From the NCBI RefSeq assembly GCF_002954405.1, contig NZ_MQWC01000004.1:2159909-2223908 (forward strand): a stretch of 64,000 nt of DNA, given 5' to 3'. Shown here piece by piece: positions 1 to 64,000 of the stretch (its first letter is position 1; each line of letters opens with the position of its first letter). The notes beneath the pieces are model-generated. The model was given only the letters and a program-made list of their open reading frames with translations, was not told the origin of the DNA and did not search any database. The DNA is from Salinibacter sp. 10B (GTDB taxonomy: Bacteria > Bacteroidota > Rhodothermia > Rhodothermales > Salinibacteraceae). Position numbers and translations under genes: made by a program.

Positions 1-2
1 AC

Positions 3-3000
3 GACGGATTGGAGCCGTACCGCTTTGACCTCAACTACTCCTGGAACCCGGAGCCCGTCACGCGCACGGGTACCATCTTCTCCGACCGCGGCCTCTACAA
101 GACCGGCGAAACCGTTCACCTAAAGGGCCTCCTGCGCACGAAGACGGATGCCGACTGGCAGACGACTCGCGACAGCGTGCAGGTCGTCGTTCGTGATCCG
201 CGAGACGAGATCGTGCTGGATCGTCGTCTCCGCCCCAGCGAGCTCGGAGCCTTTGCCCTCGACTGGAACGTGCCTTCCGGGGCGGCCCTCGGCTACTACC
301 GCGTGCAGGTGCTCCCCGCCGATGCATCGGAAGAGGACGCCCGCCGCGGATACCGGAACGACCAAATCGCGTCCGGCAATTTTCAGGTGAACGCGTTCCG
401 GCGCGCGAGCTTCGCCGTGAACGCGCAGTCCGGACTCGACAGCTACGTGGCCGGTGATTTCTTCGAGGGTCGCGTGTCCGGGCACTACCTTTTCGGTGCG
501 GGCATGGCGGGCCAGCCGGTCACGATGGAGCTCAACCGCCGCTCCGGCTCGTATTCGCCGCCCGGCTTCCAGGGCTTCCGCTTCAGCCCCATCGAGACCG
601 ATTATCTCGGCGAGACGCTCCTCCGCACCGAAACTACGCTCGACTCCACGAGCAGCGTCGTGGCCGAACGGGTGCGCCTGCCCGGCAACCCCCAGGGCGC
701 CCCAGCAGAGCTCGTCTGGCGCGGCACCGTGACGGCCCCGTCCCGCCAACAGATCAGCGACCAGACGACCGTCCCGCTCCATCCCGGCCGCTACTACGTG
801 GGCCTGAAGCCGGGCACCTCGTTCATGGACCTCTCGCAGGACAGCACACTGGCGGTGGACGTTGTAACGGTGGACCCGACGGGCGCACCGGTCTCTGGGA
901 AAGACGTGACGGTCGAACTGGTGCGGCTGCAGTGGAACAGCGTGCGCGAGGTGGGGGCCGACGGACGGTTGAATTGGCGTAGCGAGCGGACCGAGACGGT
1001 CGTGCGCTCGAAGACGGTGACGACGCCGCAGGGCAAGATGAGTCGCCTCCGCATGACCGTGCCCACAGGCGGCCAGTACCGTCTCCGTGCCACGAGCCAG
1101 GACGTGCGTGGCAACACCATTCGGTCGGCGACCTACCTCTACGCCTCGGGCGAGGGGTACGTGGCCTGGCAGCGCAACAACGATGACCGGATCAACCTCG
1201 TCCCCGAGAAGACGGACTACGCCCCCGGTGAGACGGCCCGGTTGATGGTGCAATCGCCGTACGAGGAGACCACCGCCCTCATTACTGTGGAGCGAGAGGG
1301 CATCCTCACGAGCCGCGTCGAGACGCTCACGGGCAGTACACCGATGATCGAGGTGCCGATTACGGACGAATACCTGCCGAACGTCTTCGTAAGCGTGATT
1401 CTGCTGAAGGGCCGCACCGCCCCACCGAAGGCCGGGAGCGACCCCGGCGCCCCAAGCTTCAAGATCGGCTACGCGAGCCTGTCGGTAGACCCCGACCAGC
1501 AGCACCTACGCGTCGACGTGTCGCCGGACCAGGAGGAATATCGTCCGGGTGAGGAGGTGAACGTGGACCTGCAGCTGACGAATGCGAGCGGTACGGGCGT
1601 GCCCGGCGAAATTGCCTTCAGTGCGGCGGATGCGGGCGTCCTCAACCTCATCGACTACCGGCTACCCGATCCGTTCGACACGTTCTATGGCCCGCGCCCG
1701 CTCGGCGTCACGACCACCGAAACGCGCGCACGAATCGTGGAGCAGCGCAGCTATGGGCAAAAGGCCGAAAACACCGGCGGTGGAGGGACAGAGCAACGAT
1801 CCTCAGTACGGCAGGACTTCCGTCCACTCGCCCACTGGGCACCGGCCGTCGAGACCAACGCGGACGGGGAGGCCACCGTGTCGTTCGATCTGCCCGAGAG
1901 CCTGACGACGTTCCGCCTCATGGCCTCGGCGTACACCGAAAACAACAAATTCGGCGCCGACCAGACGGACATTGTCGTCACCAAGCCGCTGGTGTTGAAA
2001 GACGCCCTGCCCCGCTTCGCGCGGATCGGCGACACGTTCGAGGCCGGGGTGCTCGTCAGCAACCGCTCGGACGAGGCCGGCACCGCGACGATCACCGCCT
2101 CCGCGGACGGGCTCACGCTCCGCAACGACACGGCGAAGACGGTGCAGCTCCCCTCTGGAGCAACGCGGGAGGTCCGATTCGACTGGCGCGCCCCGACCGC
2201 GGGCGACGCGAACCTCACCTTCCGGGGACGCCTCAACGGCGAAACGGACGCGATGACGACCACGCTACCGGTAAACCGCCCGACGACCAAACGGGCGAGC
2301 GCCACCTTCGCCTCCACACAGGACACCGCCCGCGAGGCACTCCAACTCCCAAGTGAACGCGTGCCGGGCCTCGGCCAGTTCGACGTGACGCTGGCGAGCA
2401 CGGCACTCGTGGGCCTCGACGGCGCGGTGGAGCACCTCTTCGAATATCCGTACGGCTGCCTCGAACAGACCACCTCGCGCGTTCGCCCCCTCCTGGCCGG
2501 CGGCGGGCTTCTGGATGCCTTCGATCTGCAGGCGTTTGAGGAGAAAAACCGAACACAGGTGGTCCGCGACTGGCTCGGGGCTCTCAACGGCTTCTGGACG
2601 GGCAACGGCTTTGCCCTCTGGGAGGGCGGAAATCACACCAATCCGTACGTCACGGGCTACGTGTTGATGGCACTCGCGGAGGCGGAGGCCGGCGGATACG
2701 AGGTGCCACAGCCGCTCACCAACAACGCGATTGAGGCGGCGGCCACGATGGTGCGAAATCGGAGCGACCGGCCCGAATACTATTCCGAGGACGTGTGGCG
2801 CGACACGAGGGCCTTTCTACTGTACGCGCTGGCGCAACATGGGCGGGTACTAGAGAGTGAGATCAACTGGCTCGCCCGCCATCCGCCAACGAGCGTGGAG
2901 GGGCAGAGCCACCTGCTTCGCACGCTCCTCACGACCGACCGTCCGTCGCTCGATTCGTCGCAAGAACGACTGGTCACCCAGCTGCGTCAGCGCATTCGGG

Positions 3001-3971
3001 TGGAGGCGACGACGGCCTACCTGGAGGCGCCCGAGAGCGAGGACTACGGCTGGATCTTTAGCAGCGACGTGCGGGCCACTGCCTTCGGCCTTACGGCGCT
3101 TCTGGAGGCCGACCCCTCGGACGACGTTCAACAGTTGGCCCAGCGCATGATTCGATATCTGATGGATCAGCGTCAGCAGGGCCACTGGGCCTCGACGCAG
3201 GACAACGCCGCCGTGCTCACGGCCTTTCAGCACTACGTGGATGCCTACGAGGAGACTGCGCCCGACCTGACGGCGTCCGTCGAGATGGCCGGGAAACGCC
3301 TGCTGGACGCGACGTTTCAGGGTCGGAGCCTGAAGACGACCGCCGAGACGGTCTCCGCCGACGCGCTGCCATCTGAACGCGAGTTGCCGCTTGCCGTCAC
3401 GGCGTCGGGCACTGGGCCCCTCTACTACTCGATGCGCCTCACGACGTACACGGACGCACCGCAGGACGCGCTCGATCAGGGACTGCGGGTGGAGCGCACG
3501 ATCCAGCGGCTCGACGATCAGGGGGAAGCGGTGGGGACGCCACTTCAAACCGGCAACGGAACGATCACGCTGGAGCCGGGCGCCCTGGTGAAGGTGACGC
3601 TGCGCGTGTCGTCGCCGACGAGCCGCACGTACGTGGCGGTGGACGACGCCCTGCCTGCCGGGCTGGAGCCGGTGAACGAGGCCTTTGCGACGACGGATCA
3701 GGGCCTGGTGACGGAGGCGGACACGGGATCGGACCGGTGGTGGGGCTCCTTCACCCATACCGAGATGCAGGACGACCGGGTGATCTTGTTTGCCGATTAC
3801 CTGCAACAGGGCGAGCATACCTACAGCTACGTCGCCCGCGCCACGACGCCTGGCACGTTTACGCATCCGCCCGCGGAGGCGGAAATGATGTACCGACCGG
3901 AGACGCGCGGACACACCGCCACAGGGACGGTGGTCGTGACGCCGCCATCAACGTCAACGACCCAACGGTAG
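3..3971 (+). CDS. Alpha-2-macroglobulin family protein (5' partial)
   Basis: The frame is open to the window edge, so the true start lies upstream; at least 1,322 codons are present. An MG2-type domain (SDRGLYKTGETVHLKG) is near the visible N-terminus. The A2M domain (HWAPAVETNADGEATVSFDL) lies near residue 620 and the thioester motif GCLEQT near residue 816, followed by the helical thioester-containing domain. Bacterial alpha-2-macroglobulins are periplasmic or lipid-anchored protease traps that cross-link an attacking protease through the Cys-Gln thioester. The CLEQ motif is intact, so trapping ability is expected. In many bacteria the gene pairs with pbpC (PBP1C); none follows here, and the upstream side is not visible. 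The stop codon directly abuts a decayed transposase on the other strand. Confidence 0.93.
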   Translation, partial: DGLEPYRFDLNYSWNPEPVTRTGTIFSDRGLYKTGETVHLKGLLRTKTDADWQTTRDSVQVVVRDPRDEIVLDRRLRPSELGAFALDWNVPSGAALGYYRVQVLPADASEEDARRGYRNDQIASGNFQVNAFRRASFAVNAQSGLDSYVAGDFFEGRVSGHYLFGAGMAGQPVTMELNRRSGSYSPPGFQGFRFSPIETDYLGETLLRTETTLDSTSSVVAERVRLPGNPQGAPAELVWRGTVTAPSRQQISDQTTVPLHPGRYYVGLKPGTSFMDLSQDSTLAVDVVTVDPTGAPVSGKDVTVELVRLQWNSVREVGADGRLNWRSERTETVVRSKTVTTPQGKMSRLRMTVPTGGQYRLRATSQDVRGNTIRSATYLYASGEGYVAWQRNNDDRINLVPEKTDYAPGETARLMVQSPYEETTALITVEREGILTSRVETLTGSTPMIEVPITDEYLPNVFVSVILLKGRTAPPKAGSDPGAPSFKIGYASLSVDPDQQHLRVDVSPDQEEYRPGEEVNVDLQLTNASGTGVPGEIAFSAADAGVLNLIDYRLPDPFDTFYGPRPLGVTTTETRARIVEQRSYGQKAENTGGGGTEQRSSVRQDFRPLAHWAPAVETNADGEATVSFDLPESLTTFRLMASAYTENNKFGADQTDIVVTKPLVLKDALPRFARIGDTFEAGVLVSNRSDEAGTATITASADGLTLRNDTAKTVQLPSGATREVRFDWRAPTAGDANLTFRGRLNGETDAMTTTLPVNRPTTKRASATFASTQDTAREALQLPSERVPGLGQFDVTLASTALVGLDGAVEHLFEYPYGCLEQTTSRVRPLLAGGGLLDAFDLQAFEEKNRTQVVRDWLGALNGFWTGNGFALWEGGNHTNPYVTGYVLMALAEAEAGGYEVPQPLTNNAIEAAATMVRNRSDRPEYYSEDVWRDTRAFLLYALAQHGRVLESEINWLARHPPTSVEGQSHLLRTLLTTDRPSLDSSQERLVTQLRQRIRVEATTAYLEAPESEDYGWIFSSDVRATAFGLTALLEADPSDDVQQLAQRMIRYLMDQRQQGHWASTQDNAAVLTAFQHYVDAYEETAPDLTASVEMAGKRLLDATFQGRSLKTTAETVSADALPSERELPLAVTASGTGPLYYSMRLTTYTDAPQDALDQGLRVERTIQRLDDQGEAVGTPLQTGNGTITLEPGALVKVTLRVSSPTSRTYVAVDDALPAGLEPVNEAFATTDQGLVTEADTGSDRWWGSFTHTEMQDDRVILFADYLQQGEHTYSYVARATTPGTFTHPPAEAEMMYRPETRGHTATGTVVVTPPSTSTTQR

Positions 3972-4326
3972 GGGACACGGTCGAATCATCCCTCGGAATG
4001 ATGTCGAATGTACCTCCGGGTCGATCGGGCGCATTATGGCCGGAATAAAATGGTGATTCCGTGGTAATGCCAATCAACCCGTGGATGTGGTCGGACATCA
4101 CAACCCACGCGTCTAACCGAACGTACGGCCGCACCGACGGCGTCCGCCGCCATTCCTGGGCGGCGATGCACCCGGCCGCCGATAACTCCACAATCCCGTT
4201 CCGGACCTGACCGAAGAAGGGATGTCGGTCTTCGGTGCAGATTGTCACGAAATACCATCCCGACCGGCGGTAATCCCATTCGGTATGGCGGATGGTGTCA
4301 GACCGGTAGCCGTTGTACCGGGACAT
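3972..4326 (-). pseudogene. Truncated REP-associated tyrosine transposase (RAYT, Y1_Tnp family)
   Basis: Reading leftwards from an ATG at 4326 the product begins MSRYNGYRSDTIRH, then WYFVTICTEDRHPFFG, and has the HUH metal-binding motif in VMSDHIHGLIGI. This order is diagnostic of IS200/RAYT-type single-strand transposases. Past the HUH motif only part of the variable linker remains. The frame then runs into the antisense of the macroglobulin gene, so the C-terminal helix with the catalytic tyrosine is missing. It is therefore a dead 3'-truncated copy whose loss point coincides with the neighbouring stop codon. RAYTs mobilise REP palindromes; no clear REP pair is visible beside it. Overlap with the hrpB leader means hrpB must start downstream, at 4483. 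Confidence 0.75.
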
Positions 4327-4482
4327 GAAAGAGAGGGACCATCTGACCAGAGACGTGTGCCTTCCAGACACGTGTTGCCTGCCAGAAATAACGTCCACGA
4401 CACGGCACTCCTCCGAAACCCACCGTTCCCCCCACGGCTACAACGCCCACCGCCCATCTGCCACAACGCAGACACACCCTGC

Positions 4483-7005
4483 ATGCCGGATCTCCCCATC
4501 GAGGACGTACTGCCGGACCTGACGAGCGCCCTGCGCGACGCCCCGGAGGCCGTGCTCCAGGCCCCCACCGGCGCCGGCAAGACGACGCGCGTCCCCCTGG
4601 CCCTGCTGGGCGAAGAATGGCTGGGCGACCAGAAGCTCATCATGCTGGAGCCGCGGCGGCTGGCCGCTCGGTCTGCGGCTCGGTTCATGGCGAAGCAGTT
4701 GGGCGAGGAAGCTGGGCAGACGGTGGGCTACCGGGTGCGCATGGACACACAGGTGGGCCGTCAGACCCAAATTGAGGTCGTGACGGAAGGCGTGCTCACG
4801 CGTATGCTGCAGGACGACCCGGCACTTGAGGGCGTGGGGGCAGTGCTGTTCGACGAGTTTCACGAGCGCAACCTGCAGGCCGACCTCGGGCTCGCCCTCA
4901 CACTCCAGACCCGCGAGGTCTTCCGTCCGGAGCTCCGCGTCCTCGTGATGAGTGCAACGCTCGACACCGGTCCCATTGCGGAGCTGCTCGACGCCCCACT
5001 CATCGAAAGCGAGGGCCGCAGCTATCCGGTGGAGGTGCACTACCGAGACCGACCGGTGAAAGACCGCATCGAACCCGCCGTGGCGTCGAAAGTGAAGGCA
5101 GCCCTGAAGGACACCGACGGCGACGTGCTCGTCTTCCTTCCAGGAGCAGGAGAAATTCGGCGTACGAAATCACGACTGGAAGACAGCGTGCCGGACGACG
5201 TGGACCTCTATCCCCTCTTCGGCAACCTGCCGCCCGAGAAGCAGGACAGAGCCATTGAGCCGAGTCCGGAGGGACGGCGCAAGGTCGTGATTGCGACCGA
5301 CATTGCGGAGACGAGCCTTACCATCGAGGGCGTGCGCGTGGTGGTGGACAGCGGCCTCCGCCGCGCCCCGCGGTTCGACGCGAGCAGCGGCATGACACGC
5401 CTCGAAACCGTCAAGATCTCTCAGGCCTCCGCCGATCAGCGGAAAGGACGGGCCGGACGCGTGGCCCCGGGTGTCTGCTACCGCCTCTGGACCGAGCGCA
5501 CGCACCACCACCTCGACCGTCACACGCCGCCGGAGATCGAGAACGCGGACCTTGCGTCCCTTGCGCTGGAGCTCGCCACGTGGGGGACGCCCAATCCGTC
5601 CGACCTTCGCTGGCTCGACCCGCCGCCTGCCGACGCCTACGACCGCGCCCGCACGCTCCTACAGCGGCTCGGGGCGGTAGACGACGAGGGGCAGATTACC
5701 GACCACGGGCGCGAGATGTCTGATCTGGGGCTGCACCCGCGCCTGGCGCACATGCTCATCAACGCCCAGACGCTGGGGCACGGCGCGCTGGCCTGCGACC
5801 TCGCCGCCCTCCTCAGCGAGCGCGACATCTTCAAGGGCCAGGGCGAGGCGCCCGATGTAGACCTGCGCCTCCGCCTCGAAGCCCTCCATCGCCTCCGCCG
5901 CGGCGACCGTCCCACCCCCGACCACGCCCGCAACTACGTCGTCCCCTACGGCGCCGTAGGACACGTCCGCAAGGTGGCCGACCACTGGCGATCGACGCTT
6001 GGCGTCTCCCAGCACGAGGAGGGCGACATTGAGGCTTGCGGCCTCCTGACGGCGTTTGCCTACCCGGACCGCCTCGCCCAGCAGATCGAAAGCGGACGGT
6101 TTCGGCTTCGCAACGGGCAGGTCGCCGAATTACCAAATCCACAGTTGCTGTCGGACGCCGATTATCTCGTGGCTGCACACGTGGACGGCCGGCGGCAGAC
6201 GAACCGAATCTTTCTCGCCGCGCCCCTTTCGGAAAACGAGATCCTCGACTACTTTGGCGATCAGATTGAGCCGACAGAAAACGTAGCGTGGGACGAAGAC
6301 GCAGAACTGGTCCGCGCCCGGCGGCGCGACGAACTCGGCGCCCTCGTCCTCAAGGACGGGCCAATCGAGACGCCGGATCCGACGGCCATGGCCGAAGCGA
6401 TGATCGAAGGGGTGCGGAAGGAAGGGCTCGACGTACTGCCGTGGACGGATCATGCACGTCAGCTCCAGCACCGCATCCAGTTTCTGCATCACCACCTTGG
6501 CGATAACTGGCCCGATGTGACCGACGCGGCGCTGCTCGACACGCTGGCGGACTGGCTCCTGCCGCACGTCTACGACATGAAGCGGGCCGTCGACCTGCAG
6601 CAACTCAACCTCCCGCAGATCCTACGCGACCGGCTCTCGTACGAACAACGAGATCGTCTAGAATCGTGGGCACCTACGCACATTGAGGTGCCCAGTGGCT
6701 TCGACCGGCCCATCGACTATTCAGATCCAGAGACGCCGGTCCTCGCCGTGCGCCTACAGGAGATGTTTGGGCAAACCGAAACGCCGCGCATTGCGGGAGG
6801 GCAGGTGCCCCTCACGCTTCATCTGCTCTCGCCCGCCCAGCGCCCCGTCCAGATTACGCAGGACCTCGCCCACTTTTGGGAGGACACGTACTACGACGTG
6901 CGGAAAGACATGCGGGGCCGCTACTCCAAGCACTACTGGCCGGAGGACCCGCTCAACGCCACGCCCACCCACACGACGAAGGCGCAGATGGAGGCGGACG
7001 TGTAG
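4483..7005 (+). CDS. hrpB: ATP-dependent helicase HrpB
   Basis: This 840-residue DExH helicase is close to the usual HrpB length (about 800-850). The frame is open further upstream, but the start at MPDLPIEDVL is chosen because upstream residues are antisense to the RAYT remnant and conserved similarity begins here. Motifs: Walker A GAGKTT (about 30-35), motif II DEFHER (124-129), where HrpB has DEFH and HrpA has DEAH, motif III SAT (about 157), and motif VI QRKGRAGRVAPG. The C-terminal half is the HrpB_C region. HrpB proteins are cytoplasmic RNA-helicase-like ATPases of unclear physiological role. The gene ends 14 bp from the convergent dehydrogenase gene. Confidence 0.95.
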   Translation: MPDLPIEDVLPDLTSALRDAPEAVLQAPTGAGKTTRVPLALLGEEWLGDQKLIMLEPRRLAARSAARFMAKQLGEEAGQTVGYRVRMDTQVGRQTQIEVVTEGVLTRMLQDDPALEGVGAVLFDEFHERNLQADLGLALTLQTREVFRPELRVLVMSATLDTGPIAELLDAPLIESEGRSYPVEVHYRDRPVKDRIEPAVASKVKAALKDTDGDVLVFLPGAGEIRRTKSRLEDSVPDDVDLYPLFGNLPPEKQDRAIEPSPEGRRKVVIATDIAETSLTIEGVRVVVDSGLRRAPRFDASSGMTRLETVKISQASADQRKGRAGRVAPGVCYRLWTERTHHHLDRHTPPEIENADLASLALELATWGTPNPSDLRWLDPPPADAYDRARTLLQRLGAVDDEGQITDHGREMSDLGLHPRLAHMLINAQTLGHGALACDLAALLSERDIFKGQGEAPDVDLRLRLEALHRLRRGDRPTPDHARNYVVPYGAVGHVRKVADHWRSTLGVSQHEEGDIEACGLLTAFAYPDRLAQQIESGRFRLRNGQVAELPNPQLLSDADYLVAAHVDGRRQTNRIFLAAPLSENEILDYFGDQIEPTENVAWDEDAELVRARRRDELGALVLKDGPIETPDPTAMAEAMIEGVRKEGLDVLPWTDHARQLQHRIQFLHHHLGDNWPDVTDAALLDTLADWLLPHVYDMKRAVDLQQLNLPQILRDRLSYEQRDRLESWAPTHIEVPSGFDRPIDYSDPETPVLAVRLQEMFGQTETPRIAGGQVPLTLHLLSPAQRPVQITQDLAHFWEDTYYDVRKDMRGRYSKHYWPEDPLNATPTHTTKAQMEADV

Positions 7006-7019
7006 AGACTGGTTACGGC

Positions 7020-8459
7020 CTACTCTTCCCCTCCTCCGAGAAGATGTATCTTTTCCCGAAGGGCCGGGTCCGTGATCCCCTCCAGCGCATTGCGAGTATC
7101 GACGATGGAGGTCGCGTGTTCTGCAACCTGGTGGGGATCGAACGCGTCGTGGTCGGTGACGATCACCGTCGCATCGTACTGTTGCAACACCTCTGGGGTC
7201 AACTCCTCCACCGCGGGGATATCAAGGGTGCCGTTCTCAGATGTCGGGACCGAAAACGAATCGACGTGGGGGTCGTGGTAGTGGATGTTGTCAATATCCT
7301 TTTCCCGGAGAAGCTTGATGATCGTCCCCGCTGGCGAATGGCGGGTATCATCAACATTGCGCTTAAAGGCCACCCCAAGCACGAGCACGCTGGCCTCGCT
7401 GAGCTGAACCGGTTGCCGGGCGATGGCCTCGACCACCGACTCGACGACGTAGAACGGCATGCCCTCGTTAATGCGCGCCGACAGCGTGATAAAGCTCGTT
7501 TCGAAGTCGTGCTTCCGCGCCAGCCATGACAGGTAGTGCGGGTCAATCGGGATGCAGTGTCCGCCGAGCCCCGGCCCGGGATAAAACGGCATAAAGCCGA
7601 ACGGCTTGGTAGCGGCCGCCTGGATGACTTCCCACATCGACACGTCGCCAATACGGTCGCACAGCTGGGCGAGCTCGTTGACAAGGGCGATGTTGACCGA
7701 GCGGAAGATGTTTTCCAGTAGCTTTTCCATCTCGGCCACCTTTGGGTTGGAGACCGCGTGGACCTCCGCCACGATCTGCTCCAGTGCCTTTTTGGTAAGG
7801 TGCGTACACGTCTCGGTCGCCCCACCCGCCACGACCGGCGTATTGGCCGTCGTGTATTCGTCGTTGCCCGGATCGATGCGCTCGGGACTGTGGGCGAGGA
7901 AATAGTCTTCCCCGAGCTCCAATCCCTTCTCCCGAGCCGCCTCTTCCAAGATGGGCTGCACCACTCCCTCCGTCGTATCCGGATAGGTGGTACTCTTAAG
8001 CACGATGAGCTGTCCCGGACGAAGGTGCTCCGCAATTGACCGGGCTGCCGACTCGATATACGACGTGTCGGGTTCGTTCGTCTCCGTCACCGGGGTCGGG
8101 ACGCAGATATAGAACACGTCGATCTCATCACTGCCGGCGAAGTTCGCCGTCCCCCGTAGACGGCCCTCTTCCACAAGTTGACGAATGGTGTCATCGTCGA
8201 GATCTTCGATATAATTCGCCCCCGCATTCAACTGCTGGACGCGCCCCTCATCGAGATCAATGCCCACCGTATCAAAGGCCTGTTCGGCGTACTCAACGGC
8301 CAGGGGAAGACCTACGTATCCCAGTCCAACGACCCCGATGGTGGCCTGTGCTGCGTCGAGACGCTGAGCAAGCTGTCGAGCCGCTGCCGATTGGTCCGCG
8401 CGCGCCGCCGACGTGGATCCGTTCGACGAAAGAGGAGAAGAAGCGGTCTCGAGATCCAT
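7020..8459 (-). CDS. Nucleotide-sugar 6-dehydrogenase (UDP-GlcNAc/UDP-Glc dehydrogenase family)
   Basis: A 479-residue UDPG/MGDP dehydrogenase. The NAD-binding Rossmann motif GVVGLGYVGLPLA is at about 42-54. The central family motif is present (VAEMEKLLEN), and the catalytic cysteine lies in GPGLGGHCIPIDPHYL (Cys302). The YVGLPLA signature and overall length fit the WbpA/WecC branch that oxidises UDP-N-acetylhexosamines to uronic acids; UDP-glucose as substrate is also possible. It is the most downstream gene of the minus-strand polysaccharide cluster, 71 bp after the WecA-like fusion, and would supply an acidic sugar for the polymer. Its start at MDLETASS adds about 35 residues before the Rossmann fold, so a later start is possible. 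Confidence 0.9.
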   Translation of the reverse strand: MDLETASSPLSSNGSTSAARADQSAAARQLAQRLDAAQATIGVVGLGYVGLPLAVEYAEQAFDTVGIDLDEGRVQQLNAGANYIEDLDDDTIRQLVEEGRLRGTANFAGSDEIDVFYICVPTPVTETNEPDTSYIESAARSIAEHLRPGQLIVLKSTTYPDTTEGVVQPILEEAAREKGLELGEDYFLAHSPERIDPGNDEYTTANTPVVAGGATETCTHLTKKALEQIVAEVHAVSNPKVAEMEKLLENIFRSVNIALVNELAQLCDRIGDVSMWEVIQAAATKPFGFMPFYPGPGLGGHCIPIDPHYLSWLARKHDFETSFITLSARINEGMPFYVVESVVEAIARQPVQLSEASVLVLGVAFKRNVDDTRHSPAGTIIKLLREKDIDNIHYHDPHVDSFSVPTSENGTLDIPAVEELTPEVLQQYDATVIVTDHDAFDPHQVAEHATSIVDTRNALEGITDPALREKIHLLGGGEE

Positions 8460-8530
8460 GTGTATAGGAGAGTTAAAAAAGGAATACGACGCTCAGCAAC
8501 CGGACGCGTGCAATTTGTGCGCCATGCCAC

Positions 8531-10399
8531 TTACTGTGCCACCAGCTCCGCGTCTTCGGCAACAATCGTGGAGGGATCAGGCTCCAGGGGCTCCACGGTC
8601 ACCCCAAAGGCCATACAGGGAATGTCCGCCTCTCGACACATGCGGTACACAGCCCGCTGTCGCGTTTCGGACATCGTCGTGGTCGTTACAATCACCTCAT
8701 CCACCTTCTTCTCCCGACAGACCCGCACGATGTCCTCCCCGGTGCCCTCTACTTTCAATCCCTGAACGGTTTGCCCTTGCTTCAAAGGATCATCGTCTAT
8801 GAACCCGATGGGACACCGGCGGAGTTCCGGGTTTCGGCGCAGTTCGCGGAGCGTAAGCACCCCTGCATCCCCGGCCCCATAGAGCAACACCCGCCGCCCG
8901 TCCGTCCGATTTGCCGCAAAATACTGGCGAAGGCCCCGAAATCCAAAGCGGATGCCCACGATGGCCAGAGTGACGATCATCCAGTCGATAACGAGCACGG
9001 ATACCGACACAGCTCCCGCCCCGTGGAGAAGGGCGTACACCCCACCCGTCGCAAGTTCGGCCGCAACGGTGGCCCCTCCTGCTCGCACGAGCTCCGGCGT
9101 TCCCGCGTGGCGCCAAATGCCGCGGTACAGCCCCATGGCGTAAAATACGAGCACCTTCACCGCCACGACGAGCGGAAGCCCCTCCAACATCCAGGTCTCT
9201 TGAATGCCCGAGAGTCCTCCCTCGTATCGAAGGTAGTGCGCCACGATAAAGGCAGCCCCCACGAGAAAAACGTCCGCAAACATGCCCGCCACCTCTTTCC
9301 ACCGGTCGCCGAACGCATTGTGCAGAATGCGCAACGGCCGGGTCGGCGACGCGGGGGCGCCATCCCCCTGCGCTCCTCCCGCCCGGTACACGTTTGCCCG
9401 TGCGAGGTGAACCCCAAAGACTGCAAGGGCCGCCCCTACAAAAATGCTCACCGCGTAAAACAGAACAACATCCACAAAGAGCACCACCAGCGCAAGCGCT
9501 CCGGACAGCAGGCTCAACCCGTAGAGCATAAGCACGGCATGGCGCTCTGACAACCCTAGAAAGACCAATCGGTGAGAGGCATGGTCGCGTCCTCCTTGTG
9601 ACACCGGACGGCCCGCCAACCGGCGCATGAAGGTCACAAGCGTGGTGTCCAGAATGGGAACGGCCAGTACGGCGAGGGGAATGAGCCCCACCGCCAACTG
9701 CCCGGCCACGTCCGCCTGCCGTTGAGTGATAAGCGTAAGAGCCGCAATCGAGAAGCCGAGAAATAAGCTTCCGCAGTCGCCCATAAAGATCCGGGCCGGC
9801 TTAAAGTTGAACACCAGAAACCCCAGGGCCGCCCCACTGATGGCGCCCCCCACGGCCATGGTCGTAGTACTTCCCGAGAGCCCGGCAAACACCGTCACGA
9901 CGAGGGCCGCAATCCCGGCGATGCCCGCCGACAGACCGTCCATGTTGTCGAGGAGGTTCACCGCATTGGTGATGCCAACCACCCAGAGAAGGGTGAGAGG
10001 CAAAGACATCCAGAGCGGCCAGTGCGCCCCAAAGGCATATCCGGAGTACAGTAGCAATCCGGTTGCAATGACCTGAGCAGCGAGCTTTGCGGCCGGCCGG
10101 ATGCGGGCAAGATCGTCAATGGCTCCCACCACAAACATCAGGGTCGCCCCGCTCCAGATCGCCCACACCTCCTCAAGCGGAAGAACCGAAAAAATGCCGA
10201 GCGTCGCTGCGCCATAGATCGCAATCCCGCCCATCAGAGCCGTGGGGCGTCCGTGCCACCGATCCGACCGCGGGTACGCGACCCAGTCGAAGCGACGAGC
10301 AACATGAATTGTGAGGGGGGTAAGCACTACCACCGCCGCCGCCGCTACGGAGAGGGCCCAAACGATAGGCCATAACATGTCTGTATCCAATGGAGTCAT
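8531..10399 (-). CDS. Fusion: WecA/MraY-type polyprenyl-phosphate sugar-1-P transferase + N-terminal half of a CapD-type protein
   Basis: This 622-residue membrane protein has two parts. Residues 1 to about 330 form a glycosyltransferase-4 (WecA/MraY/TagO) enzyme with the Asp-rich loop VGAIDDLARI, NAVNLLDNMDGLSAG, FMGDCGSLFLGF and a C-terminal HASHR motif. Such enzymes start lipid-linked glycan synthesis by moving a sugar-1-phosphate to undecaprenyl phosphate. From about residue 350 a second module resembles the N-terminus of CapD/WbpM/PglF: four membrane helices and a nucleotide-binding Rossmann domain (VLLYGAGDAGVLTLRELRR). The SDR dehydratase domain that normally follows is absent. The ATG at 10399 is preferred over an upstream frame of 40 non-homologous residues. 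It probably initiates the repeat unit of the polymer made by this cluster. Confidence 0.85.
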   Translation of the reverse strand: MTPLDTDMLWPIVWALSVAAAAVVVLTPLTIHVARRFDWVAYPRSDRWHGRPTALMGGIAIYGAATLGIFSVLPLEEVWAIWSGATLMFVVGAIDDLARIRPAAKLAAQVIATGLLLYSGYAFGAHWPLWMSLPLTLLWVVGITNAVNLLDNMDGLSAGIAGIAALVVTVFAGLSGSTTTMAVGGAISGAALGFLVFNFKPARIFMGDCGSLFLGFSIAALTLITQRQADVAGQLAVGLIPLAVLAVPILDTTLVTFMRRLAGRPVSQGGRDHASHRLVFLGLSERHAVLMLYGLSLLSGALALVVLFVDVVLFYAVSIFVGAALAVFGVHLARANVYRAGGAQGDGAPASPTRPLRILHNAFGDRWKEVAGMFADVFLVGAAFIVAHYLRYEGGLSGIQETWMLEGLPLVVAVKVLVFYAMGLYRGIWRHAGTPELVRAGGATVAAELATGGVYALLHGAGAVSVSVLVIDWMIVTLAIVGIRFGFRGLRQYFAANRTDGRRVLLYGAGDAGVLTLRELRRNPELRRCPIGFIDDDPLKQGQTVQGLKVEGTGEDIVRVCREKKVDEVIVTTTTMSETRQRAVYRMCREADIPCMAFGVTVEPLEPDPSTIVAEDAELVAQ

Positions 10400-10499
10400 A
10401 CACAGGAGGGAGTTGTGAGCGAACAGGCGAATCCGCACACGCACGCTACAAACGGATTCGCACCGCTCTAAAAACTCAATGTCGCAGCGGTGACGTGCG

Positions 10500-11531
10500 T
10501 CACGACGAGGACGACTCAAACCGCTTCAAATCAATTTTCTCCTCAGTCTCCTCCGACCGAGACGTCACGTCCTCGATTACGTCAAGCAAAATGTCTTCCA
10601 GCGAGAATTCAGGCTCAAAATCAATTGTGGACTGAAGCTTGGAGATATCCGGCGTTCGCCGTTTCATATCCTCGAATCCGGGTCCGTACACCTCCTCATA
10701 CGGTGTATACGTAATCTCGGAGGACGAGCCGGACAAATTGCGTACGCGATGGGCGAGTTCTTTAATCGAGATTTCGCTCTGCTGTCCCACATTAAAGATC
10801 TCCCCTTCCGCCTCGGGCGTTTCAAGTAACCCCAACACGGCACGAACTGCATCATGCACGTGCGTGAAGCAGCGGCTCTGTGTACCATCGCCGTGCACCT
10901 GAATGGGCTCGTCCGCCAGGGCGCGCTGCACAAAATTCGGGATCACCATCCCATACCGGCTGCTCTGCCGCGGGCCGACGGTGTTAAAAAAGCGAACGCA
11001 GATAACGGGCAAATCATATTCGTCGTAGTAGGCCTTTGCCAAAAACTCATCCATGGCCTTCGAGCAGGCATAGGCCCACCGCCGCTTGTTCGTGGCCCCC
11101 AGCGTCCAATCGTCGTCCTCACTCAAGGCGTTCAGCGAATCATCCTTCTGCATCGCCTTGCCGTAGATCTCCGAGGTGGAGGCAATCAGCGTCTTCTTGT
11201 CATGATGCCGGGCTAGTTCCAAGACGTTCTCCGTCCCGCCAACATTGGTCTGGATCGTTTCCACGGGGGTCTCCATGATGCGCTTCACGCCCACGGCGGC
11301 CGCCAGATGCACGATCCGATCACATTCTTCCACGCACTGCTCGAGGGTATTATCGTCGAGCACATTGCCCACCGTGAGCGTAAACCGATCGTGGTCGGCC
11401 CACTGCTCGACATTGGCCAGGCGGCCCGTGGAAAGGTTATCATACGCATGTACGTGATGACCGGCGTCGATGAGGCGATCCGTCAGATGACTGCCAATAA
11501 AGCCGGCGCCGCCGGTGAGAAGGTAACGCAT
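10500..11531 (-). CDS. NAD-dependent epimerase/dehydratase (extended SDR, nucleotide-sugar)
   Basis: A 343-residue extended SDR beginning MRYLLTGGAGFIGSHL with the GxxGxxG NAD motif at the N-terminus, catalytic Ser/Thr region STSEIYGK and the active-site YxxxK (YACSK). Sequence style fits UDP-glucose 4-epimerase, UDP-glucuronate decarboxylase or dTDP-glucose dehydratase; the exact substrate cannot be fixed by eye. ATG 11531 is chosen because the fold begins there; 14 upstream codons are unlike the family. It lies 100 bp upstream of the WecA fusion on the same strand and probably feeds nucleotide sugars to the cluster. Confidence 0.87.
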   Translation of the reverse strand: MRYLLTGGAGFIGSHLTDRLIDAGHHVHAYDNLSTGRLANVEQWADHDRFTLTVGNVLDDNTLEQCVEECDRIVHLAAAVGVKRIMETPVETIQTNVGGTENVLELARHHDKKTLIASTSEIYGKAMQKDDSLNALSEDDDWTLGATNKRRWAYACSKAMDEFLAKAYYDEYDLPVICVRFFNTVGPRQSSRYGMVIPNFVQRALADEPIQVHGDGTQSRCFTHVHDAVRAVLGLLETPEAEGEIFNVGQQSEISIKELAHRVRNLSGSSSEITYTPYEEVYGPGFEDMKRRTPDISKLQSTIDFEPEFSLEDILLDVIEDVTSRSEETEEKIDLKRFESSSS

Positions 11532-12012
11532 GCTGGGATGGTGGGGGTTGGACACACGGAAGAGAATACACAATCAACGTCCCTGCCGTCTCTCGACGGC
11601 CTCCTCACATGGTAATCGAGAGCACCGACAAAGAGAAGACCGCCCCCGGCGCAATTCACAGAGGACTCGTAGACGCCCGGTGCCACGTGATGCCCAGTGT
11701 TTTTAACACCCGATTGCCTGATAGTGACCACTTGCCCCCCGACCCAGGGCAACGGATGCCGAAATCCAGAGCGGAAGAGCGGCGGTCCTCTGCCTCTATC
11801 ACCCGATTTTGTTCGAAAGACCGGGCGCGTCAGAGAAAAGGGTCCGACCGACCTGCCGGAAACAGAGGAGAGAAATCAGATGTAATCGTCCTGTCCCCCC
11901 CTTCTCTCCAGCGCTCCTCCCAACAGGCGAAAAACGCCCACATCCATACCGTGCAGACACACCAATGACGAGAACGCACACGAGCCGCCCTCATCCGCCG
12001 AAGGTCCGACCG
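11532..12012. other. Intergenic stretch, no gene seen
   Basis: About 480 bp between the intact epimerase and the truncated epimerase. Short open frames on both strands show no recognisable protein, codon pattern or repeat. It probably contains the promoter for the three downstream genes, but no clear promoter or terminator could be named. Confidence 0.5.
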
Positions 12013-12702
12013 CTACACCTCTAGCACCGGCCGGTCGGCATAGTAGTCCTTCACCCAGTCGGCAAATTTCTGTAGGCCCTCCTCAATCGGCGTATCCGGC
12101 TCGTAGCCGAGGAGGTCGCGGGCCTTCGAAATGTCGGCAAACGTCCGCTTCACGTCCCCCGGCTGCGTCGGCAGCTGTTCAATCTCCGGCTCAATGTCCA
12201 TGGCCTCAGCGATGCCGGAAATGAGATCTTTGAGCTGCGTAGTCTTTGAGCCACCGAGGTTGATGATTTCGTACTCCGGCTCGTCCAGAGACTTGGCACG
12301 GCGTAGACTGCGCACGATGCCGTCGACAATGTCTGCCACGTAGGTGTAATCGCGGCTGGACGTGCCGTCGCCGTACATGGTGATCGGCTGATCGGTGAGG
12401 AGCTGCCGGGCGAATTTGTGAATGGCCAGATCCGGGCGCTGGCGGGGGCCATAGACTGTAAAGAAGCGGAGACAGTGGATGGTCATGTCGTAGAGGTGGT
12501 GAAACGTGTGCGCCAGGAGTTCGCCGGACCGCTTGGTCGCAGCGTACGGCGAAATGGGCTCGCGCACTGGATCGTCCTCCGCGAAGGGGACCTTGTCGTT
12601 TTTACCGTAGACGGACGAGGAGGAGCCGTAAATGAACTTGTCGATCCCGGTCAGCCCGAATGGATTTACTTCGGAGCTCCATTCCTTAAATGGTAGAAGC
12701 AA
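12013..12702 (-). pseudogene. 5'-truncated NAD-dependent epimerase (UDP-glucuronate epimerase-like)
   Basis: About 220 residues of an extended SDR are recognisable from [15 protein letters not shown] through the YxxxK motif (YAATK), then [15 protein letters not shown] and [12 protein letters not shown], to a normal C-terminus. The [11 protein letters not shown] stretch is typical of UDP-glucuronate or UDP-galacturonate 4-epimerases. The first 90-105 residues, with the NAD-binding GxxGxxG motif, are missing. The break is at about 12660-12700, where base composition drops abruptly to A+T-rich. Without the Rossmann N-terminus it should be inactive, although the remaining frame has no stop. Confidence 0.8.
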
Positions 12703-13020
12703 TCATCGAATGCGCGCTTCTTGAATGCTGGAAATATCTCCCTCCCAAAATCTGGGCACATCGAACCAGTACTCCTTACAGATGATGATTCACCGAAGTC
12801 AACCATTATGTCATGTCGTTGAAACGAAAGACAATCATGCCCGGAAGATCCCTGAATCCGGCGCGATCTATTCAATCGATTACCCGATCCAGACGTAAAA
12901 TTTCACAAATTATTTTTTACATTTATTTACCTACCCTCCATTTTTTTAACTTGAACTAAAAAAATAGAATAAATAAAATTACAAGTACGCGACAAGATTT
13001 AAATTTATGATCTAAATATA
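12703..13020. other. A+T-rich spacer at an island boundary
   Basis: About 320 bp that becomes extremely A+T-rich from about 12890 (long A and T runs). No convincing gene is present. A 69-codon minus-strand frame at 12666-12875 resembles nothing recognised. The composition change coincides with the truncated epimerase on one side and the A+T-rich 3' end of a glycosyltransferase on the other, suggesting an acquired or recombined segment edge. Confidence 0.6.
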
Positions 13021-13872
13021 TCAACTCTTATAACTGCAAAAAATTTCATATATTAACTTTGACAACCCTAATATCAATACTACAAAAATATAAATATATT
13101 TTTGAGGTGATGAGAAATTTTTCAACACAACAAAACGACGATGTCTTATTGTAGATAAACGTACCCCAATGCGATCTCGAGTCGAGTCTCTATGCTTACG
13201 GTATAAATATACCGATTCATCGACGCAGATAATTCCCTGTGTCTCTTTCAAGCACCGAATAGAATAGTCGATGTCCTGACATCGTTTGAGTTCAGGATCG
13301 AATGGGCCAACACGCTCGACTAGAGAACGGTGTAGAAGACAGGCATTGAGATGAAACGGAGTTCTATACGACAAGCAAAATGCACGCTTCAGACGATTGG
13401 GTGATAGCGAACGGGGGCAGGGCCGCTCTCCTAGAGTCACAGTGCTGACTTCGCCGATGACCTCAAAGCCACCAATCGCCATGTCGGTCCCCGGATTTTC
13501 CCTCAACGCCTCCATGCGTCGTGTGAGACTGTTCGGAGGCAATTGATCATCCGCATCGAGGAGAGCAAGATATTCCCCTGACATTGCCTCAATTCCTCGA
13601 TTGACCGCAGCCGGCTTTCCCTGATTCGGCTGTGATAGATATCGCACCCGTTTGTCATATCGATTACCTTCAGGTTCTGCAAACTGGCGTACGACTCGTT
13701 CAGTCGCGTCTGTAGATCCGTCATCGATGACAATCAATTCAACATTATTGTAAACTACATCGAGTACGGACGTGATAGCTTGTCCAACAAACTCCGCCAT
13801 ATTGTAGGCTGGAATGATGACACTGACCCTCGGCACAGCTGAATATTTCGAAGTGGGCCGCGGTACATTCAT
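13021..13872 (-). CDS. Family 2 glycosyltransferase (GT-A)
   Basis: A 283-residue GT2. The N-terminal VSVIIPAYNMAEFVGQAI is the nucleotide-binding strand, VIDDGSTDATERV carries the first Asp pair, and LALLDADDQLPPNSL is the DxD-like metal site. It transfers an activated sugar to the growing lipid-linked repeat in the cytoplasm; donor and acceptor are unknown. The last 40 residues are hydrophobic and aromatic and encoded by unusually A+T-rich DNA, so the C-terminus may be altered or acquired. It follows the next glycosyltransferase by 53 bp and is probably co-transcribed with it. Confidence 0.88.
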   Translation of the reverse strand: MNVPRPTSKYSAVPRVSVIIPAYNMAEFVGQAITSVLDVVYNNVELIVIDDGSTDATERVVRQFAEPEGNRYDKRVRYLSQPNQGKPAAVNRGIEAMSGEYLALLDADDQLPPNSLTRRMEALRENPGTDMAIGGFEVIGEVSTVTLGERPCPRSLSPNRLKRAFCLSYRTPFHLNACLLHRSLVERVGPFDPELKRCQDIDYSIRCLKETQGIICVDESVYLYRKHRDSTRDRIGVRLSTIRHRRFVVLKNFSSPQKYIYIFVVLILGLSKLIYEIFCSYKS

Positions 13873-13925
13873 AATTCACACAGATAATAGTGGTAGAGAT
13901 GACATCCAGGATGAAGTGTCCCTAC

Positions 13926-15041
13926 TTAAGATTCATCGTCCTCGGCGACGTACGCATACACTTCTTCCATTCGATCAAGGCACGATGACCAGCTGTAGAA
14001 CTTTTTGACATAACTCCGACCGGCTACCCCCATCTTCTGACGCGCTGTCGGATCGAGTACAAGTTTTCTGAGAGCTTTTATCGTCGACTCCACGTCCCCG
14101 CGTCCTACGACGATACCTGTTTCCCCATCTTCCACAACCTCCGGCAAACCCCCAACGTTCGAGACGACAGTTGGACACTGGCAGGATGAAGCCTCGATAA
14201 CCGCAACGCCGAAACTCTCAGCTCGGCTCGCTGCTACATACACGTCAAGGGTTCGCAGGTAGGTAGGAACCTTCGCGTGAGGCACAGCTCCTACAAAAGT
14301 CGTAACTGCGCCAACTCCTTTCTCGCGTGCCAGCGTCTCCAGCTCTTCGCGCAGAGCCCCTCCCCCAACGATTAGTAATCGTAACGCTTTGGCTACGTCG
14401 GGATGCTCGGTAGCAAGATTACTGCGCAAATTAGCGAAAGCACGAATGAGAATGTCGACCCCATATTTGTGCTCCAGCTTTTTTACAGTTCCGATAACAA
14501 TCTCCTCCATATCATTCTCCTCTAAGATGCTCCGTCGATCATTTCCGTCTGGAGAAAACATACTCGTATCAACGCCGAAAGGCGTGATGCTTATTGACCG
14601 GTTCGAGCCGTCTAATGAACGTGTTTGCCGCGCCATATCGCGGCTTGTAGAGCACAGGTGGTCGGCTGCATCCAGATTACTTACAAGAAGATGGCGATGC
14701 ACGAACGATCGGTACGGAAACTCATAGACATCACTTCCCCACACAGATAGGAGCAGCGGACGCGTTCCTCCTAGACGAGACAGAGTCCCATACCCACTAG
14801 CAAAATGAACGTGCAGAAGATCAGGGTCGATAGAAGACAGAATCCTGCGTAGGAACGGCACATTGAGAAAATATCCGTGAGGTGCTCTAAAAGGAAGCAC
14901 CTGAACAGACACATCCGATCTAATCGGATCGCCGCCGGGATGCATCGTGACAAGCGATATGTCATACCCACGGTCACTAAGACCGTTGATCCACCGAACA
15001 GTGTGGACATCAGAGCGGTCAGCAAGGAAGGCGACGGTCAT
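13926..15041 (-). CDS. Family 4 glycosyltransferase (GT-B)
   Basis: A 371-residue GT-B enzyme. The N-terminus MTVAFLADRSDVHTVRWI is the acceptor-side Rossmann fold. The C-terminal half has the GT4 donor-site pattern AASRAESFGVAVIEASSC, with the E(x7)E arrangement, followed by VVSNVGGLPEVV. A retaining transfer from a nucleotide sugar is expected. The start is at the family's usual position. It lies inside the minus-strand polysaccharide cluster, between the polymerase-like gene and a GT2. Confidence 0.9.
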   Translation of the reverse strand: MTVAFLADRSDVHTVRWINGLSDRGYDISLVTMHPGGDPIRSDVSVQVLPFRAPHGYFLNVPFLRRILSSIDPDLLHVHFASGYGTLSRLGGTRPLLLSVWGSDVYEFPYRSFVHRHLLVSNLDAADHLCSTSRDMARQTRSLDGSNRSISITPFGVDTSMFSPDGNDRRSILEENDMEEIVIGTVKKLEHKYGVDILIRAFANLRSNLATEHPDVAKALRLLIVGGGALREELETLAREKGVGAVTTFVGAVPHAKVPTYLRTLDVYVAASRAESFGVAVIEASSCQCPTVVSNVGGLPEVVEDGETGIVVGRGDVESTIKALRKLVLDPTARQKMGVAGRSYVKKFYSWSSCLDRMEEVYAYVAEDDES

Positions 15042-15131
15042 CGAAAGGGTTATTCTGTGGCGTTTTAGGATGGCTGAGGTGGTTAATCAGTCGCACCGGG
15101 GTCGCGTTTCTGCAAGGAAGCTGCCGTTGCG

Positions 15132-16379
15132 TCATGACAAGAAGTTGGCAGACCTAACCTCGCAGTCATACGATAATCTTCGCCCAACCCCGTATACGAC
15201 GATACCAAGAATTACGAACTTATACATCACAAAACCTTGCGCGGAGTTGATCATCGAAGCCAGAAAGAACGGAATAAATACATATACTAAACCTGATTCT
15301 TTTCGATACATTATTACGATTGCCCGGTGTACAAATAAAACAAGAACCAGAACTCCCATAACCCCAAAACTAAAAAAAGTAGTAACAAATAAAGAATAAT
15401 CTTGCACGTCTGTCCCGGTACCCGTATACACGTGTCTAAAGTACGGGGAGGCTGAGTTTAATCCATACCCAATCCACAGCAGACCCTTCTCCTGCAGCTG
15501 CTGGTAAACATTGATAGCTCCGGCGAACCGAGGATTGTATCCCTGTTGGGAAAGGGTAATTATAAACTCGATTCCCCGCGCGAGCCGGTTGATTGTTCGT
15601 CCGAAGTAGGACGCTGTCTTCAACCAATCCAGTCCCCCGAGCCCTATGAAGGCGAACATCGACCCAAAAGTACCAAGAACGCCCCCCCACACTGCCCATG
15701 GTCCTCGCCGGACCAAGTAGACTCCAAAGATACTCAGAATGAAGACAAGCAGTACTGTCGCCGAGTTTGACGTAGTTGCAAATGCAACAGCAAGTGCAAG
15801 TCCCATCCAGTCGGACTTCTTCCAAGCCACCAATCCGACGCTAGCGACTGCTGGAGCTGCTGCTGAAGGCTCAGTGAAGAATGCTTGCGGCCGTATATTG
15901 CCGTAGGAAAGGTCGAGTAGAAAGGGCAAACCCGTCATCTTATACACAAGAAGCGCTGCCAATCCTACTCCCAGACAGAGCCGCCCAAGCTGGTAAAAGG
16001 TTTTGAGTAGCAGATCTTCATCATAAAATAGACATGCGTATACCGTTACAGAGACGATGTAGCCATATACGCGAACCGCTGCAATAACGTACTCAGTGAG
16101 GGATCCCGCAATAGGGTAGACATTAACCATAAGAAAGTACCCCAACTGAGTAACGGCAATAGTTCCGAGAATGCCTACCAGCCGACGCGTCTGCGCAACA
16201 GAAGGGGACTGCATATGGAACGCCAGAGCCGCCAGCCCGAGATTTAACATCAGTTCCGCTTGATACAGCGGAATGCGGATGAGCGGGTCACCACCAATGG
16301 AGATTTGGAGAAAGAAGAACGAAGATACGAATACCGTTGTCGCAAGTGTTGAAAGCTTCACTTTATCGAGTTGATTCAT
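15132..16379 (-). CDS. O-antigen polymerase/ligase-like membrane protein (Wzy candidate)
   Basis: A 415-residue protein with about ten to twelve hydrophobic segments and a large loop near residues 250-320 containing Arg-rich sequence (FGRTINRLARGI). This is the architecture of Wzy polymerases and O-antigen ligases. These proteins share little sequence, so assignment rests on topology and context. The ATG at 16379 is chosen over one four codons earlier because it overlaps the preceding gene's stop as ATGA, a typical coupling arrangement. It would join flipped repeat units in the periplasm. Confidence 0.75.
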   Translation of the reverse strand: MNQLDKVKLSTLATTVFVSSFFFLQISIGGDPLIRIPLYQAELMLNLGLAALAFHMQSPSVAQTRRLVGILGTIAVTQLGYFLMVNVYPIAGSLTEYVIAAVRVYGYIVSVTVYACLFYDEDLLLKTFYQLGRLCLGVGLAALLVYKMTGLPFLLDLSYGNIRPQAFFTEPSAAAPAVASVGLVAWKKSDWMGLALAVAFATTSNSATVLLVFILSIFGVYLVRRGPWAVWGGVLGTFGSMFAFIGLGGLDWLKTASYFGRTINRLARGIEFIITLSQQGYNPRFAGAINVYQQLQEKGLLWIGYGLNSASPYFRHVYTGTGTDVQDYSLFVTTFFSFGVMGVLVLVLFVHRAIVIMYRKESGLVYVFIPFFLASMINSAQGFVMYKFVILGIVVYGVGRRLSYDCEVRSANFLS

Positions 16380-17230
16380 CAGTACTCCCATCGCCTTAGC
16401 CCTAATAGTGTGATGAGGCGTCGGTACCCATCCACGAGCAATCGACCCGCCGTTGTAGTTTCAGCCATGCGGCGCAATCTAAACCGTAGGTTTCGAAAGA
16501 CACAGTTGTAGAGAAAGGAGAACATTGGATTATCACCGTACTCAACACAGATACGGTGCACTTCTCCGAGCGTATCAGCATACTGATTGTTCGACTTCCC
16601 TTCTAGTCGCATTCGGGCCAAGCAAGTACCCTCAATATACCGAAACCGACACCCACGCTCGGCCATGTCTCTCAACCATTCATAATCCATTGCATACTCA
16701 ATACGTGGGTTATATAAACGCTTCTCATACAGCGGCTTACGGACGAACACAGACGGATGGGGAATAGACGGCATTGCATATCTGAACGCGGACGCATCGA
16801 TACCTTTCTGGGCCTTGCGGACATACTCAGTGTCGCCGGTTGCGTCTGTCATGTAGATATCCCCATAAAATACATCACTGTCCGGATCTTGACGAGATGC
16901 ACGGGCAATACGTGCGATGGTTCTCGGCCGGTAGGCATCGCCAGCGTTGAGTAACCCCACTAGATCGCCACTCGTCCGTCGTATTCCCTTGTTAAACGCG
17001 TCGCTGATACCCTCGTCTGCTTCGCTAATCCATGTCGACAGTGCCGATTCATGAGCACGAATCACGTCAAGTGTGCCGTCTGTGGAACCACCGTCGACAA
17101 CAATGTACTCGATGGGTTCATACGACTGGCTGACCACGCTTTGGATTGTTTCTTCTATGACATCTTGGGAGTTCCAACAGACAGTAACGACGCTTACTTT
17201 TGGTAATCCTTCACTAGTCGCGGCACTCAT
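16379..17230 (-). CDS. Family 2 glycosyltransferase (WcaA-like)
   Basis: A 283-residue GT2 with VSVVTVCWNSQDVIEETI at the N-terminus, VVDGGSTDGTLDVI, and GDLVGLLNAGDAY in the place of the DxD region. The GISDAFNKGI segment is typical of the WcaA/PgaC-like subgroup of GT2 enzymes. The stop overlaps the start of the polymerase-like gene by one base (ATGA). The gene is preceded by the IS-bearing intergenic segment, so it may depend on a promoter within 17231-17800. Confidence 0.9.
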   Translation of the reverse strand: MSAATSEGLPKVSVVTVCWNSQDVIEETIQSVVSQSYEPIEYIVVDGGSTDGTLDVIRAHESALSTWISEADEGISDAFNKGIRRTSGDLVGLLNAGDAYRPRTIARIARASRQDPDSDVFYGDIYMTDATGDTEYVRKAQKGIDASAFRYAMPSIPHPSVFVRKPLYEKRLYNPRIEYAMDYEWLRDMAERGCRFRYIEGTCLARMRLEGKSNNQYADTLGEVHRICVEYGDNPMFSFLYNCVFRNLRFRLRRMAETTTAGRLLVDGYRRLITLLGLRRWEY

Positions 17231-17801
17231 ATTAAGTTACTAATATTTTACAAACTTAAACATCAAACTCTTCGTGGTAAGCCATTTTATCATTAAAGTT
17301 ACTCACATATTCGATGTTTCCGGTGGGGATCTTCCTAGCCCTTCATGCGCATCACTGGTAGCTAGCTTTACCTGGCCCACTCCCTCCTTGAGCTAACGGA
17401 TGAACCGGCGCCATACCCTCTCATCCTCGCTGAGGGCCACCTCAATCCCGAGAGTTTCCGCTGTCCATCTTCGCGTATGCCAGCCGACAGCTTGCGGTTG
17501 TGGGTCCCACGGCCTTCTGGCGTCGCACTTTAAGCTGTATCACAGCGAGTCTCAAGAACGGATACTCTTGCTCAAGGGGCGCTCGGTACACACCTAAACC
17601 TGCTCTCAAAATCCTTGCTCAAGCGAGAGACCGTCGGATTTGAGAATTATCCTCCGTAAAACTCAGTGGGGATTTCCTTGATTCGATTGGTGCTGACTCA
17701 TTGGACCACCATCTTCACCTGCATTAGCAAAAGCGCCTTCTCGACCTCAAAAGTGATCCTCGTCGTTCTGCTTGGTTTTTGTTGATTAGTCTTAGAGTGT
17801 G
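17231..17801. other. Intergenic stretch upstream of the IS5 element, no gene seen
   Basis: About 570 bp without a recognisable gene. It starts A+T-rich next to the GT2 start, then becomes G+C-richer. A 65-codon plus-strand frame at 17400-17597 has Cys/His/Arg-rich sequence resembling no family and is treated as chance. The segment probably carries the promoter for the downstream GT2, Wzy and GT genes, and may hold further decayed insertion-sequence DNA. Confidence 0.4.
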
Positions 17802-17804
17802 TCT

Positions 17805-18674
17805 ATGAATTTGGTGTGGGAGGGGGGACGAGCTGACGGACCAGCAATCGCAGCATATCTGCGTAGATAAACCCGACGACGCTCTCGACTCGATACTCGA
17901 AATCGCGGCAGAGCCCGACATTTCAGAAGCCAAGCAAAGGTCCGCTCCACGACCCAGCGGCGCGGGAAGACCTGAAAGGAACCGTCTCTGGCTTTTTTGA
18001 CGACCTCGACGGTCCATCCCCCGTCTCCTCAGCCCACTCGGCGAAGGGCTCTCCGCCGTATCCGCCGTCGACCCATAGGTGGGAGAGAGCCGAGGAAGAT
18101 CGGCCTTGCCCTGCGCAAAAAGCCGCTTTCCTCCCTCGCGGTATCCGACGTCAGCGGTCGTGACGACAACCTCGACGGGAAGGCCCTCCGTGTTGACCAT
18201 CAAGTACCGCTTTTGGCCGACCAATCCCTTGGCTCCGTCGAACCCACGCTTTTCACTCGTTTCCGCCGTTCGGACCGACCGGCTGTCGAGAATCGCGGCG
18301 CTTGGAGTGTACCTTCGGCCTTGCACCTTACGCCAGCGCTGGTGGAGGGCGTCGTAGATCCGTTCGAGAGTGCCATCAAGACGCCACCGGCTGAAGTAGG
18401 CATGGACCGTATGCCAGTTCGGGGTAAAGTCGCCGGTCAGGTCTCGCCACTGACACCCGTTTTTCAACACGTAGAAGATCCCGTCGACGACCTCTCCCAT
18501 GTCGGAGGTTCGCTGGTCGCCTCCCGAGCGGGCCGGTGGAATCAGCGGTTCGATCAACGCCCACTGCTTATCGGTAAGGTCCGAGGTGTAGGATTTGCGC
18601 ATCGATTCAGAAAAGGAAAGGGTTCCAGAGCAAGGAAAGAAGCTTCCAGAACGCCAAATTTCGTAGACGGATTC
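17805..18674 (-). mobile_element. IS5-family insertion sequence, complete ends, dead transposase
   Basis: The element is 870 bp. Left end GAGTGTGTCTATGAATTTGG and the inverse of the right end GAATCCGTCTACGAAATTTGG form imperfect terminal inverted repeats. TTA lies on both sides (17802-17804 and 18675-18677), the 3-bp TNA duplication typical of the IS1031/IS427 side of the IS5 family. The encoded transposase is broken by frameshifts. The right-hand TTA is shared with a 158-bp MITE that starts at the next base. Confidence 0.82.
17813..18602 (-). pseudogene. IS5-family transposase, frameshifted
   Basis: The N-terminus is a typical IS5-type DUF4096 region: SDLTDKQWALIEPLIPPA, then VLKNGCQWRDL. 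The DDE core follows (AILDSRSVRTAE, GFDGAKGLVGQKRYLMVNT). After GKADLPRL the reading frame breaks. WVDGGYGGEPFAEWAE is in a second frame, VFPRRWVVERTFAWL in a third, and CRDFEYRVESVVGFIYADML back in another, ending at a TAG at 17813. At least three separate frame changes are needed to rebuild one protein, too many for programmed frameshifting. The IS is therefore unable to move by itself. Confidence 0.88.
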
Positions 18675-18677
18675 TTA

Positions 18678-18835
18678 GAGACTGTTTTGATTTTTGAGCG
18701 GGTTGAGAATCGACGAGACAATTTCCCAGGGATTGGAGGTCCGTCCGTTGCTCAGTAGGCGCCCCGATGGATTGCAACGATCTGCAGTCGTCGCGCTCTG
18801 CTTGAACTGCCATCGTGTGAAACCAAAACAGTCTC
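18678..18835 (+). mobile_element. 158-bp MITE, copy 1 (next to IS5)
   Basis: The element begins GAGACTGTTTTGATTTTTGA and ends with the inverse repeat TGAAACCAAAACAGTCTC, flanked by TTA on both sides (18675-18677 and 18836-18838). The same sequence recurs inverted at 43071-43228 and 40402-40559 with equal length. It has no transposase, and a 48-codon frame runs through it without stop in all three copies. The TTA flank and GAGACTG end suggest mobilisation by an IS5-family transposase. Confidence 0.85.
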
Positions 18836-18998
18836 TTAGTCCCAACTTGGCTGAACGCGATCTATTTTTCTATGCAACCGGATCAGTTACACAATTATCA
18901 GGGCACAACCCGGATACGACCCGGCTGCTCCTGCTCTCTAGCTACAACTGTACTCAAGATGCGCAAAATGTGCCGCAGCTTTCAACCTAAAGAAGGCG

Positions 18999-20108
18999 TC
19001 ACAGCTCTTCATAAGCTACGTCCTGATAAACACGGTGCAGGCATTCCGCCGATCGCCTCCAGGAGAACTGTCTCCTACGCTTTTCACCGCGATCAATGAG
19101 AGTACGCCGGTACTCATCATCCTTGACGACTCTCTCAACAACAGTCTTCAATGCTTCCTCCTTGCCGGGTTCGAAATAGGCCGCTGCCTCTCCGGCAATC
19201 TCGGGAAAGCAACTCCGACGACTTACAACCACCGGACACCGGTTTCGGAACGCTTCCAAGATCGGCAACCCAAACCCTTCATACAAGGAGGGATAGGCCA
19301 ACAGCGTCGCATTTCGGTAGTACGAGGTCATCTTCTCGTCGGATGGAGTATCGTGGTGTACCCGCGAATCCACACCTCTCTTCACGAAGGGACGGAGTTC
19401 ACTGTCTGTGATCTCTTCTCCACCGAGACAGACGAGATGCAGTTCGGGCATTTCCTCCATGAGTGGGGCGAGGGCCTTAACAAGTTCACTGAAGTTCTTA
19501 TAACCTTTCCGCTTTCCTACATATAGTACGTACTGATCCGGCGTATTGAGGGACTCGTCACCTTGAGTTTTTTTCTTCCCACCTCCGTGAGGAACGACAT
19601 ATATTTTTTCGGAATCACAATTGTATATATCTTGGAGGTCCTGCTTTGTGTTTTCCGAGACACAGACGATAGCGGTTGCCCGATCACACATTTCCTGCTT
19701 TCCCGAGTGTACAGCTTCAGGATTGTCAAACTCTTCTGGATAGAGCTCCGGAGTCATATCGTGTACGGTAACCACGAGCGGTATACCCGAACAGAGTTTC
19801 GCAAGGCAGACGTTGTAATGTGTTTGGTGATACACATCGACCCCCCCTCCCCAAACCCCCGACAAGAACATGGGAAAATTTAAGGAATTGAGCAGCCTAC
19901 GGAGTCCTCGGAAGTAAACATCTATTGTAATACCACTGTAGCTGGTGCAATGTCGCAGGTAAGCATTTCGAGAAAACCTGAATGGAAGACAAACCTCTAC
20001 CTTCCCTCCCCTCGCAAAGCGGCGGAAATGTTCGACGAAGCTACGCGATATTCCCCCGTAGCGCTGAGTCGTAAATGTATCGTAATCGTAGGCTACCCGA
20101 AGCGACAT
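18999..20108 (-). CDS. Family 4 glycosyltransferase (mannosyltransferase-like)
   Basis: A 369-residue GT-B protein starting MSLRVAYDYDTFTTQRYGGISR; the YGGISR segment is the acceptor-side loop of many GT4 mannosyl- and rhamnosyltransferases. The donor site is ATLLAYPSLYEGFGLPILEA, with the EGFGLPxLE motif, then CPVVVSRRSCFPEIAG. It starts 2 bp after the stop of the FkbM gene and so belongs to the same transcript. Its 3' side borders the MITE/IS5 pair, which separates this half of the cluster from the Wzy half. Confidence 0.92.
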   Translation of the reverse strand: MSLRVAYDYDTFTTQRYGGISRSFVEHFRRFARGGKVEVCLPFRFSRNAYLRHCTSYSGITIDVYFRGLRRLLNSLNFPMFLSGVWGGGVDVYHQTHYNVCLAKLCSGIPLVVTVHDMTPELYPEEFDNPEAVHSGKQEMCDRATAIVCVSENTKQDLQDIYNCDSEKIYVVPHGGGKKKTQGDESLNTPDQYVLYVGKRKGYKNFSELVKALAPLMEEMPELHLVCLGGEEITDSELRPFVKRGVDSRVHHDTPSDEKMTSYYRNATLLAYPSLYEGFGLPILEAFRNRCPVVVSRRSCFPEIAGEAAAYFEPGKEEALKTVVERVVKDDEYRRTLIDRGEKRRRQFSWRRSAECLHRVYQDVAYEEL

Positions 20109-20110
20109 AT

Positions 20111-20947
20111 CTACTGGTCTTCAGACCGAAACCACACAAGCACAGCATCACCGTATCCTTGCTGCACTCCTCGTAGGTCGAATCTACCCCCGTTCTCCCT
20201 CAAGCGATCCTGCAGCCATGTCTCATCTCGACCTTCATGCAACTCCACTACAAGATGACGGACCCGGTGGATCCATGGAGCACATTTAGAAAAAACCTCT
20301 CCTTCGCCTCCTTCGATGTCACACTTGAGAATGTCGATTGCCCCTTCCGGACGCTCCTCATCAAGAATCTCCGTAACCGGTCGCACAGGCACACGTTCGA
20401 GGATCTCTCTCGACTCCGAGGAAGGATCGGCACACTTTCGAAGCTCATTTGCGCCTCCAGCTCCCCCTGACGCCAGCGCCGCTTGTCCGGTCTCTGTCCC
20501 CACCAATGCGTGACAGATTGTAACCTGCCCAGACTCAATAAGGGGAGCGAGCGATTTCTCCGCCATACGTACATTCGGGGTATACGGCTCGACACCTGTG
20601 ACTTGTGCCTGCGGCCATTCCCGTACGAAAAACCCGATGGAGAATCCGACGTTGGTGCCAAGATCAAGAATGTACTCCACGGGCTCCCGAACTGACGGCA
20701 AAAAGTCGGTGTATTCCCCCCCGTCCTGTACAAATATCTCTTGAAACGTGACGTAGTCACTCGTTCCCGGTCGACAGTAGAGTGGAAAGTCCAATCCACG
20801 GAGGTTAAGGGGAAGCGCCTCCTCAGGATGGCGACTTCCACCTGTACGCCCTGCCTTCCGCAAACGGAGAACGGTTTCAAACGAGCAGGGATGCTCAAGG
20901 ATTTTGGCAGTCTGAATAACCTTACGAACCCATTGACGGATACTCAT
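20111..20947 (-). CDS. FkbM family methyltransferase
   Basis: A 278-residue SAM-dependent methyltransferase of the FkbM type. Motif I is YILDLGTNVGFSIGFF, followed by VTGVEPYTPNVRMAEKSL, and the family's IDILKCDIEGGEGEVF motif lies near residue 210. FkbM proteins O-methylate sugars or polyketides; in this context methylation of a polysaccharide sugar is likely. It precedes the GT4 gene with a 2-bp gap. A 218-bp spacer without genes lies on its upstream side. Confidence 0.9.
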   Translation of the reverse strand: MSIRQWVRKVIQTAKILEHPCSFETVLRLRKAGRTGGSRHPEEALPLNLRGLDFPLYCRPGTSDYVTFQEIFVQDGGEYTDFLPSVREPVEYILDLGTNVGFSIGFFVREWPQAQVTGVEPYTPNVRMAEKSLAPLIESGQVTICHALVGTETGQAALASGGAGGANELRKCADPSSESREILERVPVRPVTEILDEERPEGAIDILKCDIEGGEGEVFSKCAPWIHRVRHLVVELHEGRDETWLQDRLRENGGRFDLRGVQQGYGDAVLVWFRSEDQ

Positions 20948-21165
20948 CTCGAAGCGTGAACATTGCCAGGAAACAAATCGATGCGCAAGGTGCGCATATC
21001 TTAAATTGACCCTCTCTTATTTACAAAGAATTTCAGTTACATACCTGCCAAATGAAACAAAATCGATTACTCCTCAGCTCTCTCCTACCTTTCGGTACCC
21101 TGACGAGATTCGGTAGTCGACCTTTTCCAATGCCCGATACTCATAGCTAGCCCATGATCACCTTT

Positions 21166-22095
21166 TCAATTCGGCAAAACGTTCCGCAAGTACTGATATG
21201 TTCTTGACATAATTTTGCGAATGGTGGTTTGGTCGTACAGCCAGCGCTGTGTATAGTCATCTGCGTCGGCATGGCGCACAATACATGGGGGATGTTCAAG
21301 CGGTTGCTTCAGCGTACTAATCGAGCGAGAAGTGTACCATCCAGCGTCCCGAGTGTGAGTAGCCTCTTCTCCATGGCCAATGTTGGAAACGAGGTTTTTC
21401 TCGGGAAGAATGTTGACTCCTCCATTCATCCAGATGCTGTACTGCCAAACATACGCCCAGCTATCAACCTCTCTTTGATATACACGATCGAATACGGAGC
21501 GCCAGTAGGACGCTGCTCTATCAGAGGCGAATAGTTGTTCAATCCATGGGCCCTCACGCACCTCAGGCCAAGATTCCATGTCAACATCGTAATGTCGCCA
21601 AGCCGACCGCCAAGTAGCCCACCCCCAGCAGTGCATGTACCGAGAGAAGTAGTAGCTGTACTCGCTCCGAGGCCTCGGCTGGAAGTTGTCTCCAGAAATC
21701 GACATCACATGGCTGTGATCCGCATACCGGTCAAGTAATTCCTCACAGAAAGAAAAAAAGGAGCGATCCGGCATACAGTCATCTTCCAAAATAATGGCCC
21801 GGTCGACGTGATCGAAGACCCAGTTCAATCCAGATACGACCCGCTGCCTCAATCCCAGATTTTCGTCGGCATAGTTCCGATGTACTAAGCTTTCACAACG
21901 AATATCTTCAACAACCGAACGCGTTTCTCTACATCGCCTCTTTTCGTCAGGACGCCCAGATCGGGGACCATCCGCAATCACAAATAGCTGCGGCGGACAT
22001 GCCTCTTGGATCGCCTCGACGACGCGGCGCGTCATGCTAGGACGACGAAAAATAAATAAGACGATAGGAATATCCACGAATCTGTACAACAACAA
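21166..22095 (-). CDS. GT2-like glycosyltransferase (GNT-I / HlpA-like fold)
   Basis: A 309-residue GT-A-type protein. It has IPIVLFIFRRPSMTRRVVEA at the N-terminus, FVIADGPRSGRPDE, and the metal-site region IILEDDCMPDRSFFSF. The aromatic block YMHCWGWATWRSAWRHYD is characteristic of this nucleotide-diphospho-sugar transferase group, sometimes misnamed hemolytic protein. It is cytoplasmic with no signal peptide. Its upstream neighbour is the flippase gene, 24 bp away, so it is probably in the same operon. Confidence 0.85.
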   Translation of the reverse strand: MLLYRFVDIPIVLFIFRRPSMTRRVVEAIQEACPPQLFVIADGPRSGRPDEKRRCRETRSVVEDIRCESLVHRNYADENLGLRQRVVSGLNWVFDHVDRAIILEDDCMPDRSFFSFCEELLDRYADHSHVMSISGDNFQPRPRSEYSYYFSRYMHCWGWATWRSAWRHYDVDMESWPEVREGPWIEQLFASDRAASYWRSVFDRVYQREVDSWAYVWQYSIWMNGGVNILPEKNLVSNIGHGEEATHTRDAGWYTSRSISTLKQPLEHPPCIVRHADADDYTQRWLYDQTTIRKIMSRTYQYLRNVLPN

Positions 22096-22119
22096 ATAAA
22101 GTTTACAGAGACAAAATCG

Positions 22120-23592
22120 CTACTTCAATGAGTCTCCGGAATCTGACCCTGTAACGAGTTCGTTTCCAAAATTATTCCGAATAACCGACCGAATTCGGAA
22201 CGGCACAAATAGTGCTTTTCCCATCTGTACAAACACGCCGTGAAGCCGTCGCCAAATCAGACAGGAGAGAAACACAGCAACAACCTGTGATATCAGAGTC
22301 GCCCAAGCAGCCCCTGTTCCAGCGTAGCTAGGAATGAGAATATAATTGAGCCCGACATTTACAATCGCCCCTACAACAGCAGTGATCATTGAGAAACGAG
22401 TAAAGTTCTCTGTTACAAGCCACTTTCCTCTTCCTGCTCCCAATGAAACAAACAGAAATGCCCAAATGTGGACTTTGAGGATAGACCCGGACTCAGAGTA
22501 TTCTGCCCCGAATACTAAACCGACAAGGGGCTCAGCAACAAGAGTCATCGGGATGACGATAACGTAGCTAAGGAGTGCGAGTATATCGTAGAAGGCCTGC
22601 ATCCGCTTTTGATACACCTCCTCAGAGGCATTTTCTTTTGAGGTCACAATCTTTGGAAAAACCGACCCCGCAATTGCAGTTGGGATGAAATACCAAAGTT
22701 CTGACACCTTAACGGCGGTTGCGTAAATCCCCACAGCCGATTCTCCGACCATTTCCCCTATCATCACTTGGTCGATCTTCATATACACAGCAACTGAAAG
22801 GCCCGCAAAGATCAGAGGCCAAGCATCCCTCATCATTTGTCGAGCTGTCGTCCATTCAAATTTCCACGGTGGATTTCCTTTTTCTGGTACGTGCCGATAC
22901 ATCAGATACGTCCCAATTACTTTGAGTCCAGTCTGCACCACCACAAGGATAACAAATGCGAGCACTGAGAATCCTGCGAGGATACAGGCAATCTGCGATC
23001 CCGCATAAAGGACCGTCACTCCACTGCGGACCCAAACAGGGTACTTCGATTTGATCTCAGATTTAAACCATAGCTTAAAGACATCAGCGGACTTGAACAC
23101 CAGTTCTACAGAGACGACTAGGACTGCGATCTGAGTGATCCATTCATCACTGACCGAAAAGATCGTTGCCGCCACTACTCCAATCGTGAGCACGCCGGCC
23201 ACCATACGCAACGCAAACGCCGTCCCCATCACCTTACCTTCACTCCACTTTTTGCTCGACAAATTTCGCACAACAATGCCGTCAAGCCCAAGTGTGGTCA
23301 CCACCGTAAATAGCCCTACAAAACTCAGCGCATAACTGTACACACCGTATTTTTCGGGACCCAAATAGCGGATAACCCACACACCCACTAGGAAACGGAC
23401 CGTCATATTCACGATCCGTTCGAACATTAGCCAACTTGTATTTCCGAGAATCTTTCGCAGAGTCGGACTGTCCCTAATCCTGCGCTGGAGGAATCCAGGT
23501 AGCAACCGACTCCACCAAGACTGCACATTATCAGTCGCTTGACTGCGCAAAGTGTGTACCCCGTCGGTTAGAGTTTTGACTTGATGCTTCAA
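22120..23592 (-). CDS. Wzx-type polysaccharide flippase (MOP superfamily)
   Basis: A multi-spanning membrane protein with about 12-14 hydrophobic segments. The family start is visible as NTSWLMFERIVNMTVRFLVG, then VIRYLGPEKYGVYSYALSF, typical of Wzx/RfbX flippases that move undecaprenyl-linked repeats across the inner membrane. An ATG at 23667 would overlap the upstream glycosyltransferase by 70 bp and add residues unlike the family. The TTG at 23592 leaves a 5-bp gap and is preferred, though a still later start is possible because about 50 residues precede the conserved region. Confidence 0.88.
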   Translation of the reverse strand: MKHQVKTLTDGVHTLRSQATDNVQSWWSRLLPGFLQRRIRDSPTLRKILGNTSWLMFERIVNMTVRFLVGVWVIRYLGPEKYGVYSYALSFVGLFTVVTTLGLDGIVVRNLSSKKWSEGKVMGTAFALRMVAGVLTIGVVAATIFSVSDEWITQIAVLVVSVELVFKSADVFKLWFKSEIKSKYPVWVRSGVTVLYAGSQIACILAGFSVLAFVILVVVQTGLKVIGTYLMYRHVPEKGNPPWKFEWTTARQMMRDAWPLIFAGLSVAVYMKIDQVMIGEMVGESAVGIYATAVKVSELWYFIPTAIAGSVFPKIVTSKENASEEVYQKRMQAFYDILALLSYVIVIPMTLVAEPLVGLVFGAEYSESGSILKVHIWAFLFVSLGAGRGKWLVTENFTRFSMITAVVGAIVNVGLNYILIPSYAGTGAAWATLISQVVAVFLSCLIWRRLHGVFVQMGKALFVPFRIRSVIRNNFGNELVTGSDSGDSLK

Positions 23593-23597
23593 TGGTC

Positions 23598-24671
23598 CTA
23601 TATATTGGAAACCATTTCCAAAAAACGTCTCGCCTGAGCCATAGGACCATAATGTTTGTAAGCCCACTTCCGCCCCCTTATTGCTATATCTTTCACCTTT
23701 TTCATATCGCGAAATACTTCAACCGCTGTATCTGGACTGTTAAGATCAACACCTATATAGTGGCGTAGGTTCGAGGGATAAACTGGAAGCAAAAAGCCGT
23801 ATTTCTCAAAGTCTAAATGTATTGGCGCACTACCAGCGGCCCATGCCTCCCATAAACGAAAACTATCCCATTGACCAACTTTTTTAGGGTACATACCTAA
23901 TCCATACATTTTCGACAATACACCATTCATGACTTTTCTCCCAACCTTTGACAATGAATAATTTGACATGAATATACTAGGTGGCAAAAAGAACCCACCA
24001 AACGCAAGGGTTGCCAAAGAACTTTCTAATCTTTCATAATATTTTGGATAATGACGTCTTCCTGTCATTTTCCAAAGCTTTAAATCCCTTTCATTTTCTG
24101 GCTTCTCTTCAAAGCTATCAACTTGACTATCTACATTTATAAAATTATTGATATTTTTCACAACTCTCATGTCAGCAACACTTCTTATTTCATGCCCTAC
24201 CCTATAATTTTTAAGTACTTTCTCTTTTTTGTTATTATTTTTGTTGTTTTTTGTGTACTTTTTTATTCTATTAGTTATCCCAAATGGCCACGGGAAATAG
24301 TTTTCAGGATAATCTACCCATTTTGACATATGTGACCTTAATACTATATCAAACTTTTTCACCTCCTCCCTATACATCAAACCAAATTCGTCTAATTGAT
24401 CTAAAAGAACATTTACACCTCCGTTAATATTACTTATGTCTACTTTATTTTCTTTTAAGAATTTAGAGTTATATACAACAATATCACACATGCTTGGTTG
24501 TATATTGTTAGACCTCTCAAACAACCATCCATCTTCTTTACTCCAATAATTCACATTAGAATATATGTTGTTTCCTAACTCGACTAGTCCTTCGGCTAAC
24601 GCGATTTGACCGTGTTGATAACTAGCTGACGATGGTGATTTATACTTTGCGCAGTAAAAAAATATATCCAT
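23598..24671 (-). CDS. Glycosyltransferase-like protein, A+T-rich acquired gene
   Basis: A 357-residue protein, rich in Lys, Asn and Ile, encoded by DNA far more A+T-rich than its neighbours. The C-terminal part (GQWDSFRLWEAWAAGSAPIH, then YPSNLRHYIGVDL) resembles GT-B/exostosin-like glycosyltransferases, where a WEAxAAGxxP loop binds the donor. The N-terminal half is not recognised. The Lys/Asn run near residues 140-150 and the unusual composition indicate recent acquisition from a low-G+C donor. The 5' side continues into 226 bp of A+T-rich non-coding DNA. Confidence 0.72.
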   Translation of the reverse strand: MDIFFYCAKYKSPSSASYQHGQIALAEGLVELGNNIYSNVNYWSKEDGWLFERSNNIQPSMCDIVVYNSKFLKENKVDISNINGGVNVLLDQLDEFGLMYREEVKKFDIVLRSHMSKWVDYPENYFPWPFGITNRIKKYTKNNKNNNKKEKVLKNYRVGHEIRSVADMRVVKNINNFINVDSQVDSFEEKPENERDLKLWKMTGRRHYPKYYERLESSLATLAFGGFFLPPSIFMSNYSLSKVGRKVMNGVLSKMYGLGMYPKKVGQWDSFRLWEAWAAGSAPIHLDFEKYGFLLPVYPSNLRHYIGVDLNSPDTAVEVFRDMKKVKDIAIRGRKWAYKHYGPMAQARRFLEMVSNI

Positions 24672-24897
24672 CTTACAAATAAAGGTATTTTGTATACCAA
24701 TTTTTTTTCACAACACGTTTATTGTTAAAATATCAATGTTTTACCACATCAATAATTCAATTTTTAAGTAATCTAAATTTTACTTAAAATACAAATATAA
24801 ACTCCCACCCTATACGCATATTCATATAACACGCTTATTTTTCAATTTTTTTCTTTTTCACTAACACGTTTACCATCTTTGGAGCTATTTTTCCACA
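24672..24897. other. A+T-rich non-coding spacer
   Basis: 226 bp dominated by A and T runs between the acquired glycosyltransferase and the Wzz-like gene. No gene is seen. It is probably part of the imported segment and may carry a promoter for the genes downstream of it. Confidence 0.5.
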
Positions 24898-26118
24898 CTA
24901 ACTAATAGGTATACTTCTTTTTATCTCACAGACTTTTTTCCTCCTTTGTGAATCCTTTATATTGCCGATAAAAAAGGAAACGAATGCTCCCCCTATTCCG
25001 ATGAGTCCCCCAAGGGTCAAATACAGCAGTACAATCAACGTACGTTGTGGTGCACTCCGATTCATCGGAGGAAGCGGCTTCTCCACCACAGTCACCACCG
25101 GCTGCCGCCGCTGCAGATCAAGCCGTGTTTGAGTGAGTTGGCTCTGGAGTTCGCTGTAGAGCTGTTCTTTAAAACTCACCTGCCGCTGCAGCCGATCACG
25201 CCTAAACTGAAGGGACGCCGTAGTTGGATTCTGATTTCGCTCCAAAAACTGCGCCAGTCGTTCTTCGGCTGCCTCCAATTCTTGCTCCGCCTCCTCAAAT
25301 CGTCCTTCTACAAACTCAAGACGCTCGCGCACCTTCTCCGTCCGGATCTCGCGCACACGCGTCGAGAAGTGATCAAGAAAGCTTTCTGCCACTGAAGCTG
25401 CTAACTGTGGTCCACCAGCTGTCACCGAGATCGTCATGAGGCCCGTCTCCTCGTCAACCGACGCCGAAATCTTGTTCGAGATCGATTTCAGGGCCGCGTC
25501 TTCCTCTTCGCTCGGGATCATCAGCTCCCCTGTGTCCGTCATGCCCGCCGGAGCAGGAGACCCGGAAACTGCCTTTCCCAACAATCCCTTCAACGTCCAC
25601 GGCAGCCACAGTGTGTAGTCCAGAACGGTGCTCAGCGACCCAGCCGGACGATTCACGTATTCCACATACGTCATCCGCTTCTCGACATCTGGAAACCGAA
25701 ACGTGTCCCGTACCACAGCCAATCGCACCTCGCGACTCTGCAACACGTCGGGGTAGGCCGCAGGCGTGAGGCCACTGGCCGTCCCCCCCAAACTCATGCC
25801 AAGCCCGGAAAGCGCCCCTCCCGCCAATCCTCCAGACAGTCCACCGGGTAGCCCTCCCCCCCCTCCCTCCTGTGCCTCACGCACAACTCGTGCCTCCGAG
25901 GTAAACTCTTCCGGCGCGAGCATAGCGTACGTTACCCCCAACAGCGTGAAGACAAGCATCGTCCGCACGATGAGTGTCTTGTTTCGTGTCAGGACAAGCA
26001 GGATGTCTAGTAGTGACACCTCGTCTTCCCGAGGTCTCCTGCGCCCTAACGCCTCATTATCCGGTGAGGTGGGGTCGGTACTGCCCTCGGTCTGGCCTTG
26101 CGGTGCAGAGTCATTCAT
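24898..26118 (-). CDS. Wzz-type chain-length determinant / polysaccharide co-polymerase
   Basis: A 406-residue PCP-family protein. The N-terminal cytoplasmic tail is acidic, the first membrane helix is in TLIVRTMLVFTLLGVTYAML, and a large periplasmic domain has coiled-coil stretches at about 250-330 (EEAEQELEAAEERLAQFLE). The second helix is in TLIVLLYLTLGGLIGIGGAF, preceded by a Pro-rich PLPPMNRSAP segment typical of Wzz. No Wzc kinase domain follows. A Gly-rich insert of about 25 residues (GGGLPGGLSGGLAGGALSG) lies in the periplasmic domain near residue 90. It controls polymer length together with the Wzy and export proteins. Confidence 0.9.
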   Translation of the reverse strand: MNDSAPQGQTEGSTDPTSPDNEALGRRRPREDEVSLLDILLVLTRNKTLIVRTMLVFTLLGVTYAMLAPEEFTSEARVVREAQEGGGGGLPGGLSGGLAGGALSGLGMSLGGTASGLTPAAYPDVLQSREVRLAVVRDTFRFPDVEKRMTYVEYVNRPAGSLSTVLDYTLWLPWTLKGLLGKAVSGSPAPAGMTDTGELMIPSEEEDAALKSISNKISASVDEETGLMTISVTAGGPQLAASVAESFLDHFSTRVREIRTEKVRERLEFVEGRFEEAEQELEAAEERLAQFLERNQNPTTASLQFRRDRLQRQVSFKEQLYSELQSQLTQTRLDLQRRQPVVTVVEKPLPPMNRSAPQRTLIVLLYLTLGGLIGIGGAFVSFFIGNIKDSQRRKKVCEIKRSIPIS

Positions 26119-26164
26119 TCAGCGGTGAATACAAATTGGTGGGGAGGAGACGAAACGTATCGCC

Positions 26165-27283
26165 TCACCCATTCTTCTGAACAACGATTTCTTCTCGCGC
26201 GTCTTCCATGTCGCGGTTGACCATTTCTTCGGCCAGTTGCTCCAGCGAGCGGGAGGGCGTCCAGCCCAGCTCTTCGCGCGCCTTTTCGGCCTTGCCCAGC
26301 AGCTGATGCACCTCCGTCGGGCGGTAGTAGCGCGGGTCGATCTCCACGACCGGCCGCCCGCTCTCCGCGTCGTACCCGACCTCGTCCTCGTCGGAGCCCT
26401 CCCACACGAGCTCCATCCCCGCCGCCTCGAAGGCCATCTCGCAAAACCGCCGCACCGTCGTCGTCCGCCCGGTCGCCAACACGTAGTCCTCCGGCTCCTC
26501 CTGCTGAAGCATCCGCCACATCCCCTCCACGTAGTCGCGGGCGTGGCCCCAGTCCCGCTCCGCATCCAAATTCCCGAGGTAGGTCTTCTCCTGCAGGCCG
26601 GCCTGAATGCGAGCCGCCGCCCGCGTGATCTTCCGCGTGACGAAGGTCTCCCCCCGCCGCGGGCTCTCGTGGTTGAAGAGGATGCCGTTGGAGGCGTGAA
26701 TGCCGTAGGCCTCCCGGTAGTTGACCACGATCCAGTAGGCATAGAGCTTCGCTGCCGCGTACGGGCTGCGCGGATAGAAGGGCGTCTCCTCGGTCTGGGG
26801 CACCTCCTGCACCTCCCCGTAAAGCTCCGACGTGGAGGCCTGGTAGAAGCGCGTCTTCTCCGTCAGGTCCAGGATCCGGATCGCCTCCAACAGCCGAAGC
26901 GTGCCCAGCGCGTCGACCTCCGCGGTGTACTCCGGCGTGTCGAAGCTGACCTGCACGTGGCTCTGGGCCGCCAGGTTGTAGATCTCGTCCGGCTGGGTCT
27001 CCTGCACGATCCGGATCAGGTTCGTCGAGTCGGTCAGGTCCCCGTAGTGAAGGAAAAAGTCGACGTCCTCCTCGTGGGGATCGGTGTAGATGTGGTCGAT
27101 CCGGTCGGTGTTGAACTGCGAGGCCCGGCGCTTGATGCCGTGCACCTCGTAGCCCTTCTCCAGAAGGAGCTCTGCGAGGTAGGAGCCGTCCTGCCCAGTA
27201 ACACCGGTGATCAGGGCCACCGGGCGGTCTGCGCCCGCGCGGTCCTCCGGAATTTTGCTCGTGACTTCTTTGTCGGTTGGCAT
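26165..27283 (-). CDS. gmd: GDP-mannose 4,6-dehydratase
   Basis: A 372-residue extended SDR. The NADP-binding motif is [14 protein letters not shown], the family-specific [16 protein letters not shown] follows, then [11 protein letters not shown] and the catalytic YxxxK in [26 protein letters not shown] is diagnostic of Gmd. It converts GDP-D-mannose to GDP-4-keto-6-deoxymannose, the first step to GDP-L-fucose. The ATG at 27283 is taken; one seven codons earlier is possible. It lies 81 bp downstream of fcl, which catalyses the next step. Confidence 0.96.
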
Positions 27284-27364
27284 CGGGTCCTCAGCAGCGT
27301 CCAAAAAGGGAAAGAAGAAAAAGTAAGAGGGAAAGAGAGGCGCCAGGCAATAGCTCGGCAGCAG

Positions 27365-28351
27365 CTAGGCGGCAACAATCCCGCCTTCGTGCTTCCGGTA
27401 CCAGTCGTAGGTGTTCTGGAGGCCCTCTCGAAGCGAGGTCTCCGCCTCCCAGCCGAGCGCGTCCAGGCGGCTCGTGTCCACCAGCTTCCGCGGGGTGCCG
27501 TCCGGCTTCGAGGGGTCGTGTTCAATCGGCCCGTCGTGGCCGACCACCTCCTGGATCAGGGCCATCAGGTCGTTGATCGAAAGGTCCTCCCCAACCCCCA
27601 CGTTCAGCATGCCCTCCGGCGCCACCTCCCGAATCGCCTCCTCCGGCGTCTCCAGCACAAAGCGCACCGCATCGGCCAGATCCTGCGCGTAGAGAAACTC
27701 CCGCTTCGGCTCACCGGTGCCCCAGAGCGTCACCGGCGCGTCCGAGCCGTCCGGCGCGGCGCCCTTCGCCTCGTGGGCCTTCCGCAACAGCGCCGGCAGC
27801 ACGTGGCTCGTCTCCAGGTCGAAGTCGTCGCCCGGCCCATAAAGGTTGGTCGGCATCAGGGTCAACATGTCGTCCCCGTGCTGGCGGTGGTAAGCCTCGC
27901 ACAGCTTGTGCCCGGCAATCTTGGCCACCGCGTACCACTGGTTCGTCGGCTCCAGCGGGCCGGTCAAGAGGCTCTCCTCCGACATCGGCTGGTCGGCGTG
28001 CTTCGGGTAGATGCAGGTCGAGCCCAGAAAAATCAGCCGATCAACACCCGTTTCGTGCGCGGCCTGAATGACTGACTGCTCGATCGCGAGGTTGTCCCCA
28101 ATAAAGTCTGCCGGGTAGCGGTCGTTGGCCAAAATGCCGCCGACGCGCGCCGCGGCCAACACCACAAAGTCCGGCTGCTCCTCCTCAAAAAACGCCCGCG
28201 TCGCCTGCGGGTCCCGCAGGTCCAGTGCCTCGGAGGAGCGCCCGATGAGGTTCGTGTAGCCGGCCTCTTCCAGGTGCGACCAGATGGCCCGCCCCACCAT
28301 CCCCCGGTGGCCCGCAACGTAGATTTTTGCGTCTGGAGACTCCAGCTTCAT
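27365..28351 (-). CDS. fcl: GDP-L-fucose synthase
   Basis: A 328-residue SDR. The N-terminal motif is IYVAGHRGMVGRAIW, followed by AAARVGGILAND and LGSTCIYPKHADQPMSE, with the catalytic YxxxK in YAVAK, all conserved in GDP-fucose synthases (WcaG/Fcl). It performs the 3,5-epimerisation and 4-reduction that complete GDP-L-fucose from the Gmd product. The ATG at 28351 (MKLESPDAKIYV) is preferred because the eight upstream codons are unlike the family. With gmd it shows the polymer probably contains L-fucose or a derivative. Confidence 0.95.
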   Translation of the reverse strand: MKLESPDAKIYVAGHRGMVGRAIWSHLEEAGYTNLIGRSSEALDLRDPQATRAFFEEEQPDFVVLAAARVGGILANDRYPADFIGDNLAIEQSVIQAAHETGVDRLIFLGSTCIYPKHADQPMSEESLLTGPLEPTNQWYAVAKIAGHKLCEAYHRQHGDDMLTLMPTNLYGPGDDFDLETSHVLPALLRKAHEAKGAAPDGSDAPVTLWGTGEPKREFLYAQDLADAVRFVLETPEEAIREVAPEGMLNVGVGEDLSINDLMALIQEVVGHDGPIEHDPSKPDGTPRKLVDTSRLDALGWEAETSLREGLQNTYDWYRKHEGGIVAA

Positions 28352-28542
28352 AAATATTCCGGCTACGAGCATCAATCAGGAAGAGTACAATCGTTCCCGA
28401 GCTGAGCTTTTCTGCTCTGTACAATGGCCGAGAACCAAAAAAACGTACTGCCTAACTACAGGAATCCAGTAGTGGACGACCTGTCCCTGGCCAAACCTCC
28501 CCACTCTCCAGAGTTCCTTTCCCCCCATCAGCGAGGCGGGTC

Positions 28543-31500
28543 TTAGTTAAACACCCGCGTTGCGAGCACCAGGACCGTCAGGGCGCTCGACAGGATCGAG
28601 GTCACGTTGGAGGCAATCTCGGAGTAGTCGATCGGCTCCTCCCGCTCCGGCTCTTTCTCCACCCGGATGACGGCCCCGTCGTCCACGGTGGGGGTCCGCC
28701 GGAACCAGCCGGCGTCGACCTGGAACGTAGCGCCCGACGCCTGGGTCAGGAAGATGGCTTCCGTATTGGGCCGCACGCCGCCGGCCCGCTCCAGATAGTA
28801 CTCTACGCGTCGTCCCTCCTCGTGCTTCAAGAGGCCCTCATTCGCCACGTTGCCCCGAATCGCCACGGTGTTGGGCTGGGTCGGGATAACGATCTCGTCG
28901 CCCGGCTGCACGATCACGTCCTCCTCCGGATCCCCCTGCACGGCGCGCTTCATCTCGACGATCACCTGCTCGCCGGACCGCCGCGCGAAGAAGTCTTCCG
29001 AGCCTTCGGTCTCGCGCAGCAGGCGCCCGCCTTTCAGGTACCCACTCGACCGGATGCCGCCGGCGCGCTCAATGACGCTGGACAACCGCTCCTTATTCTG
29101 TAGAAGCGTATACTCACCCGGATATCGCACCTCGCCCCGCACCGTGACGGTCTGCTGCGGCTGGAACGACGGGTCTTTCCGAACGAAGACGCGGTCCCGG
29201 TGCTGAAGCCGGAACGCGGCGGCGGCCTGCAGGGCTTCGGTCGTGTCCCCCACCGAAAAGTCGACGTCTTCCGGATCCGTTCCCTCCTCCACGAGGGGCA
29301 CACTGATGGTGTTTGCCCGGAGGGTTTCCTGTCCTTTCTTCTCCACCATACGCGTCACCTCGACTTCCTGCAGGGAGGCGCCCTCTGTAAACCCATTCGC
29401 CTGCAGGATGAGGTCCTTGAGGGTCATGTTGTCGCGGTATGTGTACCGTCCGGTGTCGCGCACGGCCCCACTCACCTGCACAAACTTCTCGTCGAGACGC
29501 TCAACGGTGGCCGGATAAATGCGAATCTCGTCGTCCGGCCGGAGTGTACGAGACGCCATTCCCTCTCCGTCCAGCGCATCGCCAAGATGAAAGGGAATGA
29601 CGCGCTCCTTCTCGCCGTTCGCCGACACGCGAAACAGGTCGGCGCGACCGAGAAAGACGCCCTTGAGGTATTCTTCGTCGGTCAGCCCGCCCCCTTTTCG
29701 GAGAAGGCTCCGGACCGTCATTCCTTCCCGAAAGCGATACGAGCCGGGATCGCGCACCTGACCCGTAATCTCGACCGTCCGGTCGGCCCGCATCTTTTGC
29801 ACGGAGGCCACGTGCAGGCTGTCGCCCGGCTGGAGGACGAGGTTGGCTTGCGGCTGGTCCGCCATGACGGCCTCCAGGTCCAGAGAACGTGCCGTCTGGG
29901 TCAGCGAATCGTCGATGCGCACGAGATCGGACTGTTCGCGGTACGCATCGCCCGTGAGGCCGTCGGCCTGCTCAATCAGGTCCTTCACGGTGCGCACGTT
30001 CTGTCCCAGCTCGTACTGCCCCGGCTGAAATACGGCCCCCGTCACCTGCACGGCCTCGATCTCGGCCTTCACCGCTGGATCCTTGGCCTCGGTCAGCGAG
30101 AGGATGCGCACCCGGTCGCCATCGGCCAGCGAGACCTGTGCGGAATCGGACCGCACCGCCTGTAGGTCGGCGTCTATGACCTTCCGGGCCACCGACGGCG
30201 ACTCGCGCTCCGAGAACGGCACGATGCGCTCAATCTGAAAGCGCTTGGCGTACGCCTTCGGCTTGAGCCCGCCCGCAAATTCAAGCAGGTCGGCCACCGT
30301 CTCGCCCTCCCTCATTTCGTAGTAGGCCGGCCGCTTGACCGCCCCCGTAATCGCAACGGTCTTGCCCCGCGGTGGCACAAAAATGTGGTCGCCGGTTCGC
30401 AGTTGGACGGAGTTCGTGCTATACCCCTTCAGCAGATAGTCGTAGAGGTCCACGTTGGAAACGAGCTCCCCCTCTCGAATCACCTTCAGGTTGCGAAGTG
30501 TCCCTCGGCGAAGGGGGCCGCCCACACTGTAAAGGGCATTAAAGACAGTCGCGTAGCTGCTCACCATGTAGCCCCCCGGCTGGGCCACCTCGCCCAACAC
30601 AAAGATCTGCGACGGCCGGACCCGGGTCAGGCTGAGATCCATGAACACCGTGGGCGGATCGCTCGTGAGCCCGGAGTAGCTCCGGGAGAGCCACCTCTTC
30701 ATTTCCTGCCGTAAGTCATCCATCGACTTGCCGGCCACCGTAAACTGTCCGACGTTGGGCACCGTCACCCGACCCGCCCGGTCGACCTGCAGTTCGTACG
30801 TAAACTGGGCGCCGCCCCACACCGTAAGCCGCAACTCGTCCTGCGGCCCCACGATGTAGCTGCCGTCGGTGGGCCCGGTCGGCTGCGGGGTGAACGCCTC
30901 CGGAATGGTGTCGAACGTGTCGTAGCCGAAGTACTTCAGGGTGTCCCTGTCGGCCCGGGCCGAGTCACGCTCCGGAAATTCGCCCTCTGGGAAAATGGTG
31001 ATCTTTCGGCCTGTGGCCAGCGTGACGGTCGTGTCCTGCGTCGACGCTCCAACAAAGAGGGTCCACGTCCCGGCACTGGAGTCCGCCGGAATGGTGATGT
31101 CGCCGCGCCAGGTGCCCTCAATCACGGAACCGCGCACCCGCTGCACGTTGCGGAGCCGCACGGAGTCGCCCCCTGCCGTGAGAAACCCGGGCTGCACGAT
31201 CTGGATGCGATTTCGACTGCGGAGCGGCACGCTCACCTCTACGTCCACGGGCAGTTCCTCAGACGCAATACTGTCGGGCTCAATCCGCGGCGTCCCCGCC
31301 AGTACAGGAAACGGCGGGTTGACGGGAATCTGGGCCCCGAGCGAGTCGGTTCCGGTGGTGTCCTGACGGGCCCGGGCCGCCTGCAAAAGGGCCTGCACAC
31401 GGGCCGGCGGCACGCCCAACTGGCGCGCACGGCGCGCGGCCTCCTGTGGGCGCGATGGATCGAGGCCCAGCTGGCGGAGGCGCTGCTGGGCTTGCTCAAC

Positions 31501-31629
31501 GGTCATCCCCCGCTGTTCGAGTTCTTCTTGGGCTGCCTCCGGAAGATCTTCCTGCTGCTGCGCCGAGACCGGCCCAGCGACGAAGAAAGCCAAGAGAACG
31601 AGACAAAGTCCGGCGCCGACGCGTTGCAT
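28543..31629 (-). CDS. Polysaccharide export outer-membrane protein with multiple SLBB domains
   Basis: A 1,028-residue exported protein. The start at 31629 (MQRVGAGLCLVLLAFFVAG) gives a clear signal peptide cleaved near VSAQ; an earlier in-frame ATG adds residues with no signal. After a linker rich in Arg/Gln/Ala comes a Poly_export domain (about 300-370: SYIVGPQDELRLTVWGGAQF). At least five SLBB repeats follow, each opening like VAITGAVKRPAYYEMREGET or VEITGQVRDPGSYRFREGMT. A C-terminal hydrophobic segment ends the protein. Such Wza-like proteins form the outer-membrane exit channel. It is the first gene of the minus-strand cluster. Confidence 0.93.
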   Translation of the reverse strand: MQRVGAGLCLVLLAFFVAGPVSAQQQEDLPEAAQEELEQRGMTVEQAQQRLRQLGLDPSRPQEAARRARQLGVPPARVQALLQAARARQDTTGTDSLGAQIPVNPPFPVLAGTPRIEPDSIASEELPVDVEVSVPLRSRNRIQIVQPGFLTAGGDSVRLRNVQRVRGSVIEGTWRGDITIPADSSAGTWTLFVGASTQDTTVTLATGRKITIFPEGEFPERDSARADRDTLKYFGYDTFDTIPEAFTPQPTGPTDGSYIVGPQDELRLTVWGGAQFTYELQVDRAGRVTVPNVGQFTVAGKSMDDLRQEMKRWLSRSYSGLTSDPPTVFMDLSLTRVRPSQIFVLGEVAQPGGYMVSSYATVFNALYSVGGPLRRGTLRNLKVIREGELVSNVDLYDYLLKGYSTNSVQLRTGDHIFVPPRGKTVAITGAVKRPAYYEMREGETVADLLEFAGGLKPKAYAKRFQIERIVPFSERESPSVARKVIDADLQAVRSDSAQVSLADGDRVRILSLTEAKDPAVKAEIEAVQVTGAVFQPGQYELGQNVRTVKDLIEQADGLTGDAYREQSDLVRIDDSLTQTARSLDLEAVMADQPQANLVLQPGDSLHVASVQKMRADRTVEITGQVRDPGSYRFREGMTVRSLLRKGGGLTDEEYLKGVFLGRADLFRVSANGEKERVIPFHLGDALDGEGMASRTLRPDDEIRIYPATVERLDEKFVQVSGAVRDTGRYTYRDNMTLKDLILQANGFTEGASLQEVEVTRMVEKKGQETLRANTISVPLVEEGTDPEDVDFSVGDTTEALQAAAAFRLQHRDRVFVRKDPSFQPQQTVTVRGEVRYPGEYTLLQNKERLSSVIERAGGIRSSGYLKGGRLLRETEGSEDFFARRSGEQVIVEMKRAVQGDPEEDVIVQPGDEIVIPTQPNTVAIRGNVANEGLLKHEEGRRVEYYLERAGGVRPNTEAIFLTQASGATFQVDAGWFRRTPTVDDGAVIRVEKEPEREEPIDYSEIASNVTSILSSALTVLVLATRVFN

Positions 31630-31690
31630 GAACGAGGAACCAATCCAACGAAAAGACCTGATACACGACCCCTCTGGTGGAGGGAGGACG

Positions 31691-31851
31691 GAGACCCTGT
31701 TTTCCTGTGCGCTCGTCGCCCCATCCGCTGCCCAGGTTCTCGCAGACCGAACGCGGGTCGGAGCGTGTACGTCTGCTTCCCCGCCTGGGAGGAACGGTTC
31801 CGTAGTTACCGTGCCTCGCCAGGCTCTCAACGTATAAAGTCAAACAGCGTC
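31691..31851 (-). mobile_element. Decayed MITE, copy 2 (161 bp)
   Basis: The reverse complement begins GACGCTGTTTGACTTTATAC and ends GGAAAACAGGGTCTC. It aligns end to end with the 160-bp element at 35156-35315, sharing for example ACCGTTCCTCCC and CACGCTCCGA blocks in the same order. The terminal repeats are eroded and no clean TTA pair is left, so it is an old insertion. It lies just upstream of the export-protein start, so it may now be part of that gene's leader or promoter. Confidence 0.65.
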
Positions 31852-32251
31852 TAGCGCGGAGTCCCCGCAACATCCGCATATTCAGAGGACCCGCCAGAAA
31901 TACTTGGTAAGCCCCACACGTCGGAAACGCGAATAGCAGCCGCACATCCGCCCTCAACTTATTCAAATCTTCGCTACCCGTATAGCGGATCGTGAAATTG
32001 CGTGTCGGACGCGACGCACTCCGCAGATCGTCTATCCAAGCGACCGCTTCGGAACCATCGGGTGCGGCCCCAAGCATCGCCCCTCTTCCGCACGACTGCA
32101 TAGCCCCCTGGAGCACTGACCCCTTCGGTCCCCTCTCGTCGCTCTTGAAATTTTCCCTCGTCCTGGGCACAAACAGGAGACTCATCGTTTAAGTACTCGC
32201 ACCTGGAAGCGCTTCCTTTCTCGTTTCAACTCACTGTCCTCTACCGTTATC
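31852..32251. other. Divergent intergenic region, no gene seen
   Basis: About 400 bp between the polysaccharide operon (minus) and the dioxygenase gene (plus). A long minus-strand open frame crosses it into the export gene's leader but has no recognisable domain and is treated as chance. Promoters for both directions are expected here; none could be pinned down. Confidence 0.45.
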
Positions 32252-33223
32252 ATGCCTCCGTCCGTTTCCGGCATTCACCATGTCACCGCGTACGCCCACG
32301 ACCCTCAGGCAAACATTGATTTCTACACCGGCGTCCTCGGCCTCCGGCTCGTAAAACAAACGGTCCTATTCAACAATCCGTCCGAGGCCTTCACCGGACC
32401 AACGATGTATCACTTCTACTACGCCGATGGAACCGGGACGCCGGGCTCGGTCATCACCTTCAAACCCCATCATAGTATTCAGCAGGGCCAGGTGGGCCGC
32501 GGGCAGGCCACCGCCACGGCGTTCACCATTCCGGACGGGGCGGTCGACTACTGGGTCGACCGGCTCGACGCGACCGAAGAGGCAACGCTCTATCCGGTCA
32601 CGGAGCGGTTTGGGCGTACGGTGGTCCAGTTTCAGGATCCGGACGGCCAACCCCTCGAACTCATCACGGGAACCTCCGACATTGAGCCGTGGGCCGACGG
32701 GCCCGTCCCGGCCGAGCATGCCCTGCGCGGCTTCCACGGCGTGACTCTCCACCCCGACAACGCCCAGCTCACGGCCGATGTGCTGGAACTGATGGGCTAC
32801 GAGCAGGTCGACCGCCAGCCGACGCCGCAGGACGGGGACTGGACCCGCTTTCGGGTGGACGGCCCCGAGCACGCGCAGTTTATCGACCTCTACAACGAAC
32901 CCAACATGCACGAGGGCCGCTGGGGCTACGGCACGGTGCACCACGTGGCATTCCGGGTTACCGATGACGACCAGCAACAGGCCCTCCGCCGGCGCCTCCG
33001 TGATGCGGGGCACGCGCCCACGACGATGAAGGACCGAAACTACTTTCACTCCATCTACTTCCGTGAGCCCAACGGAGTCAACTTCGAAATTGCGACCGAC
33101 CCGCCCGGCTTCCTCCATGACGAGCCGGTGGACTCGCTCGGCGAGAAGCTGATGCTGCCCCCCTTCTTACAGGACCGGCGGGACGAGGTGGAGGCTCAGC
33201 TCGCCGACATCACCGTGCCGTAG
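32252..33223 (+). CDS. Ring-cleaving dioxygenase, two VOC/glyoxalase domains (MhqO-like)
   Basis: A 323-residue protein made of two vicinal-oxygen-chelate domains. Domain 1 opens with GIHHVTAYAHDPQANIDFYT, giving a His metal ligand. Domain 2 opens near residue 152 with GFHGVTLHPDNAQLTADVL, and HHVAFRVTDDD follows near 230. Glu ligands fit PLELITG and NFEIATD. This arrangement matches MhqO/MhqA-type ring-cleaving dioxygenases associated with hydroquinone or quinone stress. It is monocistronic here, starting at ATG 32252. Confidence 0.88.
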   Translation: MPPSVSGIHHVTAYAHDPQANIDFYTGVLGLRLVKQTVLFNNPSEAFTGPTMYHFYYADGTGTPGSVITFKPHHSIQQGQVGRGQATATAFTIPDGAVDYWVDRLDATEEATLYPVTERFGRTVVQFQDPDGQPLELITGTSDIEPWADGPVPAEHALRGFHGVTLHPDNAQLTADVLELMGYEQVDRQPTPQDGDWTRFRVDGPEHAQFIDLYNEPNMHEGRWGYGTVHHVAFRVTDDDQQQALRRRLRDAGHAPTTMKDRNYFHSIYFREPNGVNFEIATDPPGFLHDEPVDSLGEKLMLPPFLQDRRDEVEAQLADITVP

Positions 33224-33978
33224 TGGCGTCCGCCCGCAGCACTCCGTGGGATCCCTTCTCTCCAAACGGATCCCCTTCCCAAGCGTCGTTGGCATGCAAC
33301 GGCGCTTCGGGGACCAACACGAGTGGTGCTATTGAAGGATGGTATTTGTAGAGCTTTGATGTAACCTCAATACCATAGACAACACCATCTTCGTCGCTCC
33401 TGAAAATCTGAGAATGCGGTGAGCTATATATGGACAGCATGTGGGGCCATCTCCAAACGCCAGAAATGGTCCCTCCCCGTCGCTCCTGGACATCTAGATG
33501 TCCAAACTCGCTTTGGAGCCCATCCAACCGGACGGAGAGGTCCCATCGATCATTGGATAGGCTCCAAGTCAAGCTTGGAGCGACAAAGGTGCTGGTTTTA
33601 TTGGAATGAGGTTATATCCAGGGCCTTGCACATATTTTGCACTATAGCACAAGCCGTTCTGAGATGTTCAAGCTTGACTTGGAGCCATCCAGCCGGGCGG
33701 GGAAGTCTATTCGTTGATTGGGTAGGCTCTGGGAATCTCAGATTCCCTGGGGCGACGACGGAGCACTTTTCTAACGTTGAAAGCTATTTCATGTGCATTC
33801 AATAGCACCACTCGTACGAACAGGCAGAAAGGGCTTCGCGTCCCCTTTCCGGTTTTTTGTGAAGCAAAGCGCTCCCATCCCCCGGCCTCCGGATCTCCTG
33901 CTCAACGGAAGAGATTGGAAATCTCGAAGCAAACGCACACTGTTCCCTCACCACTCCGGCCCCCGCGGCCGCCCCACC
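33224..33978. other. 755-bp gene-free region with structured repeats
   Basis: No credible coding frame lies between the dioxygenase and methylglyoxal synthase. The middle (33480-33770) carries two related repeat units with several perfect palindromes, described separately. The distal part (33800-33978) probably contains the promoter of mgsA. Confidence 0.6.
33482..33765. repeat. Two degenerate repeat units with nested palindromes
   Basis: Unit 1 (33513-33592) and unit 2 (33679-33765) share GGAGCC, ATCCA-CCGG and ATTGG-TAGGCTC in the same spacing. In unit 1 GGAGCC-C-ATCCAA (33515-33527) can pair with TTGGAT-A-GGCTCC (33553-33565). The same GCTCC can pair instead with the downstream GGAGC in GCTCCAAG-TCAAG-CTTGGAGC (33561-33581). 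A perfect 16-bp palindrome GGACATCTAGATGTCC is at 33488-33503, TCAAGCTTGA at 33668-33677, and GGGAATCT-C-AGATTCCC at 33731-33747. The linker palindromes differ in sequence while their flanks are conserved. REP-like or structured-RNA function is possible. Confidence 0.6.
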
Positions 33979-34476
33979 ATGGCCTCCCCTGCCACCCGCA
34001 CGATGAACGAGAAGAAGAACATCGCCCTCGTGGCCCACGACAACAAAAAGCCCGACCTGCTGGAGTGGGCGGACTACAACCGGGGACGCCTTTCGACCCA
34101 TGAGCTCTACGCCACCGGCACCACGGGACGCCTGCTGCAAGACAAGATCGGCTTTGACATCAACCGCCTTCAAAGCGGTCCGCTCGGCGGCGATCAGCAG
34201 CTCGGCGCCCGAATTGCGGAGGGCACCATCGACATCCTCATCTTCTTCTGGGATCCGCTGGAGCCAATGCCCCATGATCCCGACGTGAAGGCGCTGCTCC
34301 GCATCGCGGCGGTGTGGAACGTCCCGATCGCCTGTACGCGCGCCACGGCCGACTTCCTCTTCTCCTCGCCCCTCATGCAGGACGAATACGAACGTCCGGT
34401 CGAGGATCTTAGCGACTACCAGGACCGCGACGTGGACACCGTGCAACAGGCCTCCTCGGACGGCTCTTCCAAGTAG
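33979..34476 (+). CDS. mgsA: Methylglyoxal synthase
   Basis: A 165-residue protein (E. coli MgsA is 152). It starts MASPATRTMNEKKNIALVAH; a start at the second Met (34003) is also possible. Conserved elements are IALVAHDNKKPDLLEWA, LYATGTTGRLLQ, QSGPLGGDQQLGARIAEG with the catalytic Asp, and DPLEPMPHDPDVKALLR with the catalytic His/Asp pair. It converts dihydroxyacetone phosphate to methylglyoxal and phosphate, a phosphate-recycling bypass of lower glycolysis. Glyoxalase-fold neighbours upstream are ring-cleaving dioxygenase-like rather than GloA, so no direct detoxification partner is evident. Confidence 0.95.
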   Translation: MASPATRTMNEKKNIALVAHDNKKPDLLEWADYNRGRLSTHELYATGTTGRLLQDKIGFDINRLQSGPLGGDQQLGARIAEGTIDILIFFWDPLEPMPHDPDVKALLRIAAVWNVPIACTRATADFLFSSPLMQDEYERPVEDLSDYQDRDVDTVQQASSDGSSK

Positions 34477-34601
34477 TCTTCCGGCTGCGACGCCCGGTGG
34501 GGCGCCGCACTCCCCCGGACCGATGCGCTCCTTCGCCCATGCCCCCTCCCCGTTGAATGGAGGCAGCAGGGCGCATAAGGATGGACAAATCCGTACGAGC
34601 G

Positions 34602-34988
34602 CTATCCTTCTTTCGTCTCCACCGTGCCGATTGTGAAGCCTTCGATCTCGCTCGCGCGGAACCGAAAGACGGAACCGCCGAGGTGGATGGCCTCCGCCCC
34701 CGTCATAACCTCCTGCACGGACACGTGGACGTACTCGCCCTCGTCGTCGCCTTCCACGGCCCCCATCATGGCGGAAATCAGATTGTCCATCGCGTCGATT
34801 GCGCCATTCTCCGCACCGGCCTGCTCACGGGCCATCTCGACCATGCGGGTCGTATCGGCCTCAAAGGTCGCTTTGCCCACGATGTGACCGGTCACCATGT
34901 TGCCGCTCACAACCAGCGTGACGGGACATGCCGCTTCGTCGTTCTCATTGGCCGCCTCGCTGAGTGCTTCAATTCCAGGATCGCTCAT
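34602..34988 (-). CDS. GvpU-like gas vesicle accessory family protein
   Basis: A 128-residue acidic cytosolic protein. The N-terminal VTLVVSGNMVTGHIVG and the C-terminal arrangement YVHVSVQEV, GGSVFRFRASEIEGFTIG follow the pattern of GvpU proteins (a TLxVxGxxxxGxxxG strand pair, then a WWRxRxSEVxGFSLG-like end). The ATG at 34988 fits the family start; the longer frame adds unlike residues. No gvpA or other gas vesicle genes are in the window, so the role may be unrelated to flotation. Family assignment is from pattern recall and is moderate. Confidence 0.6.
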   Translation of the reverse strand: MSDPGIEALSEAANENDEAACPVTLVVSGNMVTGHIVGKATFEADTTRMVEMAREQAGAENGAIDAMDNLISAMMGAVEGDDEGEYVHVSVQEVMTGAEAIHLGGSVFRFRASEIEGFTIGTVETKEG

Positions 34989-35155
34989 AAGAATACCGTG
35001 TGGTTGGTCCAAAAGTCTATGCGCGCTGCCGCAAAGTCGCTTCGACAACAACGTCAAGCCAACCTATGCCGAAGGAGGGACGCCGACAACCCTGCTCGTG
35101 TAAATGACCGACGATAAATGGATGGAGGGCCTACGGAGGCCGCTCTTCGTCCTTA

Positions 35156-35315
35156 GAAGCTGTTTTAATTTCGCACGCTGTGAGTTCGGCAGGACGCTAC
35201 GACTGCGGACCCGTTCCTCCCCGCCGGGGATGCAGGCGTATACGCTCCGATGTGCTTTTGGTCTACGAAAATATCGGCATTGGATGTGGAGACGGGCGTA
35301 AATTAAAACAAGTTC
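35156..35315 (+). mobile_element. MITE, copy 3 (160 bp, diverged subfamily)
   Basis: Ends GAAGCTGTTTTAATTT and AAATTAAAACAAGTTC are inverted repeats, flanked by TTA on both sides (35153-35155, 35316-35318). The interior aligns with copy 2 along its full length and more weakly with the 158-bp copies, for example TACGACTGC against CGACTGCAG. It is inserted immediately before a truncated integrase fragment. Confidence 0.8.
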
Positions 35316-35319
35316 TTAG

Positions 35320-35547
35320 GAGGACTTTGCCGCCCAAGTCCAAGCGGAGAACACCATTCGAGCGTATGCTGCGGATTTGGAAGACTTCCGGCACTGGTGC
35401 AAGCGGGTGGATCGGGAGTGGCTCCCGGCCAAGCCAAAAACAATCGGTTTGTATCTCGGCGCCCGGGCCGATGATCTGAGTCTCGCGACCTTAGAGCGCC
35501 GCCTCGCTGCAACCGCCTCCCTCCACACCGACCTTCCGCACCCTTGA
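35320..35547 (+). pseudogene. Tyrosine recombinase/integrase N-terminal fragment
   Basis: An open frame of 75 codons reads as a core-binding (SAM-like) domain of phage-type integrases: AENTIRAYAADLEDFRHWC, then PAKPKTIGLYLGARADDLSL and ATLERRLAATASLHTD. It ends at a TGA before any catalytic domain. The start has been separated from its upstream sequence by the MITE, so only the N-terminal domain remains and it cannot recombine DNA. Confidence 0.7.
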
Positions 35548-35647
35548 ACGGGCCTCAACTTACATCGCCGATGATCTGATTTTCCGTACTCTCTCGAGGT
35601 CGATCTGATATATTGAGGAATCCCGCAACCCAATCCAACGATGCCTG

Positions 35648-35902
35648 ATGAGCCAGACCTACGAGAGCAAGATTCTAGATCATCTCGGTCTGGTGGCTGG
35701 GATGTACGACGAGCTTGAGATCGGGGAGGAGATCGACAGCCGGATCTTGCAGGACACCGAGCAACGCAAAGTCTCCGTCGGGAAGGCCGTAAAGGCGATG
35801 GTCTTCAATGGCTTAGGATTCATTGAGCAGCGGTTGTATTTGACCACACAGTTCTTTGAGACACTTCCAAACGAGACTCTTTATGCCTCCTACCCCACAT
35901 AA
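35648..35902 (+). pseudogene. IS1634-family transposase, N-terminal fragment (DUF4277)
   Basis: About 75 recognisable residues: KILDHLGLVAGMYDELEIGE, then DTEQRKVSVGKAVKAMVFNG and LGFIEQRLYLTTQFFETLP. This is the DUF4277 N-terminus of IS1634/ISPlu-type DDE transposases. The family protein is about 500-580 residues, so most is missing; the frame ends where IS5-type sequence on the other strand begins. Confidence 0.75.
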
Positions 35903-36365
35903 AGGGGGTGCGGAAGGTCGGATCAACCACAAGATGGCGTTTCGTTCCCGCTTTCCCGCGATCTACCGGGTTCGGGCCGGTGGCAAGTTCCCCTTTCCCA
36001 GTCCCCGATGGCCGGAATTGACTGCGAGTCGACCGAAGCCCGCGACCAGTCAATCTGGTCGGCGCAGCCTAACTGGTCAAGAAACACTTGGTGGAGTCGC
36101 TCCCACACGCCAACTTCTTGCCAGTCGCGCAGGCGGCGCCAACAGTCATCCTACAGCCGCACCCTATCTCTTAAGAGAGAAGCTCCCAAGGGAGGCCACT
36201 TTGGAGCACGAACAGGAAGTCGGTTAGGGCCGCGCGGTTTGGAACGCGGGGCCGCCCGCCTTTCGGCTTCGGTGGCTCGAGAGGGAGAAGCGGCTCAATC
36301 GCTTCCCAGGGGGCATCGGGCAAAAGAGTCTTGACCATCGGCGTAGAAGTTAGGTCGGAAAGCAC
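35870..36365 (-). pseudogene. Second IS5-family transposase, fragmented
   Basis: Three minus-strand pieces in different frames make one decayed transposase. 36171-36365 has LLPDAPWEAIEPLLPLEPPK, GRPRVPNRAALTDFLFVLQS and GLPWELLS. 35923-36108 continues with WERLHQVFLDQLGCADQIDW and ASVDSQSIPA. 35870-36053 has GPNPVDRGKAGTKRHLVVD, the DDE-adjacent block. The C-terminal DDE part is missing. It belongs to a different IS5 subgroup from the element at 17.8 kb. Its terminal repeats could not be resolved. Confidence 0.78.
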
Positions 36366-36473
36366 CTTGGACTCCCGATGTCAAAATAAGTTTTGTTAGA
36401 GGTTCTTAGCTGTATTTGTCACCTACACGCAGAAGAGGGGCTGGAACGGTTCAAATCTGCACGGCAAAAAACC

Positions 36474-37385
36474 CTACTGGGTAACCGTTGTGGCGGAGTG
36501 ACTCGCTGTATCCAGCGGGGTCGCGGAACGTATAAGGAATTGCTCATAGATGCGGGCGAACCGTGGGTGCTGTATTACAGTGCCGTGCCTCGCCCCCTTT
36601 AGTACATGCAGTTCCTTCCTTTCTTCAGGTAGCGTCGACTCCTTATAGATCTTCCGAGACAGCATGGGTTTTGTCTGCCGATCGTCCGACCCAACCAGCA
36701 ATAGAAGCGGTTCGTCGAGATCTCGTACGGTATACTTATTGCCTACCCCCTGCAGGTTTCCTTCAATCTCGATCCGAACGAACGGCTTGTAATACCAGGG
36801 CACTACCGAATCCGCCCACTCCTCCACCGTGGTGACTGAGCTTTCCAACACAACACCGGCAGTCGATCGGTGGTCTGCCACGTGGCCCGCCAAAAAACTT
36901 CCAAGGGACATCCCATGCACGACGAGGCTCTCGGGCGGAGTCTCCAAAGTATCTATTGCATACTCGTATACGGCAAGGGCGTCTTCTTTAAGGCGCTCTA
37001 TGGTGGGCATCCCCGTGCTTTTGCCGTATCCCCGATGATCCACAAGTAAGAGATTCACATCGATAGGGGCCGTAAGGGCTTGGGTGATTTCCAATCCGTG
37101 TTCGCAGAGTCGAAAGCCATTTCCCCCGAAGTAGAGCACTGTCCGCATTGCATCACGATGCTGGATGTATGCGGCTTGCAACTCGGCGTCGTCTACCGGA
37201 ATTCGATGGTACTGGAGCGAGTAGGCCGTTCCAAGGCTGTCGGTGACAGCTGTTTTCGAGAGTCCCGGCATCGGCTGAATAAAAGTGTTCTCGTCTACCC
37301 GAAATGTACGACATCCGCCTAGCGTCGACCCCATAACCAAAAGAAGGAAGAGTAAAACGAACGCTCGTCTAGTAAGCTTGTCCAT
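36474..37385 (-). CDS. Lipoprotein alpha/beta hydrolase
   Basis: A 303-residue protein with a lipoprotein signal: basic N-terminus, hydrophobic core FVLLFLLLVMGSTLGGC and the lipobox LGGC. The hydrolase fold shows VLYFGGNGFRLCEHG (oxyanion strand), LVDHRGYGKSTG and the nucleophile elbow VHGMSLGSFLAG. An Asp lies in LVGSDDRQTKPML and the His in GARHGTVI, a full Ser-Asp-His triad. The ATG at 37385 gives the signal peptide; 24 extra upstream codons would bury it. The substrate is unknown. It is isolated among insertion-sequence remnants and has lower G+C than the core genes. Confidence 0.87.
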   Translation of the reverse strand: MDKLTRRAFVLLFLLLVMGSTLGGCRTFRVDENTFIQPMPGLSKTAVTDSLGTAYSLQYHRIPVDDAELQAAYIQHRDAMRTVLYFGGNGFRLCEHGLEITQALTAPIDVNLLLVDHRGYGKSTGMPTIERLKEDALAVYEYAIDTLETPPESLVVHGMSLGSFLAGHVADHRSTAGVVLESSVTTVEEWADSVVPWYYKPFVRIEIEGNLQGVGNKYTVRDLDEPLLLLVGSDDRQTKPMLSRKIYKESTLPEERKELHVLKGARHGTVIQHPRFARIYEQFLIRSATPLDTASHSATTVTQ

Positions 37386-38092
37386 TCGATAAATCATCAA
37401 GATGTAACCGATAAAGGTGGAGTTGATCCGCTTTAGTGGACAGTCGACGGCTTTCACGCCGCGACAGATGAGTGAGATTCCTTAAAATGAGAGTGGTCTC
37501 GTGAATGGTGTACACGACTTTCGACACCCCCACTGTCAGCCCAGCGTAGGTCAGATATACACCCTTTAACATTGTGCAATCATTACATGTGTAAAGGGTG
37601 TGTAGGCCACAATATTCTCGTTTCTCTACTTCCATCTTCGGCGAGATCGACTGCAAATTACTGGCTCGTGCCCATTGCGGGCGATCCGAACGAAAGAGAT
37701 TCGTGTCAAGGGCCTAAATATTACGATTAATAACCCAATGTTTGTACAATCTAAGAGTAACACTTCGAGGTTGGTTACCCCGGCGGAGGGGGAGCGAGTG
37801 TCGGGTGTACCTCTTCATAATCTGTCGGAGATAGGTGACCGATGGGGGACCAGGTAGGTCCGGTGGAACTTCTTCCTCCACTCACTCTGGTCCGCTTTCG
37901 GAAGGTAACTGACCACGTTACTCTACAGTTCTTCCTATCTTCGGGAGCTCCCGGGCAAGAATACTTGGCGTTTAGAACTTGCCTCTTCTGTCATGGCGCC
38001 GTCTGATATCGACACAAAAGATGTAAATTTATTGCACTATAAAACCAAACATTTAAATTATAAACTGCATAAAACTTAATCTATAACTTATG
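37386..38092. other. 707-bp region, no gene seen
   Basis: Upstream of the lipoprotein hydrolase. Small open frames on both strands have no recognisable domain. Composition is mixed and the right end becomes A+T-rich. It presumably contains the hydrolase promoter and decayed mobile DNA. Confidence 0.45.
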
Positions 38093-38601
38093 TCATTCAG
38101 CCGCGACGGAGATAAAATCATCGACGAATTGGTCTATTCCTTTCTCGCTTGCACGATACCCTGCAACTTGACGCAATGTATCATTCCATGCTTGATGGTC
38201 GCTAATCTTTGGAAGCCTTGCCACTATTCTTTTTTCAAAATTGGGCCAGTAGGCCCAAGGATGTGGAACGTCAAGTACCTGTCTTTCGAGTCTTTTCATT
38301 TGGTAGTCATCAACACCTTCCAGATCGGCCTCTCCCACAGCGATTCGCTGGATGGAAGTGCAAGAACAAAGGATTGCTTCTGCTCTTCGAGCCGCGGCCG
38401 AATGGTTCGGTTGCTTCCATAGTCATCACTGTCGCCGGTGACCCAGCACCGGGGAACCTCGTTGGTAAGGTGCGCTCCAGCATCTAGTAGCCAAGTTCTG
38501 GCTTTGCAGTAAACTCGATCTCTTCCGACATCCCAACTTTTCGGGCGCAGCTCACCCCCTTGCCAGACTATTTGATTTCGTGAGTCCCGAACGATCCGCA
38601 T
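38093..38601 (-). pseudogene. IS701-like transposase remnant
   Basis: The frame at 38296-38601 contains CKARTWLLDAG, VPRCWVTGDSDDYGSN and RPRLEEQKQSFVLALPSSES. This matches the order seen around a catalytic Asp of IS701-type DDE transposases (WVTGDxxYG, then LEExxxxYVLAVPSNE). A frame change near 38300 leads into an 81-codon tail (38093-38338) that is not recognised. Neither ends nor target duplications were identified. Confidence 0.45.
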
Positions 38602-38883
38602 CGGTACTTGCTCATCGCTCTGGGGAAGCTCATTCTCCGTGGAAGGCTTCGCTCCAAAAAATAATATATAGGTCCTCGATTGGGTTGAGTGCAGACGTTT
38701 CTTTCGAGTGTCCCACCAGAAGCGTCGTTGAAGTCCAACGCTGCTCCAGTGGATCTGCTGTCTATCAATCCGAGTGGATACCGCTGTTGCTGAAGCGGCT
38801 CGTCTGAAAAACGAGGGTTTTGAACTGAATATTTGGAAGCAAGTGTCTTGTTAAAGTGGAATAACAAGAAATGGCCTCAACAG

Positions 38884-38922
38884 GAAAATATATACCCCGC
38901 CCCCTCTAAAGGAGCGGGGTAG
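38884..38922 (-). terminator. Rho-independent terminator of the 45-codon gene
   Basis: On the minus strand ACCCCGC-TCC-tttag-AGGGGGCGGGGT forms a strong G+C stem (38894-38920) with a short loop, followed by TATATATTTTCC. It lies 38 bp past the stop of the small gene at 38958-39095. It is the clearest intrinsic terminator in the window. Confidence 0.8.
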
Positions 38923-38957
38923 TATCTGACATTGAGCCAGAGATGTTTTTTCCGATA

Positions 38958-39095
38958 CTACCTTTGCTCAACCCCACACGAACTCTCACAGTCCGAATGG
39001 GGATCCAAATCGGAGGGAGCAGCGGCAGCCATCTCGTATCGTTCTTCGAGTTTCTCCACTGAGAAGGTTTCGTTTGAGAAGGTTTCGTTCTCCAT
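38958..39095 (-). CDS. Small 45-residue protein, possible modified-peptide precursor
   Basis: A short gene starting ATG at 39095. The product opens MENETFSNETFS, has an EKLEERYEMAAA segment, and ends with an Asp/Ser-rich tail with two cysteines (DCESSCGVEQR). The 15-nt segment coding NETFS is duplicated in tandem. An acidic, helix-prone LEER-type leader followed by an Ala-rich hinge and a small Cys/Ser-rich C-terminus is the layout of many ribosomal peptide (RiPP) precursors. A strong terminator follows and an A+T-rich upstream region is present, both supporting a real transcript. No modifying enzyme is in the window and the family is not recognised. Confidence 0.5.
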   Translation of the reverse strand: MENETFSNETFSVEKLEERYEMAAAAPSDLDPHSDCESSCGVEQR

Positions 39096-39504
39096 AGCTT
39101 ATTTTAGGCTAGTTTATAAAGAAAGAGAATTCCCACCTGAACGGTATACACCCGTTAAATTCAGGAAAACAGAATATCAATTAAGTATAGCCTTTCTTAT
39201 TTGAAGAATATGTTTATTGTAACTAAAACCTGCTCAAATTCCAGCCGGTCCGTGCTTATCAATTCCGAAGGTCCGTATGTAGATTAAATTATGGGCAACT
39301 CAATCGATCATTCCGATCCGGACGCCCAGCCCCGAGGGGTGTGTCAACTATATTGTGACCGCCGATGGTGGCCTGACCGGAATCGAGGTCGGAGAGCATA
39401 AAAAGTGTGGAGTAGCAGCTGATTGAGCTACTCACTTCCCTTGATTGCAGCGCGGCTCGTAGATTGTCTATTCGACTCTCCTGTGAGCTGTCCCCGCTTC
39501 GACG
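39096..39504. other. 409-bp region, A+T-rich, no gene seen
   Basis: Upstream of the 45-codon gene and of the pRiA4b-like pseudogene. The first 130 bp are A+T-rich and include TATAAACT 20-30 bp before the small gene's ATG, a possible promoter element. Near 39412-39433 a small inverted repeat GTAGC...GCTAC is seen. No coding frame is supported. Confidence 0.4.
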
Positions 39505-40085
39505 ATGCCCGACCGCTCTGAACCTTCCGCCCCACACGTCTACCAGATCAAGGCTCGTTTTCTTCGAATTAGTCCGATGGTCTGGCGGCGCTTTCTGCTT
39601 CCCGACCAGGAGACGCTCGGCAAGCTTCACCGAGCAATTCAGGTCGCCTTCGGCTAGACGGACGTGCATCTGCCCCGGTTCGACATTCATGGCCTGACCT
39701 ACGGGCTCTCCCACCCCGGCGGTCGGCCGTTCGACGTAGAAGCTGGCCAGGTTTCTCTCGCCTCCCTGCAGCTGCGCGAAGGCGAGACGTTTCGCTATAC
39801 CTACAATTTCACAGATGGATGGGAGCACGACATCCGCCTTGAACAGAAGTGCTTTGAGCAGAGGCTTCCCCACGACGAGGAGCAGAGCGATCCGATCCCG
39901 CACGGGCGATCCTGGAAGAGGCCCTGTTGAGGACTGCGGCGGCCCGTGGGCCTACCAGAAGCTGATCGCGACCTGCAAGCGCGCTCCTTTGGAGGAATAC
40001 CTGCGGCTCTGTCTCTGGTTGGGCGAACTCTTCGATCCGTCTGTCTTCGACCGGCAGAACGTCAATGAGAAGCTCCAAAGTGGCG
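39505..40085 (+). pseudogene. Plasmid pRiA4b ORF-3-like protein (IS1096 passenger-type), broken
   Basis: From ATG 39505 the product reads VYQIKARFLRISPMVWRRFL, then LGKLHRAIQVAFG and meets TAG at 39655, where the family has Trp (AFGW). The frame continues with VHLPRFDIHGLTYG and FRYTYNFTDGWEHDIRLEQ. It then shifts into another frame with VEDCGGPWAYQKLIATCKRA and ELFDPSVFDRQNVNEKL. All family blocks are present in order, so it is one gene killed by a nonsense change and at least one indel. This family often rides on insertion sequences. Confidence 0.82.
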
Positions 40086-40135
40086 CGGAGCCCAGAAACT
40101 CAAACGCCGGCTCTTCGAGGCAGGGCGATTGCATG

Positions 40136-40401
40136 TTAAAGATTCTGGAGGAGGTGCTCCCGATAGTCGTCGTCCCATCCAGCACGCTTTCGTTTGTTTT
40201 TCGTCCCGGCGTCGACCCGATCGTCCTGTTTGACAGCAGAGGCAACAAGCCGCCTTACGAGCGCCAAGTTCACCGCCGCGTTCTGGGTTCGCACCTAGCT
40301 GTGGTCCTCCCTGAAGGCCACATCGAGCACCCAGTGCAGCCCATTTTCGATCTGCCAGTGCCGCCGGGACGCCTCCAGAATATTCTCGGCGTCGGCCTTG
40401 A
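40136..40401 (-). pseudogene. ISAs1-family transposase, C-terminal remnant
   Basis: Reading left from 40401: KADAENILEASRRHWQIENG and LHWVLDVAFREDHS, a TAG, then VRTQNAAVNLALVRRLVASA and KRAGWDDDYREHLLQNL with a stop at 40136. This is the conserved C-terminus of ISAs1 (H-repeat) transposases. The N-terminal portion is gone: MITE copy 4 begins at exactly the residue before KADAEN, and no ISAs1 sequence is found on its other side. One internal nonsense codon is also present. Confidence 0.82.
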
Positions 40402-40559
40402 GAGACTGTTTTGATTTCACACGATCGCATTTCAGGCTGAGCGTAACGACCGCAGGTCGTCGCAATCTCTGTGTTAGGGGCTTCCGAACGATTGAGGGTC
40501 CCCCAGCTCGACGAAACACCTCTGCGATTTTCAATCCGGCCAAAAATCAAACCAGTCTC
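40402..40559 (+). mobile_element. 158-bp MITE, copy 4 (inserted in ISAs1 remnant)
   Basis: Ends GAGACTGTTTTGATTTCAC and AAAAATCAAACCAGTCTC, flanked by TGA on the left and TTA on the right (a degraded TTA pair). It is in the same orientation as copy 5 and has the same 158-bp length. On the minus strand its open frame runs into the ISAs1 remnant in frame. Confidence 0.82.
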
Positions 40560-40671
40560 TTAAAGATGCTGTGTTACCGAGTGTCAGGCTCCAGGATGAA
40601 GCGACGGGTCGAACGGTACTCCGTTCTTCAACACTCCGAAGCAGATGCGCATCGATCCGTCGGAGATGGTA

Positions 40672-41709
40672 TTACCGCGTCGTGCGGGGACGAATCGCAA
40701 AAGCGTCGGCAGGATTTTCGACGAGAAGCTGTCGTACGTCGGCCTCGGACACGCCTGCGTCCCGGAGCGCTGGGATGAGGTCGGTGAAAAGGGCGGTATA
40801 GGACGCAAACGATCCGCCCCCGGGCTCGCCGACGCTGTACCAGCCGTTGTCGTGTGAGAGCAGCAGCCGATCCAGCAGACCGCTCTCGCGAAAGGCGGTC
40901 ACGAGCCGGACGTACCGCTCGGTGTGCTCCGGCTCATACCCGTCCAACGATACCCAGCCGCCGCGCCGGGCGGCGTCGAGGTGGCGAGTCGTGTCCGTTT
41001 CGTTTTGCGCGTGCACCCAGATCCAGGCCCTCGGCTCGATGCCCTCCTCCGCCAGCACGTCGAGCTGCTCAAACGCCGGCTGGGCGGGCCCGGTGTGCAC
41101 AGCAATGGTGAGCCCGGTCTGCCGATGCGCCCGGCATGCGGCCCGCACTAGTTTTCGGTCCATGTCGGACAACGAGCCGGAATCGACGCCGATCTTGAGA
41201 AAGCCGGGCCGCACGTCGGTCTCCCCGATGCCGGTCTCCCACTCCGCCACCCAGCGCCCGGCGAGCGCGTCCACCGAGTCGGCGTAGGCATGCTGAGGGA
41301 TATGCTGATCGTCGCGAGCGCCGTAGTAGCCGGTGTTCGTCAGGATCTGCACGCCCGTAGCCTGCGAGAGGCGACACAGCACGCGGGGATCGCGGCCCAG
41401 ATAGGCCGGCGTGCAATCCACGAAGGTCCGGCCGCCGGCGTCGGCCACCTCCGCCAGATGGGGGCGCACCGTCTCCACCACCTCGTCTCGGTCGTACCGG
41501 TGCGCCCCCACCACGTCGACCCCAGCAAAATCCACCATTACGTGCTCGTGGGTCAGCGTTCGCCCCATCTCCGACGGGGCAATGGGACCGGTCACCGTCA
41601 TAATCTCGGGCTCCTCCGTCCGCGGCGCGGGCGCGGCCCATGAGCCGCTGCACAAAGCAAGTCCGCCCAGGGCGGCGCCTCCAGTCGCGAGAAAGTGGCG
41701 TCGATCCAT
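40672..41709 (-). CDS. Phosphotriesterase-family metal hydrolase, Tat-exported
   Basis: A 345-residue amidohydrolase of the phosphotriesterase-related (PTE/Php) group. The N-terminus MDRRHFLATGGAALGGLALC is a twin-arginine signal. Metal ligands are all present: THEH (His54, His56), the carboxylated Lys in FLKIGVDSG (Lys172), AVHTG (His205), WVHAQNETD (His233) and LSHDNGW (Asp287). An intact binuclear site suggests an active esterase, lactonase or phosphotriesterase; the natural substrate is unknown. Most family members are cytosolic, so Tat export is notable. The gene is divergent from the oxidoreductase at 41877 with a 167-bp shared promoter region. Confidence 0.92.
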   Translation of the reverse strand: MDRRHFLATGGAALGGLALCSGSWAAPAPRTEEPEIMTVTGPIAPSEMGRTLTHEHVMVDFAGVDVVGAHRYDRDEVVETVRPHLAEVADAGGRTFVDCTPAYLGRDPRVLCRLSQATGVQILTNTGYYGARDDQHIPQHAYADSVDALAGRWVAEWETGIGETDVRPGFLKIGVDSGSLSDMDRKLVRAACRAHRQTGLTIAVHTGPAQPAFEQLDVLAEEGIEPRAWIWVHAQNETDTTRHLDAARRGGWVSLDGYEPEHTERYVRLVTAFRESGLLDRLLLSHDNGWYSVGEPGGGSFASYTALFTDLIPALRDAGVSEADVRQLLVENPADAFAIRPRTTR

Positions 41710-41876
41710 GGTCCCTGATGAGGAATCGTGAGGATGATATGCGAGAGACGTGCCCTTCCCTGTCGGCTGTATTCCTCAAGAACGACGACGCGCCCCCCAG
41801 AAGCAACAGGGATCCACAGAGAAATTCGCCGCTATTACCGCCCCTGCCTTCTTGAACACGTGTCTCCGCTTTCACC

Positions 41877-42959
41877 ATGAACGAACCGTATCGACTGGGC
41901 ATCATCGGCGCCGGATCGGTAGCCCACCTTCACGCCCATGCCGTTTCGGACCTCGACAATGCCACCCTCGTCGCAGCGAGCCGCCGCTCGGACGATCCGG
42001 GCCGCGCCTTTGCCGACACACACGACTGCACGTGGTATTCCGACTACGAGGTCCTTCTCGACGACGAAGTCCCCGACGCGGTGCTCATCGCCACCCCGAG
42101 CGGAGCACACCTGGAGCCCACCGTCGCGGCCGCCGAACGGGGCGTGCACGTGCTCTGCGAGAAGCCGCTGGAGATCACGTCCGCACGCATCGACCGAATG
42201 ATCGCAGCGGCAGACGCGAACGACGTGAAGCTGGGGGGCATCTTCCAGCACCGCTACAGCGGCGCCGTTCAGACGCTGCAGGACACCGTGGCGCAGGGTC
42301 GGTTCGGTCCTCTCGCGGTCGCCTCGGCCACGGTCCCCTGGTGGCGAGAGGATGCATACTACGAAGGGACGTGGAAGGGCACCGAAGAATTAGACGGAGG
42401 GGGCGCCCTCATGAACCAGTCCATCCACGCGATTGACGCGATTGCGTGGATCGCGCGGGCCAACATGGATCTTGCGCTGGGACAAAATCCGGTAGCGGAG
42501 GTGTACGCACAGACGGACGTACGAGGCCACGACCCCGCCCACATCGAGGTGGAGGACACCGCCGTGGCGACGCTTCGATATCGCGATGGGACGCTCGGCC
42601 ACATTCTCGGGGCCACGTCCATGTACCCGGGCACACGCCGTCGGCTTCGGGTCGCCGGCCGGGACGGCACGGCGGAGCTCCACGAGGACGAGATCGTGTG
42701 CTGGCAGCTACGCGATGAGCGGCCGGTAGACGAGGAGATTCGGGCGACGTACGGCGACGACGACACGGACGGCGGCGCCTCCGACCCGATGGCGATCGAC
42801 TACGACAATCACACGCAGAACCTCCGCGCCTTCCTCGCCTGGGTAGACCACGACGCCGATTTCCTCCTCCCGGCCCCAGAGGCCCGAACCGCCGTCGCCA
42901 TCATCGAAGCGATTTACGAGTCTGCGGAATCGGGGCAGCCGGTGACGCTCGCTCTCTAG
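41877..42959 (+). CDS. Gfo/Idh/MocA family oxidoreductase
   Basis: A 360-residue NAD(P)-dependent oxidoreductase. The Rossmann motif is RLGIIGAGSVAHLHAHAV and the family lysine is in VLCEKPLEIT. The C-terminal domain includes a GGALMNQSIHAIDAIAWI stretch carrying the expected conserved His. Such enzymes oxidise or reduce sugars and inositols; the substrate is not predictable. No signal peptide is seen. It is divergently transcribed from the phosphotriesterase-like gene and followed by MITE copy 5. Confidence 0.92.
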   Translation: MNEPYRLGIIGAGSVAHLHAHAVSDLDNATLVAASRRSDDPGRAFADTHDCTWYSDYEVLLDDEVPDAVLIATPSGAHLEPTVAAAERGVHVLCEKPLEITSARIDRMIAAADANDVKLGGIFQHRYSGAVQTLQDTVAQGRFGPLAVASATVPWWREDAYYEGTWKGTEELDGGGALMNQSIHAIDAIAWIARANMDLALGQNPVAEVYAQTDVRGHDPAHIEVEDTAVATLRYRDGTLGHILGATSMYPGTRRRLRVAGRDGTAELHEDEIVCWQLRDERPVDEEIRATYGDDDTDGGASDPMAIDYDNHTQNLRAFLAWVDHDADFLLPAPEARTAVAIIEAIYESAESGQPVTLAL

Positions 42960-43070
42960 CCCGTCTTTCGCGGCTAGGCCTCAACATTGGGAAAGTTGAC
43001 CTCACGTGTTGACAAACGCGGAGACGTTGGTGCCCCCCCACGCCCTGAGTGAAACGAGGAGGTGCTTTTA

Positions 43071-43228
43071 GAGACTGTTTTGATTTCACACGATGACAGT
43101 TCAGGCAGAGCGCGACGACTGCAGATCGTCGGGATCCAGCAGGGGCTCCTTCTGAGCAACGGACGGCCCTCCAATTCCTGCGAAATATCTCGTCGATTCT
43201 CAACCCGATCAAAAATCAAAACAGTCTC
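43071..43228 (+). mobile_element. 158-bp MITE, copy 5
   Basis: Perfect ends GAGACTGTTTTGATTT and AAATCAAAACAGTCTC with TTA on both sides (43068-43070, 43229-43231). It is the best preserved copy. Its reverse complement aligns base for base with copy 1 apart from scattered substitutions. It lies between the oxidoreductase stop and the 3' end of the convergent dehydrogenase-like gene. Confidence 0.88.
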
Positions 43229-43261
43229 TTAGAGTGCTCCCGGGCCCCATGCTCTTTTCCT

Positions 43262-44785
43262 TCACTGCCGCAACCGATTTAGCGTGTAGTAGAGCGTCGG
43301 ATGAGCAATGGGCGTTCCGTCCGCTGCCGTCACGCCGTGCAGGTCCATCTGGTAGACGTAGCCGGACACCAACTCGCCCAGCGCCACCGACACCGTCCGT
43401 CGGTCCGGCGACACCTCAACGTCCGTCACCGGCACCGACTGCACGTCCATCTGGTCGGAGCCATATTCCTGGTGGTACTCGTAGTAGTACCGCGTAAATT
43501 GTACTGCCGAATCGGGACGCACCGTCTCAGGCTGCACTGGCTTCGTAAAGTGGAGGTCGAATCCCTCCTTGGTAAGAGTCATCTCCGCCACCTCCGTCGG
43601 CGTCCCGCCGGTCCACCGCACGCGCTGCAGCCCCTGATCCCCGGGCCAGCCGTGATCGGTCTGCCCCACCCACAGCGTGCCGTCCGGCCCAAATGCCAGC
43701 CGGTTGTTGCCGATGCGGAGGGGCCGCGAGTCGTGCGCCGTCGAGGAATCGATAAGGGTCGTGACCGCGCCCTGCATCGCCCCATCCACCTCTTCCAGCA
43801 TGACCCGCAGGATGCGCGGGTGGTTCATCTCCCCGATCAGCATCTGCCCCTCGAACGGCCCAAACTGCCCGCCGGTCGTGTCGATGACGGGCTGCGTGGG
43901 CGAGTTGGCGAGAATGCCCTGTGGAAAGAGCACAGAGGCCCGCGTCCGCATCGTGTTGAGCACCGGCACAGGCAGATCCAGCGGCTGAATGTCGTCAAAC
44001 CCTTCTTCCCAGACGAGACTCTGCGGGTGGCCGTAGAAGTGGTCCTGCTGGACGTGGTAGAGCTTGCTGGTCCCAAGCCAGTCGCCCTGGTTGTCGGTTG
44101 CAAAGAGGCGGCCCTTCTGGTCGAATACGAGGCCGTTGGGGGAGCGGAAGCCGCTGGCGAACGGCTCCAGGGAATCGGACGCCGGATGGTAGCGCATGAC
44201 CCACCCCCGATACGGCACCGCCGCGTACATGCGGCCGGGACGCCCCTCCGGATCGAACGGGCCGCGCATAATGTCCCACACGCCCGCAAACTTCGAGGCC
44301 GTGTTCAGCGAGATAAACAGATCGCCGTTTGGCCCTTCCGCCGGCCCAAACGCAAACTCGTGGTAGTTGCCGGACATCCCGAAGTCGTCCGTCACCGTGT
44401 CGTAGCGCTCCGCCTTCCCATCCCGATCGGTGTCGGTGAGGCGCGTCAACTCGGGACGTTGGGTGACGAGCACCTCGTGATTCGAGACGGCCTTCACACC
44501 CAGCGGGTCGTGCAGCCCCTGCGCGAACACGTTCCACTCCTGCGTCTCGGCATTGTAGATCATCACCTCGCCGCGGTGGAAGACGCCGACGAGCCGCCCA
44601 TCCGGCATCACGTCGAGCCCGCCGACCTCGGGAATCAGGCCGGGCGGCGTGTCGATGGTTTCGACGACGTATGCGGGTCCGTCGTCGGCAGACTGCTCGG
44701 TGCAGCCGGGGACGGCCACCAGGGCGGCCACGAGTACAAGAAGCGAGAAACGACTCATCATAGAGAATCGACGCGGTTGTAACAT
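43262..44785 (-). CDS. Sorbosone/PQQ-dehydrogenase-like beta-propeller lipoprotein
   Basis: A 507-residue exported protein. The start at 44785 or 24 bp later gives a lipoprotein signal (FSLLVLVAALVAVPGC). The body has propeller blades with PQQ-dependent sugar-dehydrogenase-like repeats: GGLDVMPDGRLVGVFHRGEV, FRSPNGLVFDQKGRLFATDN and RLAFGPDGTLWVGQTDHGW. A C-terminal Ig-like region follows. It probably sits on the periplasmic or outer face and may oxidise sugars or alcohols, but the cofactor residues cannot be confirmed by eye. It lies 23 bp after a blue-copper protein gene that could accept its electrons. Confidence 0.8.
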   Translation of the reverse strand: MLQPRRFSMMSRFSLLVLVAALVAVPGCTEQSADDGPAYVVETIDTPPGLIPEVGGLDVMPDGRLVGVFHRGEVMIYNAETQEWNVFAQGLHDPLGVKAVSNHEVLVTQRPELTRLTDTDRDGKAERYDTVTDDFGMSGNYHEFAFGPAEGPNGDLFISLNTASKFAGVWDIMRGPFDPEGRPGRMYAAVPYRGWVMRYHPASDSLEPFASGFRSPNGLVFDQKGRLFATDNQGDWLGTSKLYHVQQDHFYGHPQSLVWEEGFDDIQPLDLPVPVLNTMRTRASVLFPQGILANSPTQPVIDTTGGQFGPFEGQMLIGEMNHPRILRVMLEEVDGAMQGAVTTLIDSSTAHDSRPLRIGNNRLAFGPDGTLWVGQTDHGWPGDQGLQRVRWTGGTPTEVAEMTLTKEGFDLHFTKPVQPETVRPDSAVQFTRYYYEYHQEYGSDQMDVQSVPVTDVEVSPDRRTVSVALGELVSGYVYQMDLHGVTAADGTPIAHPTLYYTLNRLRQ

Positions 44786-44808
44786 GGCGGATCGGTCGGC
44801 CTCGGTGC

Positions 44809-45924
44809 TTACTTCGTCATCGTGATGGTGAAGTTGCGCGCCTCCTCCGGCGAGAGCCGAAGCGTATCGGCCCGCCACGTCCCGGCCGAGGCCTCGACCG
44901 TCACGCTATCCGCCGCAGTCCGAATAAACCGGATCTCCTGCGGCGGCTCCTCGATCTGAAATTCGCGCTGGAGCCCCACCCCGTCGGAGACAGGTGTGAT
45001 GAGCTCACGCACCGTGACCCCGTCCATCGTGTAGCGGAACTGCGGGCGTTCTTCCACCATCCGGTAGCCCTCAAATTCGGCGCTCGGCGCTCCTTCCGTC
45101 TCTCCGATGCGCAGTGGAAACTGTCCGTCGCTCCGGTAAAAGACGGTTCCCTCCACCACGGCGCGCTGGTTAGCGACGTGGCCCTTGAACACCTCGCTGT
45201 TGTCCACGAAGCCGCCGCTCCACGCGTAGCGAATCGTCACGGGCACCGTGTCGAAGGCGTACGAGACGCCGCCCGTTAGCCCCACGGCAATCGTCGCGGG
45301 ACTGCTGTTCGGCATAAACGTCCGGTACATGATCGGGGGCGAGGTAGGATAGGGGTGTGCCGACGTGACGGCCGCAGAGGCCCCCGCGCGCAGGCTGTCC
45401 GGGGGCACGTGCGCGTCCTCTTCCAGCGGGGGCATCGCCGCCTCGCCGTCCGGCGACACGTACATGGCCCCATACATCACGACGCCGTGGCCCGGATACG
45501 TGCACACGTACGGATAGACACCTTCGTCCTCAGGGGCAGTAAAGGTGAGCGTGGCGCTCGAATCGGGATCGATGACCGGCGCAAAGTGGAGCACGTCGTC
45601 CGACTCCGGCACGTACTCCTGCTCCGGCCCCTCTGCGCCCATCCGGTTCGCTGCTGCCACGACGGCCTCACGCGTCCCCTTATCCGTAATGACGAGGTTG
45701 TGCGCGAGGGAGCTGGCGTTTTCGAGCGTCAACTTCACCTCCTGCTCCGGCTGCACGGCAAAGCGCACGCGGTCGTATTGCAGTCCCGCTACGGCCTGGA
45801 TCTCGATGGTCTTTGGTGGGGGCAACGCAGGGCCGGGCGCCCACCGGAGCGCAAGCAGAAGGCCAAGGGCAAGAAACCCCACCCCGACCCCCCAGAGACG
45901 GTTGGAAACGTGTGTGCTACGCAT
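44809..45924 (-). CDS. Blue-copper (azurin/auracyanin-like) domain protein
   Basis: A 371-residue membrane-anchored or secreted protein. The N-terminal helix LWGVGVGFLALGLLLALRW is a signal anchor. A cupredoxin domain follows (about 40-160). Type-1 copper ligands are visible as His in SSLAHNLVIT and Cys, His and Met in YVCTYPGHGVVMYGAM. The C-terminal half (about 190-370) is a beta-rich domain not recognised by name. The protein is likely a periplasmic electron carrier for the downstream dehydrogenase-like lipoprotein, with which it forms a two-gene unit. ATG 45924 is chosen over one six codons earlier. Confidence 0.85.
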   Translation of the reverse strand: MRSTHVSNRLWGVGVGFLALGLLLALRWAPGPALPPPKTIEIQAVAGLQYDRVRFAVQPEQEVKLTLENASSLAHNLVITDKGTREAVVAAANRMGAEGPEQEYVPESDDVLHFAPVIDPDSSATLTFTAPEDEGVYPYVCTYPGHGVVMYGAMYVSPDGEAAMPPLEEDAHVPPDSLRAGASAAVTSAHPYPTSPPIMYRTFMPNSSPATIAVGLTGGVSYAFDTVPVTIRYAWSGGFVDNSEVFKGHVANQRAVVEGTVFYRSDGQFPLRIGETEGAPSAEFEGYRMVEERPQFRYTMDGVTVRELITPVSDGVGLQREFQIEEPPQEIRFIRTAADSVTVEASAGTWRADTLRLSPEEARNFTITMTK

Positions 45925-46316
45925 TCGCCTGTGTGCTGTCAAGGAATGTCACGAATCTCCGCCCGCTGCATTCGGAAGCTGTGCAATCGCTTACAAACCG
46001 GTTTAAACTCTCAACTGGATCAGAGTTGACGTTCGACACTGCGGTTCGTTTTGCGTGCCGGCATTCATCAGCCGTCCGCTGTCCCCCCTTATGGACGCGC
46101 CTCCCTCCGATCGGTCCCGGTATTTTCGGAGTCACATCCCGGTCACGCCCCCCAAGACGATTACATCTTAATTCCTGATTTCTCGCTTCCGGATTTAACA
46201 GTCCAGTCGGTCCTTCTCCCGCGCGCCCATTCGCCCTCTCTTTCGAGCCAAATCGGAGGCTGCAGCCAGAGGAGCCGCCATTCTTCAGCTCTACGGTTCA
46301 ACATACGATTGCCTTG
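45925..46316. other. 392-bp region, no gene seen
   Basis: Between the copper-protein start and the stop of the next oxidoreductase, both on the minus strand. No coding frame or repeat is supported. It should hold the promoter of the copper protein/dehydrogenase pair. Confidence 0.45.
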
Positions 46317-47294
46317 TCACCCCTCCCCCGGATACGTCACCCCCCACTCCTGCCGCAGTGCATCGGCCGTCTGGAGCAGCGCGTGACTCTCGTCCAGCGG
46401 CATGACCGGGCTTTCGGTCTTCCCTTTCCGCAGGCAGCGCATGACGTGAGCCGCTTCGAACTGATAGCCGTTGCCCTCGAACGGACGCGCGAACGTTTCC
46501 GTGGAGCCGTCCGCACGGGTAAGATCGAACGGCGCCCCCTTCCACCACGCCCGTCGCCCCTGCAAGCGTCCCCCCGGTCCCGCAATCGCACAGGTACGCC
46601 CGGCATCGGCACGGACGGACGCCTGCCACACCGCCTGCATTCCATCGTCGTACTGGAAAACGACCGCACACTGTTCGTCGACTCCCGTGTCGCCGAGCAC
46701 GACGGAGGACGTCACATCGTCGGGCGGGCCGAACAGTTCAAACGCGAGAGCAATCGGATAGACGCCGAGATCGAGCAGCGCCCCGCCGCCGAGCGCCGGG
46801 TTGAAGACACGGTGCTCCGGATCAAAGGGCTGGTGGAATCCAATGTCCGCCCGAAGGACCTGCACCGTCCCGAGCTCGTCTGCCACCACGCGTCGCACAT
46901 CGTCCATCACCGGAAGGAACCGCGTCCACATTCCCTCCATCAGAAACTCGTCCTGCTCTCGGGCCGTGGCGATGAGCCGAGCCGCCCCGTCAGCGTTGAG
47001 GGCGAGCGGCTTCTCGCAGAGCACGGCACACCCGGCCTCCAGCGCCAGGGTCGCGTGCCCCACGTGGTAGGGGTGAGGACTGGCCACGTGCACCACGTCC
47101 ACGTCCGCCTTCGTGACGAGGGCCTCGTAGGAATCGAAGCGCTGTGGTATGGCAAACTCATCACCGAACGCGTCGGCCCGCTCCTGCGCCCGAGAGCCGA
47201 CGGCTGCGATCTCCGCGTCGGGCAACAGTTGCAGATCGGAGGCGACGAGGTTCGCGATATTGCCGGTGCCGAGAATGCCCCAGCGGATGGTCAT
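46317..47294 (-). CDS. Gfo/Idh/MocA family oxidoreductase (dihydrodiol-dehydrogenase-like)
   Basis: A 325-residue enzyme starting MTIRWGILGTGNIANLVASD, with the EKPLA lysine motif in VLCEKPLALNADGA, then FLMEGMWTRFLPVMDDV. The EGMWTRF and GGALLDLGVYPIALA blocks are typical of the trans-1,2-dihydrobenzene-1,2-diol dehydrogenase/glucose-fructose-oxidoreductase branch. ATG 47294 is preferred because the longer frame adds 32 residues unlike the family. It lies 99 bp from the histidine-kinase stop, same strand. Confidence 0.92.
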   Translation of the reverse strand: MTIRWGILGTGNIANLVASDLQLLPDAEIAAVGSRAQERADAFGDEFAIPQRFDSYEALVTKADVDVVHVASPHPYHVGHATLALEAGCAVLCEKPLALNADGAARLIATAREQDEFLMEGMWTRFLPVMDDVRRVVADELGTVQVLRADIGFHQPFDPEHRVFNPALGGGALLDLGVYPIALAFELFGPPDDVTSSVVLGDTGVDEQCAVVFQYDDGMQAVWQASVRADAGRTCAIAGPGGRLQGRRAWWKGAPFDLTRADGSTETFARPFEGNGYQFEAAHVMRCLRKGKTESPVMPLDESHALLQTADALRQEWGVTYPGEG

Positions 47295-47393
47295 GCGAGT
47301 GTGGTGTTCGGAATTGGGATGTTGGATTGCGGCGAGCAGGAGGGCAGAATAAGGAAGTGGGGAGTTTCGCACAACCCCGCCCCCACACACGTA

Positions 47394-49385
47394 TCAGCGT
47401 GGCAGGTGGACCGTAAAGGTCGTCCCCACGCCTCTCTCGCTCTTCACGTCGATCGTGCCCCCCATTACCTCCGTCAAGTGCTTGGTAATGGCAAGCCCAA
47501 GCCCACTTCCCTCCGTCGTTTTCTGATCCGCGCCCCGAGCAAAGGCCTCGAACAGATTCGGCAGAAAGGATTCCTCAATGCCCACGCCGGTGTCCTCCAC
47601 CTCAATCACGACCTGGTCGGGCGTGCCCCATGCTCGCAGCGTCGCGGTGCCGCCGGGCTCGGTAAACTTGAGTGCATTGCTCAGGAGATTGTCCGTGATG
47701 CGGTGAAGCATCGTGGGATCGATCTCAGCCGTGAGCGGCTCTTCGACGTCCGTTTCGAGGGTAAGGCCCTTTCCGTCAGCCTGCGGCTGAAACATCTCGG
47801 CCGTCCCCAGCAGCTCATCCGCCAGGTTCATCGATTCCGGGGTCGGCTCTACGGCCCCCGCCTCCAGCTTCGACAGGTCGAGAACCGACTCCAGAGTGTC
47901 GAGCAATCGGTCGCTACTTCGCTTAATGAGATCAATGCGATCCTGATGCTCGTCCCCGACCTCCCGCCGCAGCAGATCGGCGTGGTTCATGATGGAAGAG
48001 AGCGGCGTCTGCACGTCGTGGCTTATGTTTGCAAGAAAGGCCGACTTGAGCTGGTTGGCCTGCTCGGCCTCCTCCTTCGCCGCACGCAGCTCCCGCTCGT
48101 ACTGCACCTGCTCCGTAATGTCGTCGATCGAAAACACAACCTGCCGCACCGCCCCTTGATCGTCGCGCAGCGGTGCCCCATTGACGGAGATGTAGCGCTG
48201 CGTGCCGTCGGCCCACTCAAAGATGTAGCGTTTCTCCGTGAGGGGCATCCCCTCATCCAAAATATTTTGAAAGGGCCACTCCTCCGGGGGAATCGTCGTC
48301 CCGTCAAGCGTTTTGAGCGTGCCGATCTCATTGTGGAGCTGCCCAGAAAGGGTATCCTTCTCCACACCAAGAATATCGAGGGCCGGATCATTCGCGAAAG
48401 AGATCTCCCCCGACGCGTCCACAATCACGATGGCCGCCACGCTGGTATCCATCACCGCCTCGGTCAGGTCCCGCTCTCGGCGTAGGCTCTCCCGCGCCGC
48501 CATGCGATCGGTTACATCGTCGAAGTATACGGAGAGCCCGCCTTCGAAGGGAAAGGCTTTAACCTCAAACCACCGGTTGAGCGGCGGATAGTAGTCGACA
48601 AACTCGACGGTCGTCTGCTCCTCAATTGCCCGTTCGTATCGTTTCTGAAAGGTGGACCCCACCGCTTCCGGAAAGGCATCCCACATGTTTTTCCCCACCA
48701 TCTCTTCGCGGGAGCGCTCCAGAAAAGTCTCCGCCTGGTTGTTCACGTACGTGAACGTCCAGTCCTCATCAACGGCAAAAAAGGCATCCGTAATGCTTTC
48801 CAAAATGCGCCGTCGTTGCTCGCTGGTCTCTTGGTGCTCTTGCCGGGAGGCATCGAGATCGGAGGCATAATGGCGTAGATTGATCTCGTCCATCACCACG
48901 CCCGCCAGATCAGCCAGCGTCTTCTGATCCTCCGTCGTAAACGTGCGGGGCTCATCGTCCAGGAGGCAGAGCGCGCCGAGACGATATCCGTTAGGGGCTG
49001 TAAGAGGCGCCCCCGCGTAGAATCGCACGTGCGGCTTTCCCGTCACCAGCGGATTATCAGCGAAGCGTTCGTCCTTCTTTGCGTCCTCGACGACCATGAC
49101 GCCTTTCTGGTCAATGGTGTGCACGCAGAAGGAGGCTTCGAGCGACGTGCGAGTCAGGTCCAGCCCACAGGTGGAAAGACACCACTGCTCTTCCTGATCA
49201 ATGAAGTTTATGAGGGCCACGGGCACGTCGAACAAGCGCGTGGCCAGCCGCGTGATGCGATCGAAGGCCTCGGTGGGCGGGGCGTCAAGCACGTCGTACT
49301 GCTCGAGCGTACGGAGCCGCCGCTGCTCACTTTCCGTTTGGGGACGCGTTTGGGTGCCGGGGGGAAGAGTGTCTGGGGCCTCCAT
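47394..49385 (-). CDS. Sensor histidine kinase (GAF-PAS-PAS-HisKA-HATPase)
   Basis: A 663-residue soluble kinase. An N-terminal GAF domain (about 25-170) contains ALINFIDQEEQWCLSTCGLD and FYAGAPLTAPNGYRLGALCL. Two PAS domains follow (about 195-300 and 305-428). The dimerisation domain has phospho-acceptor His456 in LANISHDVQTPLSSI. The HATPase_c domain has the N box NLLSNALKF, G1 VEDTGVGI and G2 GSGLGLAI. No membrane helix is seen, so it senses a cytoplasmic signal through GAF/PAS. No receiver or response-regulator gene is nearby. Its target is unknown. Confidence 0.94.
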   Translation of the reverse strand: MEAPDTLPPGTQTRPQTESEQRRLRTLEQYDVLDAPPTEAFDRITRLATRLFDVPVALINFIDQEEQWCLSTCGLDLTRTSLEASFCVHTIDQKGVMVVEDAKKDERFADNPLVTGKPHVRFYAGAPLTAPNGYRLGALCLLDDEPRTFTTEDQKTLADLAGVVMDEINLRHYASDLDASRQEHQETSEQRRRILESITDAFFAVDEDWTFTYVNNQAETFLERSREEMVGKNMWDAFPEAVGSTFQKRYERAIEEQTTVEFVDYYPPLNRWFEVKAFPFEGGLSVYFDDVTDRMAARESLRRERDLTEAVMDTSVAAIVIVDASGEISFANDPALDILGVEKDTLSGQLHNEIGTLKTLDGTTIPPEEWPFQNILDEGMPLTEKRYIFEWADGTQRYISVNGAPLRDDQGAVRQVVFSIDDITEQVQYERELRAAKEEAEQANQLKSAFLANISHDVQTPLSSIMNHADLLRREVGDEHQDRIDLIKRSSDRLLDTLESVLDLSKLEAGAVEPTPESMNLADELLGTAEMFQPQADGKGLTLETDVEEPLTAEIDPTMLHRITDNLLSNALKFTEPGGTATLRAWGTPDQVVIEVEDTGVGIEESFLPNLFEAFARGADQKTTEGSGLGLAITKHLTEVMGGTIDVKSERGVGTTFTVHLPR

Positions 49386-49478
49386 AATTGGACCTCAATA
49401 CTCTCGTTGTAGAAAGTGCTTCTGGAAATGCCAATACCATTCCATACTAGCGCACGCCACGTCGCATGCGCTGAGCCC

Positions 49479-50870
49479 TTACCCTGACCCCACCGCCATC
49501 TCGTCGCGAAGGGCCGTGCGAGTCTCATTGAGCCGCGCCTCCATTGCGTCACTGAGCACAACGTCGTAGCCCTCGGCACTGGGCGCCAGCGCCCGGAGCC
49601 GGTCCGGCAGCTCCGCAACACGAGCGGCGGCATGCTCCCGATGTGCATCGAGGGCACGGGATGTGCCGGCATCTGTTCTACGCCCGTCGGCCATCACACG
49701 CTCCAGGAGCGGCGCGCCTGCGTGGCGATCGGCCTCCTCCGTCGCAATCACGTCGCGCACAGCCGTTCCATTTTCGTACTGCCGAATGACTTGCTTCCGA
49801 CCGGGCAGGTTCGACTTTTCGGAGGAAAGCTTCATCCGCGGCTGGCCCGCGTAGCCGCACAGCTTGTAGGCGCTGTCGAGGGCCGGTTGATCGGCAGACG
49901 TCCCCATCTTCGTCCCCACGCCGACCCCGTCGATGGGCGCATCCCGATCAATCAGGTCTCGGATCTTATACTCATCGAGGCCGCTGCTGGCAAAGATGAG
50001 CATGTCGTTCAGTCCCGCCGCGTCGAGCATCCGACGGGCCTCCTGGGCCAATTCCGCGAGGTCTCCGGAGTCGAGCCGGATGCCGCGTACCTGAAAGTCC
50101 TCGCCTCGTTCGTCGGCCAAATCAATCACCTTCTGCACGCCGCGGAGGGTGTCGTAGGTGTCCACAAGGAGGATCGTCTCCGGATACAGATCCGAAAACT
50201 CGCGGAAGGCCTCTCGCTCAGTGTCGTGGGCCTCCACGTAGCTGTGGGCCATGGTGCCCGTGATGGGAAGATCGTAGGCCTGTCCGGCGGCAACGTTGGA
50301 GGTGGCATCCACCCCGGCGATGTACGCGGCACGGGCCGCCTTCATTGACGCGTCCGTGCCATGCATCCGACGCATGCCAAAGTCGGCGACCAGCCGATCG
50401 GTCCCTCCGGCCCGTGCAGCCTCGACCACCCGGGCCGCCTTCGAAGCGATCGTCGTCTGGAACGTGATCTGATTCAACAGAAACGTCTCGGCCAGCTGCG
50501 CCTCCCCAATCGGGGCCACGACCTCCACAATCGGCTCGTCCGGAAAGACGGGCGTTCCTTCCGGCACGGCATACACGTCGCCGGTAAACTCAAAGTCCTC
50601 CAGCCACGCCAAAAAGTCGTCGGAAAACTGCTCCTGCGCGTCGAGGTAGGCCAGAGCCTCCTCCGAAAACGAAATCTCTTCGAGGTACTCCAGTGCCTGT
50701 TCGAGGCCACAGGCCAAGAGGTAGTTGCGATCCTTCAGGCGGCGGACGAAGAGATCAAACACGGCCGTCTCCTCCATGCCCTCTCGCCAGTAGGCCTGAA
50801 GCATGGTGAGCTGGTACAGATCGGTATAAAGGGCCGCGGTCTCCGAGCGGAAGTGATCGTCGAATGCCAT
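49479..50870 (-). CDS. pncB: Nicotinate phosphoribosyltransferase
   Basis: A 463-residue enzyme beginning with the family start TDLYQLTMLQAYWREGM. It has the substrate-site region VADFGMRRMHGTDA, then TGTMAHSYVEAHDTEREAF with the His phosphorylated in the family, and VRGIRLDSGDLAELA. GVGVGTKMGTSADQPALD closes the PRPP/phosphate site. It converts nicotinate and PRPP, with ATP, to nicotinate mononucleotide in the NAD salvage pathway. It is cytosolic and monocistronic. Length fits the shorter bacterial PncB2-like group. Confidence 0.95.
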   Translation of the reverse strand: MAFDDHFRSETAALYTDLYQLTMLQAYWREGMEETAVFDLFVRRLKDRNYLLACGLEQALEYLEEISFSEEALAYLDAQEQFSDDFLAWLEDFEFTGDVYAVPEGTPVFPDEPIVEVVAPIGEAQLAETFLLNQITFQTTIASKAARVVEAARAGGTDRLVADFGMRRMHGTDASMKAARAAYIAGVDATSNVAAGQAYDLPITGTMAHSYVEAHDTEREAFREFSDLYPETILLVDTYDTLRGVQKVIDLADERGEDFQVRGIRLDSGDLAELAQEARRMLDAAGLNDMLIFASSGLDEYKIRDLIDRDAPIDGVGVGTKMGTSADQPALDSAYKLCGYAGQPRMKLSSEKSNLPGRKQVIRQYENGTAVRDVIATEEADRHAGAPLLERVMADGRRTDAGTSRALDAHREHAAARVAELPDRLRALAPSAEGYDVVLSDAMEARLNETRTALRDEMAVGSG

Positions 50871-51266
50871 AAGGCCGGAAACGGTTGTCTAAAAGAGCCA
50901 GGGCAGGGACACACGTACCTGCACAGCAAATCACGGAGATCGGGAGGAACGAGACGAACAAACCCCGTCCAGTCCAAACTAGTGGTCCGTCAAGGTGTCC
51001 ATGCCAATCAGAGTGTGGATCGATGGCCTGCCTCTCTCCCTGACGCAGGATTCAGATCAACAGTTCTCGTTCGCCCCCTCCCCCTTCGACTTGGCTGCCC
51101 ACTAGCAGCTCTCGCTCCCGCACTCCCTCTCGTTAGGGCAGAGCGTCCGGTGCGGGGCTACGGCTCCGTCCCCGATAACTTCGTACGTCTGTCCACACCG
51201 TCAACGCCTTACCGTTCACAGGATCGTTGGTTTTGCGTGAAGCAAAATCGCCCTCCACGCCCTCCG
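50871..51266. other. 396-bp region with a small hairpin, no gene seen
   Basis: Between the metalloprotease stop and the pncB start. GGTTTTGC-gtgaa-GCAAAATC (about 51231-51251) is a stem with no U-run, possibly a weak terminator for the metalloprotease transcript. A similar GTGAAGCAAA string occurs at about 33859. No coding frame is supported. Confidence 0.4.
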
Positions 51267-54023
51267 CTACGGCTGCACGTCGACGGAGGCCTCCAGGGCC
51301 CGGTCGATCTGCACTTTCGTTTCCGCAAGGTGCGCCCGCGTGTCGCGGTCCAACGAGCGACGGTCGAGGACCCGTCCGATTGTGTCGGACAGCTCCGTCA
51401 GCTCCAACCGGGCCAGCGAACGAACGTCCTCCGGTACCGTCAGTTGATCGGCGCCCACGAGGGGATTGATCGTGATCCAGCTGGTGGTGTCGAGCAGGAA
51501 GGCAATGAGGCGGTCGGTGTACGTGCGCTGCAGGGAGCGGCGGAACGAGTTGATCGCCACGGCCCGCGGCGCCGTCGTGTCGAGTTCGCTCCAGATGGCA
51601 TCCGTGAGGCGTGGCATCAGATCGCCCGGTCCGTAGTAGTTGTCCGCCTCGGTCCGCACGTGGTTGTCAATCATGCGCTTCAGCCGGGCAGGGTGGAGGA
51701 GACTCCGGAGAAGGCCCGTCTGAATCATCGCGACATGTTCGTGGACGGGATAATCGATCTGGAGCCCCCCGGAAGCGCCCCAGTGTGCATGCCGATTGGG
51801 CGCCAGCTTGTTGAGACGCTCGGCCTCGAACTGAAAGGCCTCGGGGGCAAAGGCCGTCTCGACGAGAAGGTCAACCGCCTCGCGCTGCTTCTCGGCGGTA
51901 ACGGGGCGAAAGGGCATGCGGGCATCGGGCGTGCCCTTGTGATCGCGCGCCACGTACATGCCCCCCACCATCTTCGTCACGGGACGGAGCGCCCGGTAGC
52001 GCTCAAACAGAAGGGCGGTGGTGGCCTGGCGAAGACGATAATAGCGCTCTCCCTCGGCGATGAGACGGTCGTCGAGCTTCGGCTCCACCGTCCGGATGAG
52101 TTCAGTGCGCGTCTCGGCAAAGGCCAGCGGGCTGGACCCCAGCTCCCAGGTGTTCGTCAGCGGATCGACAGCGTAGGCCCCAAGGGCCGCGTCCTCATCG
52201 GTGCCGTAGGTGTGGTGGGGATCACTGGACTGGCCGGCGATCTTGTCGAGGCCGTTCTCCTCAGCCGTGGTCGTATCGGCCAGCGGGGCATCGCGCGTGA
52301 GCGGGCCCTCCGCCCCCTGCTCGGCAATGGGCATGTAGCCGTACTTGATGGCCCACTCGTCGTAGGTGCCCACGTTCGGATTCCAGTAGTGCCCCTGCTC
52401 CTCAGCGTCCGTCGCCACGTTGACCGGGGCGTAGTCCATCACCGAAAGACTCACGCCGTGCGCTTCGGTATAGCGCTTGTCGTGGAGCTCGTCGGTCGGG
52501 ATGCCGGAAGAGGCCTTAAAGTTGTGCCGCAGGCCGAGCGTGTGCCCCACCTCATGCATCACGAGGTCCTTGACGGCCGCGCCCAAATAGTCGTCCGGCA
52601 TGGGCGCGCCCGGATCGAGCCCCCCTCGTGCAAGCAACGTCGCGCGCTGGAGCCCAATCTGCTGCGACATGCCCCGCTCCGCCCAACAGGCGTGCCGGGC
52701 CAGCTTGGGGGAAAACATCTGCCGCAGTTTCTGCCCCCGGTGCCGGAGCGACGCCTGAACCGTCCCGTTCGCCTGTCCCCCTTCCGGGAGCAGATGGTCG
52801 TACTCCTGCTGCCAGCCGCGCACGAAGGAAGAAGAGATGAGAATGTCGGCGTTCAGCATCTCGCCCGTCCGCGGGTCCGTCTGCGATGGGCCAATGGCGT
52901 AGCCCATCTGGTGGGCTGCGGTCCACTGCACGGTGGAGTAGCGGATGTCCTCCGGGCTCCAGGTCGAGTCGTCCGGCGCGTCTTTGGCCACCACGGCATT
53001 CCTGTAGCCGGCCGCCTCGAAGGCCTCGTTCCAGGCCTCGATGCCTGCCTTCACGTAGGCCCGATACTCGTCCGGCACGCTATGGTCGACGTAATACACG
53101 ATCGGCTCCTTCGGCTCCACGAGCTCGCCCCGACGATAGGCGGCCGTATCACTGGGCGCCAGCCGCCAGCGGTTGACGTATCGGATGTAGGGGTCGCTCT
53201 GCTTATCCTTCGAAAAATCCTTGATCGCGTCGGTGAAGTAGCCCACCCGATCGTCGGCACGTCGGGCCTGCATCGGCTCCTCCGGCAGCTGGAAAAAGGA
53301 GTAGCGAACCCCCACTGGAATGGATCGATAATCCGGAAGCGCCTCGCCGCCGATGAGGGGCACGTCCGGGCCTTCGTAGTTCAGCATGGCGTCGATCTCG
53401 ACATTCCTCTCGAAGCCCCGCACCGAATCGACGTAGCTCGTTTCGTCTTGCAGCCGGGCCGGCTGCTGCCCAAAGTAGGGTTTCAGACGTTCGCCGATAC
53501 TGGAGTAGTCCGACACCAAAAAGTCGGACAGCTCGATGAGCAGGTGCTCCGTAGAGTCGTTGCGGCTTACGATGTCGAACGCGTGAACGACCGAGTGGCC
53601 CACGTTCTCCTTCATGGACCGGCGCATGCCGCCCTCGTCCGCCCGGAACCGGGGATTGCGGTGGACCAGATGCACCTTGTGTCCCACCTTCCGGAAGCGC
53701 ATGAGCCGGGTGTCGGTGAGGCGGAGACCATCGTGCAGGTTGAAGACGCCCACCCCTTTGCTGATGTGGAGCACCGCCCCAAAATTCTTGTCCAGCTGTT
53801 CGGGAGCAATTTCGGCATAGAGGGTCCGATCCTCTTTCATGTGAAGAGGAAGAAACCCATCGATGCTCTTGGCCTCCTTCAGGGTTTTCTTCCAGGGCTT
53901 AAAGGGATCGTCTTCACTCTCCTCTGTTGTGCTCTTCTCCTCAGCCGTGCCCGTCGACCCTTTGAAAAGGGAGCAGGAAGTAAGCAGAAGCGCCGCAATC
54001 GTAAATGTAAGGAGGTGTCGCAT
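51267..54023 (-). CDS. Large zinc metalloprotease lipoprotein (DUF4953/DUF5117 family)
   Basis: A 918-residue protein. The start at 54023 gives a lipoprotein signal MRHLLTFTIAALLLTSC. The catalytic metzincin-type motif HEVGHTLGLRH lies near residue 490 (three zinc ligands and Glu), with the Met-turn SVMDYAPVN about 30 residues later. The DUF5117-like region precedes it and a long helical C-terminal domain follows. Proteins of this family are exported proteases in Bacteroidota-type bacteria. All catalytic residues are present. An upstream ATG at 54254 would hide the signal and is rejected. The neighbouring OM barrel gene is 180 bp upstream on the same strand. Confidence 0.92.
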   Translation of the reverse strand: MRHLLTFTIAALLLTSCSLFKGSTGTAEEKSTTEESEDDPFKPWKKTLKEAKSIDGFLPLHMKEDRTLYAEIAPEQLDKNFGAVLHISKGVGVFNLHDGLRLTDTRLMRFRKVGHKVHLVHRNPRFRADEGGMRRSMKENVGHSVVHAFDIVSRNDSTEHLLIELSDFLVSDYSSIGERLKPYFGQQPARLQDETSYVDSVRGFERNVEIDAMLNYEGPDVPLIGGEALPDYRSIPVGVRYSFFQLPEEPMQARRADDRVGYFTDAIKDFSKDKQSDPYIRYVNRWRLAPSDTAAYRRGELVEPKEPIVYYVDHSVPDEYRAYVKAGIEAWNEAFEAAGYRNAVVAKDAPDDSTWSPEDIRYSTVQWTAAHQMGYAIGPSQTDPRTGEMLNADILISSSFVRGWQQEYDHLLPEGGQANGTVQASLRHRGQKLRQMFSPKLARHACWAERGMSQQIGLQRATLLARGGLDPGAPMPDDYLGAAVKDLVMHEVGHTLGLRHNFKASSGIPTDELHDKRYTEAHGVSLSVMDYAPVNVATDAEEQGHYWNPNVGTYDEWAIKYGYMPIAEQGAEGPLTRDAPLADTTTAEENGLDKIAGQSSDPHHTYGTDEDAALGAYAVDPLTNTWELGSSPLAFAETRTELIRTVEPKLDDRLIAEGERYYRLRQATTALLFERYRALRPVTKMVGGMYVARDHKGTPDARMPFRPVTAEKQREAVDLLVETAFAPEAFQFEAERLNKLAPNRHAHWGASGGLQIDYPVHEHVAMIQTGLLRSLLHPARLKRMIDNHVRTEADNYYGPGDLMPRLTDAIWSELDTTAPRAVAINSFRRSLQRTYTDRLIAFLLDTTSWITINPLVGADQLTVPEDVRSLARLELTELSDTIGRVLDRRSLDRDTRAHLAETKVQIDRALEASVDVQP

Positions 54024-54202
54024 CGAAGAAGCGCAGGAAAAAGCGTGGAGCGGAAAGCATGAAGAAAGACCGGGCCGTACAAACGGACCTTCTTGATCAG
54101 AAAGACCGGTCCCGGAAGGATCGTTTGCCGTCTCCTGCGTCCAATATGCAAATCGCGACGGAGAAAGTGAATCTCTTCCGTCCCTGCGACGAACGTGAGA
54201 GG

Positions 54203-55282
54203 CTAGAATGCTTCTCCCAGGGAAACGTACGGTTCGATGCCCGTGGGACTCCACGCAAGGTCAAGCCGTCCGTGCACCCCATCGTCGGTGAGGCGAAGCC
54301 GCCCCCCGATCCCGACAGCCGCTTCAACATGCTCGACGAGCTCTGGGCCGACCCGGGGGCCCACCTCTCCAACGGACGCGAAGACGGTGGCCTTGAACCG
54401 CCAAAAGAGCGGCATTCGATATTCGGCCTGTGCGGTCCAGTACACGGAGTCCCGAAAGCGGCCCTCCCGGTAGCCTCGCATCTGGCTGGAGCCGCCCAAC
54501 AGGGGAAGCTGCTGAAATGGTGCCGTTCCCATCACCGCCTCCGTGTAGAGCTGTCCGGTAAGAACGCCGATCCCAAGCGGGTGGTAGGTGCGAACATCGG
54601 TCTTGAGGTGCCCGAAGGTATAGTCGCTACCCCAAGCAGCCGAGTGAAGGGTCGTCACAACTTCTGCGTAGGTGCCGGTGGTGGGGTAGTACAGACTATT
54701 GCGCGCGTCCCAGAAGAGCGAAAGCCCAAGGCCCGCTGTGACGCCGCCCCCTGCCCCCGCCACGCGCCCCTGTGCAATGTCGCCGCGTGTCTCCCCCGAC
54801 GTCCGCACCGCATCGGCCCGCACGAACACACGGGGTCCGACGCGCAGGTTCGACCGGATGCGGCGCTGGGCCGTGCCGTCTAGGAGTACGTACCGGGCCG
54901 TGTAGGATTCTTCTGCACTTTTTGGGGTCTCCCCGCCAATACCGAAGTAGGAGTTGGGATAGTGACTGACCTGCAGCTCTCCCTGCACGCGCCAGAGCCC
55001 ATCGCGCAGGTATAGCTCCGGGCTCATCTTTGCGATGAGTTGCCGCCGCTGTGTGCCGGTAAAGGTCGCCTGCACGCTCGATGCCGTGCCGTTGGGCTGC
55101 TCCGGCCGATAGTATCCCACCACGAGTCCCCCCGCTATCTTCGTGTCCGGCGCGTAGGAGGCGTAAGGAAGCACCAGCCAGTCGGCACTCTGCCCGGTCC
55201 TGCTGGTGTCGTTCGCCGGCTGGGCATGCGCGGGCCCCGCTCCGATCATAGCAACGAGAAGAGAAAGGACGAGTCGGAACAT
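54203..55282 (-). CDS. Outer-membrane beta-barrel (BamA/surface-antigen D15-like)
   Basis: A 359-residue protein with signal peptide MFRLVLSLLVAMIGAGPAHA. It consists of alternating amphipathic strands with aromatic girdles. Features of the Omp85/TamA barrel include FWDARNSLYYPTTGTYAEV and the conserved loop motif RGYREGRFRD in LLGGSSQMRGYREGRF. No POTRA domains precede the barrel, so it is a barrel-only member. It ends in SLGEAF, with a C-terminal Phe as usual for barrel proteins. The role (transport or phospholipase-like) cannot be told. ATG 55282 is the first ATG; two codons earlier there is only TTG. Confidence 0.87.
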   Translation of the reverse strand: MFRLVLSLLVAMIGAGPAHAQPANDTSRTGQSADWLVLPYASYAPDTKIAGGLVVGYYRPEQPNGTASSVQATFTGTQRRQLIAKMSPELYLRDGLWRVQGELQVSHYPNSYFGIGGETPKSAEESYTARYVLLDGTAQRRIRSNLRVGPRVFVRADAVRTSGETRGDIAQGRVAGAGGGVTAGLGLSLFWDARNSLYYPTTGTYAEVVTTLHSAAWGSDYTFGHLKTDVRTYHPLGIGVLTGQLYTEAVMGTAPFQQLPLLGGSSQMRGYREGRFRDSVYWTAQAEYRMPLFWRFKATVFASVGEVGPRVGPELVEHVEAAVGIGGRLRLTDDGVHGRLDLAWSPTGIEPYVSLGEAF

Positions 55283-55502
55283 AGGCAACCAGACGGCGAC
55301 GGGTATAGCGACACGTCCTCATGTTCGGCATCCCGACCGACGGCGTCAACCGATGGCTCCCGTACGCGGACAATCGCCTGTGGAAGCGCATATCGGGAGA
55401 CAGACGCTCATGGGTCTCCGGTTCTAATCAGAACGAGCGCAGAAACGGAAAACGGAAGAGAAGACCTTGCCGAATACCAGAACCGAGGGCTCCAACGAAT
55501 CC

Positions 55503-55779
55503 GATACTTTCGCAAGCTACATGAGGCCGGGCTGAAACGTGCGCGGCTCGACGCGGAGGCGGACCTCCTTGAGTCCCGTTTCCTCGTCGATGTTCAGCAG
55601 GACCTGGACCCGCGGACAGGCGATGATCTCAAACAGGTCGTTGAGTTCGTTTGTCAGACGCCCGTGATCGAACTCATCGCTCAGCAGATGGCCGGAGTAG
55701 CCTCCTTGGCCCACACGCAGCCCTTGAACTATTCCTCCAGCTTGGTGTCGGCGCGCTACTATGAGCTGTCTGTTCAGGA
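55503..55779 (-). pseudogene. Decayed duplicate of the effector C-terminal segment
   Basis: This block is a diverged copy of 57565-57842. It reads LNDLFEIIACPRVQVLLNID and VRLRVEPRTFQPGLM, against LNDLFEIIARPRVQVLLDIS and VRLRVEPRTFQPGLM in the intact gene. Similarity extends upstream through ADTKLEE-stop-FK (TDTELEEWFK in the intact copy), with a nonsense codon and frame changes, and a TAG ends the frame soon after QPGLM. It begins exactly at the stop of the 458-codon membrane gene. It is therefore the remnant of a second effector copy downstream of the putative partner. Confidence 0.85.
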
Positions 55780-57150
55780 GTCGTTTTTCTCATCAAGAAA
55801 ATCTCTGAGCCACGGGGGCATTTCCTCCGTCTTCTTCGCGTCCTGGAGGGCCTCCGCGACCTTCCCGTCCTTCATCTTCTCGTACTGCTCGACGATCTGC
55901 TTTCGGGTGCGGCGGTAGCGGTTGTAGCGCTCTTTCATCTCTTCAAGCCGCTGGAGCTCCTCGACCGGCGGGCTCTCCCCGCGCGCTCGGAACTCTTCGT
56001 TCACCTCTTCCCGGGCCTCGATCCGTTCGTTCAGGTCTGCCATCATCTCGGTGTACTTCCGGTAGAGCTGCTTTTTGTTATCCTCGGCCCAGTCGGCGAA
56101 GGTCGTGCCCTCCCCATAGACGATGTTCTCCTCCGAGAGGTCGAAGCGGCGACGGGCAAATTGAATCCGGTCCCAGAGATCCCGGGGCTCTAAGTTTTGC
56201 TCCTCGGCGTAGTTGGCCTCGATGCGATTCAAGATGCGGCGATGACGATAGTAGAAAAACGCGGCTAGCGGGCCGCCGATGAGGGCCGTCGCCATCAGTC
56301 CCTTTCCGATGAGCGTGGAGGTAAGGGTGGCCCACACCGGATCTCCGTACCACCAGATGCAGCCTGCAAACAACGACATCCCGAGCAGGTGATAGGCACC
56401 CGCCGCGATAATGAGCACATGCACTGGGTTCAAGTAAAGAGTCTTCAAGAGGCCCCAATCGACCTCCTTGTCTACAGACAGCACCGGGTCGACCGCCTCG
56501 GGGTTCTCCCGGCAGTCGATCTGGCGGCAGAGAAGGGGGTAGTAGTATTTGTCCCGCGTGCCCCAGAGCGCAGAGCGGTTCAGATCGATGTCCGGGTTGG
56601 GAAAAACGTACGCCAGGGCGCTGGTGTGGAGATGCTGAAGGAGGTAGCGGCGCCAATGAGGAAGCATCTGAACCCGGGCGCCGATGCGGAAAAGCGTCCG
56701 TCCGCCTTGTCCGTTGATCATAGATCTGTACTTCCCACGAATCTCGGTGAGGGGATCATCGGTGCGAAGACGACTCGCGTCAACTCCGGCCTGGAACGGG
56801 TCGTACCAGAATTTGAGCCCTTCAATCAGAGATAGAATACATACGGCTGCTAACACTAAGAAAGCAGCGAAAGGTAGACTTCCCTTGGGAATGTCGTCGT
56901 ATACGAAGTACCAACCTGGATTGGCCAACGCCACAAGGAGTGTGGGAAGCACCCACCCGATCTTCAGTCGAATCCACCACGCCAGGTGCCGGAGGTACGT
57001 CAGTTCATTTCCCGTTGGTGGGCGCGGCGCCATCTTCCCCTCGAAGTCGCTCTGCCTATGCTCGTAGGTCGGGTACTCGTGACCGGGTCCCTTTTCCCCG
57101 TGGTCCCGGACCTCCTCGTGATCGAATGTATATCCGTCGTCCGATTCCAT
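55774..57150 (-). CDS. Multi-span membrane protein, putative immunity/partner of the adjacent effector
   Basis: A 458-residue protein. The N-terminal 50 residues are charged and His/Glu-rich. Two hydrophobic segments follow (about 65-85 and 90-110: SLPFAAFLVLAAVCILSLIE), a soluble loop rich in aromatics, then two or three more (about 240-310: VHVLIIAAGAYHLLGMSLF, LMATALIGGPLAAFFYYRHR). The C-terminal 140 residues are a charged helical or coiled-coil tail (RRTRKQIVEQYEKMKDGKVA). The family is not recognised. It lies 51 bp downstream of the effector-like gene and is bracketed by a duplicate of that gene's end, the arrangement expected of an inner-membrane immunity protein; this is inference. 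Confidence 0.7.
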   Translation of the reverse strand: MESDDGYTFDHEEVRDHGEKGPGHEYPTYEHRQSDFEGKMAPRPPTGNELTYLRHLAWWIRLKIGWVLPTLLVALANPGWYFVYDDIPKGSLPFAAFLVLAAVCILSLIEGLKFWYDPFQAGVDASRLRTDDPLTEIRGKYRSMINGQGGRTLFRIGARVQMLPHWRRYLLQHLHTSALAYVFPNPDIDLNRSALWGTRDKYYYPLLCRQIDCRENPEAVDPVLSVDKEVDWGLLKTLYLNPVHVLIIAAGAYHLLGMSLFAGCIWWYGDPVWATLTSTLIGKGLMATALIGGPLAAFFYYRHRRILNRIEANYAEEQNLEPRDLWDRIQFARRRFDLSEENIVYGEGTTFADWAEDNKKQLYRKYTEMMADLNERIEAREEVNEEFRARGESPPVEELQRLEEMKERYNRYRRTRKQIVEQYEKMKDGKVAEALQDAKKTEEMPPWLRDFLDEKNDS

Positions 57151-57201
57151 GTCTTCAGTCTTTTAACCGTTGAAAACTGAACGCGCATGAAGGAGAGAAG
57201 G

Positions 57202-60200
57202 CTATGAGTATACGGGGGCCAGAACACCGGCCGATTTATGAGGCGCTGAGGAATCAGCCGCCACGCCCGGGCTCCCTTCGTACTCAAACTCCGGCTGGAG
57301 GTCGGCCGACTTCGCGGCCCGGTAGTCGATCCGGAGGGTCACGCTCGCTTCTACCGAGTCGAAGTCCCTTGTGGGTCGGACGGTCTGGTCGTGAGCCACC
57401 TCCGTAGCATCGGCAACGGCCGAGCCGTCCCAGGTCCAGCTGGCAGAAAGGAGGGTACCGTCGTCTTTTCGCATCATCTGGTCGGCGGAGTCGAGAGAAG
57501 TGGCTGTTTTGTCGAGGTGCGTCTCGTCGCCGACCACGAGGAAGTCGGACGTAAGCGAAAGGGATACTTCCGTAAGCTGCATAAGTCCGGGCTGGAACGT
57601 GCGCGGCTCGACACGGAGGCGGACCTCTTCGAGGCTCATTTCTTCACTGATATCCAGCAGGACCTGCACCCGGGGGCGGGCGATGATCTCAAACAGGTCG
57701 TTGAGTTCGGTCGTGAGACGCTTGGAGCCGAATTCACCCTTCGGCAAGTATCCGGAATACCCTTTCTTGGACCAAACGGAATTCTTGAACCACTCCTCCA
57801 GTTCGGTGTCACTGAAGACCGCCACTACGAGCTGTCCGGTCAAAATCAACCCCAGGCCGATCGCGCCGCCCCTGAATCCCGATTTTGGTATCAAAAGACC
57901 TGCCCCAATTGCTGAGGTCGAGTGGCCAACTGTGGCCCCGATATTTGAGTCTTTTTCGAAGGCGAGCTCCTCTACAGCATGACCTACAAAATAGAGGGCC
58001 TCAACGTACGCAACTCTCCTATGTAAATCATATAGATCGTCTTTCACCGCCGTCGACACTCCGGACAGGTGCCGAATGCTGGCAACGGCCTCCGCGGTCC
58101 CGATTCCGATCTGGGAGAGTTGGTCGATCGAGGCGCCCCGCCGGGCCGCGTCTCGGTAGGCATTGGCCAGGAAGAAGAGGTGCAGGCCGTCGATAGCCAG
58201 GGCGATGCGGCCCACCCGTCGCCGACCGGCTTTGTAGAGGTCGGCCTTTTGCCGGTGCTCGGTACTCTCGTCCATCTTCTCGCCGTATTGCTGAAGCCCG
58301 GCCTCGCGTCCCGTCAGGGCCTGCTGGGCCTCTTTCCCGGCCTGCACGCGCTTCCCCTTCAACTCGAAGAGCGTCTCGGCCTTCTTCCCCGCCCCCACCT
58401 GCTGGTGAACGTACTGGGCCACCGCCCCGACGGCGCTTCGGGTCGTTCGAATCAGATCGTCGAGGGTGCGGGTGCCGGTCGACGGTGCCGGCCCCGTCAC
58501 CTTCCCGCTCGGGCTCAGCCCGAGCTTGCTGGTGAGGACCCGCACGTACCGCTGGCCCTTCTGCCAAGAGGCGAGCCGGCTCCGGGTCGATTCGATCTCG
58601 TCGGTCAAGTCGTCGACCTTCGACGCTTTGTTCTGGAAGGTCTCGTGGGCCTGGGCCGCCTTTTCGGCGTGTGTGGCCGCGACGTCCTCCTTCTTGATCG
58701 CCGAGCCGGCTTCGGACTTTGCCTCCTGTTCCAGCGCATTGGCCGCTACGCCCGCCAGGCGCCGGATGGTGCTAAGGTCGTAGGGCACCCGGTCGTACCA
58801 GGTCTTCTCGCCCTGCTTGTCAATGCCGCGCTTCGGGTCGGCGTCCACGTACTGCCCGAGCTGTTCGGCCAGGTAGTGCCGCCCGGCCTGCGAGTACTCG
58901 GCGTCCGCCAGCAGCCGCTCCTCGATGCCGAGCCGGTCGACGAACGTCTTAAATTTCTCGTCGGAGAGGGCCTCGGCCCCACCGGCCTCTTCCACAAACG
59001 CCGTCAGGTCCTCCCGCGCCTGCCGGTAGGCCGGAAGGTCCATCATGAAGTCGTACAGCGTGTCTCCCAGCCGCTCGACCGTATCCTGCAGGTCGTTCTG
59101 TTCAGCGCTCCAATCCTCCAGGGTCGACTCCAGGCGCTGCTTGTCCAGGAAGTCCCATACGGTTGGATCGTCGACCACGCCCTCCACGGCCCGCGCCGCC
59201 TGCGTGATCGTCGACTCTTCGGCTCGGTCCTCGAAGCGCTGGGCGGCCCGGTAGGTGAGGCTCGCATGGTGGTGTTCGAGACTGGTGCCGGCCTGGAAGG
59301 CCTTCAACCGCTCGACGGCGTGGCGGTAGGCGCTCCCGGCTGCCCGGACGAACTGCACCGGTTGCGGCACCGAGACCTGCAGGAGGTCCTCCGACGGCTC
59401 GGCCGCAAAGTAGCCGATTTCGTAGGCCCCACCGGTTTTGATCGTCTCCAGCGCGTCGGCGTCGATCGTTTCGCAACGCAGCGCCGCCAGCGGATAGATG
59501 TCCTCGGCGTGGGGATCGTCGTCTCGTCGATAGGCGCCGAGGCGCTCGTAGGAGAGCTGGCAGGGAGAAAGCATGACGTGCACCTTCGTGCAGCTCTCGG
59601 TTGCCGGGAAGCAAAGGTAGGGCTGTCCGCCTGCTGTCTTCGCGTCGAGCGAGGGAGAACGCTCGTCTTTGCCCGTCCACCGCGACGGATCCGACCAGTC
59701 GACGCGCTTGAGGGTGCCCTCGCCGGTGGCCTTTGCCTCGATCATCGGCGACATGGGCGGATCCTCTCCCGGGTGCTCCGGAAAGACGTACACCCAAGTG
59801 CCCTCCTGCAGTGGCTCCGTACTCGTGTCGAGCACGCCGGTCTCGTGGTTGGCCGTCATGACGGTCTGCTGCGGCGCGATTCGCCACAGGGACGCTTCGT
59901 TCGCGTCGGGACCGGTGGCCCCGTGGAGCGGATTCTCGCGGCTCGACCCCGGGAGGTCGGGAAAGAAGTACTTGATGGGACCGGGCGGAACGTCTGAAAG
60001 TTCAGCAGACCCATTCTCGTCGAGCGTGGTCTCTTGCTCGGACCCGTCCGGCAGGATCACGACGACCGTTTCGTCCGCCACGGGCGCGTCGGTCACGAGG
60101 TCGCGGAGGCGGATGCTCAGGTCGTCCACGAATCGCATCACGCCCGTGCTCTTCGCGTCCTGCGAATCGGCGATGATGCCGCTCACGTCCACCGTGTAGA

Positions 60201-60330
60201 AAAACTGCGGTTGCACGTAGCCCTCCGGCGCCTTCCACTCCGGCACAATGTCCGCGGTGTCGCCCGGATACTGGAACCGGTACATCACCTCCACGGCTCC
60301 GTTTTCTACCCGAGGACGCAGCCGCGTCAC
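57202..60330 (-). CDS. Large effector-like protein, main part (frameshifted from its N-terminus)
   Basis: About 1,042 residues from GTG 60330, but real coding extends upstream in this frame to about 60459 (RWSQEEVKRGDILTLTA), where a one-base loss separates it from the upstream N-terminal piece. An Ig-like domain is followed by a region with LSIRLRDLVTDAPVADETVV and LPDGSEQETTLDENGSAELS, the prealbumin-like domain common in type VI and related secreted effectors. Long helical stretches occupy about 330-760. Then comes a Gly-rich hydrophobic segment (SAIGAGLLIPKSGFRGGAIG, LGLILTGQLVVAVFSDTELE) and LEEWFKNSVW, as in BTH_I2691-like T6SS effectors, and a beta-rich end. No signal peptide is seen. 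A membrane-active toxin is plausible but unproven. Confidence 0.72.
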   Translation of the reverse strand: MTRLRPRVENGAVEVMYRFQYPGDTADIVPEWKAPEGYVQPQFFYTVDVSGIIADSQDAKSTGVMRFVDDLSIRLRDLVTDAPVADETVVVILPDGSEQETTLDENGSAELSDVPPGPIKYFFPDLPGSSRENPLHGATGPDANEASLWRIAPQQTVMTANHETGVLDTSTEPLQEGTWVYVFPEHPGEDPPMSPMIEAKATGEGTLKRVDWSDPSRWTGKDERSPSLDAKTAGGQPYLCFPATESCTKVHVMLSPCQLSYERLGAYRRDDDPHAEDIYPLAALRCETIDADALETIKTGGAYEIGYFAAEPSEDLLQVSVPQPVQFVRAAGSAYRHAVERLKAFQAGTSLEHHHASLTYRAAQRFEDRAEESTITQAARAVEGVVDDPTVWDFLDKQRLESTLEDWSAEQNDLQDTVERLGDTLYDFMMDLPAYRQAREDLTAFVEEAGGAEALSDEKFKTFVDRLGIEERLLADAEYSQAGRHYLAEQLGQYVDADPKRGIDKQGEKTWYDRVPYDLSTIRRLAGVAANALEQEAKSEAGSAIKKEDVAATHAEKAAQAHETFQNKASKVDDLTDEIESTRSRLASWQKGQRYVRVLTSKLGLSPSGKVTGPAPSTGTRTLDDLIRTTRSAVGAVAQYVHQQVGAGKKAETLFELKGKRVQAGKEAQQALTGREAGLQQYGEKMDESTEHRQKADLYKAGRRRVGRIALAIDGLHLFFLANAYRDAARRGASIDQLSQIGIGTAEAVASIRHLSGVSTAVKDDLYDLHRRVAYVEALYFVGHAVEELAFEKDSNIGATVGHSTSAIGAGLLIPKSGFRGGAIGLGLILTGQLVVAVFSDTELEEWFKNSVWSKKGYSGYLPKGEFGSKRLTTELNDLFEIIARPRVQVLLDISEEMSLEEVRLRVEPRTFQPGLMQLTEVSLSLTSDFLVVGDETHLDKTATSLDSADQMMRKDDGTLLSASWTWDGSAVADATEVAHDQTVRPTRDFDSVEASVTLRIDYRAAKSADLQPEFEYEGSPGVAADSSAPHKSAGVLAPVYS

Positions 60331-60806
60331 CGGGACGTGCGCCCCGCGCTCCTTGTATTCGAAAATGCGGACGGTCGCCCGGCGGCCGTCGGGCGCGCCT
60401 TTCGCGTCGGCTGTGAGCGTGAGAATGTCTCCGCGTTTGACTTCTTCCTGCGACCACCGCGGACCCGCACCGGCTCGGTCACCTTCAGGGCCTCCGACTC
60501 GGCCGAGAGGCCGTGGTTCGGCATCTTGACCTTCGCCAGGAGGCCGCCCTTCGCCTTTTGCGGCACCCGAAGCCGGAGATTCATGTCCTCGCCCGCGAGC
60601 CGGCCGTCGAGGGTGTTGTGGACGGTCCCCTGCGCGTCGACGAGCTTGATCTGGAGACGAGAGCCCTCAGCGCAGAAGAGCGTGCGGATTTCGAGGCCGA
60701 TCTCCCCACCGGGGGCGGCCTGCCGTCGGTCGAAGCGGACGGCGTCGATTTCGGAGGGGAGGGTGAAGACGTGTGTCTCGTCGGCCGCGCCGGTAAACTC
60801 AGGCAT
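60327..60806 (-). CDS. N-terminal piece of the effector-like gene (ends out of frame)
   Basis: The product opens MPEFTGAADETHVFTLPSEI with a beta-sandwich-like region (LEIRTLFCAEGSRLQIKLVD, RLRVPQKAKGGLLAKVKMPN) down to EALKVTEPVRVR. After that codon usage changes to a basic junk tail, while the neighbouring frame continues the sensible sequence RWSQEEVKRGD. One missing base at about 60459 explains this; restored, the two pieces make one protein of about 1,200 residues. The stop (60327-60329) overlaps the GTG at 60330 as GTGA, so some reinitiation is conceivable. No slippery heptamer for programmed frameshifting is visible. Confidence 0.75.
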   Translation of the reverse strand: MPEFTGAADETHVFTLPSEIDAVRFDRRQAAPGGEIGLEIRTLFCAEGSRLQIKLVDAQGTVHNTLDGRLAGEDMNLRLRVPQKAKGGLLAKVKMPNHGLSAESEALKVTEPVRVRGGRRKKSNAETFSRSQPTRKARPTAAGRPSAFSNTRSAGRTSR

Positions 60807-61381
60807 GGAGAAAAGGGAAGCGAGGAGAAAAGAAAACTACAGCAGAAGTGAACCGAAATGGAATTGTACTTTATGACAAAATTAATCTAAAATAACCAAT
60901 AACAAGATGTCAATGATCGATTCATGAAGAGCGGTTGTATCCAAAAACCTCGGCAAAAGTAGAGGGGCCGTCCCTTTTCCGCACTAACAAATGGACGCCT
61001 GAAAGCTGCAACTGCCCAACAGGCGATGATGCCTGGACACTCAGCCCGCCCCTTCATGTGATCTCAACTACACAAGATCGTTATGCCCTTTACGAGTGGC
61101 TTCGGATCTGACGGAGGTGCTTTTTTCGATCGGGGACGGCTCCGCATCGGGGTGAAGGATGGGCCGGAAGCAAACGGAGGAGATACCGCCGTCTGAACGC
61201 GCCCGATAGATGCCCTATGATCTTTGGAAGTGGCATGAGAACGAGTTCTGCTTCTTTTTGAATCAGGAATAGTACTTGCACCCGGCTCCCCCGCCCTCTG
61301 GTGCCCCTCGACGCCCACCCACCTTTTCGCGGCGCGGCCCCTGATCCCCTCCCCCTCCTGCACACGCGATGCCCTCCTCAG
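60807..61381. other. 575-bp divergent intergenic region, no gene seen
   Basis: Between the effector start (minus) and an outer-membrane protein start (plus). The first 120 bp beside the effector are A+T-rich, suggesting its promoter. Short minus-strand frames at 61064-61365 lack recognisable features. Confidence 0.5.
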
Positions 61382-62629
61382 ATGAACGCCTTTTGTCCCG
61401 TACGGGCCTTCGCTTCCCTTGCTCTCGCTCTTGCCCTCCTATGTCCCACACAGGTTCTCGGACAAGAGCCCGACACAACGGCTCAACGTCCCGACACCAC
61501 AAGCGTCACGATCACAACCACTGCTCAGCACGAGCGAAGCACCTTTCGCCGGATCAAGGCCATCACAGGGTTCTTCCTGGACCTCAATGCGGGGTATAAC
61601 TACCGGTTTAATACCTTCAGTACGGATCGCCCTCTGCTTGATGAGAGTCCTGTGAGGTACTCTAGCCTCGACCTGAGCGTGTACGATCTCTCCGTCGATC
61701 TCGGCCTGGCCGGCACCTCTCTCCTAGAGATCGGCTACGAATCTCCCTACCCACGAACGGACTTTCAGGAGCAAGCCCTCGATGCCCGAAAGGACCAGAC
61801 GAAGGGCCTCGAAACGTACACCGCCGGGATTAACTTTCTTCCCCTCTGGCGTTTCCTACTGCCAGAGTCGTGGCCCGATTTTGTAAAGTGGCTGCCCGCC
61901 GTCGAAATCCGCTACACGCACGAGCTTACCCAAAACACGGCCATTGCCGAGCGGGAAAGTCTCCTCTTGAACGCCGTCTCCAACCTGGACGGAAGCGTCA
62001 GTCTCGACGACCTCACCTTTCAGCGCGTCGAGACCGGCGCTTTCTTCTCGTTCAAAACGCGGTATGAGTTTGGCTCGGTCAGCATTCCGATCTACGTGTG
62101 GAATTGGAACGACATGGAGTCAAACACAGCCCTGCGGCTCGGGGTGTCGCGGTGGAGCTACTCGCGCGTTTACAGCACTCGGTTCCCAAAATTCAACACC
62201 CCCATCGTGTACGAAGCCGACGCCGCGGGACGAGGTCTCCTGCTGAATTTTCAGTCCTATCCCCGCAGTGGCTTCCGAACCGACGTCACACTGGGCATCG
62301 GGCGCGGGACCTTTCAGACGGACGACCGCGAACTCTCGGGCGCGCTCCCGTTCTTTTATGAGACGAGCGACCTCTCCGCCAATCCGCTGAGCCTGTACGG
62401 CGAAGGCGCCTTTTCGTACCGATTCTCTTTCTTCCCCAAGGCCCCAGTGACGATGTATCTGGAGCCCGGCGTCGACATGAATATGTTCAACGTGACCTTC
62501 AACTCGTTCGACGAGGTCGTGTCGCCCGGCCCCGGTGACGGGACCCCCCTCTCGACGGATGGATCGAGCTCCATCCAGCACTTCGACTTCATCGTCCGTC
62601 CATGGATCCGGTTCTCTCTCAGCATTTGA
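61382..62629 (+). CDS. Predicted outer-membrane beta-barrel protein
   Basis: A 415-residue exported protein. Starting at 61382 it has a signal peptide (ASLALALALLCPTQVLG, cleaved before QEPD). The rest is beta-rich with alternating hydrophobic residues and frequent aromatic strand ends (GYNYRFNTF, FFSFKTRYEFGSVSIPIYVW, GAFSYRFSFF), ending WIRFSLSI. This is outer-membrane barrel architecture. No named family is recognised. The longer frame from 61301 has no signal and is rejected. The next lipoprotein gene starts 45 bp later on the same strand, so the two are probably co-transcribed. Confidence 0.8.
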   Translation: MNAFCPVRAFASLALALALLCPTQVLGQEPDTTAQRPDTTSVTITTTAQHERSTFRRIKAITGFFLDLNAGYNYRFNTFSTDRPLLDESPVRYSSLDLSVYDLSVDLGLAGTSLLEIGYESPYPRTDFQEQALDARKDQTKGLETYTAGINFLPLWRFLLPESWPDFVKWLPAVEIRYTHELTQNTAIAERESLLLNAVSNLDGSVSLDDLTFQRVETGAFFSFKTRYEFGSVSIPIYVWNWNDMESNTALRLGVSRWSYSRVYSTRFPKFNTPIVYEADAAGRGLLLNFQSYPRSGFRTDVTLGIGRGTFQTDDRELSGALPFFYETSDLSANPLSLYGEGAFSYRFSFFPKAPVTMYLEPGVDMNMFNVTFNSFDEVVSPGPGDGTPLSTDGSSSIQHFDFIVRPWIRFSLSI

Positions 62630-62674
62630 CCGTTCCGCTCTCGCCTCCCGCGCACTCCCACGTGCTGTTCCCCG

Positions 62675-64000
62675 ATGTCTTTTCTCTCTGTGTCCAGTTC
62701 CCGCCGTTCGTGTTCACGCCCTCTTGCGATCCTCCTTCTCCTCGGCCCGCTTCTCCTCACCGGGTGTGACGGCATTGGCACGAGCGAAGCCCCAGACCGC
62801 GAGGCTCCGGACCAAAACGACGGCGGCGGGCAAGCCCCTGCGCTCTCGATTGGCCGCACCGCCTACGATTACGGCTTCGTGCACGTAGACACGCCGCAGC
62901 GTCGCACCGTTGCCCTCATCAACAACGGCTCGCCTCCCCCAGACTCGGCAAACCGGACCGGCGCACTGGAGGGCGACGTTGCCCTTGCCGGGACGGATAC
63001 GGAGCGATTCACAATCGAATCGGGGGACGGCTCATTCACCCTGGCGCCGGGCGATACGCTGGACGTGCTCGTCTCGTTTGACCCAGAGAAGGACCGCGTG
63101 ACGAGCCGGGCCCAACTGGAAATCACCCACAACGACACCGACCGCAAGACCCCGCTTCCGGTGCCCCTTCAAGGGGATGGTGTGGTCTTCGAGGGCGGCT
63201 CGGGCAGCGCCAATGCTCCCTACCAGATTGCACGCCCCGACCAGCTTCAGGTCATCAACAACGGACTGCGCACCGAGGACTTCGTTATGGTCGGGGACGT
63301 GGATGCCAGCGTTACGCGCAATTGGAACGAGGGCGACGGCTTCATTCCTATTGGGGAGCGTACCGACGGCGAACGGTTTACCGGCACGTTCGACGGCGCG
63401 GGGCACGTCGTCTCGGACCTCTGGATCCGGCGGTCGGACACGAACGGAATTGGGCTCTTTGCGGCCCTGGGCAACACGTCCCTCCATGATGTGACGCTTC
63501 GCGGTGTTGAAATTTCCGGCGGAAGCCAGACCGGCGCCCTCGTCGGCCAAAATGCGGGAGGAACCATCGAATTCGTGAGCGTAACGGGCACCGTGAACGG
63601 CAACGTGGGCGTGGGCGGTGTCGCCGGACTCAACTTCGACAATGGGACCCTCCGGTCTGTTCAGAGCAGAGCCTCCGTGCAGGGCGAGGCGCTCGTGGGC
63701 GGACTCGCGGGGCGCAACCACGAGAGCTCCATCCGTAATGCGACCACGGAGGGGGCCGTGGAGGGAAAGGGACCTGCGGGTGAAGTAGGAGGCCTCGTAG
63801 GTCGAAATGTGCAGGGCGAAATTCGTCGATCATCGGCCCAGGGCGACGTGTCGAGTAACGGGTCCCGAGGACAGGTCGGCGGGCTCGTCGGGCGCAACGT
63901 GGGCGGCACAATTGCGGACGCATCGTACGCCGCCGGGACCGTGCAGGCTCTCGCAAGTGCGGGCGGACTCGTGGGGGCCAACTTTGCTGGCGGAACCCTC
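62675..64000 (+). CDS. GLUG-repeat lipoprotein with Hydin-like domain (3' partial)
   Basis: 442 codons are visible and the frame is open at the window end. The signal LAILLLLGPLLLTGC is a lipoprotein signal with lipobox LTGC. Residues about 55-175 form an ASPM/SPD-2/Hydin-type Ig-like domain (YDYGFVHVDTPQRRTVALIN, TLDVLVSFDPEKDRVTS, VPLQGDGV). After an IPIGERTDGERFTGTFDGAG start block, GLUG-type repeats follow about every 25-30 residues (GALVGQNAGGTIE, GGLAGRNHESSIR, GGLVGRNVQGEIR, GGLVGRNVGGTIA). Such surface repeats are seen in adhesins. More repeats are expected beyond the window. Confidence 0.9.
   Translation, partial: MSFLSVSSSRRSCSRPLAILLLLGPLLLTGCDGIGTSEAPDREAPDQNDGGGQAPALSIGRTAYDYGFVHVDTPQRRTVALINNGSPPPDSANRTGALEGDVALAGTDTERFTIESGDGSFTLAPGDTLDVLVSFDPEKDRVTSRAQLEITHNDTDRKTPLPVPLQGDGVVFEGGSGSANAPYQIARPDQLQVINNGLRTEDFVMVGDVDASVTRNWNEGDGFIPIGERTDGERFTGTFDGAGHVVSDLWIRRSDTNGIGLFAALGNTSLHDVTLRGVEISGGSQTGALVGQNAGGTIEFVSVTGTVNGNVGVGGVAGLNFDNGTLRSVQSRASVQGEALVGGLAGRNHESSIRNATTEGAVEGKGPAGEVGGLVGRNVQGEIRRSSAQGDVSSNGSRGQVGGLVGRNVGGTIADASYAAGTVQALASAGGLVGANFAGGTL

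Follow-up and report, generated by a model that had tools for sequence, protein, structure and literature searches.

In ChrPC a prenyltransferase is fused to a cyclase, and the fused enzyme modifies an internal Trp (Hubrich et al., Chem 2024, doi 10.1016/j.chempr.2024.07.026, as described in PMC13290415). In daptides the C-terminal Thr is converted to an amine, and MpaP was proposed to release the core (PMC10036551). A like role was proposed for EpeP in epipeptides (PMC10885120). Other systems comparable to the locus reported here are the Trp-prenylated peptides of ComQ/ComX and PalQ/PalX (PMC10853753) and the SPASM radical-SAM maturases (CefB, PapB and TIGR04463 models).

We analysed a 45-codon gene within a 64,000-nucleotide stretch of the Salinibacter sp. 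10B genome (the window). Its product shares a leader with small precursor peptides from other genomes of the phylum (the relatives). Judged by its sequence, the gene would encode a precursor of the RRE-M50/ChrPC-like RiPP leader family, likely an orphan after cluster loss or lone arrival and probably giving no mature product; we put the probability of this reading at roughly 70%.

The relatives’ clusters were like those of ChrPC-type polycyclic isoprenoid RiPPs, as far as the source portrays them, in having a fusion of a trans-IDS-like prenyltransferase with a MstE/SHC-like cyclase, and short precursors with a Trp in the core, near the leader. The window peptide has the same leader as the relatives’ precursors, but it lacks Trp, and its genome yielded no prenyltransferase-cyclase. 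Because the Trp and the enzyme were both absent, we rejected membership in the ChrPC type proper. With daptides the relatives shared a related M50 protease, whereas the window peptide ends in Arg instead of the invariant Thr, and no daptide modification enzymes were seen beside the window ORF or the relatives. The short precursors and isoprenoid-synthase-fold prenyltransferases of the relatives resembled the ComQ/ComX and PalQ/PalX systems. The leader is a different one, however, and the window peptide has neither a Trp nor such an enzyme. An enzyme similar to the SPASM maturases occurred in some relatives’ clusters, one of which has a Cys-containing, Trp-less core resembling that of the window peptide, but none was found beside the window ORF, or in its genome with one profile.

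The reading frame and its peptide

The ORF lies on the minus strand (39095–38958), runs from an ATG start to a TAG stop and encodes MENETFSNETFSVEKLEERYEMAAAAPSDLDPHSDCESSCGVEQR. This agreed with the original prediction of a 45-residue product carrying a tandem NETFS duplication. The duplication can be read directly from the DNA as a near-perfect, in-frame 15-bp repeat (39061–39090, minus strand). The leader motif, FSVEKLEERYEM, occupies residues 11–22 (39030–39065, minus strand) and matches the family consensus given below. It is followed by an Ala stretch and, at a boundary suggested by the family alignment, by the putative core PSDLDPHSDCESSCGVEQR (38961–39017, minus strand), with two Cys. 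The peptide contains no Trp at all, and its C-terminal residue is Arg.

By its length alone the ORF is within chance, because 115 ORFs of at least 40 aa were found within 33–45 kb of the window. The leader homology is what sets it apart from a chance frame. Upstream of the ORF there was no sigma-70 promoter match, and no paralogue of the peptide was found in its own genome. Neither the 26 other genomes of the same family nor the same-genus genomes searched gave a significant match. Scans of the peptide with Pfam and NCBIfam gave nothing. A single-peptide tblastn against plasmids and phages returned no genuine match, and no match was confirmed in pattern searches of genome contigs and viral contigs.

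A terminator-like hairpin among mobile-element remnants

The stop codon is followed, after 36 bases, by an intrinsic-terminator-like hairpin with a 13-bp stem and a 3-nt loop (38921–38893, minus strand), and then by a U-rich tail, UAUAUAUUUUCC (38892–38883, minus strand). The folding energy of the 81-nt 3’ stretch was −34 kcal/mol, compared with −18.8 on average for shuffles (z = −5.0). Among the terminator-like matches in the stretches scanned, this stem was the longest. The predicted hairpin is real and strong; the tail is not quite textbook, since an A breaks the U-rich run. The accompanying statement that terminators are rare in the window was not borne out for loose terminator-like matches. 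These were about as frequent as in shuffles at 1–20 kb and 45–64 kb, and fell below the shuffles at 30–48 kb. An upstream inverted repeat, considered as an RNA element, folded no better than shuffles and was rejected.

The local G + C content was 45–50%, versus 59% across the window. As predicted, the ORF stands alone among mobile-element remnants. Its neighbours are a transposase-like fragment with a weak DDE_5 match (~38.3–38.6 kb), a broken PRiA4_ORF3-like gene split over several frames (39505–39930) and a repeated element of ~165 bp. The latter is present at 18673–18836, 40395–40570 and 43070–43233, in both orientations and with 72–90% identity. The copy at 18.7 kb adjoins a transposase-like ORF.

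With the hairpin as the strongest element of the locus and IS debris on its flanks, the site could be read as a non-coding RNA or a leftover IS-borne terminator, in which the ORF is incidental. An Rfam scan gave no match, however, and such a reading would turn the protein-level homology described next into a coincidence. We regard it as extremely improbable.

Leader homology to RiPP precursors

As an unaided query, the 45-aa peptide was run against 394 genomes of the phylum. Its two best outside matches had 47–48% identity, with E values per genome of 7e-4 and 2.5e-3. Both were small precursor peptides within RiPP-type clusters. One (L013/L022) is a 61-aa peptide adjoining a SPASM radical-SAM gene and the other (L014/L023) an array of six peptides. 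Of the weaker matches of the same query (L002–L005, L015–L018), L004 and L015–L018 proved on reading to be overlapping or out-of-frame chance alignments and were discarded. A first profile, built from the peptides of these two loci, added peptides from G110, G123, G416 (two) and G029, of the same order.

The profile A3 was built from 12 precursors, drawn from six other genomes in the phylum, with the window sequence left out. Against 27 genomes of the same family, it gave the window ORF as the sole significant match (E = 3.4e-7), the next one being at 0.036. Within the window the ORF scored 35.1 bits, and the best of 5000 residue shuffles 12.4 bits. In a leave-one-out analysis the true members reached 19–59 bits, five of the 12 (19.0–33.8 bits) falling below the window peptide, which therefore fits the family as well as its members do.

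The family consensus is F-x-V-E-E-L-E-x-R-x-E-M, in which L, E, R and E are invariant in the 12 relatives. Membership was defined by an N-terminal F-x-V-E-x-L-E-x-R-x-E-[ML], a peptide length of 31–84 aa and a variable tail, all of which are found in the window peptide. As aligned, its homology to the family lies in the leader. To this extent the RiPP-like character guessed in the original prediction holds: the EKLEERYEM helix is the conserved motif of precursors whose genes neighbour those for modification enzymes and a RiPP protease. Neither the window peptide nor four tested relatives had a useful Pfam or NCBIfam model match.

The acidic helix might instead have come to resemble a leader by convergence, in a small secreted or cytosolic protein unrelated to RiPPs. 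The motif consists of common residues in a short amphipathic helix, and for a single pairwise match an E of 7e-4 per genome falls short of significance once 394 genomes are searched. The independently built profile, in contrast, found nothing comparable to the window ORF in the 27 genomes, and its score is far from the range of the shuffles. The size, start position and layout, with a leader and then a variable tail, also agree with the family. We therefore consider convergence very unlikely, and retain the reading as a precursor of this leader family.

Gene clusters of the relatives

The relatives’ precursors adjoin an M50 intramembrane protease with HExxH and NPFxRxDGYW motifs and an N-terminal PqqD/RRE-like part. 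It was nearest to the daptide model NF041824 (E = 3e-39) and to the YydH/LiaK models, while remaining below their cut-offs. In G029 the M50 gene and the precursor were on different contigs. Most clusters also encoded a two-domain protein, isoprenoid-synthase-like at the N-terminus, with conserved DxxxD and DDxxDxxxD, and resembling a squalene-hopene/MstE-like cyclase at the C-terminus; the trans-IDS-like prenyltransferase occurred with or without the cyclase. A SPASM radical SAM was present in some clusters, and a P450-like protein, judged by the appearance of its sequence, in one.

In G315 (C1:1446363–1447333) six tandem precursors of 31–46 aa, with near-identical leaders and differing cores, lie ahead of a prenyltransferase-cyclase and an M50 gene. 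In G110 (C1:977000–996000) the precursor, prenyltransferase-cyclase, M50, radical-SAM-like and P450-like proteins are encoded at 3108–9410 of the extracted region. Two Hymenobacter plasmids (NZ_CP040937.1 and NZ_CP053909.1) have a compact cluster of a cyclase-less prenyltransferase, an M50 and one Trp precursor, all annotated as hypothetical proteins.

Trp was present in the precursors beside the prenyltransferase-cyclase fusion in G104, G110, G123, G416 (C116) and G029, and in the two Hymenobacter plasmid precursors beside the cyclase-less prenyltransferase. It was also found in five of the six G315 peptides, the sixth carrying a Trp in its own core (GWYTV). The rule does not hold throughout, because a cluster on plasmid 2 of Gemmatirosa kalamazoonensis (~5250–8926) has a prenyltransferase-cyclase and an M50, and its weak precursor candidate (SLEERIEF) is without Trp. 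The C-terminus of this candidate resembles a PEP-CTERM signal. At L041 (G416:C102), the precursor has a Cys-containing core and no Trp, and the 8.2-kb contig holds a radical SAM and no prenyltransferase. The same locus (659–6308) also encodes an LpxL-like, acyltransferase-looking protein, an M50 and a TPR protein.

By analogy with these clusters, the N-terminal helix of the window peptide would serve as the binding site for the RRE/PqqD-like domain of partner enzymes. The C-terminal part beyond the Ala stretch would form the core, freed by an M50 intramembrane protease at a predicted site near EMAAAA|P. Core release by M50 near the Ala stretch, as proposed for MpaP and EpeP, would be the most likely route. 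That the peptide belongs to a maturing system is what we infer from the leader homology.

Partner enzymes in the Salinibacter genome

The genome is 99.97% complete. An RRE/PqqD-like M50 protease was not found in it or in the window; the genome has two generic M50/S2P-type proteases, and such matches also occur in most genomes of the family. A prenyltransferase-cyclase was not found in the window, nor in the genome with one distant query, which gave matches in six of the eight genomes searched, the lowest at 28% identity. No family radical SAM was found within the window, and no family SPASM radical SAM at E ≤ 0.001 in the genome, by a 3-row profile used without a positive control. No LanB/LanM, radical-SAM or other maturase gene was found beside the ORF. 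A reading as a class I or LanC-dependent lanthipeptide was rejected. No LanC-like cyclase was found in the genome by a search that matched two other genomes and one control, and no LanB dehydratase by a search that matched no control genome either. We do not class the window peptide as a lanthipeptide, or as an established prenylated RiPP.

A functional precursor could still be matured in trans into a Cys-containing secreted peptide, by unlinked enzymes of the genome, one of them a general S2P-type protease and the other a modification enzyme that escaped recognition. The intact frame, the dedicated terminator, the two generic M50/S2P proteases and the Trp-less, Cys-core relative beside a radical-SAM enzyme at L041 all speak for it. 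Against it, neither an M50-RRE nor a prenyltransferase-cyclase nor a family radical SAM turned up in the genome, and most related genomes without the peptide also have generic S2P proteases. We hold this unlikely. It is more doubtful again that production continues and an unrecognised enzyme acts in trans to give a Trp-less, Cys-containing product, which would make the peptide a branch of the leader family that functions outside a cluster and has parted from the prenylating enzyme. An orphan precursor is the most likely status, because none of the three partner enzymes of the family was found in so complete a genome.

G004, from a different genus of the family, carries a decayed RRE-M50 pseudogene (E = 6.6e-43; contig C289, ~9024–10083, minus strand) with a TGA and a TAG inside. 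It adjoins a carboxypeptidase-regulatory-like gene of the same kind as at two of the relatives’ clusters (L039 and L042); no precursor was seen on the contig. The pseudogene suggests that the system was once present in the family and is decaying there.

Fate of the gene and its significance

From its sequence, the gene is probably transcribable and without its enzymes, and looks like a stranded precursor, possibly in decay. The ORF may still be under selection, since the frame is intact and the terminator strong; the sequences comparable for estimating selection come from distant genomes only, with no close orthologue. The Trp-less core is compatible with two histories: the prenylating enzyme was lost, or the peptide descends from a branch with Cys cores, like that of L041.

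The 12-peptide leader profile offers a route to small precursor genes that are poorly matched by Pfam and NCBIfam models. A kind of RiPP described only recently would gain a divergent orphan precursor in the window peptide. Together with the decayed M50 of G004, this suggests that such clusters enter this lineage and decay in it.
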